DNA from: an uncultured Nitrospira sp.
GTDB lineage: Bacteria > Nitrospirota > Nitrospiria > Nitrospirales > Nitrospiraceae
Assembly: GCA_902500825.1 (NCBI GenBank)
Contig: CABVRX010000022.1
Location: 1 to 62,238 of the forward strand
Direction: 5' to 3'
Length of the DNA: 62,238 nucleotides
A model generated the notes under the pieces. It searched no databases. It worked only from the letters and a program-made list of their open reading frames with translations, and was not told the DNA's origin. Position numbers and translations under genes: made by a program. Shown here in pieces: positions 1 through 62,238 of the stretch (the first letter of the stretch is position 1; each line of letters begins with the position of its first letter).

Positions 1-41
1 GATTTACAGTCTGCCCCCTTTGGCCACTTGGGTACCTGCCC
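1..41 (-). tRNA. tRNA-Tyr (GTA), 5' half, cut by window edge
   Basis: Read on the minus strand, the first 41 bases give an acceptor 5' strand, T8-A9, a D-arm with CCAAGTGGCCAAAGGGGGC and the anticodon region GACTGTAAATC. GTA within CTGTAAA is the tyrosine anticodon. The 5' end is placed at 41 because seven acceptor bases then precede T8. The 3' half, including the variable arm, lies outside the window. Confidence 0.85.
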
Positions 42-285
42 GCAATGTTTCATTGTTCTATACAAACCAAATTGCAGCACAATTTAAAAAACTCTCTCAC
101 CGCTCAACAAAGACAAGTAGACCTCCCCGTGCACAGCTTTCTTCCTCAATCCTCAAAAGATTGATTCGTTGAAGTGCTCGGACAGGCTAGATCACGAAAT
201 GCCGGATTCTATTGATGAACTTCTGTCATGTCAAGAGGGGAATACGGCTCAGGTACTTTTTTTAATTTATCCTCCCTCGCTGCCT

Positions 286-1170
286 CTAGCAGACAGATAC
301 CGTATGCGGCTCAACTGAGGCCACAAACCGTTTAATAAAATCATGTTGAAAACCGAGGACTTGTTCTATTAAAGCTTCGGCTTCCTTCACCGTCAACTGC
401 GACGGCTTAGCCAAATATCTTTTCTGAGCGAGGCGTCGTTCGTCCGGATCTTCTGGGACATAATACCCACGAAGATCACCCTTCTCGAATGCAATCTTGA
501 GTCGCCCTATCCACTGATGGATTTTTTGCGGGTCCCGAAACATGGATTTTCCGGCCTTGCGCTGCACTTCAAGCTGATTCCAGACCGCCCAACCGATAAA
601 GACCGCCCATGTTTCGTTCAGCGCTTCCCACGACTCTGTCTTCGTCAAATAACGCGATTCTGTATCGTCCTTTCGCAGAGCAACCGGCGTGATGCGCACT
701 TCTTCGTATCGACAGGCTTGCTGCTTTCTGGCGAAGCTCAGCAGCCCTCCAGAACCGTGGTCGGGGTTGCTGGAGTGCTTTTCAATGACTTGTAGATAAT
801 CCATGTAGGCATGAAACAGCTCATGATAGAGCACTTCCAATTCCTTGTGCGTCATCTTGCCAAGCGGCTTGAGAGTCCTTCCCGCAGAATTAAAAGACAA
901 CGATCGATTGAGGACCATCCGATGCTCGTCGGGATGGTACTCAGCGGCATAGGTCCGAAGATCATCGAACTCAAAATGAATAAAGTCCGGACGGACTGCC
1001 TGCAGAAACTTTGTCGGCAACCGTAAGCGCCCCGCTTCATCAAGGAGACGCGCCCACATCTGGTTTGCACCGTCCGCTCCCTTCACGGATGCGGCAGAGA
1101 CATCGGCGAGGGAAAATGGACCGAGCCAGCAGCACAATACCCAGAGCAATCGGATCGTGAGGTGATTCAT
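286..1170 (-). CDS. Exported protein with HExxH zinc-peptidase-like motif
   Basis: I do not recognise a named family. The start at 1170 is chosen because it gives a signal peptide at once (MNHLTIRLLWVLCCWLGPFS, then LADVSAA). An upstream in-frame GTG at 1257 would overlap the helicase gene and put charged residues before the signal. The mature part contains YHELFHAYMD, a HExxH motif typical of zinc metallopeptidases, preceded by a run resembling a substrate-cleft strand. No clear third zinc ligand could be assigned. The gene lies 43 bp downstream of the helicase on the same strand, so the two may be co-transcribed. The protein probably acts in the periplasm or outside the cell. Peptidase activity is inferred from the motif alone. 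Confidence 0.6.
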   Translation of the reverse strand: MNHLTIRLLWVLCCWLGPFSLADVSAASVKGADGANQMWARLLDEAGRLRLPTKFLQAVRPDFIHFEFDDLRTYAAEYHPDEHRMVLNRSLSFNSAGRTLKPLGKMTHKELEVLYHELFHAYMDYLQVIEKHSSNPDHGSGGLLSFARKQQACRYEEVRITPVALRKDDTESRYLTKTESWEALNETWAVFIGWAVWNQLEVQRKAGKSMFRDPQKIHQWIGRLKIAFEKGDLRGYYVPEDPDERRLAQKRYLAKPSQLTVKEAEALIEQVLGFQHDFIKRFVASVEPHTVSVC

Positions 1171-1213
1171 ACAAGCAGGAGGAAGAACTGATAGGTAACA
1201 ACGAGGAACCGAG

Positions 1214-3241
1214 TTAATAATAGGGATCTCGTGCCATCCCCCAATCTTCTCGCCCACCTTCTTCTACCAACGCAAGCGTATCAAGCAAATCCGAGGACAC
1301 ATGGTCCAGAAACCGTGAGGGCTTTGAAAGCAACATCCCGCTGGTCTTGTCGTACACATTGATGGGGTATGTTAAAAACAGATGCCGTTTGGCTCGAGTG
1401 ACGGCCACATAGAAGAGACGCCGCTCCTCCTCCAATTCATCATCGGTGAGAAAGGAATAGGCCGATGGAAACCGGCCGTCGACTACCCAGATCACAAACA
1501 CACATTGCCACTCCAACCCCTTCGCAGAATGGATCGTCGAAAGCACAAGCCGTTCATCATCATGATCACGCGCTTCGACATCCACGGCACTCCCATCAGG
1601 CGGCTCCAGCGCCAAGTCCGCAAGAAATTCGTCGATGCCCTCATAGCCCTCGGCAATCGTGTGGAGGTGATCGAGATCTCGCGTGCGCTTCGGATAATCG
1701 TCATACTGATCCTTGAGGATCGGAAGGTAGTACTCATAGATATGATTGACCTGTTCCGCCGGCTGCCGATCGTCCGATCCAGCCAGACTCTCCAGTGTAT
1801 TGGCCAAGTTCTTGAGCCCCTGCCCGGAACGGCCGCTCACTCCGCGCAGCACATCGAATGGTCGTTCGGCCTTCACGATTGCGGCAAGTAAATCTTGGGC
1901 TTTCTTCGGACCCACACCTTCCACCAACAGCAACACGCGATGCCAACTGACCGTATCAAGCGGGTTGGAAACGACCCGCACATGTGCCAGCAGATCCTTG
2001 ACATGGGCCGTCTCGATAAACTTCACCCCGCCGCGCTTAATAAAGGGCAGCCCCTTGCGCGAGAGCTCGATTTCCAAGTCAAATGAATGGAAACTGGAAC
2101 GGAACAGCACGGCCACCTCACTGAGCGACACACCTTCCTCCCGAAGCTCAAGAATCTTCTGGGCGATGAATCGGGATTGCGCATTTTCACCGGCCGCTTC
2201 CACCAACGCCGGCATCGGTCCATCGATCTTCCTCGTAAAGAGGCGCTTCGTATACTTCTCCGCCGCTTCCTCGATGATGCAGTTGGCAAGATTCAAAATC
2301 GGCTGGGTGCTGCGATAGTTTTCTTCAAGTTTGTAGATCGTTGTGCCTGAGAACAGTACCGGAAAGTCCATAATATTTTTAAAGGTGGCCCCCCGGAATG
2401 CATAGATGGATTGAGAATCGTCTCCGACCACCATCACATTCTGATGCGTCGTTGCGAGTTGACGAATGACCTCGGCCTGCAAGCGATTCGTGTCTTGATA
2501 CTCATCGACGAGGATATAGCGATACTGACGGGAAATGTTCGCGCGAGCCGTCTCATCCAGCAACAGCAGCTGCCGCAGCATGATCAGCAGATCGTCATAG
2601 TCCAACAGTTGTTTTTGGCGCTTCGCCGTTTGATAGGCCTTCTGGAGGCGTCCAAGGTCCTCGGAATGATCTGCAAAATGGCTGAACTCTTCCAGGATGA
2701 TCTCGTCGAGACTGCGAAGGGTGTTCTCGCTCTTGCTGATCATCTCCATGATCGTCCCCTTGCGGGGAAAGCGCTTGTCTTTTTCATTCAGACCCAGTTG
2801 CGCTCTCACCAGAGCGATCAAATCCTCCGCATCGCCACGATCCAGAATCGTGAATCCAGGCTCAATGCCGATCGATCGGCCATACCGACGCAGCAAGAAA
2901 TTGGCCACCGAGTGAAACGTCCCTCCACAAACCCGATGGCTACTCGTCCCGATCAGGTCACCGGCGCGTTCCAACATTTCCTGCGCGGACTTGCGCGTGA
3001 ACGTCAGCAAGAGAATGTTCGACGGATCGATGCCGGAGTCGATCAAATAGGCGACGCGATAGACGAGCGTGCGCGTCTTGCCGCTTCCAGCTCCCGCGAT
3101 CACCAACGAAGGTCCCTCGCCCGCCGTCACCGCCGCCAGTTGCTGAGGATTCAGCGCCGCCGCATAGTTGATGGACAACTTGCGCGGCGTGGCCTCCTCA
3201 GTAGGCCGTTTCAGCACATAGGTTTTAACTTCTCGTTCCAT
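1214..3241 (-). CDS. UvrD/PcrA/Rep-type superfamily 1A DNA helicase
   Basis: This 675-residue protein has the SF1A motifs in order: Q motif LNPQQLAAV near residues 30-38, Walker A AGAGSGKT near 49-56, motif Ia LLLTFTRKSA near 77-86, Walker B with VDEYQD at 245-250, motif III VVGDDSQSIYAFRG, motif IV ENYRS, motif V STIHSAKGLEW and motif VI VAVTRAKRHL. Such enzymes unwind DNA 3' to 5' in repair and replication restart. The length is slightly short of E. coli UvrD (720) and close to Rep (673). The start ATG at 3241 has no strong ribosome binding site. The family is certain, but whether this is UvrD, PcrA or Rep cannot be decided here. It lies about 2 kb from an OLD-family nuclease on the opposite strand, so it does not look like a Gabija partner. 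Confidence 0.95.
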   Translation of the reverse strand: MEREVKTYVLKRPTEEATPRKLSINYAAALNPQQLAAVTAGEGPSLVIAGAGSGKTRTLVYRVAYLIDSGIDPSNILLLTFTRKSAQEMLERAGDLIGTSSHRVCGGTFHSVANFLLRRYGRSIGIEPGFTILDRGDAEDLIALVRAQLGLNEKDKRFPRKGTIMEMISKSENTLRSLDEIILEEFSHFADHSEDLGRLQKAYQTAKRQKQLLDYDDLLIMLRQLLLLDETARANISRQYRYILVDEYQDTNRLQAEVIRQLATTHQNVMVVGDDSQSIYAFRGATFKNIMDFPVLFSGTTIYKLEENYRSTQPILNLANCIIEEAAEKYTKRLFTRKIDGPMPALVEAAGENAQSRFIAQKILELREEGVSLSEVAVLFRSSFHSFDLEIELSRKGLPFIKRGGVKFIETAHVKDLLAHVRVVSNPLDTVSWHRVLLLVEGVGPKKAQDLLAAIVKAERPFDVLRGVSGRSGQGLKNLANTLESLAGSDDRQPAEQVNHIYEYYLPILKDQYDDYPKRTRDLDHLHTIAEGYEGIDEFLADLALEPPDGSAVDVEARDHDDERLVLSTIHSAKGLEWQCVFVIWVVDGRFPSAYSFLTDDELEEERRLFYVAVTRAKRHLFLTYPINVYDKTSGMLLSKPSRFLDHVSSDLLDTLALVEEGGREDWGMARDPYY

Positions 3242-3319
3242 GGAGATTATGAGGAGGAGATATCCGCAAATATAATCAATCGGGAAGGTTCGTTGTATAC
3301 CACAATCGACCTCCCTTTC

Positions 3320-3862
3320 CTATCCGCCCGCGATCACCGTCCACAGCTTGACGACCAACCAAACCACGACGGCAATCATAAGCAGCAAGAGCGCGACCGT
3401 ACCGCCGATGATTCCGACCACATAGAACCAATCGGTGTGGGTCTCCCGATCCGGCTTCATCGCAGCCTCGCGCAGCAGTGCGGCATTTCTCATGTGACTC
3501 CGAAACCAGACCGAGAAGAGATCTCCGACGATCGGAACTGCGCCAACCGTCCCGTTGATCAGCAGATTGAGACTCATGCGGGCCAGCACAATCCGTGGAA
3601 GCTGGAGACGCGTGGCTAGCCCAAGAATGATCGTGCCGATCAGATTTGCAATGACATCACCGATCCCAGGGATGAGACCGAGCAGCGGGTCCAACCCGAT
3701 GTACCACGACGTGCCGGGAATCCGGACCGTCGTATCCATCACCTTGGCCAGCATGTCCGCGACCGCGAGCAGATGCGCACGCGCCTCATCGCGGGGCAAC
3801 ACTTCGATCGGTGATCTAGACTGACGATGAGAAGCCATCGGAGGCAAGTGGAATGCGTCCAT
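3320..3862 (-). CDS. DUF4112 family membrane protein
   Basis: A protein of about 180 residues with the DUF4112 signature: a short helical region, then GLDPLLGLIPGIGDVI, a hydrophobic segment, and GAVPIVGDLFSVWFRS. A C-terminal transmembrane helix follows (VVGIIGGTVALLLLMIAVVV). The family is a small integral membrane protein of unknown function. GTG at 3865 directly precedes ATG at 3862; either could start translation and no clear ribosome binding site decides. It is transcribed towards the helicase gene, whose start is 79 bp away. Confidence 0.85.
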   Translation of the reverse strand: MDAFHLPPMASHRQSRSPIEVLPRDEARAHLLAVADMLAKVMDTTVRIPGTSWYIGLDPLLGLIPGIGDVIANLIGTIILGLATRLQLPRIVLARMSLNLLINGTVGAVPIVGDLFSVWFRSHMRNAALLREAAMKPDRETHTDWFYVVGIIGGTVALLLLMIAVVVWLVVKLWTVIAGG

Positions 3863-3948
3863 CACATTATCGCTACGCTTACAATTTCTCCATCCAAAAA
3901 CTCAACAGAGTCTTCGTCGAACAATGACTTACCCTCTCACACACGCAC

Positions 3949-3977
3949 TTGACCAATAAATGTCTAATATATACAAT
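3949..3977 (+). promoter_or_regulatory. Sigma70-type promoter of the toxin-antitoxin pair
   Basis: TTGACC at 3949-3954 and TACAAT at 3972-3977 are separated by exactly 17 bases. The -10 end is 37 bp upstream of the antitoxin ATG, which has GAGGA just before it. Confidence 0.75.
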
Positions 3978-3990
3978 TTAGTCATATTAG
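3964..3990. promoter_or_regulatory. Inverted repeat over the -10 box, candidate autoregulatory operator
   Basis: CTAATAT at 3964-3970 and ATATTAG at 3984-3990 form a perfect 7-bp inverted repeat that straddles the -10 hexamer. Antitoxins of the Phd/YefM type commonly repress their own promoter by binding such repeats. The regulatory role is inferred from position. Confidence 0.5.
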
Positions 3991-4014
3991 CTATTAACGG
4001 CCTGCGAGGACACC

Positions 4015-4413
4015 ATGCCTAAGCTCACATTCAGAAACAGCCACGGAGAACTTATAGACATCTCTACCGTCGCGGCCACAAAAGTCAAGAATGAGTTCGG
4101 CGCAATTCTAGAGCAAGCGATGCACAGTGGCGCGGTCGCCATTACCCGTCACGACAGGCCCAAGGCTGTGCTCCTCTCGTTCGCTGAGTTCGAATCGTTG
4201 GTGAAAGAACGTAGCCGTTCGCTCGACGATCTGAATGAAGAGTTCGACGGATTACTGGCCCGCATGCAGACGCCGCGAGCGCGAAAGGGTATAGACGCCG
4301 CCTTCAATGCTTCGACGGATGAACTGGGACGGGCCGCAGTCACGGCCGCTACAAAGCATCGCGGACCGGCGCGCAAGCGAGCGCGGCGCCGGTCCCCCGC
4401 CGCGCGCACATGA
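4015..4413 (+). CDS. Phd/YefM-like antitoxin
   Basis: 132 residues. The segment with VKNEFGAILEQAMHSG followed by ITRHDRPKAVLLSF is the Phd/YefM DNA-binding fold: an N-terminal helix and strand, a conserved arginine, and an AVL-S strand. The C-terminus is basic (RKRARRRS) and probably disordered, as expected of the toxin-binding or nucleic-acid-binding part. The start has GAGGA five bases upstream. Its stop overlaps the start of the toxin gene by 4 bp (ATGA), which indicates translational coupling. A Phd-type antitoxin with a zeta-like kinase differs from the classical epsilon/zeta pairing. Confidence 0.85.
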   Translation: MPKLTFRNSHGELIDISTVAATKVKNEFGAILEQAMHSGAVAITRHDRPKAVLLSFAEFESLVKERSRSLDDLNEEFDGLLARMQTPRARKGIDAAFNASTDELGRAAVTAATKHRGPARKRARRRSPAART

Positions 4414-5069
4414 GCGCTTCCCGTCGGCCACGTATTCATGTGCTGGCCGGCGTCAATGGGGCGGGGAAGAGCAGCATCGGCGGCGCAGCCGTCCGTCACC
4501 ACGGAGGCGAGTATTTCAATCCGGACGAAGCGGCCCTCGCCCTCAGAGAGAAAGACCTTACCCTAACACAGGCAGATGCCAACGGAGCGGCCTGGCGCCA
4601 AGGAGTGAGACTACTGAAACGGGCCATCGAAAAAGGTCTGGATTTTACCTTTGAGACCACCCTTGGCGGGAATACCATCACAAGGCTCCTTGCGCAGGCC
4701 GCCGAGCATGGCGCCGAGGTACACGTCTGGTACGTGGGACTGTCCAACCCGGAATTGCACATCGCGCGTGTGCAGGCCCGAGTCAGCCGAGGTGGGCACG
4801 ATATCCCCGCGCACGACATCCATCGGCGCTACGAACATAGCCGTCTCAACCTCATCGCGCTGCTTCCGCTCCTTACCACCTTGCACATGTACGACAACAG
4901 CGCGGACGCAGACCCTTCAGCAGGACGAATACCGAAGCTGAAACCGGTGCTGCACATGGAACATGGCAGAATTCTCGGCCCACCGGACCTAGCATCCACG
5001 CCGACTTGGGCCAAGTCGGTCGTCGCCGCAGCGCTCAAGCTGCAACAATCCTCAACCAGTCGATCATAG
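4410..5069 (+). CDS. Zeta-toxin-like P-loop kinase
   Basis: 219 residues. LAGVNGAGKSS near residues 12-22 is a Walker A P-loop. YFNPDEAA and FTFETTLGG match the zeta-toxin substrate-binding region, and ARVSRGGHDIP contains the conserved arginines of the lid. Zeta toxins phosphorylate UDP-N-acetylglucosamine and block peptidoglycan synthesis. Related chromosomal proteins have uncertain substrates, so the exact reaction here is inferred. The gene is the second of a two-gene unit with the antitoxin and is translationally coupled to it. Confidence 0.85.
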   Translation: MSASRRPRIHVLAGVNGAGKSSIGGAAVRHHGGEYFNPDEAALALREKDLTLTQADANGAAWRQGVRLLKRAIEKGLDFTFETTLGGNTITRLLAQAAEHGAEVHVWYVGLSNPELHIARVQARVSRGGHDIPAHDIHRRYEHSRLNLIALLPLLTTLHMYDNSADADPSAGRIPKLKPVLHMEHGRILGPPDLASTPTWAKSVVAAALKLQQSSTSRS

Positions 5070-5278
5070 AAGCAGATCAACCGGAAACGAGTCCTGTTGA
5101 TTTGGAGATCGAGACCCATGCGGAATGTACCTTCTATCAGCCCCCTGGCGACCTTGAAGGGGGTCGAGCTATTTGCCGGTTTCAGGTACACTGCCCACCG
5201 AAGCGGAAAACCTCTGCCTCAGCCGTGACTTGTTACTTCTGCGACTGCTGTCCATGAGCATTTCATTGAGGTAGCACT

Positions 5279-7105
5279 ATGCGTCTTAAGGAAGTCGCCA
5301 TAAAGAATTTCAGAGGCTATCGGAAGGAAACTCGAGTTCTAATCGATCGAAACATTACAGGAATAACTGGCCGAAACGATGTGGGTAAGTCGAGCATCCT
5401 TGAAGCCCTCGACATTTTTTTTGAAGGAGGAACGATCTCCCTCGACAAAGATGATTTCAATGTGTTGACTCCTGAAGATCCTATAGAAATCCGGTGTGTT
5501 TTTATCGATCTGCCTAGCGACATCATCATTGACGAAACAAACTGCACTACTCTAACTGCTGAGCATCTTTTGAATGAGAGAGATGAACTTGAGATCGTAA
5601 AGCGTTACAAGCGAAGTGCCCCGAACAAACCATCTGTGTTCTTGGTTGCCCATCATCCGACAGCCCCGGGCTTTGATGATCTACATGCATTGAAGCTGAA
5701 TGACTTAAAAAAGAGGGCACGAGAGAAGGATGTCGATAGTGCCTCTGTCTCCGATGCGCGTGCTAGTGCGTGTTGGCGAAGTGCACTATGGACTAAGGCG
5801 ACTGATTTGCAAAAGCAACCGCGCGATCTTGAGATTGGCAAGTTCGCTGATGATTCAAAGGCAATTCAAGAGAAGCTCTTCGGTCAGATTCCTCTATTTG
5901 CGCTCTTCAAGTCAGATCGAGAAAGTAGGGACAGTGATCCGCAAGCAAAGAACCCACTTCAGGAAGCAGTAAAGCAGGCCCAGGCTGAATTAAGAGACGA
6001 GATCGATCGCATACAGACTGAGATACAGCAGAAAGTTCTGGAGAGGGCACAGCAGACACTAGAAAAGCTGAGAGAGATGGATCCATCGTTGGCCAATGCA
6101 TTGAACCCCCGGTTCAAAACACCTCCCAAGTGGACCTTCGACTTCAGTCTCGATGGGGAGGACAATATTCCTATCAATAAGCGAGGTAGCGGTGTTCGGC
6201 GACTTATTTTGCTGAACTTCTTCCGAGCAGAGGCAGAACGACAAGTCTTACAAAGGTATGCCCCATCGGTAATTTACGCTTTCGAAGAGCCTGAAACTTC
6301 GCAACATCCCTCGAATCAGGAGATGCTGGTCAAGGCTTTAATCCAAGTGGGATCGGGGAACAACTGCCAGGTTTTGATCACAACTCACGTGCCTGCGTTG
6401 GCAGGTCTGTTACCTACAGAAGGGCTAAGACTCGTTGAGAAAACCGATGAGGGTCAGGAGATTCGCTATGGCGACGAGGATGTTCTACAGCGGATTTGCG
6501 ATTCTCTTGGAGTACTCCCTGACCCTGGTGTAACAGGTGCAAAAGGTCTAGTTTTGGTAGAAGGTGGTGGTGATGTTGTTTTCCTACGCTACACCGCAAG
6601 CAAGTTAAAGGAAGCTGGCCATATTCCTGCGACGCTTGAAGAGAAAGGGGTTCTGCCAGTGTTGATAGGAGGCTGCGGAAATCTGAAGCATTGGAGAACA
6701 AAGAAGTTGGCTGATCAATTCGGTGTTCCATGGGGCCTGCTTCTCGATTCTGATCTCGGAACACCCGAAGAACCGAGGAATAAAGAAGTAGTAGCGGAGC
6801 TTAGACGTCAGGGCAAGAAGGCTTATGCTACTCGGAAACGTGAACCAGAGAACTACATTCTCTCAGAGGTTGTTGCGCCATTTGTAAGAAACGGTGCGTC
6901 GCTTACCTATACCGACCGCGACGATGCTAAGAAAATAATTGGGGCTGCGGTTGTAAAGAGACCGGAGGATGTCCTTGAAGTGTTTTGGCAGAAGATGACT
7001 GCCGCCCAAATTCGACAGGTGGAACGCTATGTTGACGAGCAGGAGCAAGAGCGGTTCGAGTTGACGGAAATGTTGGAAGATTTTCTCACTTTGCCAAGAG
7101 CCTAG
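5279..7105 (+). CDS. OLD-family ATP-dependent endonuclease (AAA ATPase plus TOPRIM)
   Basis: 608 residues. The N-terminal ABC/SMC-type ATPase has Walker A GRNDVGKSS at 31-39, a central charged coiled-coil part rich in Q and E, a signature-like GSGVRRLILLNFF, Walker B IYAFEEPETS and an H-loop TTHVPAL. The C-terminal TOPRIM nuclease domain has VLVEGGGD, LLLDSD and EPENYI, the usual OLD acidic set. OLD nucleases act in DNA metabolism and phage defence. GAGGT precedes the ATG. The base composition looks more AT-rich than the flanking helicase and phosphorylase genes, which suggests transfer. No UvrD-like partner follows it directly, so this is a stand-alone (class 1-like) arrangement, but a YhaO/YhaN pair lies 164 bp downstream. 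Confidence 0.88.
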   Translation: MRLKEVAIKNFRGYRKETRVLIDRNITGITGRNDVGKSSILEALDIFFEGGTISLDKDDFNVLTPEDPIEIRCVFIDLPSDIIIDETNCTTLTAEHLLNERDELEIVKRYKRSAPNKPSVFLVAHHPTAPGFDDLHALKLNDLKKRAREKDVDSASVSDARASACWRSALWTKATDLQKQPRDLEIGKFADDSKAIQEKLFGQIPLFALFKSDRESRDSDPQAKNPLQEAVKQAQAELRDEIDRIQTEIQQKVLERAQQTLEKLREMDPSLANALNPRFKTPPKWTFDFSLDGEDNIPINKRGSGVRRLILLNFFRAEAERQVLQRYAPSVIYAFEEPETSQHPSNQEMLVKALIQVGSGNNCQVLITTHVPALAGLLPTEGLRLVEKTDEGQEIRYGDEDVLQRICDSLGVLPDPGVTGAKGLVLVEGGGDVVFLRYTASKLKEAGHIPATLEEKGVLPVLIGGCGNLKHWRTKKLADQFGVPWGLLLDSDLGTPEEPRNKEVVAELRRQGKKAYATRKREPENYILSEVVAPFVRNGASLTYTDRDDAKKIIGAAVVKRPEDVLEVFWQKMTAAQIRQVERYVDEQEQERFELTEMLEDFLTLPRA

Positions 7106-7161
7106 CGTGGAACTTAAACACGACGTGCTAAGTGTTGCCGCATTTGCAACCTAAACACCGC

Positions 7162-7189
7162 TTAGATACTGCGTTTCATGGTCTATAAT
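7162..7189 (+). promoter_or_regulatory. Candidate promoter of yhaO-yhaN
   Basis: A consensus TATAAT lies at 7184-7189 in the gap after the OLD gene. The best -35 is a weak TTAGAT at 7162-7167 with a 16-base spacer. It suggests that the nuclease pair can be transcribed independently of the OLD gene. Confidence 0.4.
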
Positions 7190-7268
7190 GCGGCGTTACT
7201 TATGTCGCTATGTTTAGAAACGGAAGAGCCTGTTGGCTCAGGACAGTCTAGGGATCACGAGGTGCATC

Positions 7269-8531
7269 TTGAGGTTTCTCCACGCTGCAGACATTCATCT
7301 CGATAGCCCCTTACGTGGACTGGATCGCTATGAAGGGGCGCCTGCGGGTCAGATCCGAGGAGCGACGCGCAAGGCGCTGGGGAATATGGTTTCGCTTGCG
7401 ATCGACGAGGACATTGATTTCGTCATCCTCGCTGGAGATCTGTTTGACGGAGACTGGCCGGACTTCAACACGGGCCTCTTCTTTGTACAGCAAATGGCCC
7501 GGCTCGGCCAGCGAGATATTCCTGTCTACGCTGTCCGTGGAAATCATGATGCCGAGAGCAAGATTACACGGAAACTTCCGTGGCCCAAGAATGTTCATTT
7601 CTTTTCCCCTCGTAAGCCCGAGTCGATCACGCTAGATGACTTCGATGTCGTCATCCACGGACAAAGCTTCGCTACACCAAAAGCCATAGAAGATCTTGCT
7701 CTAGGCTACCCACGGGCAGTGGCAGGGAAGATTAACATTGGGGTTCTTCATACCAGCCTTGATGGCAGAGAAGGTCATGCTACTTATGCACCAACGTCGA
7801 CGAATGTTCTCAAATCAAAAGGCTATGACTACTGGGCGCTTGGACATGTACATAAGCGCGAGGTTGTCAGCACCACGCCGCTGATTGTGTTTCCAGGAAA
7901 TACCCAGGGCCGCCACATCAAAGAGACGGGCTCTAAGGGCTGTGAGTTAATAACCCTTGAAGACGGGAATCTCAGAACCGAGCATCGCTCGCTTGATGCG
8001 TTGCGTTGGCATGCCATCGAAGTCGACGTAAAGGGCGCCACTGACCTGGATGAAGTATTGGGACGACTACGAAAAGCTCTAGAAGATACTGTCTTGGCTG
8101 CTGAGGGCAGGCTGAACGCTGTCAGAGTCTCTATCATGGGCCGGGCAGACGTTCACAAGGTGATTGCAACCCAACTCAACACCTTTCGCGAACAAGTTCG
8201 TGCCATTGCCATTGAAGTTGGAGAGGACTCGGTATGGATTGAAAAAGTTAAGGTAATGACCGCGGAGCCAATTGACTTGGCGGCGTTCAAAGAACGTAAC
8301 GACCCACTCGGCGAACTCGTGCATCAGTTGGAGATTCTCGCAACTGGCGACCAGCAAGCGCTGGGGTCTCTAGCGATCGAGTTGCAGGCACTAAGACAAA
8401 AACTGCCGACAGAAGTCACGGAGAGTCCGGGAGGACTTCTACTCGACGATGCGGAAAGCCTCAAACGGATTTGTGCCAGCCTTGGCCCCCAGCTTCTTTC
8501 GAGAGCATTTGATCAGGGGTCTCACTCGTGA
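7269..8531 (+). CDS. yhaO: YhaO-like Mre11/SbcD-family DNA repair phosphoesterase
   Basis: All metallophosphoesterase motifs are present near the N-terminus: FLHAADIHLDSPL (D-x-H), ILAGDLFDGD (GD), VRGNHD, VLHTS and ALGHVH. This matches the YhaO branch of the Mre11/SbcD nucleases, which pairs with a large SMC-like ATPase to process DNA ends. The start is taken as TTG at 7269, four to five bases after CGAGGTG, giving M-RFLHAADIH as in family members. A TTG at 7233 would add 12 residues without matching the family. The stop overlaps the start of yhaN by 4 bp (GTGA). Confidence 0.88.
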   Translation: MRFLHAADIHLDSPLRGLDRYEGAPAGQIRGATRKALGNMVSLAIDEDIDFVILAGDLFDGDWPDFNTGLFFVQQMARLGQRDIPVYAVRGNHDAESKITRKLPWPKNVHFFSPRKPESITLDDFDVVIHGQSFATPKAIEDLALGYPRAVAGKINIGVLHTSLDGREGHATYAPTSTNVLKSKGYDYWALGHVHKREVVSTTPLIVFPGNTQGRHIKETGSKGCELITLEDGNLRTEHRSLDALRWHAIEVDVKGATDLDEVLGRLRKALEDTVLAAEGRLNAVRVSIMGRADVHKVIATQLNTFREQVRAIAIEVGEDSVWIEKVKVMTAEPIDLAAFKERNDPLGELVHQLEILATGDQQALGSLAIELQALRQKLPTEVTESPGGLLLDDAESLKRICASLGPQLLSRAFDQGSHS

Positions 8532-11500
8532 AGATTGCGAAGCTCTATCTCAAAGCATTTGGACCATATACAGAACAAGTCATCGACTTTGCCAGAATAG
8601 ATGCGTCGCTTCATATCCTATATGGACCGAATGAGGCGGGGAAATCCTCCCTTCTACGCGCGATCCATGCGCTGTTTTTTGGAATTTCCGAACGCACACA
8701 AGACAATTTCCTTCACGAGAATGCATTGTTACGAATTGGTGGCCTCCTCGCCGATAATAAGGGCGATCAAATAGCCGTGATGCGTCGGAAAGTGAGAAAA
8801 CAGCCGCTCCGCGAGTGGAACGGCAATGTCGGCAGAGATGTCAACTGCGAAGGTGAGACGTTACCTGATGATGTGATGTCAGCTCTGATGGGAAGTATCG
8901 GCGCGGTAGAGTTTTCAAAGCTATTCGGGATAGATCGGGACGAGCTCATCAAAGGCGGACAGGCAATTCTGGATGGCCAAGGAGAGGTTGGGGAAAGTCT
9001 TTTCGAGGCAGGCGCTGGCCTTGTCGGGTTACGGCGTCTGCGAGATGCCTTGGAAACGGAGGCAAACACCCTCTTCTCGCCTCGCGCCAGCAAGCCACTT
9101 ATCAACGCCGCCATAAGTGAGTATGAATCCGCAAGGAGGCAAGCCAAGGATCTGGCAATAAAGACCGAAGAATGGGTACAGAGGGAGGAAGCCTTCTCTG
9201 AGGCTCTCCAGCAACTCAATGATAACAAGCAACATCTGGCGGATCTGCGGATGGAGCGCGAGAAGGTAATCCGAACTCTTCGGAATTTGCCTATGATTGT
9301 TCGGCGCGAGGAATGCCTCAAGGAGCTTTCTGATCTCGTGGGCGTCCCGGATCTTCCTGTAGACTTTGCCGAACAGCGTGCAACAATATCCACCACTAAA
9401 GCCAACGCGCAGCGTCGACGAGATGATTCCCAGATCAAGCTTTCAGGGCTGACGTCGCAACTTGAATCTATTGCAATTCCTTCAGGCTATATCGAGCGCG
9501 GAGCTCTTATCCAGGGCCTCCACAGTCGCCTCGGTGCTTTCCAACAGGCAGAGCTAGAAATCCCTGGAATTCAAGCGAAATACCAAAGTCTTTTAGGGCA
9601 AACGAAAGCGAAGCTTAGCGAAGCCGGGCTTTCGGAAGCACTAGCTTCCTTGGAGAGACTCCGACCCAAGAAAGCCGAAGAGTCAAAGCTACGGAGCTTG
9701 ATCAAGGAAAGCGCTGATTACTTGGGACGTCTAACGGAACTTCGAAGGCAAGAAACGGAAGTTACTCACGAGCTTGAGATGGCAACAACTCGGCTTTCTG
9801 GGCTAACGAAACCAATGGATAAGTCACCTCTGGAACAGACAGTGCAAATGGCATCGGAACATGCCGAATCTGAACGGCGGCTCAGTGAGCTCAAGAATGA
9901 AATCCGGGCACGCACGGACGCAATTGAACGTAAGGCTCGGAACCTTGGTGATCGGAGCCCTAGCGAGCTACGTAGCTTGCGCTTACCGTCGCAAGCGACG
10001 CTTGAGCGCTTACAGCTTGAGGCCGAAGGGATTTCTAGGGAGCATAATTTGGTTAGTTCTCAGCTTTCGGATCGACGGGTTGATCTGGCCAAGCTGGAGG
10101 CCGAGAAACGCCGATTAGAGGAGGCTGGACTCGTTCCTTCCGAAGCTGAACTTTCGAAGGCACGGGATCGTCGGGATCACGCTTGGTCACTAATTCGCCA
10201 AGGGTACATAGAAAAGACACACAATCCTGAAGAGCTTAGTTCTCATTTCTCACCCGGGGTCAAGTTGTTCCAAGCCTACGAGGAAGCTGTCGAGCGAGCT
10301 GACGCTATCTCAGATGGATTGAGATACGATACCAAGAGGATGACCGAACACTCTCTTGTGTGCGAGCGAATTGCCCAGCTTTCAGCCGCAATCCTTGAGG
10401 ACCAGTCGAAGCTTAACCATCTGGCATCTCAACAGGACAAATGGCAGGGAGAGTGGATCAGCATCAAGTCCTCACTTCAGGTGGAATGCGCAACGGTGCG
10501 AGAGCTGCAAGCATGGTTGACTGATCACTCAACCGTTGTGGCATCAGTGGTAGAACTAGAAAAGCGCCAAAGGGAAGCGGAAGGATTGCGCAGAGGAATC
10601 GACACGGCCAAGATGCGCCTCCTTGAGCAACTTGAGACATACGAAGTGGCGTCATCTGAGGTGGAGAGTTTGAGAGAAGCACTTACCCGATCTCGTCGAC
10701 TGCTTGAGGCGGTTCGGCGAGAAGAGACCGAGTATGAGAAAGCTAAAAAAGCGAAGGACGAACTAGAATTAAGCCTCGCGGGTTATAGAAAACGGCTGAA
10801 GGAATTACAAGAAGCTTTTCAAATGTGGAGATCTCGATGGCGACTTGCCGTAGGTGTGATCGGTTTGCATGAGACGGCAGAGCCTGCCGATGCCGAGGGT
10901 CAGCTGAGCCTCCTGGGAGAACTCTTTCTCGGAATCGATGAGGCTAATCGAATCAGTCAGGATCTGTCGGAACGCGAAGCCACTATTAAGCGATATTCTG
11001 AGGAAGTTCACGACTTGCTTGGTGCTCTTGGTATGAATTCAGATCAACGATCACCCAGCCACGTGGTACCTGAACTATTTGCCACCTATCAGGAGGCTCA
11101 AAAGGCAGCTCAACGTCGCAAGCAGATCTCTGACCAGGTCGAGGCTGAGCGTAAGGCACTTGAACAAGCCGATCAGGAACTCTCTTTGAAGAGTCACGAG
11201 CTTGCTGAACTATGTAGTGCGGCTGGAGTGTCTGAAATTGCTGCCATCCCACTAGTGGAGGTTCGTGCCAAGCGAAAGCGCGAGCTTGCTTCCCAAGTAT
11301 CTGCGATCGAGAGGCAGTTAATCGAACTTAACAGCGCTCCTCTCGACCGCGTTCTTGAAGAGGCAGCGTCGGCCAACCGAGATAGTTTGAATGTTCAGTT
11401 GCCCACACTGGAGGAAGAGATAAAGGAATGTGAAGCGCTACAGATTACCCTAGCACAGTCTGCGCGCGATGCCGAGGTTGCATTCAAACAAGTGGACGGT

Positions 11501-12112
11501 AGTGCACGAGCAGCAGAGGTTGCCCAGAATGCTCAGGAGTTGCTTGCAAGACTTAGCAACGCGACGGAAGATTACGTGTGTCTCAAGGCATCATCCTTTG
11601 TGATCGCCAAGGCAATTGAAGCTTATCGCGAAAGGAACCAGGCGCCACTCTTGAATCGGGCGGCGGAATACTTCAGGACCCTCACGCTAGGGAGCTTCAG
11701 GGGTCTTGAGGCAGATCCTGGCGAAGGGGATCGGGAAGTCTTGTCGGGTGTCCGTGCTCACGGGAAACACGTACATGTGGGTGGTATGAGCGAAGGGACC
11801 CGGGATCAGCTCTATCTCGCGCTACGTCTTGCGGCTATCGAGCGACACCTTGAAACAGGCCCTCCAATACCTGTGATTGTTGACGATATTCTGGTCCAGT
11901 TCGATGACAAACGAGCGAAGGCTGCCCTAGAGGCTTTAAGTATGCTGGCAGCGCATACACAAGTGCTCGTCCTCACACACCACGAACATCTATTGTCTCT
12001 GGCTGAACAGGCTACTGCTAAGGGTGTCTTGGCGATTCATCGCTTGGAGACGCCGTCCCTTGTCTATCAAAGCCCAGACAGCTTCCTTGGTGCGCGAGGG
12101 TGTGGAAAATAG
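8528..12112 (+). CDS. yhaN: YhaN-like SMC/Rad50-type ATPase
   Basis: 1194 residues, GTG start overlapping the yhaO stop. The N-terminal ATPase half has LYGPNEAGKSSLLRAI (Walker A) and the YhaN-typical FGIDRDELIKGGQAILDG block. A very long charged, coiled-coil-like middle follows. The C-terminal half holds an ABC signature (GGMSEGTRDQLYLALRL), Walker B (IPVIVDDILVQFDD) and an H-loop (VLTHHEH). This is the SbcC/Rad50 layout and the partner of the preceding Mre11-like nuclease. The length is at the large end for the family because of the coiled coil. Confidence 0.88.
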   Translation: MKIAKLYLKAFGPYTEQVIDFARIDASLHILYGPNEAGKSSLLRAIHALFFGISERTQDNFLHENALLRIGGLLADNKGDQIAVMRRKVRKQPLREWNGNVGRDVNCEGETLPDDVMSALMGSIGAVEFSKLFGIDRDELIKGGQAILDGQGEVGESLFEAGAGLVGLRRLRDALETEANTLFSPRASKPLINAAISEYESARRQAKDLAIKTEEWVQREEAFSEALQQLNDNKQHLADLRMEREKVIRTLRNLPMIVRREECLKELSDLVGVPDLPVDFAEQRATISTTKANAQRRRDDSQIKLSGLTSQLESIAIPSGYIERGALIQGLHSRLGAFQQAELEIPGIQAKYQSLLGQTKAKLSEAGLSEALASLERLRPKKAEESKLRSLIKESADYLGRLTELRRQETEVTHELEMATTRLSGLTKPMDKSPLEQTVQMASEHAESERRLSELKNEIRARTDAIERKARNLGDRSPSELRSLRLPSQATLERLQLEAEGISREHNLVSSQLSDRRVDLAKLEAEKRRLEEAGLVPSEAELSKARDRRDHAWSLIRQGYIEKTHNPEELSSHFSPGVKLFQAYEEAVERADAISDGLRYDTKRMTEHSLVCERIAQLSAAILEDQSKLNHLASQQDKWQGEWISIKSSLQVECATVRELQAWLTDHSTVVASVVELEKRQREAEGLRRGIDTAKMRLLEQLETYEVASSEVESLREALTRSRRLLEAVRREETEYEKAKKAKDELELSLAGYRKRLKELQEAFQMWRSRWRLAVGVIGLHETAEPADAEGQLSLLGELFLGIDEANRISQDLSEREATIKRYSEEVHDLLGALGMNSDQRSPSHVVPELFATYQEAQKAAQRRKQISDQVEAERKALEQADQELSLKSHELAELCSAAGVSEIAAIPLVEVRAKRKRELASQVSAIERQLIELNSAPLDRVLEEAASANRDSLNVQLPTLEEEIKECEALQITLAQSARDAEVAFKQVDGSARAAEVAQNAQELLARLSNATEDYVCLKASSFVIAKAIEAYRERNQAPLLNRAAEYFRTLTLGSFRGLEADPGEGDREVLSGVRAHGKHVHVGGMSEGTRDQLYLALRLAAIERHLETGPPIPVIVDDILVQFDDKRAKAALEALSMLAAHTQVLVLTHHEHLLSLAEQATAKGVLAIHRLETPSLVYQSPDSFLGARGCGK

Positions 12113-12450
12113 GCTACGAAGTAGCCCGTACTCATAAGAAATTGGAAACGTAAGCTCTCAGGTATACGGTGATGACTCCACCGCGGAACAACCCACAATC
12201 CACCTTTTTCAGCTAGGCTGACAGATGGTGTCTGCTCTGCAGAAAAGCCTCGGTAACAGAGTTACACCTGAACAGAGACACTAGCGCGACAAATCGATGA
12301 AAGCCTACTACCGTTCTAAGCTCCATCGATTTACCAGAAGTGTGCCACCGGAAAGACGCCGCTCTCTTTGAACGTTTCAGGAAGCTACAGTTATCAGGGC
12401 GCACGTCTATGCCAATCGTACCCGGCCGGTTCATCCTTTTCCTCCACGCT
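12113..12450. other. Intergenic stretch after yhaN
   Basis: No gene is supported. A short perfect hairpin, GGCTAC-GAA-GTAGCC, begins at the yhaN stop codon (12112-12126) but lacks a T-run, so it is only a weak terminator candidate. Confidence 0.4.
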
Positions 12451-12479
12451 TTGAATGCAGCGCCAGTCTCCGTTATAAT
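12451..12479 (+). promoter_or_regulatory. Strong sigma70-type promoter
   Basis: TTGAAT at 12451-12456 and a perfect TATAAT at 12474-12479 are separated by 17 bases. It ends 22 bp before the ATG at 12502, so the transcript would have a very short leader. Confidence 0.7.
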
Positions 12480-12501
12480 CCTCGTTGCTCTGAGAAGACC
12501 T

Positions 12502-13338
12502 ATGACCACTGCGACTACTCAATATAAGGAACGACTCCGCCGGCTGGCTGAGTTGATGCTCGCCGTGTCGGGCGAATCGGTCACGATGATGAAGCGCAAT
12601 GCCCCCGAGCAGGCGCTGAAGCTCAAGCGGCAGGATGAATGGGGCGTCTACCTGGAATTTCTCAAGGTCATGTTCAATCTCACGGACCGATTGGTGGCTT
12701 TGCATATCCCGATGAAGGACCAGATGGCGTTCATGAACGGGTTGGAAGACGCCGTGACTCAACAGTTGAAGCAGGTGCTGGAACCGGCATTTGGGAACAA
12801 TGCCGATCAGATGGAAATCGTCATGACGATCGGCACGACCGTGGCGCAAAGTCGGCAGACCTACGAGAGATATAAATTCCTGATCTCGGAAGACTCCAAG
12901 ACCAAAAGCGAGATGTTCCGCGACTTCGGCGAGAAAGTAGCCGACGCCCTCGGTGCAGCCGGCAATGCGCAACTCAGCTCCGCGGCAACGCTCTGCGCCA
13001 GTGCCGTCGTGCCCGCCCTCAGCTCGATCCTGCAAGGGCAGGCTCCTCCCTCTCAGGAACCGTCACAGACGGCGCCTCCGGCCGTTGGGACTGCAACCGA
13101 ACAGGACAAATCGACCGGCCAAGAGATCAAGCTCGTGAGCCTCATGTCGAGTGTATCCGGTGAAGAGGTTGAGACCCGTTGGGGCCTCCACCCACGGTTC
13201 CGCGACGACCTCACTCCCTCCGAACTCCAGCAACTCACCAAACTTCTCAACCGAGTCGCAAAAATCCTTGGCGAACGGTATGCCGCCGTGGCATTCTCCA
13301 AAGACTGGGCCTCGTGGCACAAGGCAGGGCACGCCTGA
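12502..13338 (+). CDS. Hypothetical helical protein
   Basis: 278 residues, not recognised. The start at 12502 is preferred because it sits right after a strong promoter and begins MTTATTQYKERLRRLAELML; an upstream in-frame ATG would read through the promoter itself. The N-terminal two thirds look all-helical and soluble, with no membrane segment. A Pro/Gln/Thr-rich linker around GQAPPSQEPSQTAPPAVG follows, and then a small C-terminal domain beginning around VSGEEVETRWGLHPRF that contains LTPSELQQLTKLLNRVAKIL. The two-domain layout with a linker suggests a scaffold or regulator, but no function can be assigned. It is followed 64 bp later by the phosphorylase gene. Confidence 0.75.
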   Translation: MTTATTQYKERLRRLAELMLAVSGESVTMMKRNAPEQALKLKRQDEWGVYLEFLKVMFNLTDRLVALHIPMKDQMAFMNGLEDAVTQQLKQVLEPAFGNNADQMEIVMTIGTTVAQSRQTYERYKFLISEDSKTKSEMFRDFGEKVADALGAAGNAQLSSAATLCASAVVPALSSILQGQAPPSQEPSQTAPPAVGTATEQDKSTGQEIKLVSLMSSVSGEEVETRWGLHPRFRDDLTPSELQQLTKLLNRVAKILGERYAAVAFSKDWASWHKAGHA

Positions 13339-13402
13339 TCCTAGCCGGTGACCGCCCATCTTTGCCGATATCGATTGTGCGATCTTGACCAAAGGAGTGC
13401 TT

Positions 13403-15553
13403 GTGGATTCTCCTAATGTGGTAAACCGTTCTCTCCCGCAGAACCTCAACCGTCTTCCCGAACTGGCACAAAATCTCTGGTGGAGTTGGACGTTGGAGGC
13501 TCGCCAGCTGTTCGAAGTGATCGATCCGACCCTGTGGTTTCTCACGAACCACAATCCGGTCAAACTCTTGTCCGATGTCAAACCGGACCGGTTGGCGCAT
13601 TTGGCCGAAGACCCGTCGTTCCTCCGCCAGTACTCGGCGGTGTTCCGCCTGTTCGATGAATACCTTGCCAATAAGAAGAGTTGGGTGGGAACACACCACG
13701 CCGATTTGGCGAAAACCACCATCGCGTACTTTTCGGCGGAATTCGGGTTGCATGCCTCCGTGCCCATTTATAGCGGCGGTCTCGGCATCTTGGCCGGGGA
13801 CCATTGTAAAGAGGCGAGCGACCTTGGCTTACCGCTCGTCGGCATCGGATTCATGTACCCTCAAGGGTACTTCCGCCAGCGGATCACGCCGGAAGGTTGG
13901 CAAGAGGCGGCCTATGCCCCGTTCAACCGTGAGGAATCTCCGGTTCATTTGGCCCTGACTCCGTCGGGAGAGCCCTGCCGGTTTGCCGTCGAAATGGGCA
14001 ACCGCCGTGTGGTTGCGGCCGTCTGGAAAGTGTTGGTGGGAAGAATTCCGCTCTTTCTCATCGATACGGATGTGCCCGAAAACAGCCCGGAGGACCGCGC
14101 CCTCTCCGCCAGGCTCTACGGCGGGGATCAAGAAATGCGGCTCTGTCAGGAAATTTTGCTGGGCATCGGCGGCGTGCGCATGTTGCGCTCCCTCGGCATC
14201 TCGCCGTCGGTGTGGCATGCCAACGAAGGGCATTCGGCTTTTCTCACCTTGGAGCGGGTGCGGGAACTGGTTCAAAAAGGTTCGTCCCATGCGGAAGCCA
14301 GCGAGCTGGTCCGTCAGAGCACTGTCTTCACGACGCACACACCCGTGCCGGCCGGACATGATGTCTTCCCGCACCATCTGATGGATCGATATTTCTCCGG
14401 TTACTGGGAGCAGTTGGGCCTCTCCCGCGATGAGTTTCTCCGCCTCGGCGACACTCCCGAATCGAGCGGGCACGGGTTCAACATGACCGCGCTGGTCATG
14501 CGCCTGTCGGCCCACGTCAACGGCGTCAGCCGCGAACATGGGCGCGTGACTCGCGAGATGTGGCAGCACTTCTGGCCCGGGTTGCCGACCGACCAAATCC
14601 CTATCCGCAGCGTGACGAACGGCATCCATGCGCCGACGTGGATCTCGCCGGAACTACACCATCTGTACAGCAAATCGCTCAGCCCAATCTGGACGCATAC
14701 CTGCGATGATCCGGCCATGTGGCAGCGGGTGATGGATGTGCCCGACCACGAGCTGTGGGCGGTTCGACAAACGATGAAGCGGAAACTGATGGGGTTTATC
14801 CGTGAACGGGCCAGGGCCGGCTGGATGCACGGCCATCTACAGCCGTCTCAAGTCCTCACGCGCGGCACACTCCTGGACCCCGAAGCGTTGACCATTGGAT
14901 TCGCCAGACGGTTCGCGACGTATAAGCGGGCCACCTTGCTCTTCCGAGATCTGGAACGGTTGAAGGCCCTCCTCCAAGACCGCTGGCGGCCGGTGCAACT
15001 CATCTTCGCCGGCAAGGCCCATCCGGCCGATGAGCCTGGTCGATACTTCATTCACGAGGTGCTGAACTTCTGCCATAACCACAAGCTGGGCGGCCGCATC
15101 GCCTTCCTTGAAGATTACGAAATGCATATGGCGAAATATCTCGTCCAGGGCGTCGACATTTGGTTGAACACCCCTCGCTTTCCGATGGAGGCCAGCGGCA
15201 CCAGCGGCATGAAAGCCGCCCTGAACGGCGTGTTGAATCTCAGTATCCTCGATGGATGGTGGGTCGAGGGCTACAACGGAGCCAACGGATGGGGAATCCA
15301 GCCGTTGAGTGAACAGACCGATGCGCAGGCCCAAGATCATCATGATACCGAGCAGCTCTATCGCGTGTTGGAACAAGAGGCCGTGCCGCTGTTCTATCAA
15401 CGCGATCGTGACGGCATTCCCCGAGGCTGGCTCCAAATGGTCAAAGAATGCATCCGGACCATCGCGCCGCAATTCTGCACGACGCGCATGCTGAAGGACT
15501 ATGTCGGCCTGATGTACCGAGCGGCCACGGTGCGTCCGCCCTCGACATGGTAA
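13403..15553 (+). CDS. glgP: Alpha-glucan (glycogen) phosphorylase, DUF3417 type
   Basis: About 716 residues. It releases glucose-1-phosphate from glycogen or maltodextrins using pyridoxal phosphate. The N-terminal DUF3417 segment (LNRLPELAQNLWWSWTLEAR) marks the short bacterial type of alpha-glucan phosphorylase. YFSAEFGLHASVPIYSGGLG, VWHANEGHSAF and SVTNGIHAPTW are catalytic-fold landmarks, and EASGTSGMKAALNG carries the PLP lysine. The start GTG at 13403 follows AAAGGAGTG with good spacing; a TTG at 13385 lies upstream of that site. The last 7 bp overlap the next gene. Confidence 0.93.
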   Translation: MDSPNVVNRSLPQNLNRLPELAQNLWWSWTLEARQLFEVIDPTLWFLTNHNPVKLLSDVKPDRLAHLAEDPSFLRQYSAVFRLFDEYLANKKSWVGTHHADLAKTTIAYFSAEFGLHASVPIYSGGLGILAGDHCKEASDLGLPLVGIGFMYPQGYFRQRITPEGWQEAAYAPFNREESPVHLALTPSGEPCRFAVEMGNRRVVAAVWKVLVGRIPLFLIDTDVPENSPEDRALSARLYGGDQEMRLCQEILLGIGGVRMLRSLGISPSVWHANEGHSAFLTLERVRELVQKGSSHAEASELVRQSTVFTTHTPVPAGHDVFPHHLMDRYFSGYWEQLGLSRDEFLRLGDTPESSGHGFNMTALVMRLSAHVNGVSREHGRVTREMWQHFWPGLPTDQIPIRSVTNGIHAPTWISPELHHLYSKSLSPIWTHTCDDPAMWQRVMDVPDHELWAVRQTMKRKLMGFIRERARAGWMHGHLQPSQVLTRGTLLDPEALTIGFARRFATYKRATLLFRDLERLKALLQDRWRPVQLIFAGKAHPADEPGRYFIHEVLNFCHNHKLGGRIAFLEDYEMHMAKYLVQGVDIWLNTPRFPMEASGTSGMKAALNGVLNLSILDGWWVEGYNGANGWGIQPLSEQTDAQAQDHHDTEQLYRVLEQEAVPLFYQRDRDGIPRGWLQMVKECIRTIAPQFCTTRMLKDYVGLMYRAATVRPPSTW

Positions 15554-16956
15554 CGTGGTTCGATGCGGCAGGTCGCCGTCTGAGAGGCGACCCGGCCTTC
15601 AATCCGCCCACAAGAGCGCGTGTCATCGGCGCGCTCATTCTCATTCTCGCCGCAGCGCTTCTTATTCCTGCATGGGCTGGAACCCCGTCCACGGTCGAAT
15701 CGAAAGCCTCGGCCCTCTTCAAGGCCGGTGATTACCCCGAAGTAATCGGTCTCTACCGAGGTCTTTCACCGGACGCGACGCCCTCGAAAGAATTCCTGCG
15801 TCTCTCCTTGCTGAGCTATGTCCGTATGGGACGAACAGATGAAGCCTTCACCATCTATGCAAAATTAATCCAGCCTGGGCAGCCTCATGATGCATCGCTG
15901 CTTCGCCCATTGGCACTCGGAGTCATCACGAGCCACGTTCGAGACCGAAAAGAACATGTCCGCATTGCGGCCTACTCGGCTCTCGCGGAATTAGGGCTGC
16001 CGGAGACCGCCGCGATTTTGGAGGATGGTTTGCTCGATACTTCCGTCGTCGTACGGGCACGGGCCGCCGAAGCGATCGGAAAAGCCGGACTGGCGGCAAA
16101 ATCAGGCGCCTTGCGTCGCGCGTTGCGGGATGAGATGCCGACCGTCCGTATCGCCGCCATGACCGCGCTCGGAAACGCGAACGCCGTCGACGTTCAACCA
16201 CGATTGCTCGACGTCGCGCGCACGGAAGACGGGCCTGAAGCAATTTTTGCGTATGCCGCCTTGTTTCAATTAGGCCATTCCGAGAAACTGGACGAGATTA
16301 CCAGCGCCGCCACTTTGCCGGACGCAGAGACAAGGATGGCCGCACTCGGTGCATTGGGACGTCTCAAACGTCCGGCAAGCCTGGCAGTCCTCACCCAAGC
16401 TGTGTATGATCCGGATCCATCGGTCCGCGCCTTCGCCGCCGGAGCGCTGGGAGAATTCGGGTCCCCGGGCGGCGTGGCTCCGCTGACGCATGCGATCGGG
16501 GACGAGATGGCGATGGTTCGCGGCGTTGCCGCGGCAAGTCTCGGAAAGCTCGGGATCAAGGAAAACCGGCCCTTGTTGTCGGCGCTCACCAGAGATCCGA
16601 GTCTTCATGTCCGTGCCAACGCCACGGAGGGATTGCTTCGCCTCGGCGATACCTCCGCCGTCACACTGGCAGGTGAGCTCGCCCGACATTCCGACCCTTC
16701 CATTCGAGGGGCGGCAGCGCAGGCTTTGAGCGCATCTGCCGACAAAGAAGCTCTGGCGGTGCTACAAACTCTCTTACAGGACCAACAGCCGCTTCCCCGC
16801 CTGATGGCTGCCAAGGGATTGCGGAAAAGCAACGAGAGTGCCATTCCGAGCTTGGTGAACAGCTTGCAAGACTCGGATGAGGCCGTGCGGATCGCGAGCG
16901 CGAACAGCCTGTTCCAGCAATTGACCCGATTGAGTCCGTCGAAACGTCGCCGCTAG
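15547..16956 (+). CDS. Exported or membrane-anchored HEAT-repeat protein
   Basis: 469 residues. The start at 15547 overlaps the phosphorylase stop by 7 bp (ATGGTAA). A hydrophobic segment near residues 22-42 (VIGALILILAAALLIPAWAG) is a signal peptide or anchor. After a TPR-like stretch (ALFKAGDYPEVIGLYRGL), the rest is a series of about 30-residue alpha-helical HEAT/PBS-lyase repeats with the recurrent pattern VRAxAAEALGKxG. Such solenoids are protein-binding scaffolds. Its stop codon TAG is also the first three bases of a palindromic repeat element. Confidence 0.85.
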   Translation: MVTWFDAAGRRLRGDPAFNPPTRARVIGALILILAAALLIPAWAGTPSTVESKASALFKAGDYPEVIGLYRGLSPDATPSKEFLRLSLLSYVRMGRTDEAFTIYAKLIQPGQPHDASLLRPLALGVITSHVRDRKEHVRIAAYSALAELGLPETAAILEDGLLDTSVVVRARAAEAIGKAGLAAKSGALRRALRDEMPTVRIAAMTALGNANAVDVQPRLLDVARTEDGPEAIFAYAALFQLGHSEKLDEITSAATLPDAETRMAALGALGRLKRPASLAVLTQAVYDPDPSVRAFAAGALGEFGSPGGVAPLTHAIGDEMAMVRGVAAASLGKLGIKENRPLLSALTRDPSLHVRANATEGLLRLGDTSAVTLAGELARHSDPSIRGAAAQALSASADKEALAVLQTLLQDQQPLPRLMAAKGLRKSNESAIPSLVNSLQDSDEAVRIASANSLFQQLTRLSPSKRRR

Positions 16957-17139
16957 GAGCCCGTCCGACATTGCCGTTCGTAACGAGACGAAGGAGTTGC
17001 GGCAGATGCGAGGCCGCAGGCCCGGAAAAACCGGAGGTGTATTCACAGGAATACATTGAGGATTTTTTCGGGCCGAGAACGACGCAGATGGTTGCAGATC
17101 GTTCGTCGCAGTAGAACGGTCAATGTCGGACAGGCTCCT
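16954..17139. repeat. Palindromic repeat element E, starting at a stop codon
   Basis: Terminal inverted repeats of about 24 bp: AGGAGCCCGTCCGACATTG from 16955, and its reverse complement with one mismatch near 17121-17139, followed on both sides by CCGTTC. Inside lies a nested hairpin GTATTC-ACAG-GAATAC flanked by GGAGGT and ATTGAG and by matching A- and T-runs next to CCCGG and CGGGC. The left terminus overlaps the stop codon of the HEAT-repeat gene, and the right end stops 14 bp before the next ATG. Confidence 0.8.
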
Positions 17140-17153
17140 GGGGAAGGACCTCT

Positions 17154-17609
17154 ATGGTTAAATTTCTCGTCGTTGTATTGCTGCTCGTCGGGGCATTCGG
17201 AGCAGGCTACTATCTCGGACAGCGGCCTGTCGGGACGCTGCAGCGAACCGTCGCAGAACTTCAACAGTCGTTGAAGGATGTGTCCAGAAACGTGATGGAC
17301 ACGACTCTCGGAATCGAGCGCGATCTCCGGCGGCGTCAGGGGCTCGTGGACGCCAAGTCTCGATTGGTCCAGGCGAAGGCACACCTCGCCGACCGCAACT
17401 TCGGCGATGCAGCGAAGGAATTGGCCGAAGCCGTTGATGCCGTGGACGCCATCACAAAAGGAGCCAAGGCCGATCAGTCAACTACTGCCCTAAAGGACAT
17501 GGCCGGATCGCTGCGAGAGGTGAAGTTGGAAATTGCGACGGGGAAGCCGGTGTCGTTAAAACGGCTGGACGAGCTCCAGCAGAGAATGGATCAACTGCTG
17601 AGTAAATGA
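17154..17609 (+). CDS. Small membrane-anchored coiled-coil protein
   Basis: 151 residues, not recognised. An N-terminal transmembrane helix (FLVVVLLLVGAFGAGYYLG, residues 4-22) is followed by a charged, heptad-like helical region to the end (for example TLQRTVAELQQSLKDVSRNV and RLDELQQRMDQLLSK). The N-terminus would be anchored in the inner membrane with the helical rod on one side. AAGGA precedes the ATG. It is separated from the HEAT-repeat gene only by palindromic element E and is probably in the same transcript. Confidence 0.75.
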   Translation: MVKFLVVVLLLVGAFGAGYYLGQRPVGTLQRTVAELQQSLKDVSRNVMDTTLGIERDLRRRQGLVDAKSRLVQAKAHLADRNFGDAAKELAEAVDAVDAITKGAKADQSTTALKDMAGSLREVKLEIATGKPVSLKRLDELQQRMDQLLSK

Positions 17610-17610
17610 C

Positions 17611-18417
17611 TCAGGCGTTGGCCGGTTGAGAGATCGGTTGCTTCTTCCACTTGGCCAGAATTCGCTCCACCCGCATCTTCACGACCATATCGGGATCTTT
17701 GAGCAACGGCTTGATCGCCTCGCGGCCTCGCTCGTCACCGATCGATTCCAAGGCGGCAGCGGCCGTCAGCCGCGTAAACCAGTCTTTATCACCGAGCATC
17801 GTAATGAGCGGATCAATGGCCTCGCCGCTTTTGATCCGTCCTAACGCGAGGACGGCGCACTTGCGAACGTTTTCATCCTTGTCACGAAGCGCTCCGACCA
17901 ATTTTTCGACGGACGGCTCACCAAGCGCGACCAAAGCATCAACGGCATCGTCTTTGAACTCGTCGTTCCGAAGCTGAAGCACCAGGGGATCGAGCACCCG
18001 CTCGTCACGGATTTTCCCGAGCGCTAAGATGGCGTACTTGCGAACTTCCCAGTCACGGAGCAGTTTGAGGAGGGTCTCGACGGCGGGAGAACCCACCTGG
18101 CCCATCGCGTCGATCGCGACCTCTCGGACTTGCCAATCACCATCGCGCAATGCGCGGGCCAATGGTTCGACACACCGCTCATCACCCATCTCGCCCAGAG
18201 TAATCACCGCTTCGCGGCGGACCACCCAATCAGTATCATTCAAGAGATCGATCTGAATGTCGATCTCATCCTTGACCTGTTCTTCGTCCAGCGCGACGGA
18301 ATCTTGACCGACCGTTAATGTCTCGGCGACTGGAGAATCAGCCTGGATCTGATCGGCCGCGCCATCGGTGTTGGGCTCATCACCGGCTTGATGGAAAAGT
18401 TTCGATTCTTGTTCCAT
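17611..18417 (-). CDS. Cytoplasmic HEAT-repeat protein
   Basis: 268 residues. The start is placed at MEQESKLFHQ (18417); upstream in-frame sequence is arginine-rich and overlaps the small basic gene. After an acidic N-terminus, six to seven HEAT/PBS-lyase repeats run to the end, with recurring units such as WVVRREAVITLGEMGDERCV and VRKCAVLALGRIKSG. No signal peptide is seen. The gene converges with the coiled-coil gene, with only one base between their stops, and lies downstream of the basic protein in a probable two-gene operon. Likely a scaffold or an assembly factor; the partner is unknown. Confidence 0.85.
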   Translation of the reverse strand: MEQESKLFHQAGDEPNTDGAADQIQADSPVAETLTVGQDSVALDEEQVKDEIDIQIDLLNDTDWVVRREAVITLGEMGDERCVEPLARALRDGDWQVREVAIDAMGQVGSPAVETLLKLLRDWEVRKYAILALGKIRDERVLDPLVLQLRNDEFKDDAVDALVALGEPSVEKLVGALRDKDENVRKCAVLALGRIKSGEAIDPLITMLGDKDWFTRLTAAAALESIGDERGREAIKPLLKDPDMVVKMRVERILAKWKKQPISQPANA

Positions 18418-18448
18418 GGACTCTGACTCGACCGTGACTCCTACACGA

Positions 18449-18664
18449 CTAGGCCGACGCAGGGGCTGTAGCCGAACCTTTGCTTCCGGCCGCTCGCTTC
18501 TTCCTCTGCGCAAGCGCCCGCCGTTTACGTTGTTCCCTCTTCAACCGTTTCTTCAATGATCGGAGTGCGGCGTCTCCCTCCGGATTGCTGTGGTTGGTAC
18601 GTTTGGCGGTGATCTTCTTTTTCAGCTTCACTTCATCCGGTTCCGCTGCGCGCTTCTTGGCCAT
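18449..18664 (-). CDS. Small lysine/arginine-rich protein
   Basis: 71 residues, not recognised. More than a third of the residues are Lys or Arg (for example RLKREQRKRRALAQRKKR), and the C-terminus is Ala/Ser-rich. A strong GGGGAGG lies about ten bases before the ATG, which supports real translation. The composition suggests binding to RNA, DNA or ribosomes, but this is inference. It is followed 31 bp later by the HEAT-repeat gene on the same strand. Confidence 0.6.
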   Translation of the reverse strand: MAKKRAAEPDEVKLKKKITAKRTNHSNPEGDAALRSLKKRLKREQRKRRALAQRKKRAAGSKGSATAPASA

Positions 18665-18834
18665 CGATCCATGCCTCCCCTTCGATCACGTACGTATTGT
18701 CGGCTGTTAACGAGAAGGAGCAGTCTAGTGGAGAACTTCGCATCGTGTCAACTTGGATGGAATCAGCACGATCATCATGGACTATGGAATAGAAGCAGGA
18801 GATCCAGTCTCTCACACCATTATCACAAGAGCCT

Positions 18835-19004
18835 GCAGGCTGTTCAAAAAGGCCGTCGTTCTCACCCGCCCACCCTGGCGCGCCAAGACGCGCTTTCCCA
18901 CGCGCAAGGCCGCAGCGAGCGAAGAGGCGAGGCATACTTTGTTCCGTATGTTGAGTCTCTGAGCGATGCGAGAACGCGGCTGGCGGAATTTTTCAACAGC
19001 CTGT
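18835..19004. repeat. Palindromic repeat element A, next to the rlpA stop codon
   Basis: The ends are inverted copies of GCAGGCTGTTCAAAAA (left 18835-18850; right about 18988-19004). The core reads GAGGCATAC-TTTGTTCC-GTATGTTGAG, a small hairpin with the same flanks as elements D and E. It abuts the rlpA stop codon (TAA, 19007-19009, on the minus strand). Confidence 0.75.
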
Positions 19005-19006
19005 TA

Positions 19007-19642
19007 TTAGTTGAGGACCAACGACGCGACCGGAGGCGAGGCGGGATGCGCCGCCGCGAGCATCACAAAGGCCCAGCGATTCCGCCTTGCAATCCAGAGG
19101 TCGCCGGGGAAATTCCGAGTCGGAGAGGCCATTCCATGTGACGTCCGATCGGTCTGCCGCACTGGATCGACAACAAAGGACGCAGCTCGGTCTGAGAATT
19201 TCTCCGACAGCAACATCAGCTCCGGGCGGCGTTCGCCGACGATCTCAACCTGCACACGCGCCAGCCCACCGTGCTCCATACCCAATTGGACGGCTGCGCC
19301 GTGGGAAAGGTCGAGAATGCGGCCCTTCTCGTAAGGACCCCGGTCGGTAATCCGTACATAGAGATGCTTGCCATTGGTCAAATTGACCACACGCACCACA
19401 CTCCCAAGCGGCATGGTTCGATGAGCAGCCGTCAGCGCTTCCATATCGAACAACTCGCCGTTCGCCGCTTGTCTGCCATGAAACTGTTCGCCATACCACG
19501 ACGCGACTCCTCGATCTTTGATCCCCACGTCCAGTTGCCCATCCCCTTTAGGAACCCAAGAACAGGCCCCTAACGACAGGCATAGAACTATTGCGAAGGA
19601 TGTGGACGATGAGGCCCGACTGTGATGACGTTCAGTGTGCAT
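19007..19642 (-). CDS. rlpA: RlpA-family septal ring lipoprotein (double-psi beta-barrel)
   Basis: 211 residues. An N-terminal lipoprotein signal ends in LSLGAC, so the protein is probably anchored in the outer membrane. The RlpA barrel follows: RGVASWYGEQFHGRQAANGE, AAHRTMPLGSVVRVVN and VRITDRGPYEKGRILDLS, which includes the conserved DRGP. RlpA proteins cleave denuded peptidoglycan glycan strands or bind them at the septum. No C-terminal SPOR domain is visible. GGGAGG lies upstream of the ATG. A palindromic element sits directly after the stop codon. Confidence 0.9.
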   Translation of the reverse strand: MHTERHHSRASSSTSFAIVLCLSLGACSWVPKGDGQLDVGIKDRGVASWYGEQFHGRQAANGELFDMEALTAAHRTMPLGSVVRVVNLTNGKHLYVRITDRGPYEKGRILDLSHGAAVQLGMEHGGLARVQVEIVGERRPELMLLSEKFSDRAASFVVDPVRQTDRTSHGMASPTRNFPGDLWIARRNRWAFVMLAAAHPASPPVASLVLN

Positions 19643-19999
19643 GCTGGGTATCGCCTCCCTCTGAAGCCAATAATGAGATCACTGGTCGATTCAGGATATG
19701 AAAGGCATGGGACTTCGACAATACCGACTGGCGTACCGGTTTCCCCCCACCTCCGTATGGAGTCATCCGTTCCGTGATCGAGCGGGTGAGTGCATGAAAA
19801 ATGTAAAGGATAGGCTTCCTTGCGACCTCTATATAAAGGAGCCGAGACTTAAATTCAACACCTGTTGTCGAGCGGAGGCTGCAACGAGGAATTGACTGCC
19901 TCGGACGGAGTGAGTAAGATCCACCGTCAGGCAAGAGGGTGTAGTTGCGAAGGCGGTACCGCTCCATTCTCCGCGGTCGTCCGCATCGATGTCAGATTC
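19643..19999. other. Divergent intergenic region between rlpA and the ABC operon
   Basis: This 357-bp region must hold both divergent promoters. A TATATAAAGGAG stretch lies near 19832 on the plus strand, but no convincing -35 partner was found. No gene is supported. Confidence 0.35.
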
Positions 20000-20986
20000 G
20001 TGATCGACGTTCAAAACATCACCAAACGGTATGGCCATCATACGGCTATCGATCACGTCACCTTTTCGGTGGCCAAGGGCGAGGTGTTGGCGTTCCTTGG
20101 GCCCAACGGCGCCGGCAAAACAACCACCATGCGGATCTTGACCTGCTTCATGCCGGCGACAGAAGGCACGGCGCGAGTGGCGGGTTTTGATTGCACCGAG
20201 CAGCCATTGGACGTGAAACGACAGATCGGCTACCTGCCGGAAACTCCGCCGGTCTACCAAGAGCTCACGGTGACGGAATATCTGACTTTCGCCGGCCGAC
20301 TCCGTGGAATCACGGGACCGAAACTCTCGTCGGCGCTCGACCAATCTATTGGAAGACTTGAGCTGGGCTCCGTCCGCCGTCGGCTGATCGGCAACCTGTC
20401 CCGTGGCTATCGCCAGCGCGTCGGGCTGGCGCAGGCGCTGTTGCATGACCCCCCGGTGCTGATTCTTGACGAACCGACGGTCGGTCTCGATCCCAAGCAG
20501 ATCATTGAAATTCGAGAACTCATCAAGAGCCTGGCCGGCTCGCATTCCGTGATTCTCAGCACGCATATCCTCCCGGAGGCGACAGCGGTTTGCCAACGGG
20601 TCGTCATCATCAACAAGGGCCGTATCGTCGCGGAAGATACCCCTGAACAATTGTCGGCACGATTGCGGCAATCCGAGAAGGTATCGATCACTCTCAAAAC
20701 TATCCCGGCTGACTGTGGGACGAAGCTTCGTGCGATTCCCGGTATTCTCAATGTTCTGCCCGGACAAGCGGGAGGAAGCTTTCTTATCGAGTGCGAGCTG
20801 GGGCGTGATCTTCGCGACGAGATCGCGCGCGTGGCGGTCTCCAACCATTGGGGCTTGCTCGAACTACGCACTGTGTCCATGACGTTGGAAGATGTCTTCC
20901 TCCAGCTCACGCGCCACGAGGACCACCTCTCCGATCCGGCGGAGGCGACGGTCAGCATGGCCGCCGCCGAAAGGACGGACGCGTAG
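20000..20986 (+). CDS. ABC transporter ATP-binding protein (GldA-like)
   Basis: About 328 residues. GTG at 20000 gives V-IDVQNITKRYG, the usual ABC N-terminus; no strong ribosome binding site was found and in-frame sequence continues upstream. Walker A is LGPNGAGKTTTMRIL, the signature is LSRGYRQRVGLAQALLHDP, Walker B is VLILDEPTVGLDP and the H-loop is ILSTHI. The C-terminal extension resembles the DUF4162-like tail of the CcmA/GldA branch. It powers the permease encoded 4 bp downstream. With the GldG-like and DUF4340 genes it forms a four-gene export-like unit of unknown substrate. Confidence 0.9.
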   Translation: MIDVQNITKRYGHHTAIDHVTFSVAKGEVLAFLGPNGAGKTTTMRILTCFMPATEGTARVAGFDCTEQPLDVKRQIGYLPETPPVYQELTVTEYLTFAGRLRGITGPKLSSALDQSIGRLELGSVRRRLIGNLSRGYRQRVGLAQALLHDPPVLILDEPTVGLDPKQIIEIRELIKSLAGSHSVILSTHILPEATAVCQRVVIINKGRIVAEDTPEQLSARLRQSEKVSITLKTIPADCGTKLRAIPGILNVLPGQAGGSFLIECELGRDLRDEIARVAVSNHWGLLELRTVSMTLEDVFLQLTRHEDHLSDPAEATVSMAAAERTDA

Positions 20987-20990
20987 AATC

Positions 20991-21764
20991 ATGATGACCC
21001 CACTGCACGCCGTCATCGCCAAGGAACTGCGCGGCTATTTCGTTTCCCCCATTGTCTACGTAGTCGGCGCGGTGTTTCTGTTGATCTTCGGGCTGCTCTC
21101 CTACCTCTATGTCGGTTTTGCCGGGGCGCAAGCCATCCAATTGATGCAGATGCAGGGAGGCATGGCCCAGATCAACTTGAACGATCTGGTTTTCCGGAAT
21201 CTCTTCGCGAGCATGCGGATCGTCCTCGTGATCATTCTGCCCATCCTGACCATGCGGCTGTTCGCGGAAGAGCGCAAGCTGCGGACCTTTGAGTTCTTGA
21301 TGACCTCGCCGATCAGGATCAATGAAATCGTCATCGGCAAATTCGTCAGCGTGTTTGTGATCTATCTCGGCCTCGTGGGGCTCACCATATTGGTCCCGAC
21401 GGTGCTGATGCTCTTCAGCGACTTCGATTGGAATCCCATTTGGACCGGCTATTTGGGAATGGCGCTGCTGGGAGCCCTGTTTCTTTCCGTGGGCCTGTTC
21501 GCCTCGGCCATCACGGAGAATCAGATCGTCGCCGCCTTCGTCAGCTTCGGCATGCTCCTGACCATCTGGCTGATCGCCGGATTGGGAAGCCTGTTCGGCG
21601 ATACCACCTCCGGCCGCATTATCTCGTATGTTTCATACATGGAACATTATGAACGCCTCGTGCGTGGACTGATCGACACGGGCGATCTCGTCTACTTCGG
21701 AAGCGGATTGGCGCTCATGCTGTTCCTCACACATCGCGTCGTGGAGTCGACACGCTGGAAATGA
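20991..21764 (+). CDS. ABC-2-type permease (GldF-like)
   Basis: 257 residues with six predicted transmembrane segments, for example SPIVYVVGAVFLLIFGLL, RIVLVIILPILTMRLF and IVAAFVSFGMLLTIWLIAG. FAEERKLRTFEFLMTSPI is the conserved ABC-2 coupling segment. The start is ATGATG at 20991 or 20994, right after the ATPase stop. The stop overlaps the next start by 4 bp. It is the membrane partner of the preceding ATPase. Confidence 0.9.
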   Translation: MMTPLHAVIAKELRGYFVSPIVYVVGAVFLLIFGLLSYLYVGFAGAQAIQLMQMQGGMAQINLNDLVFRNLFASMRIVLVIILPILTMRLFAEERKLRTFEFLMTSPIRINEIVIGKFVSVFVIYLGLVGLTILVPTVLMLFSDFDWNPIWTGYLGMALLGALFLSVGLFASAITENQIVAAFVSFGMLLTIWLIAGLGSLFGDTTSGRIISYVSYMEHYERLVRGLIDTGDLVYFGSGLALMLFLTHRVVESTRWK

Positions 21765-23284
21765 GTCTGAAATCCTTTCCCCTCGGCATCCTCGGAATCG
21801 CGCTCGGCATCGGCGGCATGATTGCCTATAGCCTTCGGCCTGACTGGCTGTGGGTGGTTACGGGTGCGGAGGGGCTGGCCCTGGTGTGTTTGGTGCTGTT
21901 CTTCGTGCTGCATTTTGAGACCGTCAAGGCATTCTCCAGCCGACGGTCGACCAGGATGGGGCTGAACAGCTTTCTCATGATCGCGCTGTTTTTCGGCATT
22001 TTGGTCATCGTGAACTTTCTGGCCTCCCGACACTCGGTACGGTGGGACCTCTCCGAAAATCAAAATTTCACGCTCGCCCCGCAAACCCATCGGGTTCTCC
22101 GAACCTTGCCGCACGAGGTCAAGATCACGGTCTTCACCAGGGAAAAGGATCCCGGCTATCAACCGTACAAGGAACGACTGGAGAGTTATCGGCAAGCCTC
22201 TGCCAAGCTCAGCGTCGAATTCGTCGATCCGGAAAAACAGCCGAAGTTGGCCCAAAACTATGGGATCTTCCGAACCGATACCGCAATTTTCGAGAGCAAC
22301 GGCCAGACCATCCGCGTAACCTCGCCATCGGAAGTGGAGCTGACCGGAGCCTTGATCCGCATTTCCAAGGACGGCAAGAAGCGCATCGTCTTCGTCGAAG
22401 GCCACAGCGAGTTGAGCGTGGAAGACAAAGACCGCAACGGCCTCTCCATCGCCAAAGAAGCCTTGATTCGGCAAGGCTATGACGTCGGCACGGTCTCGCT
22501 TTTAAAAGAATCCGCCGTGCCGGACAAGACATCGGTATTGGTGTTGGCCGGTCCTCGCCGTGCCGTGATGAAGGAAGAACAGGAACGTATTCAAGCGTAC
22601 GTCGAAAAGGGCGGCAAGCTCTTAGTCTTGGCAGACCCCGACACTCAGACAGGCCTGGAGCCGATGCTGGCCCGTTGGGGGCTCGGCCTGGGTCCAGGAG
22701 TGTTGGTCGATTTACAAGATCGGTTGGCCCAGGGAGACCTCACCGCGCTGCTGGTTCGGACGTTCACCGAGCATGAGATCACGCAGGACCTCACCTCGGC
22801 TGTGCTCTTGCCGCTTTCGCGGCACATCACCTTCGATGAGCAGGTCGGGAAAGACTGGGACTTTGTACCGCTGGCCCGTACCTCGCCGAACAGCTGGGCC
22901 GAAACGAACATGCAAGGCCGAGTCGTGAACCTGAGCGAAAAGGAAGACGTAAAAGGGCCGCTTCCCATGGCTGCCGCGCTGGCGCCGAAGCAGGCCCCGG
23001 AAGAGGGAACACCTCGACCCGCCATCGTGGTGATCGGGAACTCGACCTTCGTGTCCAACGCCTTTTTCAACTTCCCCGGCAACAGCGACTTCTTTCTCCA
23101 TACGACCGGCTGGCTGGCCGAGGAACGGGACTTGATTTCCATCGCGCCGAAAGAATCGGCGTTGCGCCCGTTCACACCCAACCCTACCCAGGAACGGGCG
23201 TTGATCTACGTACAGGTTGTTTTTCTTCCACTCGTGACGTTGCTCACCGGTATCATCGTGTGGAGAAAACGCCGCAGTCTTTAG
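21761..23284 (+). CDS. GldG-family auxiliary ABC transport protein
   Basis: 507 residues. Two or three N-terminal transmembrane segments (FPLGILGIALGIGGMIAYSL; LALVCLVLFFVLHF; SFLMIALFFGILVIVNFLA) precede a large extracytoplasmic region of the ABC-auxiliary type (RWDLSENQNFTLAPQTHRVL is a typical opening). A C-terminal helix (VVFLPLVTLLTGIIVW) ends with basic residues. Gliding bacteria use GldA/F/G for gliding; non-gliding bacteria carry homologues of unknown role. Its stop codon TAG coincides with the first bases of a 19-bp terminal inverted repeat. Confidence 0.88.
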   Translation: MSLKSFPLGILGIALGIGGMIAYSLRPDWLWVVTGAEGLALVCLVLFFVLHFETVKAFSSRRSTRMGLNSFLMIALFFGILVIVNFLASRHSVRWDLSENQNFTLAPQTHRVLRTLPHEVKITVFTREKDPGYQPYKERLESYRQASAKLSVEFVDPEKQPKLAQNYGIFRTDTAIFESNGQTIRVTSPSEVELTGALIRISKDGKKRIVFVEGHSELSVEDKDRNGLSIAKEALIRQGYDVGTVSLLKESAVPDKTSVLVLAGPRRAVMKEEQERIQAYVEKGGKLLVLADPDTQTGLEPMLARWGLGLGPGVLVDLQDRLAQGDLTALLVRTFTEHEITQDLTSAVLLPLSRHITFDEQVGKDWDFVPLARTSPNSWAETNMQGRVVNLSEKEDVKGPLPMAAALAPKQAPEEGTPRPAIVVIGNSTFVSNAFFNFPGNSDFFLHTTGWLAEERDLISIAPKESALRPFTPNPTQERALIYVQVVFLPLVTLLTGIIVWRKRRSL

Positions 23285-23499
23285 CCCACATTATTCATGA
23301 AGGCTTCTACTGCAACCGTCGATACGCCGCTGCAACAAGCTTGGCTACGCGCGCAAGCGCACGGCCAAACGGGCAGGCTCGCCGCTCGGGCGGTCGACAT
23401 ACTGTTTCAAGTATGCCTCCCTTCCTCGCGACCCCGCGTGCCCGTTTCGCGTGGCATCTCGGCGGTTTCTTCACGAACCGTCATGAATAATGTGGGCTA
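23282..23499. repeat. Palindromic element D with perfect 19-bp terminal inverted repeats
   Basis: TAGCCCACATTATTCATGA at 23282-23300 is repeated exactly, inverted, at 23481-23499. The 218-bp element has no coding capacity. The minus strand of its interior contains GAGGCATACT-TGAAAC-AGTATGTCGAC, the same core layout as elements A and E. The element sits inside an operon: its left end is the gldG-like stop codon and its right end is 4 bp from the next ATG. Confidence 0.9.
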
Positions 23500-23503
23500 A
23501 CCC

Positions 23504-24886
23504 ATGACACGCTACTGGCCAACGTTACTCATGTTCATCGTGCTGGCAGGGCTGAGCGGCTACCTCTACCTTGTCGAATTTCCTACCAAACAGCGAGAAG
23601 AGAAACAGGAAAGCACGCAGAAGCAAATTCTTCCGTTTCCGGAAACCGCGATTACCGGACTCTCGATCACCACTGCTCAGGGACCCGTCGGATTTAAGCG
23701 GACGGAACCCGGAAAATGGTCTATCGTGGCTCCGCTTCAAACGGACGCCGACAACCGCGAAGTGCAGGCGCTTGTTCGAGCGCTCGTGACGGGAACCGTC
23801 AACAGGACCATCGAGGAGCAGCCCTCGCAACTCGCGCCGTTCGGCCTTGAACAGCCGGTGACCACTCTCACCATCACAGCCGGAACGCAGCAAGAGACGA
23901 TTTCCATCGGCGACAGCGGCCCTCTTTCCAATACCCTCTATGCGTTTCGCGCATCGGACCGGCGCGTGTTGCTGACCAACTTGGCGTCGAAAGACTTCAT
24001 CAACAAGTCGTTGATGACCTACCGCCGTAAAGAGCTCTTGCGGTTCGTACAGAACGATGTCGAGCGGGTCCGCCTGACCTATCCGACGACTGAAATCGTG
24101 ATCTACAATATGGCAAAGGATAAGCCCAAGCCCTCATGGACGATCCGCTATCCGATCGAAGCCGAAGCCGACCAAAACGAAGTCCGCTCGTTGATGTTTC
24201 GGTTGGAAGATCTCAAGGCGCTCGGCATCATCGATCCCGGTCCTGAACGAGACACCATCGCCAAGACCTTGACGACCCCAAAGGTGAAGGTCACGCTGCA
24301 CACCGCAGCCGGCGACCAAACCGTACGTCTCCATCAACCAAACCCTCAGAGCGGCGAAGCGATCGCGGAAACGACAGCTGACGCGCCGCTCTATTACATC
24401 AACCCCGCGCTGATCAAAGACCTCACAAAAGAACTCTTTTACCTTCAGGACAAGCGGCTGCTCGGCCTCGACTCCACCGACATCGCCATGTTGTCGGTGA
24501 AGACGAGAGAGCATCAGTATGTCTTGATCAATCAGACCGGCGAGTGGGTGCTCGAAGATCAGCCCGCCGAGAAAGTGAGCCAGGAAGCGGCTGATCTCTT
24601 TGTCAGTCGAGTTGCGAATCTTCCGGCCGAAGAACGCGTCATGAAACAATCCGCGCCGCTGGCCCCCTATGGACTACTCGCCCCCGCGGCGGAATTTACG
24701 GCGACCGGCAAAGACGGTAAGACCACAGGGAAACTGACGCTCGGCAATCAGGCAGCCAATCTTCTCTATGCCACCGGCCATCGCCTGCAAGGGGTTTTTC
24801 AGGTCCGCCCGGATCTCCTGACGCAGATTCCGTCCAAGGCCGAGCTGCTCGCCAAATCGCAAGAAAAATCCCGCGCAGGACGCTGA
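23504..24886 (+). CDS. DUF4340 domain protein of the Gld-like locus
   Basis: 460 residues. One N-terminal transmembrane anchor (LLMFIVLAGLSGYLYLVEF) is followed by two to three beta-rich DUF4340 repeats, with the recurrent pattern KWSIVAPLQTDADNREV, APFGLEQPVTTLTI and APYGLLAPAAEFTATGK. The protein would face the periplasm. DUF4340 proteins are usually encoded directly after GldG homologues, as here, and probably form part of the same envelope complex. Function unknown. Confidence 0.88.
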   Translation: MTRYWPTLLMFIVLAGLSGYLYLVEFPTKQREEKQESTQKQILPFPETAITGLSITTAQGPVGFKRTEPGKWSIVAPLQTDADNREVQALVRALVTGTVNRTIEEQPSQLAPFGLEQPVTTLTITAGTQQETISIGDSGPLSNTLYAFRASDRRVLLTNLASKDFINKSLMTYRRKELLRFVQNDVERVRLTYPTTEIVIYNMAKDKPKPSWTIRYPIEAEADQNEVRSLMFRLEDLKALGIIDPGPERDTIAKTLTTPKVKVTLHTAAGDQTVRLHQPNPQSGEAIAETTADAPLYYINPALIKDLTKELFYLQDKRLLGLDSTDIAMLSVKTREHQYVLINQTGEWVLEDQPAEKVSQEAADLFVSRVANLPAEERVMKQSAPLAPYGLLAPAAEFTATGKDGKTTGKLTLGNQAANLLYATGHRLQGVFQVRPDLLTQIPSKAELLAKSQEKSRAGR

Positions 24887-24920
24887 TCCCCCAGCAGCTG
24901 TACTTATTTGTGCGCCTTGC

Positions 24921-24966
24921 CCTTACGCAAGTAGGGATAGACCGATCGGAACCCCTCTCGTAGTAT
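24921..24966 (+). promoter_or_regulatory. Activator-type promoter upstream of the first cadherin-like lipoprotein
   Basis: AAGTAGGG at 24929-24936 is followed by TAGACC (24938-24943), 17 bases and TAGTAT (24961-24966). The same order recurs upstream of the next paralogue. The first block, CCTTACGCAAGTAGGG, is an imperfect inverted repeat, as for a dimeric activator next to a weak -35 box. Confidence 0.5.
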
Positions 24967-25030
24967 CGGCATCTACAATCAGCGCTCTTAAAGAACCAGC
25001 AATTCCCTAGCGAAAGTGAACGGACTTCAT

Positions 25031-26671
25031 ATGAAACGGAATCTTATCTGTTTAGGACAACGGTTCATCGCTATCCTTATCCTCGCAATCGGCTTGAGCT
25101 CCTACGGTTGCAAGGACACGGTGTCGGTTTCGGAAGACGTAGACGTACCCCTCGCCAGCTTGAGCTTGACGGCCACTCCCGGCAGCACCACCCTCCAGCT
25201 CCAGCCGGCGTTTTTTCGCAATACCACGAACTATACGGTCGATGCGCCGACATCTGCTACCAGCGTGACCGTGACAGCCGCCCCCAAGGACAGCACGACA
25301 ACGATGGAGATCAACGGAACCCTAACCCCGGCGGGGCAGGGACGATCCGTGCCGTTAGGCCAACCGGGATCAACCACAACTATCTCTATCGTCTTGATGT
25401 CACAGACGGGTGCGGAGACCACCTATACCGTCAATGTGACCAGACTCTTATCGAGCGACAATAACCTGTCGGCCTTGACCGTGACACCCGGCTCTTTGGC
25501 TCCGGCCTTTGCATCAAGCACCTTGGACTATACGGTGAACGTGGCAACCAACGTCACCAGCTTCACCGTCTCCGCAACCAAATCCGACCCGAATGCCGTG
25601 ATGTCTGGTTCGCTAACTGCTGGGGCGGGAGTCGCAACAGGACAAGCCTCCATCCCGCTCGGTGGGCCAGGAACAGCCACACCTGTGACGATCACAGTGA
25701 CTGCGCCGAATGGCAGTGCAAAGACCTATGCCATCACCGTGAACCGCCTCTCCGACGATAACAATTTATCAGCGTTGACAGTAACACCAGGCGCCTTGGC
25801 ACCTGCATTTGCATCGAACACCGTGAACTACACGGTGGATGTGGCCACCGACGTCACAGCAGTGACCGTCACTGCGACCAAGTCCGATCCAAATGCTGTC
25901 CTCTCTGGGTCGATCGCTGATTCCGGAGCAGGACAAGCGACCGGTCAAGCGACTATCTCGCTCGGTGGGCCAGGAACAGCCACACCTGTATCAATCACCG
26001 TGACCTCCCCTAATGGAAACAACAAGACGTATACCATCACGGTCAACCGAGCGGCATCCAGCAACAATAATCTTTCGGCCTTGAGCGTGACACCCGGCTC
26101 CCTAAACCCCGCCTTTACTGCCAACACGCTGAGCTACACGGTCAACGTGGCGACCGATGTCACCAGCGTTGATGTCTCAGCTACCAAGTCCGATCCAAAT
26201 GCTGTCCTTTCCGGGTCGGTCACTGATCCCGGAGTAGGACAAGCGACCGGTCAGGCAACCATTACACTGAACGGAGCAGGAACACCCACACTAGTATCGA
26301 TCACCGTGACCGCACCAAGCGGAGCCTTTAAAACCTATACCATCACCGTGAATCGAGCAGCGCCATCGAGTGACAACAATCTGTCGGCCTTAACGGTAAT
26401 ACCAGGCGCCTTGGATCCGGTTTTTGATGCGGCGACCTTAAACTACACGGTGAACGTTGCGGCCGACGTCACCAGCGTTGATGTTTCTGCAACCAAGGCC
26501 GACCCGAATGCCATGATGTCGGGTGATGTGACGGCCGGAACAGGGGTTGCCACAGGGCAAGCGACCTTTCAACTCGTACCGCTGATACCTAGATTGGTGT
26601 CGATCACCGTCATGGCTCCGAATGGAGACTCAAAGACCTACACCATTACCATCACCCGAGCATTATTATAG
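25031..26671 (+). CDS. Lipoprotein with five cadherin-like beta-sandwich repeats (paralogue 1)
   Basis: 546 residues. ATG at 25031 starts MKRNLICLGQRF and a hydrophobic signal ending in SSYGC, a lipobox-like site. The rest is five repeats of about 90-100 residues of the bacterial cadherin-like beta-sandwich type, each opening with NNLSALTVTPGSLAPAF or a variant and continuing YTVNVATNVTSFTVSATK, then ending TYTITVNR. The protein is probably displayed at the cell surface as an adhesin or matrix component; this is inferred from the fold. It is the first of four tandem paralogues with different repeat counts. Confidence 0.85.
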   Translation: MKRNLICLGQRFIAILILAIGLSSYGCKDTVSVSEDVDVPLASLSLTATPGSTTLQLQPAFFRNTTNYTVDAPTSATSVTVTAAPKDSTTTMEINGTLTPAGQGRSVPLGQPGSTTTISIVLMSQTGAETTYTVNVTRLLSSDNNLSALTVTPGSLAPAFASSTLDYTVNVATNVTSFTVSATKSDPNAVMSGSLTAGAGVATGQASIPLGGPGTATPVTITVTAPNGSAKTYAITVNRLSDDNNLSALTVTPGALAPAFASNTVNYTVDVATDVTAVTVTATKSDPNAVLSGSIADSGAGQATGQATISLGGPGTATPVSITVTSPNGNNKTYTITVNRAASSNNNLSALSVTPGSLNPAFTANTLSYTVNVATDVTSVDVSATKSDPNAVLSGSVTDPGVGQATGQATITLNGAGTPTLVSITVTAPSGAFKTYTITVNRAAPSSDNNLSALTVIPGALDPVFDAATLNYTVNVAADVTSVDVSATKADPNAMMSGDVTAGTGVATGQATFQLVPLIPRLVSITVMAPNGDSKTYTITITRALL

Positions 26672-27005
26672 AGATGATGGGCTTGCTTGAACAAAGCAGG
26701 GGCACTTACACCTTTGGCAATTATGCTGAATCGAGTGGCCTTGGTTAATACCTTATCGCTCTGTGTACAACCCGTTCCTCCACTCTGCGGCAGTCACGAA
26801 CAAACAGACCCAAACCCCATCAAGCGCCAAATTATCACACGTTCCTAAGTCACACAAACCCGTACGTCGCGTCTCGAACCTAGACTCTTGACCCCGCCAG
26901 GAAGATCGGTTATAGGTACACTCCCAATTTTCCCTATACCTAAGTAGGGTAGATCAATCATTAGTTCTTTCGTAGTATTCATCCCTTCTGTCGAGGTTCA
27001 CGACA
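26672..27005 (+). promoter_or_regulatory. Intergenic region with the second copy of the activator-type promoter
   Basis: Most of this 334-bp gap shows nothing recognisable. At 26942-26949 is AAGTAGGG, followed directly by TAGATC (26950-26955), 17 bases and TAGTAT (26973-26978), closely matching the arrangement before the first paralogue. CCCTATAC precedes it and forms a partial inverted repeat with GTAGGG. Confidence 0.5.
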
Positions 27006-29066
27006 ATGGACCTGCCGCTTCACGCCCCTGAACGAAAGAGAACACATTCCATGAGTATCATGACCGTCATGAGACAGTTTCTGGCCGCCGGCTTTCTCAT
27101 CGTGATCGGGTTGATCGCCTATGGCTGCGGAGACACAGCGTCCGTGAACTCCTCGGCAGAACTTGCCAGCCTAGCGGTCGATCCCGGCAGTCTTGAACCA
27201 GGTTTCAGCGGTGGAATCACCCAGTACACCGTCAACCTTTCCAGCAGTATCACGAGTGTGACGATCACCGCTCAGCCTGCCGTGGGGGGAGATACGGTCA
27301 CCATCAATGGTCTGAACACGACGAGCAGCGTGATTACTCTGGACGAAGCGGGAACGACGACTTCGGTGAGCATCGTCGTATCGGGATCAGGCGCGAATCC
27401 GGGAGGCTACACCGTGCGGTTCGTTCGAGCCGGCCTCACCGGAAACAATTCGTTACAGAACCTAGCTGTGTCACCCGGTCCCCTGGCTTCTCCATTCGAT
27501 CCGAACTTGCAGACCTATACCGTTGATGTGGCCAACACTGTCCAACGTATCACTGTAACCCCCACGCTTTCCGATCCAGCCGCCACCATGACCGTGAACG
27601 GGCAAGCCACTAACTCCGGACAGGCTCGCACCATTACCCTGAACCCTGCCGGCCAAGACACCGCTATCCCAATCGTCGTGACAGCACAAAATGGAAATCC
27701 GAAGACCTACACTGTTACGGTAAGCCGCGGAGTATCAGGCGATTTCAACTTGCAGAGATTAACCGTCGAACCGGGCACGCTAGCCCCGCCCTTCAGGTCC
27801 GGCACCCTCGGCTATACCGTGAATTTGCCGAGCACCGCAGGCAGCATTACGGTGACTCCGACGCTGCCCCCTAACACCAGCGCGAGCATGACCGTGAATA
27901 ATCGAACCACCAGGTCCGGGCAAGGTCAAACCTTTTCCTTAGGCGAACCGGGTTCAAGCATCTCCATCCCAATAGTGGTGACCGCACAGAACGGGAGTCG
28001 CAATACCTATCTCGTCGTAGTCAATAGGGCGGAATCGAGCAATAACAACCTGTCGGCATTGAGTGTGCGAGCCGGGAACGCGACTCAAACCTTGTCTCCA
28101 TCATTTACTTCGGGAACATTGCCCTACACCACAAGTGTGGATCCCGATGTCACCAGTGTCACCGTCTCTGCAACCAAGTCCGACTCGACGGCCGTCATGG
28201 CGATTGGTAGCGTCACGGTCCCCGCAGGCACCCGAACGGGACAGACCCCCGTTACACTTGGCGGGCAAGGATCAGACACACCTGTGTCCATTACCGTCAC
28301 GGCACCCTCTGGCACCCCAAAGACCTACCGCGTCACGATCCACCGCGAAGAGCCATCGAGCAATAACAACCTGTCGGCATTGAGTGTGCGAGCCGGGAAC
28401 GCGACTCAAACCTTGTCTCCATCATTTACTTCGGGAACATTGCCCTACACCACAAGTGTGGATCCCGATGTCACCAGTGTCACCGTCTCTGCAACCAAGT
28501 CCGACTCGACGGCCGTCATGGCGATTGGTAGCGTCACGGTCCCCGCAGGCACCCGAACGGGACAGACCCCCGTTACACTTGGCGGGCAAGGATCAGACAC
28601 ACCTGTGTCCATTACCGTCACGGCACCCTCTGGCACCCCAAAGACCTACCGCGTCACGATCCACCGCGAAGAGCTCGCAGTGCCGCGCACGCCAGCTAAC
28701 GCGCCGGATCTGATAAAAGAAGATGACACTTGCCCTCTTGTTATACCTCCTGATCCTCTTAATCCTGATCCTGATGGGTGCTCAGCTAACACTAGTAGGT
28801 CGGACAACATCACCAATGTCAGCACACCAAGATTCAGAATACCCCAGCCGGGAGCTGAAGAGACCCCGAACCTCCTTGTCGATGGAAACAACGTCGGAGA
28901 GACGTTTGACCGGACAGCCAATACCCTCCAGCCGACGCAAGCGTTAAGTGATGGAGCGCACACGATTACCTATACGCTGACCAATGCGGGAGGCACGTCC
29001 TCGCCGAGTCCGCCCTTGTCTGTGGAAATCAATACTACAGTAGCCCCACCGGGGGGCGGCCCGTGA
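27006..29066 (+). CDS. Lipoprotein with five cadherin-like repeats and an Ig-like C-terminus (paralogue 2)
   Basis: 686 residues from ATG 27006, which has GAGG nine bases upstream; a start at 27051 (MSIMTVMRQF) would place the signal peptide at the very N-terminus. The signal ends in IAYGC. Five cadherin-like repeats follow; the fourth and fifth are identical because of a 321-bp tandem duplication. The C-terminal part, with DNITNVSTPRFRIPQPG and DGAHTITYTLTNAGGTSSPS, resembles an Ig-like domain of large bacterial adhesins, and it ends with a Pro/Gly tail. Surface attachment or matrix role is inferred. Confidence 0.83.
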   Translation: MDLPLHAPERKRTHSMSIMTVMRQFLAAGFLIVIGLIAYGCGDTASVNSSAELASLAVDPGSLEPGFSGGITQYTVNLSSSITSVTITAQPAVGGDTVTINGLNTTSSVITLDEAGTTTSVSIVVSGSGANPGGYTVRFVRAGLTGNNSLQNLAVSPGPLASPFDPNLQTYTVDVANTVQRITVTPTLSDPAATMTVNGQATNSGQARTITLNPAGQDTAIPIVVTAQNGNPKTYTVTVSRGVSGDFNLQRLTVEPGTLAPPFRSGTLGYTVNLPSTAGSITVTPTLPPNTSASMTVNNRTTRSGQGQTFSLGEPGSSISIPIVVTAQNGSRNTYLVVVNRAESSNNNLSALSVRAGNATQTLSPSFTSGTLPYTTSVDPDVTSVTVSATKSDSTAVMAIGSVTVPAGTRTGQTPVTLGGQGSDTPVSITVTAPSGTPKTYRVTIHREEPSSNNNLSALSVRAGNATQTLSPSFTSGTLPYTTSVDPDVTSVTVSATKSDSTAVMAIGSVTVPAGTRTGQTPVTLGGQGSDTPVSITVTAPSGTPKTYRVTIHREELAVPRTPANAPDLIKEDDTCPLVIPPDPLNPDPDGCSANTSRSDNITNVSTPRFRIPQPGAEETPNLLVDGNNVGETFDRTANTLQPTQALSDGAHTITYTLTNAGGTSSPSPPLSVEINTTVAPPGGGP
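28034..28674 (+). repeat. Perfect tandem duplication, period 321 bp
   Basis: Positions 28034-28353 and 28355-28674 are identical as read by eye, offset by 321 bp (107 codons), so the reading frame is kept. The unit equals one cadherin-like repeat of the lipoprotein. The lack of differences points to a very recent duplication, or to an assembly artefact. Confidence 0.9.
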
Positions 29067-29275
29067 GGACCATACCGACAGCGTGACATTGAATCACAGG
29101 CCCATCTGTCCACCACGTCTCAATTCGGAGTCTTGACCTCACCGGCAGGATTGGCTATACGTCTAGCTACTAGTGGTCAGACCTGAGTCGACTTAAGCCT
29201 CCTTAGTACGTCTCAGCACCTACCGTTTGGGTTCACCAGACCTGATGGGTCCATCACTTCGTGCATCGAGAGAAA

Positions 29276-30904
29276 ATGAACGGTAGCACCATAAGACACG
29301 TTCTGACCATCACCGAACCCTATTGGGCTGCCGTTCTCATCGTTACGATCGGCTTGGGTGCCTACGGTTGCCAGGATTCGGTGTCGATTTCGAATGAAAC
29401 TCAAGTACCTCTCTCCAGTCTAACGGTCACCCCTGGGACCTTCCAGCCTACGTTTTCCAGCAACACCACGAACTATCAGGTCGAGGCGCCGACAGCCGTT
29501 GCCAGTGTCACGGTGACGGCCGCGCCTCAAGACAGCACGACCACGATGACGATCAACGGGGCTTCAACCGCTGCTGGGCAAGCACGGTCCATACCATTAG
29601 GCCCCCCGGGAGCCACCATAGCGATCCCCATCGTCTTGTCGTCACAGACCGGAAGCGAGAGCACCTATACTGTCACGGTCACCAGACTCTTATCGAGCGA
29701 TAACAATCTGTCGGCCTTAACGGTGACGTCGGGCTCCTTGAGTCCCGCCTTTGCTTCGGACCGTCTGACCTATACGGCGGACGTGGCCACCAACGTGGCC
29801 AGCGTCACCGTTTCCGCGACGAAGTCCGATCCGGATGCCGTGCTCTCAGGAGCCGTGAATGCAGCGGCAGGGTCTCCAACAGCACAAGCGACCATCGCGC
29901 TGAATGGTCCAGGGACAAGCAAAACTATTTCGATCACTGTGACGGCTCCCAATGGAGACAGCAAGACCTACAGTATCACCGTCGAGCGAGCGGCATCGGG
30001 CAACAACAATCTCTCGGCGTTGAGCGTGACACCCGGCACGTTGGCTCCACGATTTTCCGCAGGAACCCTGACCTACACGGTAGACGTGGCCCCCAACGTC
30101 ACGAGTGTCACCGTCACCGCAACCAAAGCGGATCCGAACGCCGTGATATCGGGCGATGTGCCCAACGAAGGACGGGCGACCATTCCACTTGACGGACCTG
30201 GGACGACCACCCAGGTGAGGATCATGGTAACTGCCCAGAATGGAAACTCAAAAACATACCGCATCGACGTCCAGCGAGCAGCCCCTTCAAGCGACAACAA
30301 TTTGTCGGCGTTGACTGTGACGCCAGGAACTTTGGTTCCCGACTTTGCTCGAAGCACCACGATCTACACGGTCGATGTGACGACCGAGGTCACCGAGGTG
30401 AGGGTTGCTGCAACCAAATCGGATCCGGAGACCGTGATGTCGGGTTCGGTGACGGCCGGGACAGGAACGGCGACGGGACAGGCAACCATTCCACTCGGCG
30501 GGCCTGGCACAACCACCCAGGTATCGATCACGATGGTTGCCCCAAATGGAAACGCCAAGACTTACACGATCAGCGTGAACCGAGCGGCTCCTTCAAGTGA
30601 TAACAATCTCTCTGCGATGACCGTCAGCGCAGGCTCGTTGGATCCGGCTTTTGCTGCGGCCATCCCGAACTATGCAGTCAGTGTCGCGAGCGGAGTGGAT
30701 AGCCTCACCGTCTCCGCAACCAAATCCGATCCAGACGCCGTGATGTCCGCATTCGGTTCGGTGATCGCCGCGGCAGGAACTCCAACAGGAAACGTGACCG
30801 TTCCTCTCGGTTTAGGAACCATCACCCCCATCGCGATAACCGTGACCGCGCCGAATGGGGTCTCCAAGACGTACACACTTGCCGTGTTTCGAGCTTTTCG
30901 CTAA
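29276..30904 (+). CDS. Lipoprotein with five cadherin-like repeats (paralogue 3)
   Basis: 542 residues. ATG at 29276 follows CGAGAGAAA; an in-frame GTG at 29261 is the alternative. The signal segment (AAVLIVTIGLGAYGC) ends in a lipobox-like AYGC. Five cadherin-like repeats follow, each with NNLSALTVTPGTL or a variant and the closing TYRIDVQRA or TYTISVNRA. The N-terminal repeat is closely related to that of paralogue 1 (APQDSTTTMTINGA against APKDSTTTMEINGT), which suggests they are the closest pair. No C-terminal anchor or sorting signal is seen. Confidence 0.84.
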   Translation: MNGSTIRHVLTITEPYWAAVLIVTIGLGAYGCQDSVSISNETQVPLSSLTVTPGTFQPTFSSNTTNYQVEAPTAVASVTVTAAPQDSTTTMTINGASTAAGQARSIPLGPPGATIAIPIVLSSQTGSESTYTVTVTRLLSSDNNLSALTVTSGSLSPAFASDRLTYTADVATNVASVTVSATKSDPDAVLSGAVNAAAGSPTAQATIALNGPGTSKTISITVTAPNGDSKTYSITVERAASGNNNLSALSVTPGTLAPRFSAGTLTYTVDVAPNVTSVTVTATKADPNAVISGDVPNEGRATIPLDGPGTTTQVRIMVTAQNGNSKTYRIDVQRAAPSSDNNLSALTVTPGTLVPDFARSTTIYTVDVTTEVTEVRVAATKSDPETVMSGSVTAGTGTATGQATIPLGGPGTTTQVSITMVAPNGNAKTYTISVNRAAPSSDNNLSAMTVSAGSLDPAFAAAIPNYAVSVASGVDSLTVSATKSDPDAVMSAFGSVIAAAGTPTGNVTVPLGLGTITPIAITVTAPNGVSKTYTLAVFRAFR

Positions 30905-31234
30905 GCGTCCGACGAGGCGGCTTCGATTTAGACGCTTCCATCGCGCACAGAACGAAGCGCGTTCCACTTTCAGTGTGTCTTGAGAATGTGCATAGGGAAG
31001 GCTTGCAGCTAAAAATGTCGACATCTCTCATGTGATGTCCTATGCAAGCCTCCTCTCACGGACGCCAACCTGTTGACCCGATTTAGAGGATTCGTTATGT
31101 TTAATTCTCATTTTGATGATGACGCCGTAGATGGAAGAATTGTGAATCCTCTCGCAGTGTTCGCCCGTACCGTTTGGATATCACCAGAACAGATAGACTC
31201 GTGTTCCATGGTCACTAAAGACAATCTGCACGAT
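30905..31234. other. Intergenic region with a nested hairpin
   Basis: AGGCTTGCA (30999-31007) pairs with TGCAAGCCT (31043-31051), and inside it GACATC (31020-31025) pairs with GATGTC (31034-31039). There is no T-run, so it may be a structured leader or a cruciform rather than a terminator. A 54-codon in-frame extension upstream of the next gene exists but lacks a signal peptide context. Confidence 0.45.
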
Positions 31235-32224
31235 ATGAAACGGACCTATAGCTTCGGTAGACGGTGTTTGGCCGCCGCGCTTCTTGTCGCGATCGGTTGG
31301 AGTCTCTACGGCTGCTCAGACTCAGCGACGATCAACCCGGAAGTGGAACTCGGCAGCCTGGTGGTCGACCCCGGCACACTGCAACCGGCCTTTGCCGGCG
31401 CAACGACCCAATACAGTGTCGAGCTCCGCAACAACGTCACGAGTGTGACTGTTACCGCTCATCCTGCCGTGTCGGGCGACACCGTGAGCATCGACGGTCA
31501 GACGATGACGAGCCGCTCTGTCTCGGTAGGCCCGGCAGGAAGCCCTCCCACCGTCGTCAGCATTGTGGTGTCGGAATCAGCAAGCAAATCCAGAACGTAC
31601 ACGGTGGTTTTCAACAGGGCAGCGGGCGACAACGATTTGTCGGCGTTGACCGTGACACCCGGCGATGTGTCCCCCGCGTTTACTTCAGGCCGGCAGAACT
31701 ACACGGTGGATGTTGCGACAGATGTCACCAGCGTGAGCGTCTCCGCGACCAAGTCCGATCCGAATGCCGTCATATCCGGCGATGTGCCCAACGAAGGTCA
31801 CGCGACGATCCCGCTCGGCGCGCCGGGAACGAACAAAGACGTGTTGATCACCGTCACGGCGCAGAATGGAATCGCAAAGACCTACCGCATCACCGTCAAA
31901 CGGGCGGCGCCCATGGACAACAATAACCTGTCTGCATTAAGCGTGAGCGGAGGCAGCTTGTCTCCGCCCTTTGCCCAGGGGACCGTGAATTATTCAGTAG
32001 AGGTTCCTGCAAGTGTCGACCAAGTCACTGTCTCCGCAACCAAATCCGATCCGAACGCCGTCATGTCCGCAGCTGGGTCCGTGATCGCCGCAGCGGGAGT
32101 CGCGTCGGGGCAAACGACCGTCTCACCGGGACTGGGAACAATCACACCGGTCGCGATTACCGTGATCGCACCGGATGGAAGCCCAAAGACCTACACGATC
32201 ACCGTATCCAGACTGCCCCGCTAG
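31235..32224 (+). CDS. Lipoprotein with three cadherin-like repeats (paralogue 4)
   Basis: 329 residues. ATG at 31235 gives MKRTYSFGRRCLAAALLVAI and a lipobox-like SLYGC; further in-frame starts lie at 31208 and 31073. Three cadherin-like repeats follow. The first (LGSLVVDPGTLQPAFAGATT) resembles the first repeat of paralogue 2, including the HPAVSGDTVSIDG block, so paralogues 2 and 4 form a second closest pair. The stop codon TAG at 32222 is the first part of a palindromic element remnant. Confidence 0.83.
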   Translation: MKRTYSFGRRCLAAALLVAIGWSLYGCSDSATINPEVELGSLVVDPGTLQPAFAGATTQYSVELRNNVTSVTVTAHPAVSGDTVSIDGQTMTSRSVSVGPAGSPPTVVSIVVSESASKSRTYTVVFNRAAGDNDLSALTVTPGDVSPAFTSGRQNYTVDVATDVTSVSVSATKSDPNAVISGDVPNEGHATIPLGAPGTNKDVLITVTAQNGIAKTYRITVKRAAPMDNNNLSALSVSGGSLSPPFAQGTVNYSVEVPASVDQVTVSATKSDPNAVMSAAGSVIAAAGVASGQTTVSPGLGTITPVAITVIAPDGSPKTYTITVSRLPR

Positions 32225-32280
32225 CAGGCTGTTAAAAAAGTCCGGCGGCGTTCACAAACACGCCGCGACAGCATCTCCTA
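32222..32280. repeat. Palindromic element C, short copy between convergent genes
   Basis: TAGCAGGCTGTTAAAAAAG followed by TCCGGCGGCGTTC matches the minus-strand end of element B, then a short hairpin GCGGCGT-TCACAAAC-ACGCCGC closes it. It fills the whole gap between two convergent genes, and its two ends overlap their stop codons. Confidence 0.65.
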
Positions 32281-32949
32281 CCTTTTCGGATCCAGCTCGA
32301 TCAGTCCTTTGCGGATGGCGAGAATAGCCGCTTGGGTGCGGTCGTAGACTTGCAGCTTGTGGAAGATGTTCCGGACGTGATTTTTCACGGTCTTTTCGCT
32401 CAAATCTAAGTTGTTGGCGATCTCCTTGTTGGTTTTCCCGTCGGCGACCAATCTCAACACCGTAATCTCCCGCTCGGTCAAGTCGTGCTCGGCCCAAGCC
32501 GGCTTCTTGCCCTTCTTTTGGGCCATCAATGAGAATTCCGCCAAGATCTTACTGGCGACGGACGGATGGATCAGCGATTCGCCGCGATAGATGGCGCGAA
32601 TAGCCGCCACGATCTGAGACGATTCGGAATCTTTCAAGAGATAGCCGGTCGCTCCCGCGCGGACAAGGTCGAAGATGTACTGTTGTTCTTCATACATGGT
32701 CAACGCGACGATGCCGATGTGCGGAAACTCGCGCTTGACTTGTCTCGTCGCCTCGACGCCGCCCATCCGCGGCATGCTGACGTCCATGAGAATCACGTCG
32801 GGAAGCAGCGCGCGGGCTTTCTCCACCGCTTCCATGCCATCTTGGGCCTCGCCGAGGACATGAATGTCTTCCTTGGTCTTGAGAATAGCGGCCAAACCTT
32901 CCCGAACCACCCGATGGTCGTCGGCGATCAGAACCTTAATTTTCTCCAT
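32278..32949 (-). CDS. NarL/FixJ-type response regulator
   Basis: 223 residues. The start MEKIKVLIADDHR at 32949 has a perfect AGGAGG upstream; further in-frame sequence belongs to the kinase gene. The receiver domain has the acidic pair DD at 10-11, the phosphoacceptor D56 (DVILMDVSMPRMGG) and the LLK lysine. The C-terminal LuxR helix-turn-helix is LTEREITVLRLVADG through SEKTVKNHVRNIFHKL. It overlaps the kinase gene by 14 bp. A LuxR-type activator like this would suit the AAGTAGGG promoters found before two nearby lipoprotein genes, but that link is speculative. Confidence 0.93.
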   Translation of the reverse strand: MEKIKVLIADDHRVVREGLAAILKTKEDIHVLGEAQDGMEAVEKARALLPDVILMDVSMPRMGGVEATRQVKREFPHIGIVALTMYEEQQYIFDLVRAGATGYLLKDSESSQIVAAIRAIYRGESLIHPSVASKILAEFSLMAQKKGKKPAWAEHDLTEREITVLRLVADGKTNKEIANNLDLSEKTVKNHVRNIFHKLQVYDRTQAAILAIRKGLIELDPKR

Positions 32950-34042
32950 TCCCTCTCTCCTCCTTGTGACCCAGCGGCACCTCGACGATGATTTTCGTGC
33001 CTTTGCCCGGTTTGGATTGGACATGCCCCTCGCCGCCCACCAAGCGGGCTCGTTCTAAGATGCCCTTGATGCCGAAATGATCCCACTTTTCCGGGTCACG
33101 CAGAACGGTTTCCAGATCGAAGCCGATGCCATTGTCGGAAATCGTCACGCGCAACAGATCCACCTCGATGTCTAGCTTGATTGAGACTCGATCGGCTCTG
33201 GCATGCTTCTCAACGTTGCTCAAGGCTTCTTGAATGATTCGAAACAGAAAGATCTTCGTCCGCGGGAAAAGAATCTGTTCATCCCCCGCCACCGAAAACT
33301 TCGTGGCAATACGGGTTTGGGTCTGGTACGACTTGAAATAATTCGTGAGGGCAGGGATCAATTCCATCTTGTCATAGTGCAGGGGGCGCAGATTGAAGAT
33401 CACCTGGCGGGCTTCCTGTATGGCCAGCTTCAGTTGAGCCTTGCTCTCCTTGAGGGTCGCCAAACTGGCTCGTGGGTTCTTCCGAAGAATCTGCTGGCAA
33501 AGATCCAGTTTGAAGTTCACGCCCGCCAAGCTCTGCACGAGTCCGTCATGGATCTCACACGCGATTCTGGTCCGCTCTTCCGTCACGGCAGCGCCGGTCT
33601 CTTTGACGTACAATCGGTAGAGCGATTGATACTTATTCAATGTCTTCTCGATCTCCGCCGTCGCGATAATGCGGGCCCCGATCAGTTCCCACATGAATTT
33701 CGCGCTGGCGCCGCCGATGACGGTGACCCCCATACGATGAAAATCCTGGAGAAATTGCCAGACTTCTCCATCCCCCGACACGTCGATGATCAGGTCGACA
33801 CGCTCCATCGCCAACAATTGTCGATAATCGCGTGTAATGGGAATGTTGAGCTGTTTGGCCAATCCCAATCCCGGCGCGTTCGGGTCACGCTCGGCTACAC
33901 CGACGATCTGCACCAGCGGATCGTTTGCAAAAATCTCCATGAGCGCAGTGCCCCCGCGACCGGCCCCGATAATCGCGACGCTCGTCGCTCCAGGCGTCGG
34001 CTGGTTCCGCCGAGCACGCGGCTGGGGGAGCGGCTTACTCAT
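32936..34042 (-). CDS. Histidine kinase with N-terminal Rossmann-like domain
   Basis: 368 residues. No transmembrane helix or PAS domain is seen. Residues about 20-125 look like a nucleotide-binding Rossmann fold: SVAIIGAGRGGTALMEIF with a GxGxxG loop at 26-31, an acidic end of strand 2 (GVAERD) and LIIDVSGDGEVW. A linker helix leads to a HisKA_3 domain with H165 in ACEIHDGLVQSLAG, then a HATPase with an N-box EALSNVEKHA and G1 box DNGIGFD. AGGAGG lies upstream of the ATG. The kinase is cytoplasmic and may sense NAD(H), another nucleotide or CoA-type ligands; that is inference from the fold. It pairs with the overlapping response regulator. Confidence 0.88.
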   Translation of the reverse strand: MSKPLPQPRARRNQPTPGATSVAIIGAGRGGTALMEIFANDPLVQIVGVAERDPNAPGLGLAKQLNIPITRDYRQLLAMERVDLIIDVSGDGEVWQFLQDFHRMGVTVIGGASAKFMWELIGARIIATAEIEKTLNKYQSLYRLYVKETGAAVTEERTRIACEIHDGLVQSLAGVNFKLDLCQQILRKNPRASLATLKESKAQLKLAIQEARQVIFNLRPLHYDKMELIPALTNYFKSYQTQTRIATKFSVAGDEQILFPRTKIFLFRIIQEALSNVEKHARADRVSIKLDIEVDLLRVTISDNGIGFDLETVLRDPEKWDHFGIKGILERARLVGGEGHVQSKPGKGTKIIVEVPLGHKEERGNGEN

Positions 34043-34150
34043 CGGCTCTGCGCCTCCTGAACACAGTTCGTCTGGGTCAACAACGGGCGAACAGTGAATC
34101 GGATGGGATGAACGAGCCGGGAAAGAGACTGTGGGGCCAGGAGTCGCGTC

Positions 34151-34615
34151 CTAACGTTCGCGACGCTGCTGAGCGAGCGTCTTCAACTCGTCCATAAATT
34201 GGTCGATGTCCTTAAATTCCCGGTAGACGGATGCAAACCGGACATAGGCGACCTGGTCCAACTGATGCAGCTCCTTCATGACTTCTTCACCAACGATCCG
34301 ACTTTCAATCTCCGTTTCGCCCATCTCCTGGATCCGCTTTTCTATCCGGTCGGTGACGGCTTCGATGGTGCCGATGCTGATCGGCCGTTTTTCACAGGCT
34401 TTTTTCAGGCCGACGAGAATTTTATTGCGATCGAACGACTCCCGGCGCCCGTCCTTCTTCACGACAACGGGAAGAATTTCTTCGACTCGTTCGTAGGTGG
34501 TATAGCGGCGTTTACAACCAAGGCACTCCCGTCGGCGACGAATGACCTCGCCTTCCTTGGCCATACGAGAATCGACGACCTTGTCTTCGAGTTCATCGCA
34601 GAAGGGACATTTCAC
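34151..34615 (-). CDS. nrdR: Transcriptional repressor NrdR
   Basis: 154 residues, the standard NrdR length. The zinc ribbon is C3, C6, C31 and C34 ([20 protein letters not shown]). The ATP-cone follows from [20 protein letters not shown]. NrdR senses ATP/dATP and represses ribonucleotide reductase genes. It lies 33 bp downstream of glyA on the same strand, so it is likely cotranscribed. Confidence 0.97.
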
Positions 34616-34648
34616 CGGCGGCGACCCTGCCCTCTCGCTATCGGCTGA

Positions 34649-35923
34649 CTAGTAGGAATGAATGATGGGGAACCGTGCGCACAATGTTTTCGCTTGTTCG
34701 CGCACTTCTTCCAACACCGCCGGCTCTTGACGGTGCTGGAGGACACGATCGACTAATTCGACGATCTGGTTCATCTCCGGTTCTTTCATTCCGCGTGTGG
34801 AGACGATGGGCGACCCCAGACGGATCCCGCTGGCCACCGCCGGGGGCTTTTCATCGTAGGGGACGGCGTTTTTATTGACGATAATGCCGGCGGTATCCAA
34901 CGCGGCATCCGCCTCTTTCCCGGTGATGCCTTTATTCGTGAGGTTCAGAAGCATCAGGTGCGTGTCGGTTCCCCCTGAGACGATCGTATAGCCGCGATCG
35001 ACGAACCCTTGCGCCAAGGCCTTCGCATTGGTCAAAACCTGCTGCTGATAGCGCTTAAATCCTGGCGACAAGGCCTCTTTGAAGGCAACCGCCTTGGCCG
35101 CGATCACATGCATCAACGGTCCACCCTGTAGCCCTGGAAATACCAGTTTATCGACGCCCTTCGCATATTCGGCTTTACACATCGTGACGCCCCCACGCGG
35201 ACCGCGAAGCGTCTTATGGGTCGTCGTCGTGACGAAGTCGGCATAGGGAACGGGATTCGGATGAAGCCCCGCAGCGATGAGACCGGCAATATGTGCGATA
35301 TCGACTAAGAGATAGGCTCCGACCGACTTGGCGATCTGTTGAAAACGAGGAAAATCCAGCACGCGGGCATAAGCACTGGCCCCGACCACGATCATCCGTG
35401 GACGGCATTCCTCCGCGACCTTCTGGACGGCATCATAGTCGATGGTTTCGGTCCGGCGATCGACACCATAGGAGAAGACGCGGAAGAGGATACCGGAGAA
35501 ATTGACCTTGCTCCCGTGCGTGAGGTGGCCGCCTTGAGCCAGGTCCATCCCGAGAATGGTGTCCCCCGCCTTCAGGACCGACAGATAGGCCGCCATGTTG
35601 GCTTGTGAGCCCGAGTGCGGCTGTACATTCACGTGTTCGGCGCCGAAGATTTCTTTGCACCGCTGAATCGCCAAATCTTCGACGGCATCGGCATGCTGAC
35701 ATCCGCCGTAGTATCGTTTACCGGGATACCCTTCCGCATACTTGTTGGTGAGCACGGAACCTTGCGCGGCCAAGACCGCAGGGCTGGCAAAATTTTCCGA
35801 GGCGATCAGAAGCAGCTTCTCACGCTGACGGACTTCTTCCGCCTCGATCGCCGCGTACACCTCCGGATCCGTCGCGCTCAGGGCATCCCATGAACCGATT
35901 GCGTCGCTGCTCATCTTCTCCAT
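34649..35923 (-). CDS. glyA: Serine hydroxymethyltransferase
   Basis: 424 residues. It converts serine and tetrahydrofolate to glycine and methylene-tetrahydrofolate. [46 protein letters not shown] and [13 protein letters not shown], with the PLP lysine, are all intact. Two starts are possible: ATG at 35923 has GGAG too close, while ATG at 35914 (MSSDAIGSW) has GGAG at 3 and 10 bases. It is 10 bp downstream of rplI and upstream of nrdR. The same window encodes bifunctional FtcD and the threonine-to-glycine enzymes, so one-carbon and glycine metabolism is well represented. Confidence 0.97.
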
Positions 35924-35933
35924 GCTCCAAATT

Positions 35934-36401
35934 CTACGCTGAAGGCTCTTCCGGCTCTTGTTTCTTCACCACATGGACGGTCACGGTCGCCATCACATCC
36001 CTCGGCATCTTAATGGGGACAGAGACCGAACCGAGTTCCTTGATCGGTTGCGCCAATTGGATCTTTCGCCGATCCACCGTGACGCCTTGCGCGGCCAATC
36101 CTTCCGCGATGTCCTTGGCGGTGACGGAACCGAACATCTTATCGTCTTTCCCGACCTGCGCCTCCATCGTCAGGGCGATCGCCGACACTTTCTTGGCGTA
36201 GGATTCGATTTCCAGTTTTTCCTTCTTGGCTTTCTCGGCCGCGACTCGTTTGGCATGTTCGACGGCCTTGATGCTCCGACCGTCGGCTTCGACGGCCTTA
36301 CGGCGTGGTAACAGGTAGTTCCTCGCAAACCCATCGGCGACATTGATGAGATCGCCGAGATGTCCGACCCCTTCCAGGGTTTCTTGAAGAATGACTTTCA
36401 T
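35934..36401 (-). CDS. rplI: 50S ribosomal protein L9
   Basis: 155 residues. [19 protein letters not shown] and [16 protein letters not shown] are diagnostic of L9. AAGGAG lies eight bases upstream. The usual upstream partners rpsF and rpsR are not found before it here; instead it starts a minus-strand run into glyA, nrdR and a two-component system. Confidence 0.97.
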
Positions 36402-37109
36402 ACCCCTACTCCTTCACATGATAAAGGAGCAGAGAATACTGAGCTGGCTGTGAAATGTCAATTCTGAGGGATTTCACCTCGATCGTTATAAAACAGAAGA
36501 CTCTTCCGCCCTTCACCTTCTCCACGTGTATCGATTGCGTCAGATATCCATATGTCGCGTTCATCGACAACACACCTCCTTCCTTAACCCGCTACAAGTA
36601 CTTACAAACGTCCTGATCTGAGCGGGATATGACCCTGTGTATTTGGGATCTCCGCCCATGGCATTCAACTTACGTGAACTGTCTTCCACCAACGCGTTCA
36701 CCTGGCTTCGAGGTCCTCCCCACGAGCGAGGACTTCCTCCTTCGGATCGCACGGAATCATGTCTCAGGGAATCACACGGTCGGGGGCATGTTGCGGTTTA
36801 TCCCTGGAGGGATCGGGCACGTGGCACGGGAAATAGTCTTCACCCGAAAAGAAAATGGAGGATTCGAAACCAGTCCCAGGATTTTTTCTGGAGATATCAT
36901 GTGGGATGACATTCGGAAACGCATCCTTGATTTCTTACGCCGGTAAGGCATACCCTTCACGCGATTGTTCAGTTTTTTGCCTAGGTAAGGACACGCTCCA
37001 CTGTGGAGGAGGCCCCTCTGGTTTCGCGAGCGAATGTTTTGCACAAGACCAGTGCGACGCTGCTTTCAGTGCACCAACCTTTGGTAAATGAACGACACGA
37101 GGGGGACAC
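36402..37109. other. Long intergenic stretch, no supported gene
   Basis: The 708-bp interval probably holds the rplI promoter. An open frame of about 105 codons at 36629-36946 on the plus strand has no recognisable motif and no good ribosome binding site. A small hairpin (CTCCA-CTG-TGGAG) lies near 37000. Nothing else was identified. Confidence 0.4.
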
Positions 37110-37454
37110 ATGCAAGACACCACATTCGAAAAATCCGTCCTGTCGGGCTGCGTTCTGCTCCTGTTAACACTCGGTAGTGAGCCGCTCAACACGCAGGCTG
37201 CCGATACGAGCGCACTTAGTACTACGTTGTGCAGCATCCTTAAAACTCTGGAGCCTGAGGTTCGGGGGTATCGTCCGGAAGGCGCTCAAGCGCAGTTAGT
37301 GATGAAGACAGCCGACGCGTTCAATTACGACCCAGAGAAGCTGCGCGAAGTTCAAGACAAAATCGACCAGGTGACCACCGCCGGATGTCCCAAACAACGG
37401 CAGGCGATGCTTGCGATTCTCAAGATGACATCGCTCGCCGAAGCCGTTCGATGA
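37110..37454 (+). CDS. Small exported hypothetical protein
   Basis: 114 residues, not recognised. An N-terminal signal peptide (VLSGCVLLLLTLGSEPLNTQA) precedes a mostly helical mature part of about 80 residues with two cysteines (TTLCSIL and AGCPKQ) that could form a disulfide. GAGGGGG precedes the ATG, which supports expression. It stands alone between rplI and the convergent kbl gene. Confidence 0.7.
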   Translation: MQDTTFEKSVLSGCVLLLLTLGSEPLNTQAADTSALSTTLCSILKTLEPEVRGYRPEGAQAQLVMKTADAFNYDPEKLREVQDKIDQVTTAGCPKQRQAMLAILKMTSLAEAVR

Positions 37455-37495
37455 ACCGATTTTGAAGCATCTCTGTGCCCGCTCCTTCAGGATTG

Positions 37496-38686
37496 CTAGT
37501 GGATCACACCGAGCGAGCGGCCCACCTTTGAAAAAGCCGCAACGGCCTGTTGCAACTGAGCCGTTGTATGGGCTGCCGACATTTGAGTCCGGATTCTTGC
37601 CTGCCCTTGCGGCACCACCGGATAGCTAAAGCCGACGACGTAGACACCTTCTTTCAGTAGTGCCTCCGCCATGGATGTCGCAAGGGCCGCGTCACCCAAC
37701 ATGACGGGAATGATGGGGTGTTCGCCAGGGATAAGCCGGAAGCCAAGTTTGGTCAGCTCAGTCCGGAAGAAAGCGGCATTGGCTCGAAGCCGCTCCCTCA
37801 GATCATCGCCTTGTCTCGCAAGATCAAGCGCGCGCAACGCTCCGGCCGCGATGGGAGGAGGAAGCGAGTTCGAAAACAGGTAGGGCCGCGACCGTTGACG
37901 CAACAGCTCGATCACCTCGGCCTTGCCGGATGTAAACCCACCCGTCGCCCCGCCAAGCGTTTTCCCCAACGTGCTCGTCACCATCTCGATTCGGTCGCCC
38001 ACCCCGAAATGAGCCGGCGTACCCCTGCCCTGAGGGCCCAAAACCCCGGTCGCGTGGCTGTCATCGACCACAACCGCCGCATCGTACCGTTCCGCCAGCT
38101 CCACGATCCGATCCAGTTTGGCCAGATCGCCATCCATCGAGAACACCCCATCGGTCACAATCAGACGCAGGCGGCATTCACCCGCTGCCTGGAGCTGCGC
38201 TTCGAGGTCTGTCATGTCGGAATGGGTGTATCGGAATCGTTTGGCTTTGCAGAGCCTGATGCCGTCGATCAAGCTGGCATGGTTTAAGGCATCGCTGATG
38301 ACGGCATCACCCTCATCTAACAATACTTCGAACAGTCCCCCGTTCGCATCGAAACAGGAACTGTATAAGATGGTGTCTTCGTTGCCGAGAAACTCACTGA
38401 CGGCCTGTTCCAACTGTTTATGCAGATCCTGCGTGCCGCAAATAAACCGCACGGAGGCCATGCCATATCCATGTGTCGCCAAGCCTTCTTTAGCGGCTTG
38501 CACGATAGCCGGATGATTCGCGAGCCCGAGATAATTGTTTGCGCAGAGGTTCAGAACCGAACCTTGGGTCACCAGGATGTCAGCGCCTTGTGGCCCTAGT
38601 ATGCGCCGCTCGGATTTATAGAGATTTTTAGCTCGGATGCCGGCGAGCTGAGCTTCAAGGGCTTTCTTGAATGACGAGTAGGCCAT
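37496..38686 (-). CDS. kbl: Glycine C-acetyltransferase (2-amino-3-ketobutyrate CoA ligase)
   Basis: 396 residues. It splits 2-amino-3-ketobutyrate with CoA into glycine and acetyl-CoA. [51 protein letters not shown] and the PLP lysine site [16 protein letters not shown] match the alpha-oxoamine synthase family, and the length is that of Kbl. It lies 45 bp downstream of tdh, whose product is its substrate, so the pair forms the threonine degradation operon. The intervening gap holds an almost perfect palindrome. Confidence 0.95.
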
Positions 38687-38695
38687 GGTTAGAAC

Positions 38696-38730
38696 AGGAC
38701 TGAGAGATGAGGACTGAGGGCCTCAGTCCT
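38696..38730. repeat. Palindromic heptad-type repeat after the tdh stop
   Basis: AGGACTGAGG (38710-38719) and CCTCAGTCCT (38721-38730) are perfect inverted arms around a single base, and a further AGGACTGAG copy lies at 38696-38704. The unit is the heptad CAGTCCT that also occurs at 43432-43447 and 43865-43895. The palindrome ends one base from the tdh stop codon. Confidence 0.7.
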
Positions 38731-38731
38731 A

Positions 38732-39766
38732 CTATGGAAGCAACACCACTTTGCCGCACTGCCCCGACCGGATCAACTCAAAGCCGGTCGCAAACTCACT
38801 CAGCGGGAATGAATGCGTGACGACCGGACGAATATCGAGACCCGCTTTGAAGAGGCCGGCCAGTCGGTACCAGGTTCCAAACAAGCGCCGCCCAGTGATC
38901 CCATAGACACGGATACCCTTAAAAATAACTTCGTTCGGTAGATCAAAGCAAACGGGACCAGTCGGGATACCGAATAAGGTGACTCGCCCGCCGTTCTTCA
39001 CCGCGCGAAAGGCTTGATGCATGGCCGTGGGATCTCCGGACATCTCCAGTGCAGCATCGACCCCTTCGCCGGCAGTCATCTCAAGAATGGCCCCCGCCAC
39101 TTGCTCCGACGACTCGGTCCTCACGTTGAGGACATGATCCGCTCCGATCTTTTTTGCCAAACCAAGCCGATAGTCACTGACATCGGACGCGATAATAGTC
39201 GCAGCACCGGCAGTGCGTGCGACAGCCGCGGCGAATAACCCGGTCGGGCCACAGCCCGTGATCAATACCGTATGACCGGTAAGATCCTCAGCGAGCGCGG
39301 CATCAACGGCGTTGCCGAGCGGCTCCTGGACGCAGGCTAACTCAGGAGGAATATCCGGAGCCGTGCGCCACAAGACGCCTTCAGGCAGCGCCACGTACTG
39401 CGCGTAAGACCCGTCCCGGTCGATCCCCAGAATCTTGTAATTTTTGCACACATGCGCCTGCCCGGTACGACACTGAAAACATGCGCCGCAGGTCAGGTGT
39501 GATTCGGCGGCGACATAGTCACCGACCTTGACCAAAGAAACGTCACGCCCCACCTCCACGACTTGACCGCACAGTTCATGGCCGATGATGCGTGGCGGAT
39601 GAATTCGCCGTTGTGCCCATTCGTCCCAACGGTAGATATGGACGTCGGTACCACATAATGATGTCGCGGCCACCTTCACGACCGCGTCATGTGGCCTAGG
39701 GGTCGGATCCGCCCAATCAGTGAGGGTAAGACCAGGTCCGGCAGTCGCCTTGACGAGCGCTTGCAT
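38732..39766 (-). CDS. tdh: L-threonine 3-dehydrogenase
   Basis: 344 residues. A zinc-dependent medium-chain dehydrogenase that oxidises threonine to 2-amino-3-ketobutyrate. Catalytic zinc ligands are in TSLCGTDVHIY and IIGHELCG, structural zinc cysteines in CGACFQCRTGQAHVC, and the NAD site in LITGCGPTGLFAAAVA. ASDVSDYRLGLAKKIGADHV is typical of Tdh. It is upstream of kbl in a two-gene operon and diverges from the alcohol dehydrogenase gene. Confidence 0.94.
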   Translation of the reverse strand: MQALVKATAGPGLTLTDWADPTPRPHDAVVKVAATSLCGTDVHIYRWDEWAQRRIHPPRIIGHELCGQVVEVGRDVSLVKVGDYVAAESHLTCGACFQCRTGQAHVCKNYKILGIDRDGSYAQYVALPEGVLWRTAPDIPPELACVQEPLGNAVDAALAEDLTGHTVLITGCGPTGLFAAAVARTAGAATIIASDVSDYRLGLAKKIGADHVLNVRTESSEQVAGAILEMTAGEGVDAALEMSGDPTAMHQAFRAVKNGGRVTLFGIPTGPVCFDLPNEVIFKGIRVYGITGRRLFGTWYRLAGLFKAGLDIRPVVTHSFPLSEFATGFELIRSGQCGKVVLLP

Positions 39767-39911
39767 GCACCTATTCTATACCAACTCTATCCGTTGACAC
39801 CCGCGTTTCGGTAAAAGAAACGGGTTGCACGGGCTTCCTCTCGATGGGTAGGATGCCTGGTCTGAACTTTTCAACTTTCAAACTTTCCAACTGTCAGACG
39901 ACAGACATACG

Positions 39912-40910
39912 ATGAAAGCGATGGTGATTGAGGAGACCAATGAGGTTTCCACTAATCCTTTGCGGCTTCAGGATCGACCAATTCCCGTCCCAAAGACAGA
40001 CCAGATCCTCGTCAAGATTCACGTGTGTGGAGTCTGTCGCACGGATCTCCATGTGGTGGAAGGGGAACTTCCTGACATCGCATTGCCGCTGATACCTGGT
40101 CATCAAGCAGTCGGCACGGTGGTGCAGGTCGGCTCAGAGGCTTCAGAGATCAAGGAAGGGGATCGTGTCGGGATTGCCTGGCTTCAAGGCACATGTGGAC
40201 GGTGCGAATTCTGCACGACAGGGCGGGAAAACCTCTGCTTACATGCGAAATTCACCGGCTATCAGGTTGATGGAGGGTATGCCGAATACGCTGTCGTCCC
40301 TGCACGATTTGCCTATCCAATCCCACCGATCTTTTCTGACGAAGACGCCGCTCCCCTGTTGTGTGCGGGCATTATCGGCTATCGAGCCTTACGTCTCAGC
40401 GGCATTAAGCCGGGCCAGCGTCTCGGATTGTACGGGTTTGGTGCCTCCGCACACATCGCCATCCAGATCGCACGCTATTGGGGTTGTCAGGTCTATGTTA
40501 GTTCGCTCAAGCGAGAGCATCAGGAATTGGCAAAACAACTGGGGGCAGTTTGGGTCGGTGGAGCAACAGAGATGCCACCGGATAAGCTGCATGGGTCCAT
40601 CATCTTCGCACCAGCCGGTGAACTCGTGCCTCCGGCGTTGAGAGCGCTCGACCGAGGCGGCACACTGGCCTTAGCCGGCATCCACATGTCGCCGATTCCC
40701 GCACTCGACTACGATCGTGACGTGTTCGGTGAACGGGTCATCCGTAGCGTGACAGCCAATACCAGGCAGGATGGCATCGACCTTCTACGCGAAGCTGCCG
40801 CGATTCCCATCAAACCCCACACAGTCCGTTTTCCTCTTGAAGAGGCAAACCGCGCGCTACAAGAGTTGAAGGCTGGAGCTTTTCAAGGCGCGGCGGTGCT
40901 CACAATGTGA
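39912..40910 (+). CDS. Zinc-dependent alcohol dehydrogenase
   Basis: 332 residues of the medium-chain dehydrogenase family. Catalytic ligands lie in VCGVCRTDLHVVEG and IPGHQAVG, the four structural cysteines in GTCGRCEFCTTGRENLC, and the cofactor loop in GLYGFGASAHIAIQIA. It resembles the AdhA/AdhP-like alcohol dehydrogenases; the substrate is not known. The leader contains a run of degenerate CAACTTTC repeats and a CTGTC-AGAC-GACAG hairpin just before the ATG, and no clear ribosome binding site. A degraded second copy of its 3' end lies 0.9 kb downstream. Confidence 0.88.
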   Translation: MKAMVIEETNEVSTNPLRLQDRPIPVPKTDQILVKIHVCGVCRTDLHVVEGELPDIALPLIPGHQAVGTVVQVGSEASEIKEGDRVGIAWLQGTCGRCEFCTTGRENLCLHAKFTGYQVDGGYAEYAVVPARFAYPIPPIFSDEDAAPLLCAGIIGYRALRLSGIKPGQRLGLYGFGASAHIAIQIARYWGCQVYVSSLKREHQELAKQLGAVWVGGATEMPPDKLHGSIIFAPAGELVPPALRALDRGGTLALAGIHMSPIPALDYDRDVFGERVIRSVTANTRQDGIDLLREAAAIPIKPHTVRFPLEEANRALQELKAGAFQGAAVLTM

Positions 40911-41178
40911 TTGTGGCAGGACATCAGTTAGATCCCTCGACAGACACAAGTTGGTCGCAATAAATCGCAGCTACTCCTGGTAATCTGACCAGCCATCCCG
41001 AGAGTCCTAAACTCGTTTCCGGTTGGCTGCGAATATGAAACAAACACCGGTCTCACCTACAGACTGCCTCGCGCCTTTCATACAAAGGCCCTTGCTGTTC
41101 CTCACCATTTAGCAGTCGGCAATCACCCAGCGTGTTGGGACGAACTCAATGCTGACAATAGGCACACGTCGTCATAGC

Positions 41179-41476
41179 ATGACTCAACATAGAAGAATGG
41201 GACTATGTCTTTGATCCCGACAAGAACGCTTGGCTCATCCGGGAACGAGAAATCAGCTTCGAGCAGATCATCGCGCTGATTGAAAGCGGCAATCTCATTC
41301 AGGTACTGGAACACCACGACCGCGAGCGCTATCCCAATCAGCTTCTCTATGCAGTCGATGTGGATGGATATGTCTACGTCGTTCCGGTCGTCAGAGAACA
41401 CAGAACGCTGTTTTTGAAGACGATCTATCCGAGCCGAAAGGCCACCAGAAACCGTGCGAAAGGAAGTACATCATGA
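41179..41476 (+). pseudogene. BrnT-like toxin, apparently frameshifted at its start
   Basis: From 41183 one frame reads LNIEEWDYVFDPDKNAWLIR and continues without a stop to TGA at 41474-41476; LLYAVDVDGYVYVVPVVREH and FLKTIYPSRKATRNR follow. This resembles the small toxins paired with ribbon-helix-helix antitoxins. That frame has no ATG, GTG or TTG near its beginning. An ATG exists at 41179 in the neighbouring frame, which closes after 11 codons; a one-base shift within the first six codons would restore the gene. The stop overlaps the antitoxin start by 4 bp. It is either inactive, or translation starts at a non-standard codon. Confidence 0.65.
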
Positions 41477-41754
41477 AGAAGAAAACTGTGCTGGATCAAG
41501 ACGAGGAAAAGCTGATCGCTGATTACGAACGCGGCGCCTTCAGACCGGTTAAGAATCAAGAGGTGGCCAGAAGAGAGGCCATGGAAGCCGCCCGCCGCTA
41601 CACGCGCAAGGACGCCCGGATCAATATCCGGTTATCGATCGCTGACCTTGAAATGCTGAAGCGGCGAGCCGCCGAGGAAGGCCTGCCCTATCAAAGCCTG
41701 ATCGCCAGCATCCTGCATAAATACGTCAGCCGCTCTGCACCACAGACAAATTAA
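41473..41754 (+). CDS. CopG/ribbon-helix-helix-type antitoxin
   Basis: 93 residues. The C-terminal half, RINIRLSIADLEMLKRRAAE followed by EGLPYQSLIASILHKYV, is a ribbon-helix-helix DNA-binding domain. The N-terminal half, with LDQDEEKLIADYERGAF, is the usual partner-binding part of this antitoxin family. It overlaps the toxin frame by 4 bp. The pair sits between an intact alcohol dehydrogenase and a fragment of a second copy, which suggests it arrived there by insertion or was left after deletion. Confidence 0.8.
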   Translation: MKKKTVLDQDEEKLIADYERGAFRPVKNQEVARREAMEAARRYTRKDARINIRLSIADLEMLKRRAAEEGLPYQSLIASILHKYVSRSAPQTN

Positions 41755-41762
41755 TCAGTCGG

Positions 41763-41786
41763 CCTGAGCCCTTCGATAAACTCAGG
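41763..41786. repeat. Small intergenic hairpin CCTGAG...CTCAGG
   Basis: CCTGAG at 41763-41768 pairs with CTCAGG at 41781-41786. It lies 8 bp after the antitoxin stop codon and resembles short intergenic palindromes; there is no T-run. Confidence 0.4.
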
Positions 41787-41801
41787 GTAGGCTGGTGGAA
41801 G

Positions 41802-41987
41802 AGTGAACAGGAGGTTGTCCGAAGCCTAGCGGCCAATACCAGTCAAGATGGAATCGATCTGCTTCGTAAAGCGGCAGCTATGCCTATCAAGCCGCATACG
41901 ATCCAATTTCCTCTCGAAGAAGCGAACCGCGCGTTACAAGAATTGAGAGCCGTAAGCTTTCAAGGAGCGGCAGTCCTGATAATGTGA
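41802..41987 (+). pseudogene. 3' remnant of a second alcohol dehydrogenase
   Basis: The frame ending at TGA 41985-41987 encodes ANTSQDGIDLLRKAAAMPIK then PHTIQFPLEEANRALQELR and FQGAAVLIM. This aligns residue for residue with the last 60 residues of the intact enzyme at 39912-40910 (ANTRQDGIDLLREAAAIPIK and so on), with about a dozen substitutions and no gaps. No start or upstream domain remains. Similarity appears to continue a few bases beyond the stop. It records an old duplication followed by loss. Confidence 0.88.
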
Positions 41988-42055
41988 TTGGCAGAACCTC
42001 AACCAGATCTTGAAACCGCCAGGAATCGGCCCGCAGCGTACCAACTCTATCGTTT

Positions 42056-42892
42056 TTAGTCGATCATGCTGGAAGCCTGTTCAGACACTTCTTTCACTAA
42101 AATTCCCATCTTTGGATGTGAAGGCTCGAAGTCCACCGGCCAGCCGTAGTGACGCAACCGTTCGCTGGCAGTGGGACCGATCGATGCGATGACCACCTTG
42201 CGGAGTGCTTCACGAAATTGTTGTACCTTTCCATCTTGCTCCAACACTTGCATGACATGGTCTACCTGCGCAGCATTGGTGATCAGTATCACATTGACGC
42301 GGCCGGCAATGATTTCATCGAGTGCATGGCGAATCGGCGCAAGATCCTCCGGTAGAGCCCACTTGTAGATCGGAACTGAGAAAACCTCTGCGCCTCGCTG
42401 TTCCAATGCTTGCAACAGATCGGGATTTGAGACTCCATATTCCTGCACGGCGACTCGCAACCCTTCTACCGGACGATGTTTATCCAAGGTCGATATGAGA
42501 TCATGCCAGGTATTCGGCTCCGGTACCGTCAGTGTTGCTTGAAGGCCGACTGCCTTGAGGGCCACGACCGGCTTGGGACCGCGTGCGATCATCGCCGTGT
42601 CTTTGAGTGCTGCTACAATTGACACCCATGGATAGCGCGTCTTGAGAAGATCAAACAGCGCGGTTGTGCCGACGCCGGTCAGGAAAATGACAAGGTCGAT
42701 GCGGCCGGCCAATAGCTGATCCCCGAACTGCTGTGCTGCTGAATTGTCCTCTAGCGGGACTTCGCGAAGGACAGGAGCTACGAGCGGCCGTCCGCCATAA
42801 CGTTCAATCAGCCGGGCAATCTCTGTTGCCATCCGGCTCTCGAACGCGGCAACTGTCATCCCGCTCAATGTCATGGGCGTAAGGGAACTCAA
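42056..42892 (-). CDS. hemD: Uroporphyrinogen-III synthase
   Basis: 278 residues. The two-lobed HemD pattern is visible: MTVAAFESRMATEIARLIER, IFLTGVGTTALFDLL, LKDTAMIARGPKPVVALKA, RVAVQEYGVSNPDLLQALEQ, VILITNAAQVDHVMQVL and VVIASIGPTASERLRHYGWP. The enzyme closes and inverts the last pyrrole ring in haem, sirohaem and cobalamin synthesis. The start is TTG at 42892, or ATG at 42874; neither has a clear ribosome binding site. It is not next to other haem genes here. Confidence 0.85.
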   Translation of the reverse strand: MSSLTPMTLSGMTVAAFESRMATEIARLIERYGGRPLVAPVLREVPLEDNSAAQQFGDQLLAGRIDLVIFLTGVGTTALFDLLKTRYPWVSIVAALKDTAMIARGPKPVVALKAVGLQATLTVPEPNTWHDLISTLDKHRPVEGLRVAVQEYGVSNPDLLQALEQRGAEVFSVPIYKWALPEDLAPIRHALDEIIAGRVNVILITNAAQVDHVMQVLEQDGKVQQFREALRKVVIASIGPTASERLRHYGWPVDFEPSHPKMGILVKEVSEQASSMID

Positions 42893-42926
42893 ACGATCCA
42901 GCTTTTATTATACTAAAGCTTTTCCG

Positions 42927-42956
42927 TTGACGGCTGGTCGTCCGTCTCCCTACTAT
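42927..42956 (+). promoter_or_regulatory. Candidate promoter for the VOC and four-helix-bundle genes
   Basis: TTGACG at 42927-42932 and TACTAT at 42951-42956 are separated by 18 bases, in the gap diverging from hemD and 41 bp before the ATG at 42998. Confidence 0.45.
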
Positions 42957-42997
42957 ACAGACTCCACAATTTTCTGGAACAACGAATTCCCCCAGTT

Positions 42998-43441
42998 ATG
43001 GCGGCTCCACTCCATAGAGGTCTTCGGCATTTAGCCCTGCGTGTCCTCGATCTTCCTCGATCACGAAGATTCTATGAACAAGTACTGGGCTTTCAGTCCA
43101 TGTGGGAGCCGGATCCGGAGAATGTCTATTTTAGCTCCGGTACCGACAATCTGGCGCTCCACCAAATTCCAAAAGATGAACTCTCCTCGTACCAACCCAC
43201 ACGGGCCCAATTACTCGATCACATCGGGGTGATTCTCGACAGTCCACAAGCCGTCGATCAGATGTACCGAGAGATTCTTCCGAAGATCGAATCTCTGGGC
43301 GGACAAATCGCCAAGGAGCCCAAGCAGCATCGTGACGGCAGTTATTCATTCTATTTTGCCGATCCAGACGGCAATCTGATCCAGGCCCTCTATGAACCGG
43401 CGATCAGTCAACTCAGGATAGGACTGGGTAACGAGGACTGA
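42998..43441 (+). CDS. VOC (glyoxalase/dioxygenase) superfamily protein
   Basis: 147 residues forming one pair of beta-alpha-beta-beta-beta modules. RHLALRVLDLPRSRRFYEQV holds the first metal-ligand histidine, LLDHIGVIL a second, and SYSFYFADPDGNLIQALYEP the conserved glutamate-side strand. Members include glyoxalase I, ring-cleaving dioxygenases and resistance proteins; substrate unknown. The stop codon lies within a GGACTGAGG heptad repeat that also provides the ribosome binding site of the next gene. Confidence 0.85.
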   Translation: MAAPLHRGLRHLALRVLDLPRSRRFYEQVLGFQSMWEPDPENVYFSSGTDNLALHQIPKDELSSYQPTRAQLLDHIGVILDSPQAVDQMYREILPKIESLGGQIAKEPKQHRDGSYSFYFADPDGNLIQALYEPAISQLRIGLGNED

Positions 43442-43450
43442 GGGCTGAGT

Positions 43451-43897
43451 ATGGAACGACAACGAGCAGAGAAATTTGAGGATCTCATCGCTTGGCAAAA
43501 GGCGCGGGAATTGACAAGAGCGATCTACCAGGCAACTGCATCAGGGCCTTTTGCCAAAGACTTCGGATTACGCGACCAGGTCAGACGAGCTGCTGTCTCG
43601 GTCATGTCCAATCTCGCCGAGAGGTTTGAGCGAGGAGGGCGTTCGGAGTTTCACCAATTTCTGAGTGTAGCCAAGTCATCTTGCGCAGAACTCAGATCAC
43701 AACTTTATGTGGCATTGGACGCAACACACCTGAACCCATCGGCTTTTCGTCGGTTGATTCTTCAAGCAGAAGAAGTCGCACGGATTATAGGCGGCTTGCG
43801 AAAAGCTGTGCATAAACAACGACTACTGGCCCGCGTCTCTGCGCCCGGGACGAAATCCGCAAAACCTCAGTCCTCAGTCCTCAGTCCTCAGTCCTGA
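43451..43897 (+). CDS. Four-helix-bundle protein (23S rRNA intervening-sequence type)
   Basis: 148 residues. [39 protein letters not shown] and [19 protein letters not shown] are the family signature. These proteins were first found within 23S rRNA intervening sequences and are widespread; function unknown. The GAGGG of an upstream heptad repeat lies six bases before the ATG. The last residues (SSVLSPQS) are encoded by four tandem copies of CCTCAGT, so a repeat element has become coding at the 3' end. Confidence 0.88.
43865..43895 (+). repeat. Tandem heptad repeat, four copies of CCTCAGT
   Basis: Four exact copies of CCTCAGT run from 43865 to 43892, followed by CCT and the stop codon TGA of the four-helix-bundle gene. 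Related copies in inverted orientation occur at 43432-43447 and 38696-38730. Confidence 0.85.
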
Positions 43898-43902
43898 TTA
43901 CC

Positions 43903-45534
43903 ATGAGCCAGATTTGGACCAGCCTTCCCAAAAATCATTACCTGAGCCTCGCCCCCTGGTGCTGGATGCAACTGGAGAGTGCGGAACCGCCTGGGCCGTT
44001 CCCTTTCGTGGGCGGGGTGGCGCCTGAAGTCGTCGCCGGCCTCCACGAAGCTCATAGCCTCCTCTCCAGCGCGATTGATACCGCGATCAGCGATGTCTTT
44101 TCAAAACGGGCGCCGCTCGACGATCCCGATCGTCAGCAACGGGTGGAAGATGCCTATGCAGAGCTGGTCAACGCACGGCCCTATCTTCAACAACACATCC
44201 GCTGCGGACGTCGGCCGGATGGGACCTTTCACTGGGAATTTCCGACCGATCCGACCAAGTCCGCAACCGTGACCAACGGCGGTCTTCGCATTTTTCATGC
44301 GATCAATCATCAAGCAATTCCCATCGGATTCAACGGACGACCGCTGGGCCCTGCCGTTGGAACATTGCTCGGTCTGCTCGACGGAACCCATACCGCGGAC
44401 GACCTCCGTTCCGCGATATCGGCCATGCCGCGTGATTCGCAAATGCTGCTGACCACAGTGATGGAATCACTGCACCAGTATGGGTGTCTGGCCGCTTCTG
44501 CAACCACTTCGATCCGACGGCATTGGTTTGAGATCGTACAGGATCAGGACACCGTACACCTGGGCCATGCCGCCCTCCTCTACCGGCAACGGGACACCGT
44601 CCTCCTTTTCGACCCTTGGCTTCTACCTTGGTTTGCTGAATCGCCGTTGCCGTCGATCTGGAGCGGACTGTTCCCGAAACCAGCCGCCGTGTTTCTGACC
44701 CACGACCACGATGATCACGTCGATCCCCGCACCTTGCTCCATCTGCCGAAAGACACGCCGATCATCGTGCCCAGTCGGCGGAATCGAACAGGGCTGTTCT
44801 TTGACTATCGATCGCTTCTCGCAGAACTGGGCTTTGACCGAGTGGTCGAGCTGGCCCATGGGGAAACTTGGCCGTTTGAAGGCGGCACCGTCGTGTCCGT
44901 CCCCTTCTACGGAGAGGACCCCTGCGACCTGAAGATGCCCAGGAATTGCTACTTGATTTCGGATCGAGGGCACAATGTGCTGATCCACGCGGACAGCGGC
45001 CCGACGAATGATGGCCGGTCCGCTCTGAAGGACGATGTCATACGGCAATTGGTCGGGCGATACGGACCGATTCCGCTGGTCTTCGCGTCACAACAGCAGT
45101 TGCTTGAAATCCGGAGCCATGCCGTCCATGCCGCTCTCTCCCATCCAGGCAAATGGTTGGATATCGGCGAGAACGGCTACCTCACGAACGCCTATCTCGC
45201 CGAGGTCTGCGAGGCCGCTCACGCGCGGATGTTTGTTTCATACGCCACCGGTGGAGCCGACTGGTACCCCGATCACCTGTCTTTCATGTTCAGCCGCCGC
45301 AATCCTTGCAGAACCGCGCTGTTGACCGCTCATTGGGAACCGCCTGAGAAATTGAAAGACCTTCTGGTTTCACGGGAATGCCGCTATCATCGGGCCCACG
45401 CCCTTGAGCTCTATCGAGCCATGCGCGGGGGGACGATCGAGGTCATTTCTGCAGGAGAGCTGCTCGCCCCGTTGACGTTGTATCGATTGGACCACGGTGA
45501 TCCGCCGTTCATGAAGGCGGGCAAGGGACGTTAA
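43903..45534 (+). CDS. Metallo-beta-lactamase-fold hydrolase with a PqqD-like N-terminal domain
   Basis: 543 residues. Residues about 205-500 are an MBL-fold hydrolase: LLFDPWLLPWF, then the metal site THDHDDH at 266-272, HADSGPTNDG, and a distal HLSF region. The UlaG/NAPE-PLD-like branch is likely. Residues about 125-196 (GPAVGTLLGLLDGTHTADDL to LHQYGCLAAS) resemble the small PqqD/RRE winged-helix domains. The N-terminal 120 residues are of unknown type. It may act on a peptide-linked or phospholipid-like substrate, but that is speculation. It lies upstream of the epimerase gene, 23 bp apart. Confidence 0.8.
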   Translation: MSQIWTSLPKNHYLSLAPWCWMQLESAEPPGPFPFVGGVAPEVVAGLHEAHSLLSSAIDTAISDVFSKRAPLDDPDRQQRVEDAYAELVNARPYLQQHIRCGRRPDGTFHWEFPTDPTKSATVTNGGLRIFHAINHQAIPIGFNGRPLGPAVGTLLGLLDGTHTADDLRSAISAMPRDSQMLLTTVMESLHQYGCLAASATTSIRRHWFEIVQDQDTVHLGHAALLYRQRDTVLLFDPWLLPWFAESPLPSIWSGLFPKPAAVFLTHDHDDHVDPRTLLHLPKDTPIIVPSRRNRTGLFFDYRSLLAELGFDRVVELAHGETWPFEGGTVVSVPFYGEDPCDLKMPRNCYLISDRGHNVLIHADSGPTNDGRSALKDDVIRQLVGRYGPIPLVFASQQQLLEIRSHAVHAALSHPGKWLDIGENGYLTNAYLAEVCEAAHARMFVSYATGGADWYPDHLSFMFSRRNPCRTALLTAHWEPPEKLKDLLVSRECRYHRAHALELYRAMRGGTIEVISAGELLAPLTLYRLDHGDPPFMKAGKGR

Positions 45535-45557
45535 ACCATTTTCTTTGAGGAGCAGCC

Positions 45558-46580
45558 ATGGCCGGAACACAGTTGCCGATACTTGTCACAGGAGTAGCGG
45601 GGTTCATCGGATTTCATGTCGCCATGCGCCTTTTGGGCCGTGGCGACCAGGTGATCGGCCTGGACAATATCAACGACTACTACGATGTACGATTGAAACA
45701 GGCCCGGCTTGCCCAATTGACGCCGCATGAACGGTTTCGTTTCGTCAAGCTCGACCTCTCCAATCGACAAGGCATGCAGGATCTCTTTGCCGGTGAATCG
45801 ATACGGCGTGTCGTTCATCTCGCCGCCCAGGCAGGCGTCCGCTACTCCCTGACCAATCCTCACGCGTACACAGAAAGCAATATCGAAGGGTTCATCAACA
45901 TTCTGGAAGGCTGTCGGCGGAGGAACATCGAGCATATGGTCTATGCCTCGTCCAGTTCCGTCTATGGAGGGAACACCCATATGCCGTTCTCGATCCATGA
46001 CAACGTGGACCATCCGGTGTCGCTGTATGCCGCCACCAAAAAAGCGAATGAGCTGATGGCTCACTGCTATGCGCATCTGTATCGACTCCCCTGCACAGGC
46101 CTTCGATTTTTTACCGTCTACGGACCTTGGGGACGTCCTGACATGGCCCTCTTTATCTTTACCAAGGCCATCTTGGAGGGTACACCGATCGAAGTCTTTA
46201 ACCAGGGCAAGATGAAGCGTGATTTCACCTATGTGGACGACATCGTCGAGGGGATCATCCGCACGCTTGATCACCCGGCCACGGCCGATCCGACCTGGTC
46301 AGGTGACAAACCCGATCCAGGCACCAGTTCAGCTCCGGCGCGGATCTATAACATCGGCAACCATCAATCTGTGGAGCTGCTGCACTTCATCGAGGTGTTG
46401 GAAAAAGCATTGGGGAAGAAGGGGGAGAAGAGGCTGATGCCGTTACAACCAGGAGACGTCCCTGCGACGTACGCTGATATCGACGATCTCACCCACGACG
46501 TCGGATTCAAGCCGACCACGTCGATCGAAGAGGGTATTCCTCGTTTCGTGAAGTGGTATCGGGAGTTCTACAGGGTCTGA
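45558..46580 (+). CDS. UDP-glucuronate 4-epimerase-like NAD-dependent epimerase
   Basis: 340 residues of the extended short-chain dehydrogenase family. The NAD loop is [17 protein letters not shown], followed by [20 protein letters not shown], which is typical of UDP-glucuronate epimerases. The active site is the S/YxxxK set (SSSVYGG and [11 protein letters not shown]), and [16 protein letters not shown] and [11 protein letters not shown] are also typical. It supplies UDP-galacturonate for envelope or exopolysaccharide. GAGGAG lies before the ATG. Confidence 0.9.
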
Positions 46581-46634
46581 ACACCCGAGTCAGAAAATCT
46601 AAGTGGGATGTTGCCAAACTATTTTGCAAGTGTG

Positions 46635-46762
46635 GCAGGCTGGTCAAAAAGGCTGTCCAGTAAGACCGCAGCAAGCGAGAAGGCGAAGCGTACTTTGAGT
46701 CGTATGCTAAGCCTTTAAGCGCCGCGAGAACGCCGCTGGCGGACTTTTTCGACAGCCTGCTA
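46635..46762. repeat. Palindromic repeat element B, overlapping a stop codon
   Basis: GCAGGCTGGTCAAAAAG at 46635-46651 and CTTTTTCGACAGCCTGC at 46744-46760 are near-perfect inverted ends. The core GCGTACTTTGAGTCGTATGC matches elements A, D and E in layout. On the minus strand the first bases of the element supply the TAG stop of the gene at 46760-47323. Confidence 0.8.
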
Positions 46763-47323
46763 GAAACAACCAACTGGCACAAACCCCGTACCAAAGAGCC
46801 TCGACAGTGCGATATAGCGCGCATTGTCGTAAAAGGAGTGACTTGGCCCCCGCTGATTGCGTCCCGTAATGTCCCCGCCGTAGGAGGGATCGGTACCATA
46901 GAAGAACCCTCCACGAGTCTTCTGCACCAGTTGCATCCATTCCATGTATAACGAGCACACTTCGGCTTGTCCGGAGCCGGAAGATGTGTTGCTCGCATAC
47001 CAGTCTCGCGCCCAATCAGGCACTTGACGTCCTCCCGTTCCGGAAATGCGTTCCTGGTAGGAAGGGACCTCATAACGAGGTTCGCTGGGGGTCGTGGTGC
47101 GAGGAGCCGTCGGCATATTCTCCAAATCGGGCACGACAGAAAGCGGCTTGAGCGCCATGACTTGGCAGCCGGCCTTCTCCTTGTTGGTATAGATTACGCT
47201 GCCGTCTGCTTGAGAGCATTTCCACGTCACATCCGATCCGGTGTGGGTATCTGAGAATACCGGGGCAGCGGGAAAGACCGCCAGCATTGCCGCGAAGAAA
47301 GGAAACATCCGCGTCAGCCACAT
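46760..47323 (-). CDS. Exported DUF4124-like protein
   Basis: 187 residues. A signal peptide (MFPFFAAMLAVFPAAPVFS) precedes a DUF4124-like domain (TWKCSQADGSVIYTNKEKAGCQ) at the N-terminus of the mature protein; the two cysteines probably form a disulfide. A proline/serine/threonine-rich linker and a tryptophan-rich C-terminal part (VPDWARDWYASN, YMEWMQLVQKT) follow. GGAGGT precedes the ATG with good spacing. Periplasmic; function unknown. Its stop codon is formed by repeat element B. Confidence 0.75.
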   Translation of the reverse strand: MWLTRMFPFFAAMLAVFPAAPVFSDTHTGSDVTWKCSQADGSVIYTNKEKAGCQVMALKPLSVVPDLENMPTAPRTTTPSEPRYEVPSYQERISGTGGRQVPDWARDWYASNTSSGSGQAEVCSLYMEWMQLVQKTRGGFFYGTDPSYGGDITGRNQRGPSHSFYDNARYIALSRLFGTGFVPVGCF

Positions 47324-47744
47324 GGGGTACCTCCAAATCGTGTAGCGAAGGCACTCAGTGCCTAGACACTCATGGTCATTCCTATGAAACTGTGTCTACA
47401 CCCTACGCAATACTTTATTCTTTGGTCTATGCCTCTTTAGAGGGGCACTAACCCAATGCTGGAGCCGGCTTGAGAGACAATCCGTGATCACTGATCCTCC
47501 CCCGCTTCGTTCGCCATACCGGCAAGCCGCTTCTCCCCGTGACCGGCAACATTGCTGGATTCTGCGCCGAAAAGTGCCCACCCAACATCCTGCTTTACCT
47601 TGTCCATGCCGGAGACCTCAGGTATCCTGCGTATCTCCTTGTCGATGACGGGTATCCTGTGATGCCGATGGAAGACGCCATCGATGGCTCGGAGTGCCAT
47701 CGGCAGGACACATCACCAACTAGGAAACGGGTTGAAGACGCGAC
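47324..47744. other. Intergenic region upstream of the antiporter gene
   Basis: 421 bp with no confident gene. A 69-codon frame from GTG 47539 ends in a 4-bp overlap (ATGA) with the antiporter start, but it has no ribosome binding site and no recognised motif. A small CCTCT-AAAGAGG hairpin lies near 47440. Confidence 0.4.
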
Positions 47745-49757
47745 ATGACTGATTACGGCGTGCTCGGCAATTTGCTCCTCATTTATACCGTCTCCATCGC
47801 GGTGGTGTTTCTGTTTCATCAATTCCGACTGCCCTCTATCGCCGGGTTTCTCGTCGCAGGGGCTTTGATCGGTCCTCATGGGCTTAATCTGATTTCTGAT
47901 ATCGCGACGGTGCACGTGCTGGCGGAAATCGGGATTGCGCTGCTTCTGTTTACCATCGGCATCGAATTCTCGCTGGTGCAACTAGCCTCGCTTCGCCGGC
48001 TGCTCTTGATCGCCGCTCCGATCCAGGTGGGTGGGGTCATCGCGATCGCATGGCTCGGGGGCACACTGGCGGGAGGATTACCGACGCCTCAGGCGATCTT
48101 TTGGGGGTTTCTGCTCTCGCTCAGCAGCACCGCCATTGTGTTGAAAGCCTTGGCCGACGGTGGAGACAGTGATTCACCCCACGGTCGAGCCACCATCGGG
48201 ATCCTGATCTTCCAGGACTTGGCCGTCGTCCCGATGATCTTGTTGACGCCCATTCTTGCCAGCCATGGCGAAGGGACGCTCGCCCCGGAGTTGTTGTCGT
48301 TGGTTAAATCGATGGTGCTGGTCGCATGCATCGTCGCAGCCGCATGGTATGTGGTTCCCATTTTACTCGACCACATCGTTCGCAGCCGAAGCCGGGAACT
48401 CTTCCTGTTGACGATCATTGTGATGTGCCTCGGCATCGCTTGGTTGACGTCTCTCGGGGGACTGTCGCTCGCCTTGGGAGCCTTCATCGCCGGACTCCTG
48501 ATTTCCGAATCGGAGTACAGTCATCAGGCCCTCGCCGAAGTGTTGCCGTTTCGAGACAGTTTCAATAGTTTATTTTTTGTCTCCATCGGCATCCTGATGG
48601 ATTGGCATGTCCTGTTGGAGTATCCGCTCGTCGTGACCGGTGTGCTACTCGTCGTACTGGTCACCAAGTTTGTGGCTGGAGCGGGAGCTGTCTTGGCAGT
48701 CTCCGTGCCTCCTCGCTCGGCCGTCATGACGGGAATCGCCCTCGCGCAGGTCGGCGAATTCAGTTTTATCCTGGCACAGGTCGGTCTGGAAAATAAGCTG
48801 TTGTCCGAACCGCCATACCAAATATTTCTAGCGGTCTCGGTCTGTTCGATGATCATCACGCCGTTCTTGATGCAGCTCTCCCCCCATCTCGCACGACGCG
48901 TCGAAGCCGTGCAACGGCTGCACCATTGGTTTCCTGGACAGACAACGGCCCATGTGCTCGAAGCGGAAGGGCGGCATCTCCGCATCAAGGACCACGTGAT
49001 TATCGTGGGATACGGGCTCAACGGACGCAATCTGGCCCGTGTCTTGGGTGAGACGGAAGTGCCCTACATCGCGTTGGATTTGGACGGAGACATCGTGCGC
49101 CGGGAAGCGGCCCACGGCTTGCCGCTCTACTATGGGGACGCCACAAACCCGAATGTCTTGAGGCACGTGAAGATCGAAGACGCACGGGTCCTGGTCGTCG
49201 CAATCTCCGATCCGTTCATGGCCCGCCGAACCGTGCAGGTGGCCCGGGGCTTGAGCCAGAACATTCACATCGTGGTTCGCACGCGCTATTTGCGCGAGCT
49301 GGAGGAATTGCACCAACTGGGCGTAGACGACGTCGTGCCGGAAGAGTTTGAAACGTCGATTGAAATCTTTGCGCTCGTCCTTCGCACCTACAATATGCCG
49401 CAAGACTTCATCATGCAAAAAGCTGAACAGGTTCGCCGGGAAGGCTACGCGCTCCTTCGCCGCAGCGAGCTCCCCGAACTGGCCCACCACCTCCGTGGCG
49501 GCACACTCGCCGATGTTGAAGTGGAGACCTGTCGAATCGAAAAAGATTCGCCGGCCGTTGGAAAGACCATTGCGCAACTGGCGTTGCGGCCTCGGATCGG
49601 AACGTCCATCATCGCCTTGACCAGGGGCGGCGTGACGGAATCCAATCCATCTGAGAAAACCAATCTCCTTGCCGGAGACATTGTAGTGCTGCTGGGAACA
49701 CGCGATCAGATCAGGCGCGCCATGGGGTTTATTCTGGCGAATGACGGCAAAGACTAG
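47745..49757 (+). CDS. CPA2-family (KefB-type) cation:proton antiporter with RCK domains
   Basis: 670 residues. Twelve to thirteen hydrophobic segments form an antiporter core, including FRLPSIAGFLVAGALIGPHG, LLFTIGIEFSL and GRATIGILIFQDLAVVPMIL (the QDLAVVP motif of Kef proteins). An RCK_N domain follows (VIIVGYGLNGRNLARVLGE, with D-L-D for NAD) and an RCK_C/TrkA-C domain (CRIEKDSPAVGKTIAQLALR). It exchanges potassium or sodium for protons across the inner membrane under nucleotide control. Confidence 0.93.
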   Translation: MTDYGVLGNLLLIYTVSIAVVFLFHQFRLPSIAGFLVAGALIGPHGLNLISDIATVHVLAEIGIALLLFTIGIEFSLVQLASLRRLLLIAAPIQVGGVIAIAWLGGTLAGGLPTPQAIFWGFLLSLSSTAIVLKALADGGDSDSPHGRATIGILIFQDLAVVPMILLTPILASHGEGTLAPELLSLVKSMVLVACIVAAAWYVVPILLDHIVRSRSRELFLLTIIVMCLGIAWLTSLGGLSLALGAFIAGLLISESEYSHQALAEVLPFRDSFNSLFFVSIGILMDWHVLLEYPLVVTGVLLVVLVTKFVAGAGAVLAVSVPPRSAVMTGIALAQVGEFSFILAQVGLENKLLSEPPYQIFLAVSVCSMIITPFLMQLSPHLARRVEAVQRLHHWFPGQTTAHVLEAEGRHLRIKDHVIIVGYGLNGRNLARVLGETEVPYIALDLDGDIVRREAAHGLPLYYGDATNPNVLRHVKIEDARVLVVAISDPFMARRTVQVARGLSQNIHIVVRTRYLRELEELHQLGVDDVVPEEFETSIEIFALVLRTYNMPQDFIMQKAEQVRREGYALLRRSELPELAHHLRGGTLADVEVETCRIEKDSPAVGKTIAQLALRPRIGTSIIALTRGGVTESNPSEKTNLLAGDIVVLLGTRDQIRRAMGFILANDGKD

Positions 49758-49804
49758 CAGGCATTACGCGAGCATCAGCATGAACACCAGCCGAACGGAC
49801 GATG

Positions 49805-50896
49805 TCAGCTTCGCCACCGGAGCGTCACTCGCTCTTTGAGAGGATGTTCAAGAGGCCGGCCTGTTTGGACCGATGCCTGATGGGCCGCCTTCAGCTTGTA
49901 GTACCATTTCGCCGGCATATCGGCATCGCCGAGAAACATCGACGAGGGTTTGTGGCGAAGTCCTACCGCCAAATGCTTCATCGCCCGCTCATCCTGGCCG
50001 AGAAATATTTTCGTCAGCGTACGAAAAATCACATTGCCGAACGGAAACCAATGCAGCCCGCGCCAATAGGCGGAAAAATCGATGCGACATTCCATATCCG
50101 ACACCGGCGTGGCCATCAACCGATTGGCGAGCCAGGCCCTTCCACATTGCATGAGTTCCACCCGTTGATTCGGCAGTAAGAAATCAATCGTGGTGGTGAG
50201 CGGCCCTCCGTAGATCCGTTCCATCCAATGAAACGGGCCGCTGTTTTTCGCCGGTCGGTGGGCAGTCATCCGGAACCCGTTCGGGATCGGTTCAAAGATC
50301 TTCGTCTTCTCATGCATACGCGCATCGCTGCGCCACCAAGAATGAACATAGGGTCCATGAACCGGATCAATGAGACCGATGATGCCGTCGTCCGGGGTAC
50401 AGGTGTAGGTCAACGAAATATGGAACGATTGTCGAGGTTCCGATGGAAGCGGCATGCGCGGGACTGTCGGCAACGGATCGATAGAACCTCGTTCGTCGGC
50501 CAGATACAGCCAAATCATGCCGTCCGTTTCTTCAGCCGGATAGGTCGTGACGCCGATCTTATCGGTTTGTAGCGTCCCTTGTTCTGGAAGGGCAGGAATG
50601 CATCGACAGCGACCTTTCATGTCGAACTGCCACCCATGATACGAGCATTCCACTCGCTCACCATCGAACCGGCCAAACGATAGAGGCATGCCACGGTGCG
50701 GACAGATATCGCGCATCGCCGAGAGGCCACCGGCTCGATCACGACAGAGGACGATCGGCAAACCCAACATTTGCAGCCCCTTCATCGTGCCAGGGCGCAG
50801 GGTGTGGCTGGGTACGGCCGGGTACCAAAACCCAAAGAGCGGAGCGCTCCTGGAAGATACGACCTCGGGTGATGGCTGTTCGATCATGAGGGTCAT
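49805..50896 (-). CDS. Rieske-type aromatic-ring-hydroxylating oxygenase
   Basis: 363 residues. The Rieske 2Fe-2S site is CPHRGMPLSFG with CSYHGWQF. The mononuclear iron site follows in the C-terminal domain as D-x2-H-x4-H in LIDPVHGPYVHSWW. The terminal oxygenase is of the VanA/CAO type rather than a ring-hydroxylating dioxygenase alpha subunit. No ferredoxin or reductase gene is adjacent. Start at 50896 or 50887; no good ribosome binding site. It diverges from the DsrE-like gene. Substrate unknown. Confidence 0.88.
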   Translation of the reverse strand: MTLMIEQPSPEVVSSRSAPLFGFWYPAVPSHTLRPGTMKGLQMLGLPIVLCRDRAGGLSAMRDICPHRGMPLSFGRFDGERVECSYHGWQFDMKGRCRCIPALPEQGTLQTDKIGVTTYPAEETDGMIWLYLADERGSIDPLPTVPRMPLPSEPRQSFHISLTYTCTPDDGIIGLIDPVHGPYVHSWWRSDARMHEKTKIFEPIPNGFRMTAHRPAKNSGPFHWMERIYGGPLTTTIDFLLPNQRVELMQCGRAWLANRLMATPVSDMECRIDFSAYWRGLHWFPFGNVIFRTLTKIFLGQDERAMKHLAVGLRHKPSSMFLGDADMPAKWYYKLKAAHQASVQTGRPLEHPLKERVTLRWRS

Positions 50897-51007
50897 TCGA
50901 TAGGGAAGAAACTCGCGAGACGGGTATGGCGCAATGGATTCCGACTATAGCGAGGGGATGGAGATAGGTCAAGCAACGCGCACACAGTAGCGCAGTGACC
51001 CCGTTCC

Positions 51008-51037
51008 TTGACACCTCGAAGGATCACATACTATTCT
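51008..51037 (+). promoter_or_regulatory. Promoter of the DsrE-like/tusA operon
   Basis: A perfect TTGACA (51008-51013) and TATTCT (51032-51037) with an 18-base spacer, 41 bp before the ATG. GAGGTGA precedes the start. Confidence 0.6.
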
Positions 51038-51077
51038 GTTTAAACGCCGGAATTCGAACGTATCATGAGGTGAGATC

Positions 51078-51608
51078 ATGCTTGCCACACAAATAGAGCC
51101 GACGGCGACGTTGGCACAACTGCAAGAATCCAAGCCTGACAGAGTCACGATCGTGTTGCTGAGCGGTGATCTCGATCGGGCGATGGCGGCCTTTATTATC
51201 GCCACGGGCGCCGCCGCGATGGGTATGCGTGTGACCATATTTTTTACGTTTTGGGGATTGAATACTATTCGGAGACGGGGGGCGACAAGTTCCGCCAAGG
51301 ATTGGCTTCGACGGATGTTTGGGCTGCTCAATAAAGGCGGCGCCGATACGCTTCCGTTGTCTCGATTCCACTTCGGTGGGTTGGGGACGAAGATGATGCA
51401 AACCGTGATGAAGCAAAACCGGATGCCCGGTGTGCCTGAGTTGATGCAAACCGCCCTCGATCTGGGCGTGCGGTTCATTGCCTGCACGACGACGATGGGG
51501 CTCATGGGTATTACCAAAGATACGTTGATCGACGGCATTGATCAGTTCGCCGGCGTGACTACGTATTTAGCCGAAGCCAAACAGGGCAGTGTCAATCTGT
51601 TCATTTGA
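51078..51608 (+). CDS. DsrE/F-like protein
   Basis: 176 residues. RVTIVLLSGDLDRAMAAFII starts the DsrE fold. The conserved cysteine region is FIACTTTMGLMGI, matching the sulfur-carrying cysteine of DsrE2-type proteins; other landmarks are MGMRVTIFFTFWGLNTIRR and QNRMPGVPELMQ. DsrE2-type proteins are often encoded next to TusA, as here (27 bp). They carry sulfur as persulfides. The protein seems soluble or peripherally bound. Confidence 0.88.
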   Translation: MLATQIEPTATLAQLQESKPDRVTIVLLSGDLDRAMAAFIIATGAAAMGMRVTIFFTFWGLNTIRRRGATSSAKDWLRRMFGLLNKGGADTLPLSRFHFGGLGTKMMQTVMKQNRMPGVPELMQTALDLGVRFIACTTTMGLMGITKDTLIDGIDQFAGVTTYLAEAKQGSVNLFI

Positions 51609-51635
51609 ACCATCCACCGAAGCGAGGGTGTTTTC

Positions 51636-51881
51636 ATGATGCAGGCCGATGTCAAACTCGACACGTTAGGATACTTTTGTCCGATGCCGATCATTCTCAC
51701 GTCCAAGAAAATCAAAGAATTGGCGTTGGGACAGGTGTTGGAAGTCGTCTCCGACGATGAGGGCATCAAAAAAGACATGCCGGCTTGGTGTGAAACCACA
51801 GGTCATCAAATGATGGGTTTGGAAGAGGAACAAGCCAAGTCGGGGCGCATCTATAAGGCGTTCGTGAAGAAGGCGAAGTAG
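51636..51881 (+). CDS. tusA: TusA-family sulfurtransferase
   Basis: 81 residues. LDTLGYFCPMPIILTSKKI contains the CPxP active-site cysteine and the first helix of TusA proteins. TusA passes sulfur between donors and acceptors, here probably together with the DsrE2-like product upstream. A strong terminator 35 bp downstream ends the two-gene transcript. Confidence 0.93.
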   Translation: MMQADVKLDTLGYFCPMPIILTSKKIKELALGQVLEVVSDDEGIKKDMPAWCETTGHQMMGLEEEQAKSGRIYKAFVKKAK

Positions 51882-51915
51882 CCGATTCCTGTAAGCGAGA
51901 ACCAGGTAAGCCAGA

Positions 51916-51950
51916 AGCCGGAGGAACGGTCATCGGTCCTCCGGCTTTTT
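51916..51950 (+). terminator. Rho-independent terminator after tusA
   Basis: AGCCGGAGGA (51916-51925) pairs perfectly with TCCTCCGGCT (51937-51946) around an 11-base loop, followed by a run of five T including the last stem base. Confidence 0.9.
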
Positions 51951-51971
51951 CGTTAGCCCGTGTTGAAACCT

Positions 51972-53438
51972 ATGGATCGACTCATCGAGTGTGTCCCCAA
52001 CTTCAGCGAAGGTCGGGATCCAGGAACGGTTCATGCTTTGATCGACGCCGTGACTTCGACAGCCGGCGTGGCACTCCTTGACCACTCGATGGATGCGGAC
52101 CACCACCGGTCGGTGCTGACCTTCTGCGGAGGTCCGGACGCGATCATTGAAGCCGCTTTTCATGCCGTTCGGATCGCGACCGAACTCATCGACCTGCGTA
52201 CACATGTTGGAGTACACCCCCGCATAGGAGCAACGGATGTTGTGCCGTTTATCCCAATCAGGGGTACGACAATGCAAGACTGTGTCCAGCTCGCCAAGCG
52301 ATTAGGAGAACGAGTCGGGAGTGAACTGGACATCCCCGTTTTCTTATACGAACGTGCTGCCGGTCGTGCCGACCACGTTCCGTTAGAGGCGGTCAGACAA
52401 GGAGGGCTCGACGGCCTGGCGTTCAGGATGGAGTCAGACCCTGGTTGGATTCCCGACTTCGGTCCCCCTCGACTGCATGAAAGCGCGGGAGCGATCGCAA
52501 TCGGCGCCCGGCCTCCGCTGATTGCCTACAATGTGAACCTCTGCTCGACGGACGTTGAGCAGGCCCGATCCATCGCCAGGGCCGTCCGTCACTCAAGCGG
52601 CGGGTTACCCTCTGTGAAAGCCATCGGGGTAGCGCTATCCAGTCGCGGCATGGTGCAGGTCGCTATGAATTTGACCGACTACCTCGTGACGCCCATTCTG
52701 ACCGCGTTTCAGAGGGTGAAGACCGAAGCCGCCAAGCGTGGAATAGAGGTGGCAGGAAGCGAACTGGTCGGATTAGTCCCGCAAGCAGCATTGGGCCATG
52801 CTGCAGCAGCTTCGCTGCAACTCGAGCGATTCAATTCAAACCAGGTGCTCGAAACAAGAATCGCCGAGTCGCTGCTCAGCGCGAAAGAACCGGCATACAC
52901 TCTATCGGATTTCCTTGTAGCGGTGGCTGACGCCAAACCAGCGCCAGCCGGCGGCAGCGTGGCGGCATACGTGGGTGCCTTAGCGGCTTCCTTGGGGGTC
53001 ATGGGGGCACGCCTCGGGGAACAATCGGACAAGGAGCAGCGTCTCCTTGAGTTGAGCCGGCAGCTTCATCGACTTGTTCAAGCAGATATGGAGGCATACA
53101 CCGGGCTAATAGACGCGTATAAAATACCCAAGCAACATCCTGATCGCCTTCATGCGATTTCGATTGCGCTCCAACGAGCTACAGAAGTACCGTTGGAAAT
53201 CGCGGAGCTGTCCTCCGAGGTTGCACGGTTCATCCATACGTTGCGAGACGGCACGAAGCCGACCATTCACTCAGACCTCACGGTAGGTCTGACCATCGCC
53301 CTTGCAGCGGCCCAAGCAAGTCTAGTTACGGTCCACACAAACATAAATGCACAACGAAATCAGCTAGTTACATCGACCATACAACCCAGAATTACAAAGG
53401 CTATGGAAAGCCTTGAGGAACTCAAGGTGTTGTGCTAG
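51972..53438 (+). CDS. ftcD: Bifunctional glutamate formiminotransferase / formimidoyltetrahydrofolate cyclodeaminase
   Basis: 488 residues from ATG 51972 (MDRLIECVPNFSEGRD). The formiminotransferase part spans roughly residues 1-300, with VGVHPRIGATDVVPFIP and NFSEG as hallmarks. The cyclodeaminase part covers the C-terminal 180 residues, starting SDFLVAVADAKPAPAGGSVA. Together they move the formimino group of formiminoglutamate to tetrahydrofolate and release ammonia, giving methenyl-tetrahydrofolate. The fused form is complete. Other histidine-degradation genes are not seen here. The gene's own start has weak upstream signals. The stop codon TAG overlaps a promoter -10 for rpsU. Confidence 0.93.
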   Translation: MDRLIECVPNFSEGRDPGTVHALIDAVTSTAGVALLDHSMDADHHRSVLTFCGGPDAIIEAAFHAVRIATELIDLRTHVGVHPRIGATDVVPFIPIRGTTMQDCVQLAKRLGERVGSELDIPVFLYERAAGRADHVPLEAVRQGGLDGLAFRMESDPGWIPDFGPPRLHESAGAIAIGARPPLIAYNVNLCSTDVEQARSIARAVRHSSGGLPSVKAIGVALSSRGMVQVAMNLTDYLVTPILTAFQRVKTEAAKRGIEVAGSELVGLVPQAALGHAAAASLQLERFNSNQVLETRIAESLLSAKEPAYTLSDFLVAVADAKPAPAGGSVAAYVGALAASLGVMGARLGEQSDKEQRLLELSRQLHRLVQADMEAYTGLIDAYKIPKQHPDRLHAISIALQRATEVPLEIAELSSEVARFIHTLRDGTKPTIHSDLTVGLTIALAAAQASLVTVHTNINAQRNQLVTSTIQPRITKAMESLEELKVLC

Positions 53439-53441
53439 ACT
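53413..53441 (+). promoter_or_regulatory. Candidate rpsU promoter inside the end of ftcD
   Basis: TTGAGG (53413-53418), 17 bases, TAGACT (53436-53441) with TGTGC just before the -10. The -10 starts at the ftcD stop codon. A short hairpin AGGCC-GGCCT (53474-53488) lies in the leader. Confidence 0.5.
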
Positions 53442-53510
53442 CCGGCGCCGAATTATTGAAAACTATAAGCAGCAGGCCCACTTGGCCTGAGAAAGTCGGA
53501 AATCAACGGG

Positions 53511-53705
53511 ATGGAAATCAAGGTCTTCAACAACAACGTCGAAAAAGCTCTGAAGGTTGCCAAGAAAAAGCTTGCGGGAGAAGGGCTGTTCCGTGAGCTG
53601 AAGCGCCGCCGTTTTTACGAGAAGCCCAGCGTAAGAAAGAAGGCGAAGCAACGCGAAGCTCAACGGCGCCGACAGAAGTGGTTGTCAAAACGGAGACCTG
53701 ACTAG
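53511..53705 (+). CDS. rpsU: 30S ribosomal protein S21
   Basis: 64 residues, the standard length for S21. MEIKVFNNNVEKALKVAKKK, then LFRELKRRRFYEKPSVRKK, are diagnostic. The C-terminus is basic (AQRRRQKWLSKRRPD) for rRNA binding. The leader hairpin upstream could allow autoregulation. Confidence 0.97.
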   Translation: MEIKVFNNNVEKALKVAKKKLAGEGLFRELKRRRFYEKPSVRKKAKQREAQRRRQKWLSKRRPD

Positions 53706-53767
53706 GCATACCGTCAGGTTCTCTTCCGCTCGTCTCACCAGCCTTCTCCCCGTTTCATGACCATCCC

Positions 53768-54427
53768 ATGCGTCAGGAGCAGATCCATGCAGCCATCCGC
53801 ATCCTCAAGCGGGAAATCGGCCGTTGGCAGGAACCGGTCGTTGGGGTCGTAGCCAGGGAATCGGATCGCGATCCCTTTCTCATCCTCATTTCCACGCTCC
53901 TCAGCTTACGGACCAAAGATAAGACAACAAGAGAAGCGGGTGACCGGCTCTTCGCCATAGCTCGCACACCGGCAGCCATGTTGAAGCTGCCGCTGAAGCA
54001 GCTCGAACGAATAATTTATCCGGTCGGTTTTTACCGGACGAAGGCCAAAGCCATTCACCAAATCTGTCACCGGTTGATCGATGAGTATGGCGGGGTGGTA
54101 CCGGACTCCATCGATGAACTGGTTACGTTACCTGGGGTCGGACGGAAAACTGCGAACCTGGTTGTCACTATTGGTTACGGCAAACCTGGAATCTGTGTGG
54201 ATATTCATGTTCATCGGATCAGCAATCGATGGGGCTATATCAAAACGAAGACACCGGAGGAATCAGAACAGGTCCTCAGGCGCACACTACCGAAGCAATA
54301 CTGGATCATCTACAACGATCTCCTCGTCCCCTATGGGCAAAACCTGTGCCTTCCGGTCTCGCCGCTGTGCAGTACGTGCAAGTTGACCGAATTCTGTGAT
54401 CGAGTGGGAGTGACGAAATCCCGTTAG
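53768..54427 (+). CDS. nth: Endonuclease III (DNA glycosylase/AP lyase)
   Basis: 219 residues. The helix-hairpin-helix LVTLPGVGRKTANLVVT carries the catalytic lysine, the catalytic aspartate is in CVDIHVHRISNRWG, and the iron-sulfur motif is C-x6-C-x2-C-x5-C (CLPVSPLCSTCKLTEFC). It removes oxidised pyrimidines and nicks the abasic site. It follows rpsU by 62 bp. Confidence 0.96.
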   Translation: MRQEQIHAAIRILKREIGRWQEPVVGVVARESDRDPFLILISTLLSLRTKDKTTREAGDRLFAIARTPAAMLKLPLKQLERIIYPVGFYRTKAKAIHQICHRLIDEYGGVVPDSIDELVTLPGVGRKTANLVVTIGYGKPGICVDIHVHRISNRWGYIKTKTPEESEQVLRRTLPKQYWIIYNDLLVPYGQNLCLPVSPLCSTCKLTEFCDRVGVTKSR

Positions 54428-54492
54428 AGGCCAAGGGCCAGGACGAGGTTTCAATATTCCAGGTATCCCTAGAACCCTTCACTCCTTACCGG

Positions 54493-54912
54493 CTAAATAA
54501 AGAGCTTCGTTTCCGCGTCGGCGGTTAAGGAAAGGATGGCGGGCAGGCCTAGCACCTCATCGACGCTCCGTTCGACCGCAGAACTGTCTACACCCATATA
54601 TTCCAACCCGGCGCTGCAAGCGATGAGTCGCAGCGTGCCGACATGTTTGGCGTCCTGGAACATCTCCGAGATCTTCGGCACCTTTTTCTCTTTCAGCAGC
54701 CGAGCAACTTCCTCTGCCGACTCGGCATATTCCGGCGGAAAATCGATTTGGTCGATCTTCCCTTCGGCGAGTTTTTTAATCGTCCAGAACAACAAAACGA
54801 CAATCACATCTTTGCCCATCGCCGCAGCCGTCATACCCAACGTCGCAACCTGGTGCAGTTTATCGTACGTGGCGTTGTGGGCGAAGATAACGAACTTCGG
54901 TTTAGTAGACAT
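54493..54912 (-). CDS. DsrE-family protein
   Basis: 139 residues. FVIFAHNATYDKLHQVATLG opens the DsrE fold. The putative sulfur-binding cysteine lies in RLIACSAGLEYMGVD. Smaller than the DsrE2-like protein at 51078 and not adjacent to TusA; a second sulfur relay protein is suggested. It converges with nth. Confidence 0.85.
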   Translation of the reverse strand: MSTKPKFVIFAHNATYDKLHQVATLGMTAAAMGKDVIVVLLFWTIKKLAEGKIDQIDFPPEYAESAEEVARLLKEKKVPKISEMFQDAKHVGTLRLIACSAGLEYMGVDSSAVERSVDEVLGLPAILSLTADAETKLFI

Positions 54913-55081
54913 GCTTACCTTACGAGGAAAAAGAAGTCATACGGACTCCGAATACGCTTGTACCGATTCAAACCAAGCCCCATGCCCGGTGATTATAACG
55001 ATCAGGCTCGACTGCGTAAACATGAGACAAGGCCCTGCTTTGCCTTGAGGGGCGTAGAAGCCCATGCTAGGATGCCGGCCG

Positions 55082-55513
55082 ATGGATTGGCTTCTTTCGA
55101 CGGTTCAACAGTATATCTCGACCGAAACTCTCGTGACCCTGACGGCTCTCTCGGTTGTCTTCTTCATTGGATCATTGATTGCGATCCCATTCATCCTCGT
55201 CCGGCTTCCGACAGATTTCTTCGACACCCGTGTGCCGCGGCCTTGGATGGAAAACCATCACCCGGTGCTTCGGTTGCTCGGCCATCTTGCAAAGAACGTC
55301 GTCGGGGCCATCTTTCTATTCGCAGGGTTTTTGATGTTGTTCTTGCCGGGCCAGGGCATTCTCACGATGTTGATCGGGGTGACGATGTTGGACTTTCCCG
55401 GCAAGCGTAGGATGGAAGCCAAGATGATCGGACGGCCCGCTGTTCTGAGCACCATCAACAACATGCGGCAGAAGTTTGGAAAACCGCCGCTCACGATTTC
55501 GCCCGATCTATAA
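55082..55513 (+). CDS. PGPGW-type transmembrane protein
   Basis: 143 residues from ATG 55082, which has AGGATG upstream. Two transmembrane segments are seen (LVTLTALSVVFFIGSLIAIP and VVGAIFLFAGFLMLFLPGQG), with PGQGILTMLIGVTMLDFPGK matching the Pro-Gly signature of this family. The C-terminal tail is basic. The role is unknown. It lies just upstream of polA on the same strand. Confidence 0.8.
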   Translation: MDWLLSTVQQYISTETLVTLTALSVVFFIGSLIAIPFILVRLPTDFFDTRVPRPWMENHHPVLRLLGHLAKNVVGAIFLFAGFLMLFLPGQGILTMLIGVTMLDFPGKRRMEAKMIGRPAVLSTINNMRQKFGKPPLTISPDL

Positions 55514-55604
55514 GGCTCAAATCCCCGGTGATCAGCGATCGGCCGCGGAGCACACGAACCCCAAACGGCAGACTGCCGATACGTAACGATGATTGGCTGC
55601 ACGC

Positions 55605-58262
55605 ATGTCTGAGTCGATCCCCGCCGGAAAAACGTTCTATCTGATCGATGGCAGCGCCTACATTTATCGGGCGTTCTTTGCCCTGCCCGCCCTCAATAAC
55701 TCGAAAGGCCTCCAAACCAACGCGATCTACGGATTCATGACCACGCTCCTCAAGATTATCCGCGAGCACAAGCCGGATAGTCTCGTGGTGGCGTTCGACG
55801 AAAAGGGTCCGACGCTTCGGCACGAAGAATTCAAAGAATATAAAGCGCAGCGTCCGCCGATGCCGGACGGGATGAAAGCGCAGATTCCCTATATTCATCG
55901 CGTAGTGGACGCGCTGAATATCCCTGCGGTCAGACAGGCCGGGTACGAAGCAGACGACCTTATCGGCACGTTGGCTCGACAGGCGGAGCGAGCAGGTTAC
56001 AACGTCGTGATCGTCACCGGCGATAAAGACATGCTCCAGCTTGTGACACCGCAGGTGCGAATTTATGATCCCGTGAAAGACAAGTGGTCGGGCGAAGCGG
56101 AATGTGTCGCCAAGTTCGGCGTCGAGCCGGCGCGGGTGATCGAAGTGATGGGCCTGATGGGAGACAGCAGCGACAACATCCCTGGGGTGAAAGGGATCGG
56201 CGAAAAAACCGCGATGAAGTTGCTCGCGCAGTTCGAGACCATCGACGAACTGCTCCGCCGCCTCGACGAGGTCACGCCGGCCCGCATCAAGACGCTCCTC
56301 ACCGAACAGGCGGACAACGCGCGGCTCAGTCGGAAGCTGGCGACCATCGATACTCAGAGCCCGGTAGAGTTCCACCCCGAGTCCTACCGAATCAGGCCGC
56401 TGCATGATGAACAACTCGCCGATCTGTTGCGCGAGCTGGAATTCACCTCCCTCCTCAAGAGTCTCCAGCCATCGCCCAAGCAGTCGGAGATGAAGATCGA
56501 TGAGACAGTCGTCATCGATGACGAGTCGGCTGCACAGCGTTTCGCGGACGGCCTTCCGAATGACATACCGCTCGGTGTGCGCTGTTTGCTGGCCGGCCAA
56601 CCTGGCGTCAATGCCGACGTTCTCGGCCTGACTCTTTCCACCGGTGAACAGACAGCCTTCATTCCAATCGACGTCCACACGTTCATGCGGCCTATCACGC
56701 AAGTCTTCCACGACAGACACAAACCCAAAATCGTGCACGACCTCAAATCCACCTTGCTGGCCTTTCACAGGATCGGTGTCACCTTGGCCCCACCGCACGT
56801 GGACACGATGATCGCGGACTATCTGCTCAACCCCAACCGGCGCGACCATAGTCTTGAAACCATTGTGTTGGAGCGGTTGGGCGAACGGCTGGGATCAAAA
56901 GAACAGGAGAAGACGCAGCCACAGTCACTCTTCGAAGTCGACAGCGGTTCGCGCGAGGCAGCAGCGGAAGCCGCCGCCGTTCTGGCCAAGCTAGGACCGA
57001 TTCTGACAGAGCGGTTGACGGAACAAGGAAGCCTGAAACTCTTCACTGAAATCGAGATACCGCTCGTACCGGTCTTGGCCGACGTCGAGCGGAACGGGTT
57101 CTTACTCGATGTTGACGGGCTTCACACCTTAAGCAAAGAATTAGAACGAGAGCTCGACCGCATGATGGAAACCATCGCGAGGTTAGCCGGCATCGAATTC
57201 AACATCAATTCACCAAAACAACTGGCGGCGGTCCTATTCGAGAAGCTCGGCTTGAAGCCTCTGCGCAAGACCAAGACCGGGTATTCCACTGATGAAGATA
57301 CGCTCACACAACTGGCGGCGCAGCATGAGTTACCCGCACAGATTCTCAATTACCGAAGCCTCAGCAAGCTCAAGTCGACTTACGTGGATGCGCTGCCTGA
57401 GCTGGTACATCCTGAGACGAAGCGACTCCACACGTCCTTGAACCAGACCGTCGCTGCAACCGGACGCCTCTCATCCACCGACCCGAATCTCCAAAACATC
57501 CCCGTGAAGGGTGACTACGGCCTCCGTATTCGCGAGGCCTTCATCGTCCCTAAAGACCACGAACTCCTCTGTGCCGACTACAGTCAGATCGAACCGCGCA
57601 TCCTCGCCCATCTCTCACAAGATCCTCGCTTGCTGTCCGTCTTTACCAAAGGCGAGGACATCCACATGGCGACGGCCATGGAAATCTTCGGCCTCCCCTC
57701 TAGTCAGATCACGAGAGACATGCGCCGTACAGCCAAGACCGTCGTCTTCGGCATCGTCTACGGTATCAGTCCATTCGGTCTCTCTCAAAACCTCGGCGTA
57801 CCTCAAGCCGAAGCAAAGCAATATATCGAAACGTTCTTTGAGCGGTTCCCGGCAGTGCGTGCCCTCATGGATCGGAACATCGCTGAAGGACGGGAGAAAG
57901 GTTACACCACCACGATCCTCGGCCGCCGACGTCCCATTCCCGAGTTGCAGAGCAGCGATCCGGTACAGCGTGGCTTCGGCGAGCGGATGGCGGTGAATAG
58001 CCCCATCCAAGGTTCCGCTGCCGACTTGATTAAAGTCGCCATGATCAATACCCACAAGAAACTGCACGATGAACTACCGCACGTGAAGATGATCCTCCAA
58101 GTCCACGACGAACTCATTTTCGAAGTACCGGACCATGATCTGGAAGAAGCGAAGCGGCTGGTGAAGAGCGAGATGGAAGGTGTCGGCAAACAGTTGGGCC
58201 TATCGGTGCCGCTCAAGGTGGATCTCGGCGTGGGCAAAAACTGGCGCGTGGCTCATCCTTAA
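55605..58262 (+). CDS. polA: DNA polymerase I
   Basis: 885 residues from ATG 55605 (MSESIPAGKTFYLIDGSAYI); a TTG at 55593 is in frame. The 5'-3' exonuclease domain is complete (VVAFDEKGPTLRHEEFKEYK, YEADDLIGTL, VTGDKDMLQL, MGDSSDNIPG). The polymerase domain has motif A DYSQIEPRILAHLS, motif B RRTAKTVVFGIVYGIS and motif C QVHDELIFE. The middle proofreading domain keeps its fold but lacks the DxE of the first exonuclease motif (LGVRCLLAG stands there), so 3'-5' proofreading is probably lost, as in Taq polymerase. It fills gaps and removes RNA primers. Confidence 0.96.
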   Translation: MSESIPAGKTFYLIDGSAYIYRAFFALPALNNSKGLQTNAIYGFMTTLLKIIREHKPDSLVVAFDEKGPTLRHEEFKEYKAQRPPMPDGMKAQIPYIHRVVDALNIPAVRQAGYEADDLIGTLARQAERAGYNVVIVTGDKDMLQLVTPQVRIYDPVKDKWSGEAECVAKFGVEPARVIEVMGLMGDSSDNIPGVKGIGEKTAMKLLAQFETIDELLRRLDEVTPARIKTLLTEQADNARLSRKLATIDTQSPVEFHPESYRIRPLHDEQLADLLRELEFTSLLKSLQPSPKQSEMKIDETVVIDDESAAQRFADGLPNDIPLGVRCLLAGQPGVNADVLGLTLSTGEQTAFIPIDVHTFMRPITQVFHDRHKPKIVHDLKSTLLAFHRIGVTLAPPHVDTMIADYLLNPNRRDHSLETIVLERLGERLGSKEQEKTQPQSLFEVDSGSREAAAEAAAVLAKLGPILTERLTEQGSLKLFTEIEIPLVPVLADVERNGFLLDVDGLHTLSKELERELDRMMETIARLAGIEFNINSPKQLAAVLFEKLGLKPLRKTKTGYSTDEDTLTQLAAQHELPAQILNYRSLSKLKSTYVDALPELVHPETKRLHTSLNQTVAATGRLSSTDPNLQNIPVKGDYGLRIREAFIVPKDHELLCADYSQIEPRILAHLSQDPRLLSVFTKGEDIHMATAMEIFGLPSSQITRDMRRTAKTVVFGIVYGISPFGLSQNLGVPQAEAKQYIETFFERFPAVRALMDRNIAEGREKGYTTTILGRRRPIPELQSSDPVQRGFGERMAVNSPIQGSAADLIKVAMINTHKKLHDELPHVKMILQVHDELIFEVPDHDLEEAKRLVKSEMEGVGKQLGLSVPLKVDLGVGKNWRVAHP

Positions 58263-58286
58263 TCTGTAACTTATGCGAGGTGATCT

Positions 58287-58544
58287 ATGCTGACCATACG
58301 TATTTCAGTTGCGTGGACTATAGCAGTCGTCAGCCTTGGAGCTCTAGGATTTGCAGTTCTTCTCGGCCAACCGTTCGCAGCAAAAGCGCAGGAGTCAAAA
58401 CGGTTTCAGTACATGATCGTCGAGGTGCTGCCTGACACCCAGAATATGCAAACTAAGCTGAACGAGTTTGGAGCAAGCGGCTGGGAGCTGGTGGCGGTCT
58501 CGATGGGCAGCATGACGGAGCCGAGGCTGGTCTTTAAGAAGTGA
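58287..58544 (+). CDS. Small exported DUF4177-like protein
   Basis: 85 residues. A signal peptide (AVVSLGALGFAVLLGQPFAAKA) is followed by a small domain ending LNEFGASGWELVAVSMG and a terminal FKK, the pattern of DUF4177-like proteins. GAGGTGAT precedes the ATG. It lies 24 bp after polA. Confidence 0.75.
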   Translation: MLTIRISVAWTIAVVSLGALGFAVLLGQPFAAKAQESKRFQYMIVEVLPDTQNMQTKLNEFGASGWELVAVSMGSMTEPRLVFKK

Positions 58545-58630
58545 CTCTGAAAGGGTGTTAGAGCTGAGTCGGCAGAAATCCTGGATCGACGCTACCGTCT
58601 TTCGAACTCGAGGCAACTTCACATAATGGC

Positions 58631-58657
58631 CACCCGCTGACTCTTAATCAGCGGGTG
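58631..58657. terminator. Hairpin between convergent genes
   Basis: CACCCGCTGA (58631-58640) and TCAGCGGGTG (58648-58657) form a perfect 10-bp stem with a 7-base loop. The stem encodes the last residues of the minus-strand gene, whose stop lies in the loop. No T-run follows on either strand, so the terminator function is uncertain. Confidence 0.5.
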
Positions 58658-59033
58658 CGCCTTGCCACAACATGTCATAGCCGAGTTCCTTGGTTTCCGA
58701 GCACATGTTCACCAAGGATGAAAATTTGGCGGTAAATACTTCGTCGGCATGGGACTTCTCGTGAGCCTCAAAAGACCGCCAGTAGGTCACAATGGCGTAA
58801 TGTTCGTCGGTGGTCTTATGGTCGATCAGCGAGCCTTCATCAGACACGAAGCCGGAGAACTTGAAGACTTGTCCGGCCAGGAAGCCCCCTTTCTCACCGC
58901 CGTAGGTTTCCTTGACGACCATGCACATTTCTCCGACAGCCAACTCGACGTCCTCGAAACTGACGCCGGGTTTCAGCTTCACGGTATTGAACAACATCTT
59001 GGCTCCAAACGGCAGCGTAATTGGGCCGAACAT
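58644..59033 (-). CDS. Small dimeric alpha/beta-barrel protein, similar to ABM or half of sulfur oxygenase reductase
   Basis: 129 residues from ATG 59033, which has a perfect AGGAGG; 27 upstream in-frame codons are not needed. The domain has the ferredoxin-like layout of antibiotic-biosynthesis monooxygenases, with YAIVTYWRSFEAHEKSHADE near residues 79-98. Two features also recall sulfur oxygenase reductase: a cysteine in VGEMCMVVKE (C37), like the persulfide cysteine in KVCMVTARHPGF, and H91-x3-H95, like its two iron-binding histidines 54-55 residues further on. The third ligand (a glutamate) could be E113 or E116 but the spacing is not exact. So either an ABM-like enzyme or a single-domain relative of sulfur oxygenase reductase. 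Confidence 0.6.
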   Translation of the reverse strand: MFGPITLPFGAKMLFNTVKLKPGVSFEDVELAVGEMCMVVKETYGGEKGGFLAGQVFKFSGFVSDEGSLIDHKTTDEHYAIVTYWRSFEAHEKSHADEVFTAKFSSLVNMCSETKELGYDMLWQGAPAD

Positions 59034-59138
59034 GTGAACCTCCTGTGAAAGGCATACTCGGTTCGGGAACAAGTCAAAATCTATCTCCTGATTCCGACAG
59101 TATATCCGGCTCATATAGATAGTTTACCAGGAGGCCAT

Positions 59139-59546
59139 TCACCTCTTCTTCCCGCATACAAATTGCGCAACCGATTGTGCCAAGGTTCCTCGCGGAATGG
59201 GCGCCCAATCTGACTCGCCTGACGTTTTATACAGCGCCTCACCAGATCCCATATTCCCCGAGAAATATTCCAACGCCAGCAACCGAAATCGCTCTTTGGC
59301 ACAGTCATGCTCTTCGTGTGCACGCGTGGACAAGTATTTCCTGAACCCTCGTGTCTGAGCGGTCTTCAGATCATCAGCGACCCACACTCGAACCCACTCG
59401 CCTTTTCGGCTGATGGTCTCAGTATCGACATAGACTTTTGCTTTGTCATTGCCGTCGACAAGTAGCCACTCGGCAGAGACAGGCACCGCACCCCAGAACA
59501 GAAGAATGGCCAACGCGAGGAGGATTCTCGGCAGGAGCGTTCGAAC
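59139..59546 (-). CDS. Surface-adhesin-E-like exported protein with an odd start
   Basis: About 135 residues if translation begins at 59546. The mature part has W-LVDGNDKAKVYVDTETI, HEEHDCAKERFRLLALEYF and WAPIPRGTLAQSVAQFVC, the pattern of surface-adhesin protein E relatives, with two conserved cysteines. A perfect AAGGAGG is followed seven bases later by GTT, which begins a typical signal peptide (xRTLLPRILLALAILLFWG). The first standard start is TTG at 59513, which would leave an unusually short signal without a basic end. GTT may be a mutated GTG or ATG. It is downstream of the small membrane protein gene. Confidence 0.65.
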   Translation of the reverse strand, partial: VRTLLPRILLALAILLFWGAVPVSAEWLLVDGNDKAKVYVDTETISRKGEWVRVWVADDLKTAQTRGFRKYLSTRAHEEHDCAKERFRLLALEYFSGNMGSGEALYKTSGESDWAPIPRGTLAQSVAQFVCGKKR

Positions 59547-59558
59547 GGAAAAACCTCC

Positions 59559-59804
59559 TTATGGCTGTTTCGGATCGCCCAACTTTCTGGTCAAGCAGTC
59601 GTTAAACGCCATGCGCCGGTGATAGGGCGTCCAAAACCAGTTGTATTTCTTCAACATATCCAACTCATCCACGTATTCATTACAACGCTTCGCTTCGACC
59701 GCTCCGGCTTCCAGTGGAGCAGTCATCACCCAGGCCCCAATCCCAATGACACTAAAAAAGAGAGTGACACCGACAACGAGCATCACGATTCCTTTTGTAT
59801 TCAT
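59559..59804 (-). CDS. Small membrane protein
   Basis: 81 residues, not recognised. One transmembrane helix (VMLVVGVTLFFSVIGIGAWV) is followed by a short soluble part with two cysteines (KRCNEYVDEL, FNDCLTRKLG). GAGGG lies seven bases before the ATG. The stop TAA is part of the AAGGAGG ribosome binding site of the next gene, showing tight coupling. Confidence 0.7.
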   Translation of the reverse strand: MNTKGIVMLVVGVTLFFSVIGIGAWVMTAPLEAGAVEAKRCNEYVDELDMLKKYNWFWTPYHRRMAFNDCLTRKLGDPKQP

Positions 59805-59853
59805 GAATCCCTCTATAGGTTCATTTGCAACAAATACCTGACTCTCATGTGAC

Positions 59854-59868
59854 TGGTGCCGGAGACCG
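59854..59868 (+). repeat. 15-bp copy of a tRNA-Leu 3' end, possible attachment site
   Basis: TGGTGCCGGAGACCG is identical to 62184-62198, the 3' end of the tRNA-Leu gene on the minus strand, in the same orientation. Such copies arise when an element integrates at a tRNA 3' end. No integrase is seen between the two copies. Confidence 0.55.
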
Positions 59869-60108
59869 AGTGAGACCTCAGACCTCAGTCCATCAGAAGT
59901 CCTTGATTATGCTATGGGTGCGTTTTGCTGAAACTGGAAGTATGTACCACACTGGATGAGGAATTGTGTACCACCTACACGGGCTTTCGGACATAGAGGG
60001 AAATTTTGTGGATCACCTACCCGCTTTGCCCAAGGTCGAGCCGGCCTCGGCCTGCGCTGAGCCAGCTTGCACTCTTTTCCTATCACACTTAGAATTCCAC
60101 CCCTGCTT

Positions 60109-60492
60109 ATGTTTGAAACAATCATTGCTACGCTCATTACTTCCTTCCTCGGCTTACTGGCATTCCTTGCATACCGATACCCTGAATGGTTTGGGCGCAT
60201 TAATTTTGTTCTTCTTCCGCTTTCCGTATTGGGCGGGGGATTCCTAATTGGTTGGGATAACGCGATTACCGAATCTACCTTACGCCTAGAACGCCTGTTT
60301 TCAGACGATGAACATAAGATAGGCCAACGCGCAATTTCACAGGTTAATGGGCTTGCGTCACCCATCTGGGCCTATGCCGCTCTGTTTGGGTGGTTAGTGT
60401 ATCTTGCGGTGCTGACTGCATTACCTTGGATTCTCAAGTTTACTTCGTCGCACTCCACAAGATTGCCGGTATCTCCCAAGAAAAAACATTAG
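60109..60492 (+). CDS. Hypothetical membrane protein
   Basis: 127 residues from ATG 60109, not recognised. Three hydrophobic segments are seen: IIATLITSFLGLLAFLAY, INFVLLPLSVLGGGFLIG and IWAYAALFGWLVYLAVLTAL. A charged loop (RLERLFSDDEHKIGQRA) lies between the second and third, and the tail is basic (PVSPKKKH). Its composition appears more AT-rich than the neighbouring housekeeping genes. It is inside the interval bounded by the 15-bp direct repeats, which fits a transferred gene. Confidence 0.6.
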   Translation: MFETIIATLITSFLGLLAFLAYRYPEWFGRINFVLLPLSVLGGGFLIGWDNAITESTLRLERLFSDDEHKIGQRAISQVNGLASPIWAYAALFGWLVYLAVLTALPWILKFTSSHSTRLPVSPKKKH

Positions 60493-61076
60493 TCGCTCAG
60501 TTGAAGGCCTGGGCAACACGTTGGGCGGGTATGTTTGTTGGCTAACCAGTTAAGGTGCATCTGGTTTATTGTTGAACACGTGAGTAAAAATATCTCGTGC
60601 TATAGTAGCTGTACTGAGAACGCTTAAATCAGGGCGCGTTCCTGGTTCTTCAATTGAAGATGCCGTGTGCGAGTATATCCTGAGAAATGTCTATGGGATT
60701 TCCTGGTTGGGGGTGGGGCTGGTGGCGAAGCGTCTTCGCTACGCTCAGGACCTTTTCAGCCACGAGAGAAAGCCTTGATCCAGGATGGAATATACCCACA
60801 CACAGCCCCTATAGTGGTCCACATAATAAATTCACGTGTAATCGCAAAGTCTTAAGTGGAATGTTATCACCCCCACTTCAAATTTGGACCTTTTCCGCAT
60901 CGTTTTATCGTCGAAAATCAGAAGAGACGCATAAACACTGAAAAGTTATCCCCCCCACTCTCGATTTCATAGGCCAGCCAGGAACCACGGCATGCGGACC
61001 TCCTCTAAAGCCCAATAGCAGATCGATTCCGCTTCCTCCTAGAATCTGCCTCTTCATACACAGAGGAGTGTACTGT
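60493..61076. other. Intergenic stretch in the repeat-bounded interval
   Basis: 584 bp without a confident gene. It contains a small GCGAAG-CGT-CTTCGC hairpin near 60725 and two imperfect direct copies of GTTATC-CCCCCACT near 60865 and 60945. A 62-codon frame at 60667-60855 has no supporting signal. Confidence 0.4.
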
Positions 61077-61667
61077 ATGTTCGCACCGAAGGGGATTCTA
61101 GGCCCTGCAGCCGTCATCGTCTTAGGTACGGTGCTCACCGCATGTATCCACGAAAATAAGTATCGTGCAGAACTCGCCTCGCCGCTGAATAATGCGGAAA
61201 CAGGTGTCATCATCATTTCGGCAGGCTCGCCTACGCCCTGTCATGCTCTTGGTACGCCGACCGGGTTGCACATCCTTCCTGCGAGCGGGCCATTCTTCCC
61301 CTATCGAGCAGTTGCAACCCTGGAAGTCGATAGTCAGTATATGGAGAGTGACTTTCTTGACCACCATGGGGGCCTCTCTGTCCTCCAGTTGCCGCCTGGC
61401 AAGTATGTGCTCGTCCCCTTTGCGATGAACCCTTACGTGCATTATTTCAGACCACCCAAAGCAGATTTTGAAGTGTACGCCAATGAGACAGCCTATCTCG
61501 GTGAGTTCTTCATGCCAGCGTGTGAAGGAGATGCCGGAATGGGGTTTCTTGACCAGGAAGCACGGGACCTTGCTCTGCTTGTGGAAAAGAATCCGGCCTT
61601 TGCTAATGTGCCCATCACGAAACGACTCCTCATGTTCACAGGTCGCCAGCCGTTTTGGCCTTTCTAG
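61077..61667 (+). CDS. Hypothetical lipoprotein
   Basis: 196 residues, not recognised. ATG at 61077 follows GAGGAG with eight bases of spacing. A lipoprotein signal (AAVIVLGTVLTAC) is present, with the lipid-carrying cysteine at about residue 23. The mature part is beta-rich, with LQLPPGKYVLVPFAMNP suggesting a beta-sandwich of the kind often found in bacterial lipoproteins, then TAYLGEFFMPACEGDAGMG. Located in the repeat-bounded interval next to the tRNA-Leu gene. Confidence 0.7.
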   Translation: MFAPKGILGPAAVIVLGTVLTACIHENKYRAELASPLNNAETGVIIISAGSPTPCHALGTPTGLHILPASGPFFPYRAVATLEVDSQYMESDFLDHHGGLSVLQLPPGKYVLVPFAMNPYVHYFRPPKADFEVYANETAYLGEFFMPACEGDAGMGFLDQEARDLALLVEKNPAFANVPITKRLLMFTGRQPFWPF

Positions 61668-61680
61668 GCTTCTTCTAACC

Positions 61681-61874
61681 ATGTCCTTTGCACACCGCCT
61701 CCACTACCGCTTCTCGATCTTCAGTCCAGTAAGGTACAAAGTACGGTTTCGTGATGGCTATGGAACCGTGACGAATCTCTCCAATCGAGGATGGAGGGAG
61801 AATCTACGGCAATGTGCCGGTCATCGTCGGCGATGTCTGCTCGCTGAAAGTCAGACTGACAACTAGGAACTGAG
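61681..61874 (+). pseudogene. Frameshifted, truncated PilZ-domain gene
   Basis: From 61681 the frame reads HYRFSIFSPVRYKVRFRDG and GTVTNLSNRG, with the PilZ signature RxxxR and N-x-S-x2-G, and then the reading shifts. The neighbouring frame continues RIYGNVPVIVGDVCSLKVRL to TGA at 61872-61874. Joining the two gives a plausible PilZ N-terminal half; the C-terminal half of a normal PilZ domain is missing. PilZ domains bind cyclic di-GMP; this copy is probably dead. Confidence 0.7.
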
Positions 61875-62088
61875 TGTCTGTCTCGGCTGGGGTCGTGCGA
61901 TGGGTGTGCGGGGAAGAGTGCGGGATAGAAACATTGGTGATGAATGAGGAGTCACAGAAGCAATTGAGCGCCTATATCCAAGAGCGGGGCAGAGCGTTAT
62001 GAGTGAAGATCCGCCCAAACGTCAAAACATGTCGGCGCTCACAAACTATCACGCTCATGCTTTGACCTCTTTCTGAGACGTTACGAGG

Positions 62089-62178
62089 TCACTCCTTCCA
62101 CTTCCGCCATACCGCTACCACTAGATATATTAGTCCCACAATGATGCCCACTAAGACTGGTTCGATGATCCATGGCAT
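62089..62178 (-). CDS. Possible 29-residue single-helix membrane protein
   Basis: ATG at 62178 encodes MPWIIEPVLVGIIVGLIYLV followed by VAVWRKWKE and TGA at 62089-62091: one transmembrane helix and a basic end. It starts six bases after the tRNA-Leu 3' end. No ribosome binding site is visible because the upstream sequence is the tRNA itself. Translation is uncertain. Confidence 0.3.
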   Translation of the reverse strand: MPWIIEPVLVGIIVGLIYLVVAVWRKWKE

Positions 62179-62183
62179 ACAGG

Positions 62184-62238
62184 TGGTGCCGGAGACCGGG
62201 ATCGAACCGGTACGGGCCTTTTGAGCCCGAGGGATTTT
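62184..62238 (-). tRNA. tRNA-Leu, 3' part, cut by window edge
   Basis: On the minus strand the sequence ends with GTTCGATCCCGGTCTCCGGCACCA: a T-arm, acceptor 3' strand and encoded CCA at 62184-62186. A long variable arm with GGGCTCAAAAGGCCC shows a class II tRNA, and AAAATCCC just before it is typical of the leucine anticodon arm. The anticodon itself is outside the window. Confidence 0.8.

Follow-up and report, generated by a model that had tools for sequence, protein, structure and literature searches.

Several kinds of integrative elements described at RNA genes provide a framework for the locus studied here. The genomic islands collected by Islander are defined as insertions at the 3′ end of a tRNA gene, with the tRNA gene restored at one end, its displaced 3′ fragment, oriented alike, at the opposite end and an integrase gene inside (PMC4383910). 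The crossovers outlined in the same description are located either in the anticodon loop or further 3′, in the T loop or the T–acceptor junction (PMC4383910). CIMEs, as introduced in PMC5704250, are elements that have kept their att repeats and in which the integration and transfer genes are gone. In the account of the ssrA islands of Dehalococcoides, some of the segments between repeats of the RNA-gene 3′ end are likewise without an integration module (PMC3146451).

The window, i.e. the whole stretch of DNA that was analysed, is 62,238 nucleotides long and corresponds to contig C22 of an uncultured Nitrospira genome (3.79 Mb in 50 contigs). It contains two exact 15-bp copies of TGGTGCCGGAGACCG in the same orientation, at 59854-59868 and 62184-62198, as reported in an earlier note on this DNA, which had attributed them to the 3′ end of a tRNA-Leu gene. 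Read by eye, the repeat is composed of the CCA, the discriminator, seven acceptor bases and four T stem bases. A search for TGGTGCCGGAGACCG allowing two mismatches gave three matches in the window against 0.18 expected from shuffles, and a repeat search of the window returned the pair as a two-copy family with a spacing of 2330. The two copies form the identical ends of a 2,315-bp interval. The tRNA-Leu gene is cut off by the end of C22 at position 62238, which places the right junction 55 bp from the contig end and explains why ARAGORN makes no call for this tRNA in the window. Contig C15, from the same genome, completes the gene; it opens with the 35 bp with which the window closes. The features of the locus are as follows.

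59139..59513, minus strand: Adhesin_E-family gene of the left flank, whose position beside the tRNA is conserved in the genus (Pfam PF16747, E 2.6e-30; synteny).
59559..59804, minus strand: 81-aa gene of the left flank, adjoining the tRNA in those relatives whose site is empty (gene-order test).
59854..59868, minus strand: displaced 15-bp copy of the tRNA-Leu 3′ end, forming the left junction (exact repeat; flank matches of 16 empty genomes stop here, with a 15-bp overlap with the tRNA match).
59869..62183, no strand: inserted DNA of 2,315 bp without an integrase (absent between flank and tRNA in relatives; the PF00589 matches of the genome are all on other contigs).
60109..60492, plus strand: orphan 127-aa protein, probably membrane-bound (by eye), with no relative in 78 other genus genomes and no Pfam match over the cut-off.
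61077..61667, plus strand: putative lipoprotein of 196 aa (by eye), intact, with relatives in genomes G090 and G016 and dN far below dS.
61681..62002, plus strand: PilZ pseudogene with a frame change and an in-frame stop (frame translations against the intact gene of G077).
61999..62076, plus strand: start of a gene, cut short here, whose counterpart in G077 overlaps PilZ (MNDDRPKRE... family; frame translation, with the intact neighbour at L067:6302-6655).
62089..62178, minus strand: single-helix-like ORF of 29 aa, conserved elsewhere in the genus (relatives; DNA matches ending at 62178).
62184..62238, minus strand: last 55 nt of tRNA-Leu(UAA), of which 62184-62198 are the second 15-bp copy (5′ part on C15; anticodon taa by ARAGORN in relatives).

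Compared with the Islander islands as defined in PMC4383910, the islet has the full tRNA, the 3′ fragment in the same orientation and an empty site in relatives, but no integrase gene, a lack that keeps it from counting as an intact island under that definition. It resembles the CIMEs of PMC5704250 in that integration and transfer genes are absent and integrase-bearing elements occupy the same site in relatives; its identical 15-bp ends are candidate att repeats. CIMEs derive from an ICE or IME by decay and can be moved by accretion with an integrating element. The islet may work like a CIME, and be one. The repeats are short both in the ssrA islands (20 bp) and in the Nitrospira islet (15 bp), but the Dehalococcoides system in PMC3146451 combines a serine recombinase with a tmRNA gene, whereas the Nitrospira relatives combine tyrosine recombinases with tRNA-Leu. 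As they are presented in that source, those ssrA islands that lack an integration module come closest to the islet among the systems compared. The locus is an integrase-less, CIME-like tRNA islet at a tRNA-Leu(UAA) hotspot, ordinary in kind.

The evidence for an insertion comes from the relatives. In a search of 79 genus genomes (own included), the match to the left flank stops exactly at 59868 in 19 other genomes. In 16 of them the flank and tRNA matches overlap by exactly 15 bp, i.e. the left flank runs straight into tRNA-Leu(UAA) (G016, G081, G001, G039, G020, G061, G091, G084, G013, G052, G075, G018, G012, G010, G005 and G045); the three others (G017, G082 and G083) have their own elements at the site. 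A gene-based test, which looks at the position of the 81-aa flank gene relative to the full tRNA, was applied to 62 of the 78 other genus genomes, the 16 without a locus with a close tRNA match being left out. It found the site empty in 51 of the 62, with 44-194 bp between gene and tRNA, and occupied in six (G017, G004, G080, G082, G083 and G087); G014, G041, G055, G057 and G089 were unclassed (contig ends, a different neighbour gene or no fragment). Since relatives have an unoccupied site by both approaches, the 2,315 bp between the copies are an insertion. The comparison of the tRNA-Leu locus proposed in the earlier note has thus turned up the empty site, and conserved core, which would have contradicted its reading, is rejected for the interval. 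A flank tree was built from 41 rows; besides G074 and the window, it comprises only loci in which the two flank genes are both present and span 500-1100 bp. It places the window genome in a clade of eight with a support of 0.92; six members of this clade are empty, and in G074, which also belongs to it, the contig stops just before the repeat. Gain in the lineage of the window genome is the simplest reading.

The 3′ end of tRNA-Leu(UAA) is an insertion hotspot in the genus, occupied differently across genomes. The earlier note had suggested looking for larger elements, and larger ones with a tyrosine integrase do exist at this tRNA end, in G017, G004 and G080; the segments in G082, G083 and G087 are integrase-free. 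In G017, about 10.4 kb separate a 62-bp tRNA fragment from the full tRNA, with a 365-aa tyrosine integrase adjoining the tRNA, a DUF3631 protein and a weak match to a terminase small subunit. In G004, the flank and a 58-bp fragment are on one contig, and an integrase with 67% identity to that of G017 adjoins the full tRNA on another. The 12.7-kb element of G080 (L061:3554-16391, G080:C22), which encodes another integrase together with a resolvase and a TIR-domain protein, adjoins the tail of a second element; the integrase end of the latter is 94% identical to that of G017. The 12.7-kb element also contains an internal-virion-like protein and PilZ-like (by eye) and Adhesin_E-like genes, and cargo of these kinds recurs around the tRNA-Leu(UAA) site. 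In G083 (L094:1677-9692, G083:C24), two tandem segments lie between 57- and 58-bp tRNA-Leu fragments, one with an amidohydrolase and the other with a 1454-aa sensor-kinase-like protein (kinase by eye); the layout is the same in G082. No integrase was found in either array by tblastn with three integrases, nor, for G083, in the ORF list, nor among the PF00589 matches listed, at least 25 for each of the two genomes. The segment of G087 comprises 5.7 kb with ABC-transporter genes (by eye), and its tRNA fragment measures 26 bp at 92%; searches for an integrase in this segment found none, and its insertion point is supported by a neighbour gene common to G087 and G055. Except in G087, the duplicated tRNA fragment of the other elements measures 57-62 bp and reaches the anticodon loop, compared with 15 bp in the window. 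In addition, G041 (L075:7461-8127) has a pair of tRNA-Leu(taa) calls separated by 580 bp, of which the upstream call is a diverged full gene; an insertion may have replaced or duplicated the tRNA there.

The cargo of the islet only partly corresponds to the orphan genes announced in the earlier note. The description is right for the 127-aa protein, relatives of which were found in none of the 78 other genus genomes, nor in wider genome contigs or viral contigs. It is wrong for the 196-aa lipoprotein, which has relatives in four of the 78, with long matches in G090 and G016 and short 3′ matches in G082 and G083. A wider set of genome contigs gave two loci only, apparently those of G090 and G016, and no relatives were found in viral contigs. 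With a dN of 0.22 and a dS of 1.5 against G090 (0.26 and 1.2, respectively, against G016), the gene of the putative lipoprotein is intact and constrained; single-sequence structure prediction gave a mean pLDDT of 29 for the protein. Neither of the two intact proteins matches a defence family or an NCBIfam family. The broken PilZ gene of the earlier note is borne out by the intact relative in G077, against which it shows both the frame change and the in-frame stop. Close relatives of the tRNA-adjoining 29-aa ORF (MPWIIEPVLVG...) occur in G012, G074 and G082, where they occupy unrelated loci, and DNA matches stop at 62178 in G012, G074, G082 and G083; the ORF possibly represents a small membrane protein family of the genus. 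Since relatives have pieces of the interval elsewhere in their genomes, the islet consists of genes that are accessory in the genus. Another hint of this is that in G016 (L025:3414-5200, G016:C13) the lipoprotein gene adjoins a transposase-like gene (by eye). We suspect insertion-sequence ends near 59940-60010; the transposase copy in G016 offered no exact 12-mer inverted repeat for comparison with them. The G+C content of the interval is 50.4%, versus 55.5% for the window, and equal-sized windows range from 49.0 to 61.0%, which is no strong evidence. An RNA gene near the interval was rejected, as 58000-62238 has no Rfam match at E up to 1.

With four integrases as queries, blastp gave no match in the window, and neither C22 nor C15 has a PF00589 match. 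The whole genome has six such matches, all off these two contigs, and the best matches between its integrases and the tRNA-Leu integrases of the relatives are only 25-30% identical. According to the ORF list and the family searches, the interval contains no integration or transfer genes. Viral contigs gave no circular junction, and neither a second copy nor a parent element with the same ends was found. Elsewhere in the genome, a 399-aa integrase directly adjoins tRNA-Lys(ctt) on C45 (L100:2377-3774, G000:C45), which is a second tRNA site used by an element. The integrase contig C40 was considered as a hidden element between C22 and C15 and rejected, having zero 14-mers in common with the window end or the C15 start. 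Phage satellites are defined by phage-related or packaging genes. The interval has no phage or plasmid DNA match, so that an origin from either was rejected at the DNA level, and a PHROG search with the two intact proteins gave a single weak match (E 0.0043, topoisomerase family), too unconvincing for a phage satellite. The scar of an integrated element, or minimal satellite without an integrase, proposed in the earlier note is retained as regards the insertion and the missing integrase, and is unsupported in the phage-satellite sense.

Three further readings deny that an integrative element was inserted by site-specific recombination, and all of them appear very improbable. That a 2.3-kb piece was misjoined at the tRNA end during assembly could be suggested by the contig terminating within the tRNA, the first 74 bp of whose end are exactly identical in twenty genus genomes, enough to fork a metagenome assembly. 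The stop of C22, 55 bases into this shared stretch, would fit an assembler with an overlap of 55. Yet the left junction shares only 15 bp, under any usual assembler overlap, and the contig is unbroken there; moreover, C15 suits as the continuation of C22, its first 4 kb also following the tRNA in G013 and G039 (gene order of relatives). We regard such a chimera as very unlikely. Slightly less credible still is an ancestral interval lost from the relatives via recombination between the 15-bp copies: a clean empty site would result likewise, but many independent precise losses would be required, given the empty sites within the clade of eight and in the genus overall. We give equally little credence to a transposon-like insertion with a 15-bp target duplication, whether by a casposon or as another transposase product at the tRNA end. 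The islet has a 15-bp duplication at the tRNA-Leu 3′ end, and such duplications are known for casposons, the definition of which includes terminal inverted repeats. The best 20-bp end comparison is no better than shuffles, the repeat search gave no inverted repeats at the ends, and neither Cas1 nor a transposase is seen in the interval, which disfavours a casposon.

It is instead very likely that site-specific recombination brought a small integrative element into tRNA-Leu(UAA), at its 3′ end, and that the element is now without an integrase, as a remnant or a passenger islet. The crossover would have taken place within the 15-bp block that runs from the CCA end through discriminator and acceptor arm to the fourth T stem nucleotide; the element's own 15 bp would have rebuilt the tRNA gene, and the old end would have been displaced by 2.33 kb. 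The insertion was presumably made by a tyrosine recombinase, with a crossover probably of the T/acceptor-junction type. The present state would be that of a decayed remnant, or of a passenger islet with ends usable by an integrase in trans or in cis, as for a CIME. Decay, rather than movement in trans, may be behind the missing integrase; the sequence is compatible both with a decay product and with a minimal element that was mobilised in trans. Speaking against this explanation are a repeat shorter than the 57-62-bp fragments of most elements at the site, the lack of any integrase, circular junction or second same-ended copy among our finds, and a right junction so close to the contig end. 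The 15-bp repeat suits either a T/acceptor-junction crossover or a trimmed longer repeat. In the latter case, a special case of decay with the other integrase class, a G017-like anticodon-loop element would have lost some 45 bp of its fragment of about 60 bp, together with most of the element and the integrase, by deletion. Every integrase-bearing case at the site has a 58-62-bp fragment, and there are broken genes within the interval, so that this route deserves consideration, but we hold it to be rather unlikely: the integrase of G017 and G004 directly adjoins the full tRNA, which means that both element ends would need to be lost, and the short fragment of G087 suggests a second way of insertion. 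A different integrase class is thus weakly favoured over trimming. More speculatively, and with a small chance of being right, tRNA-Leu(UAA) could serve two traffic systems, namely integrase elements with a crossover close to the anticodon loop, and minimal islets that have short ends (15 bp in the window, 26 bp in G087) and no integrase, which would be travelling cargo cassettes crossing over in the T/acceptor region with a trans integrase.

No description of the tRNA-Leu(UAA) site in Nitrospira was found in titles and abstract openings of the open literature, which is no proof of novelty. The islet adds one more precisely mapped integrase-free case at a variably occupied tRNA-Leu(UAA) site. 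Finders that require an integrase miss such islets, whereas a 15-bp repeat and relatives suffice for their recognition.
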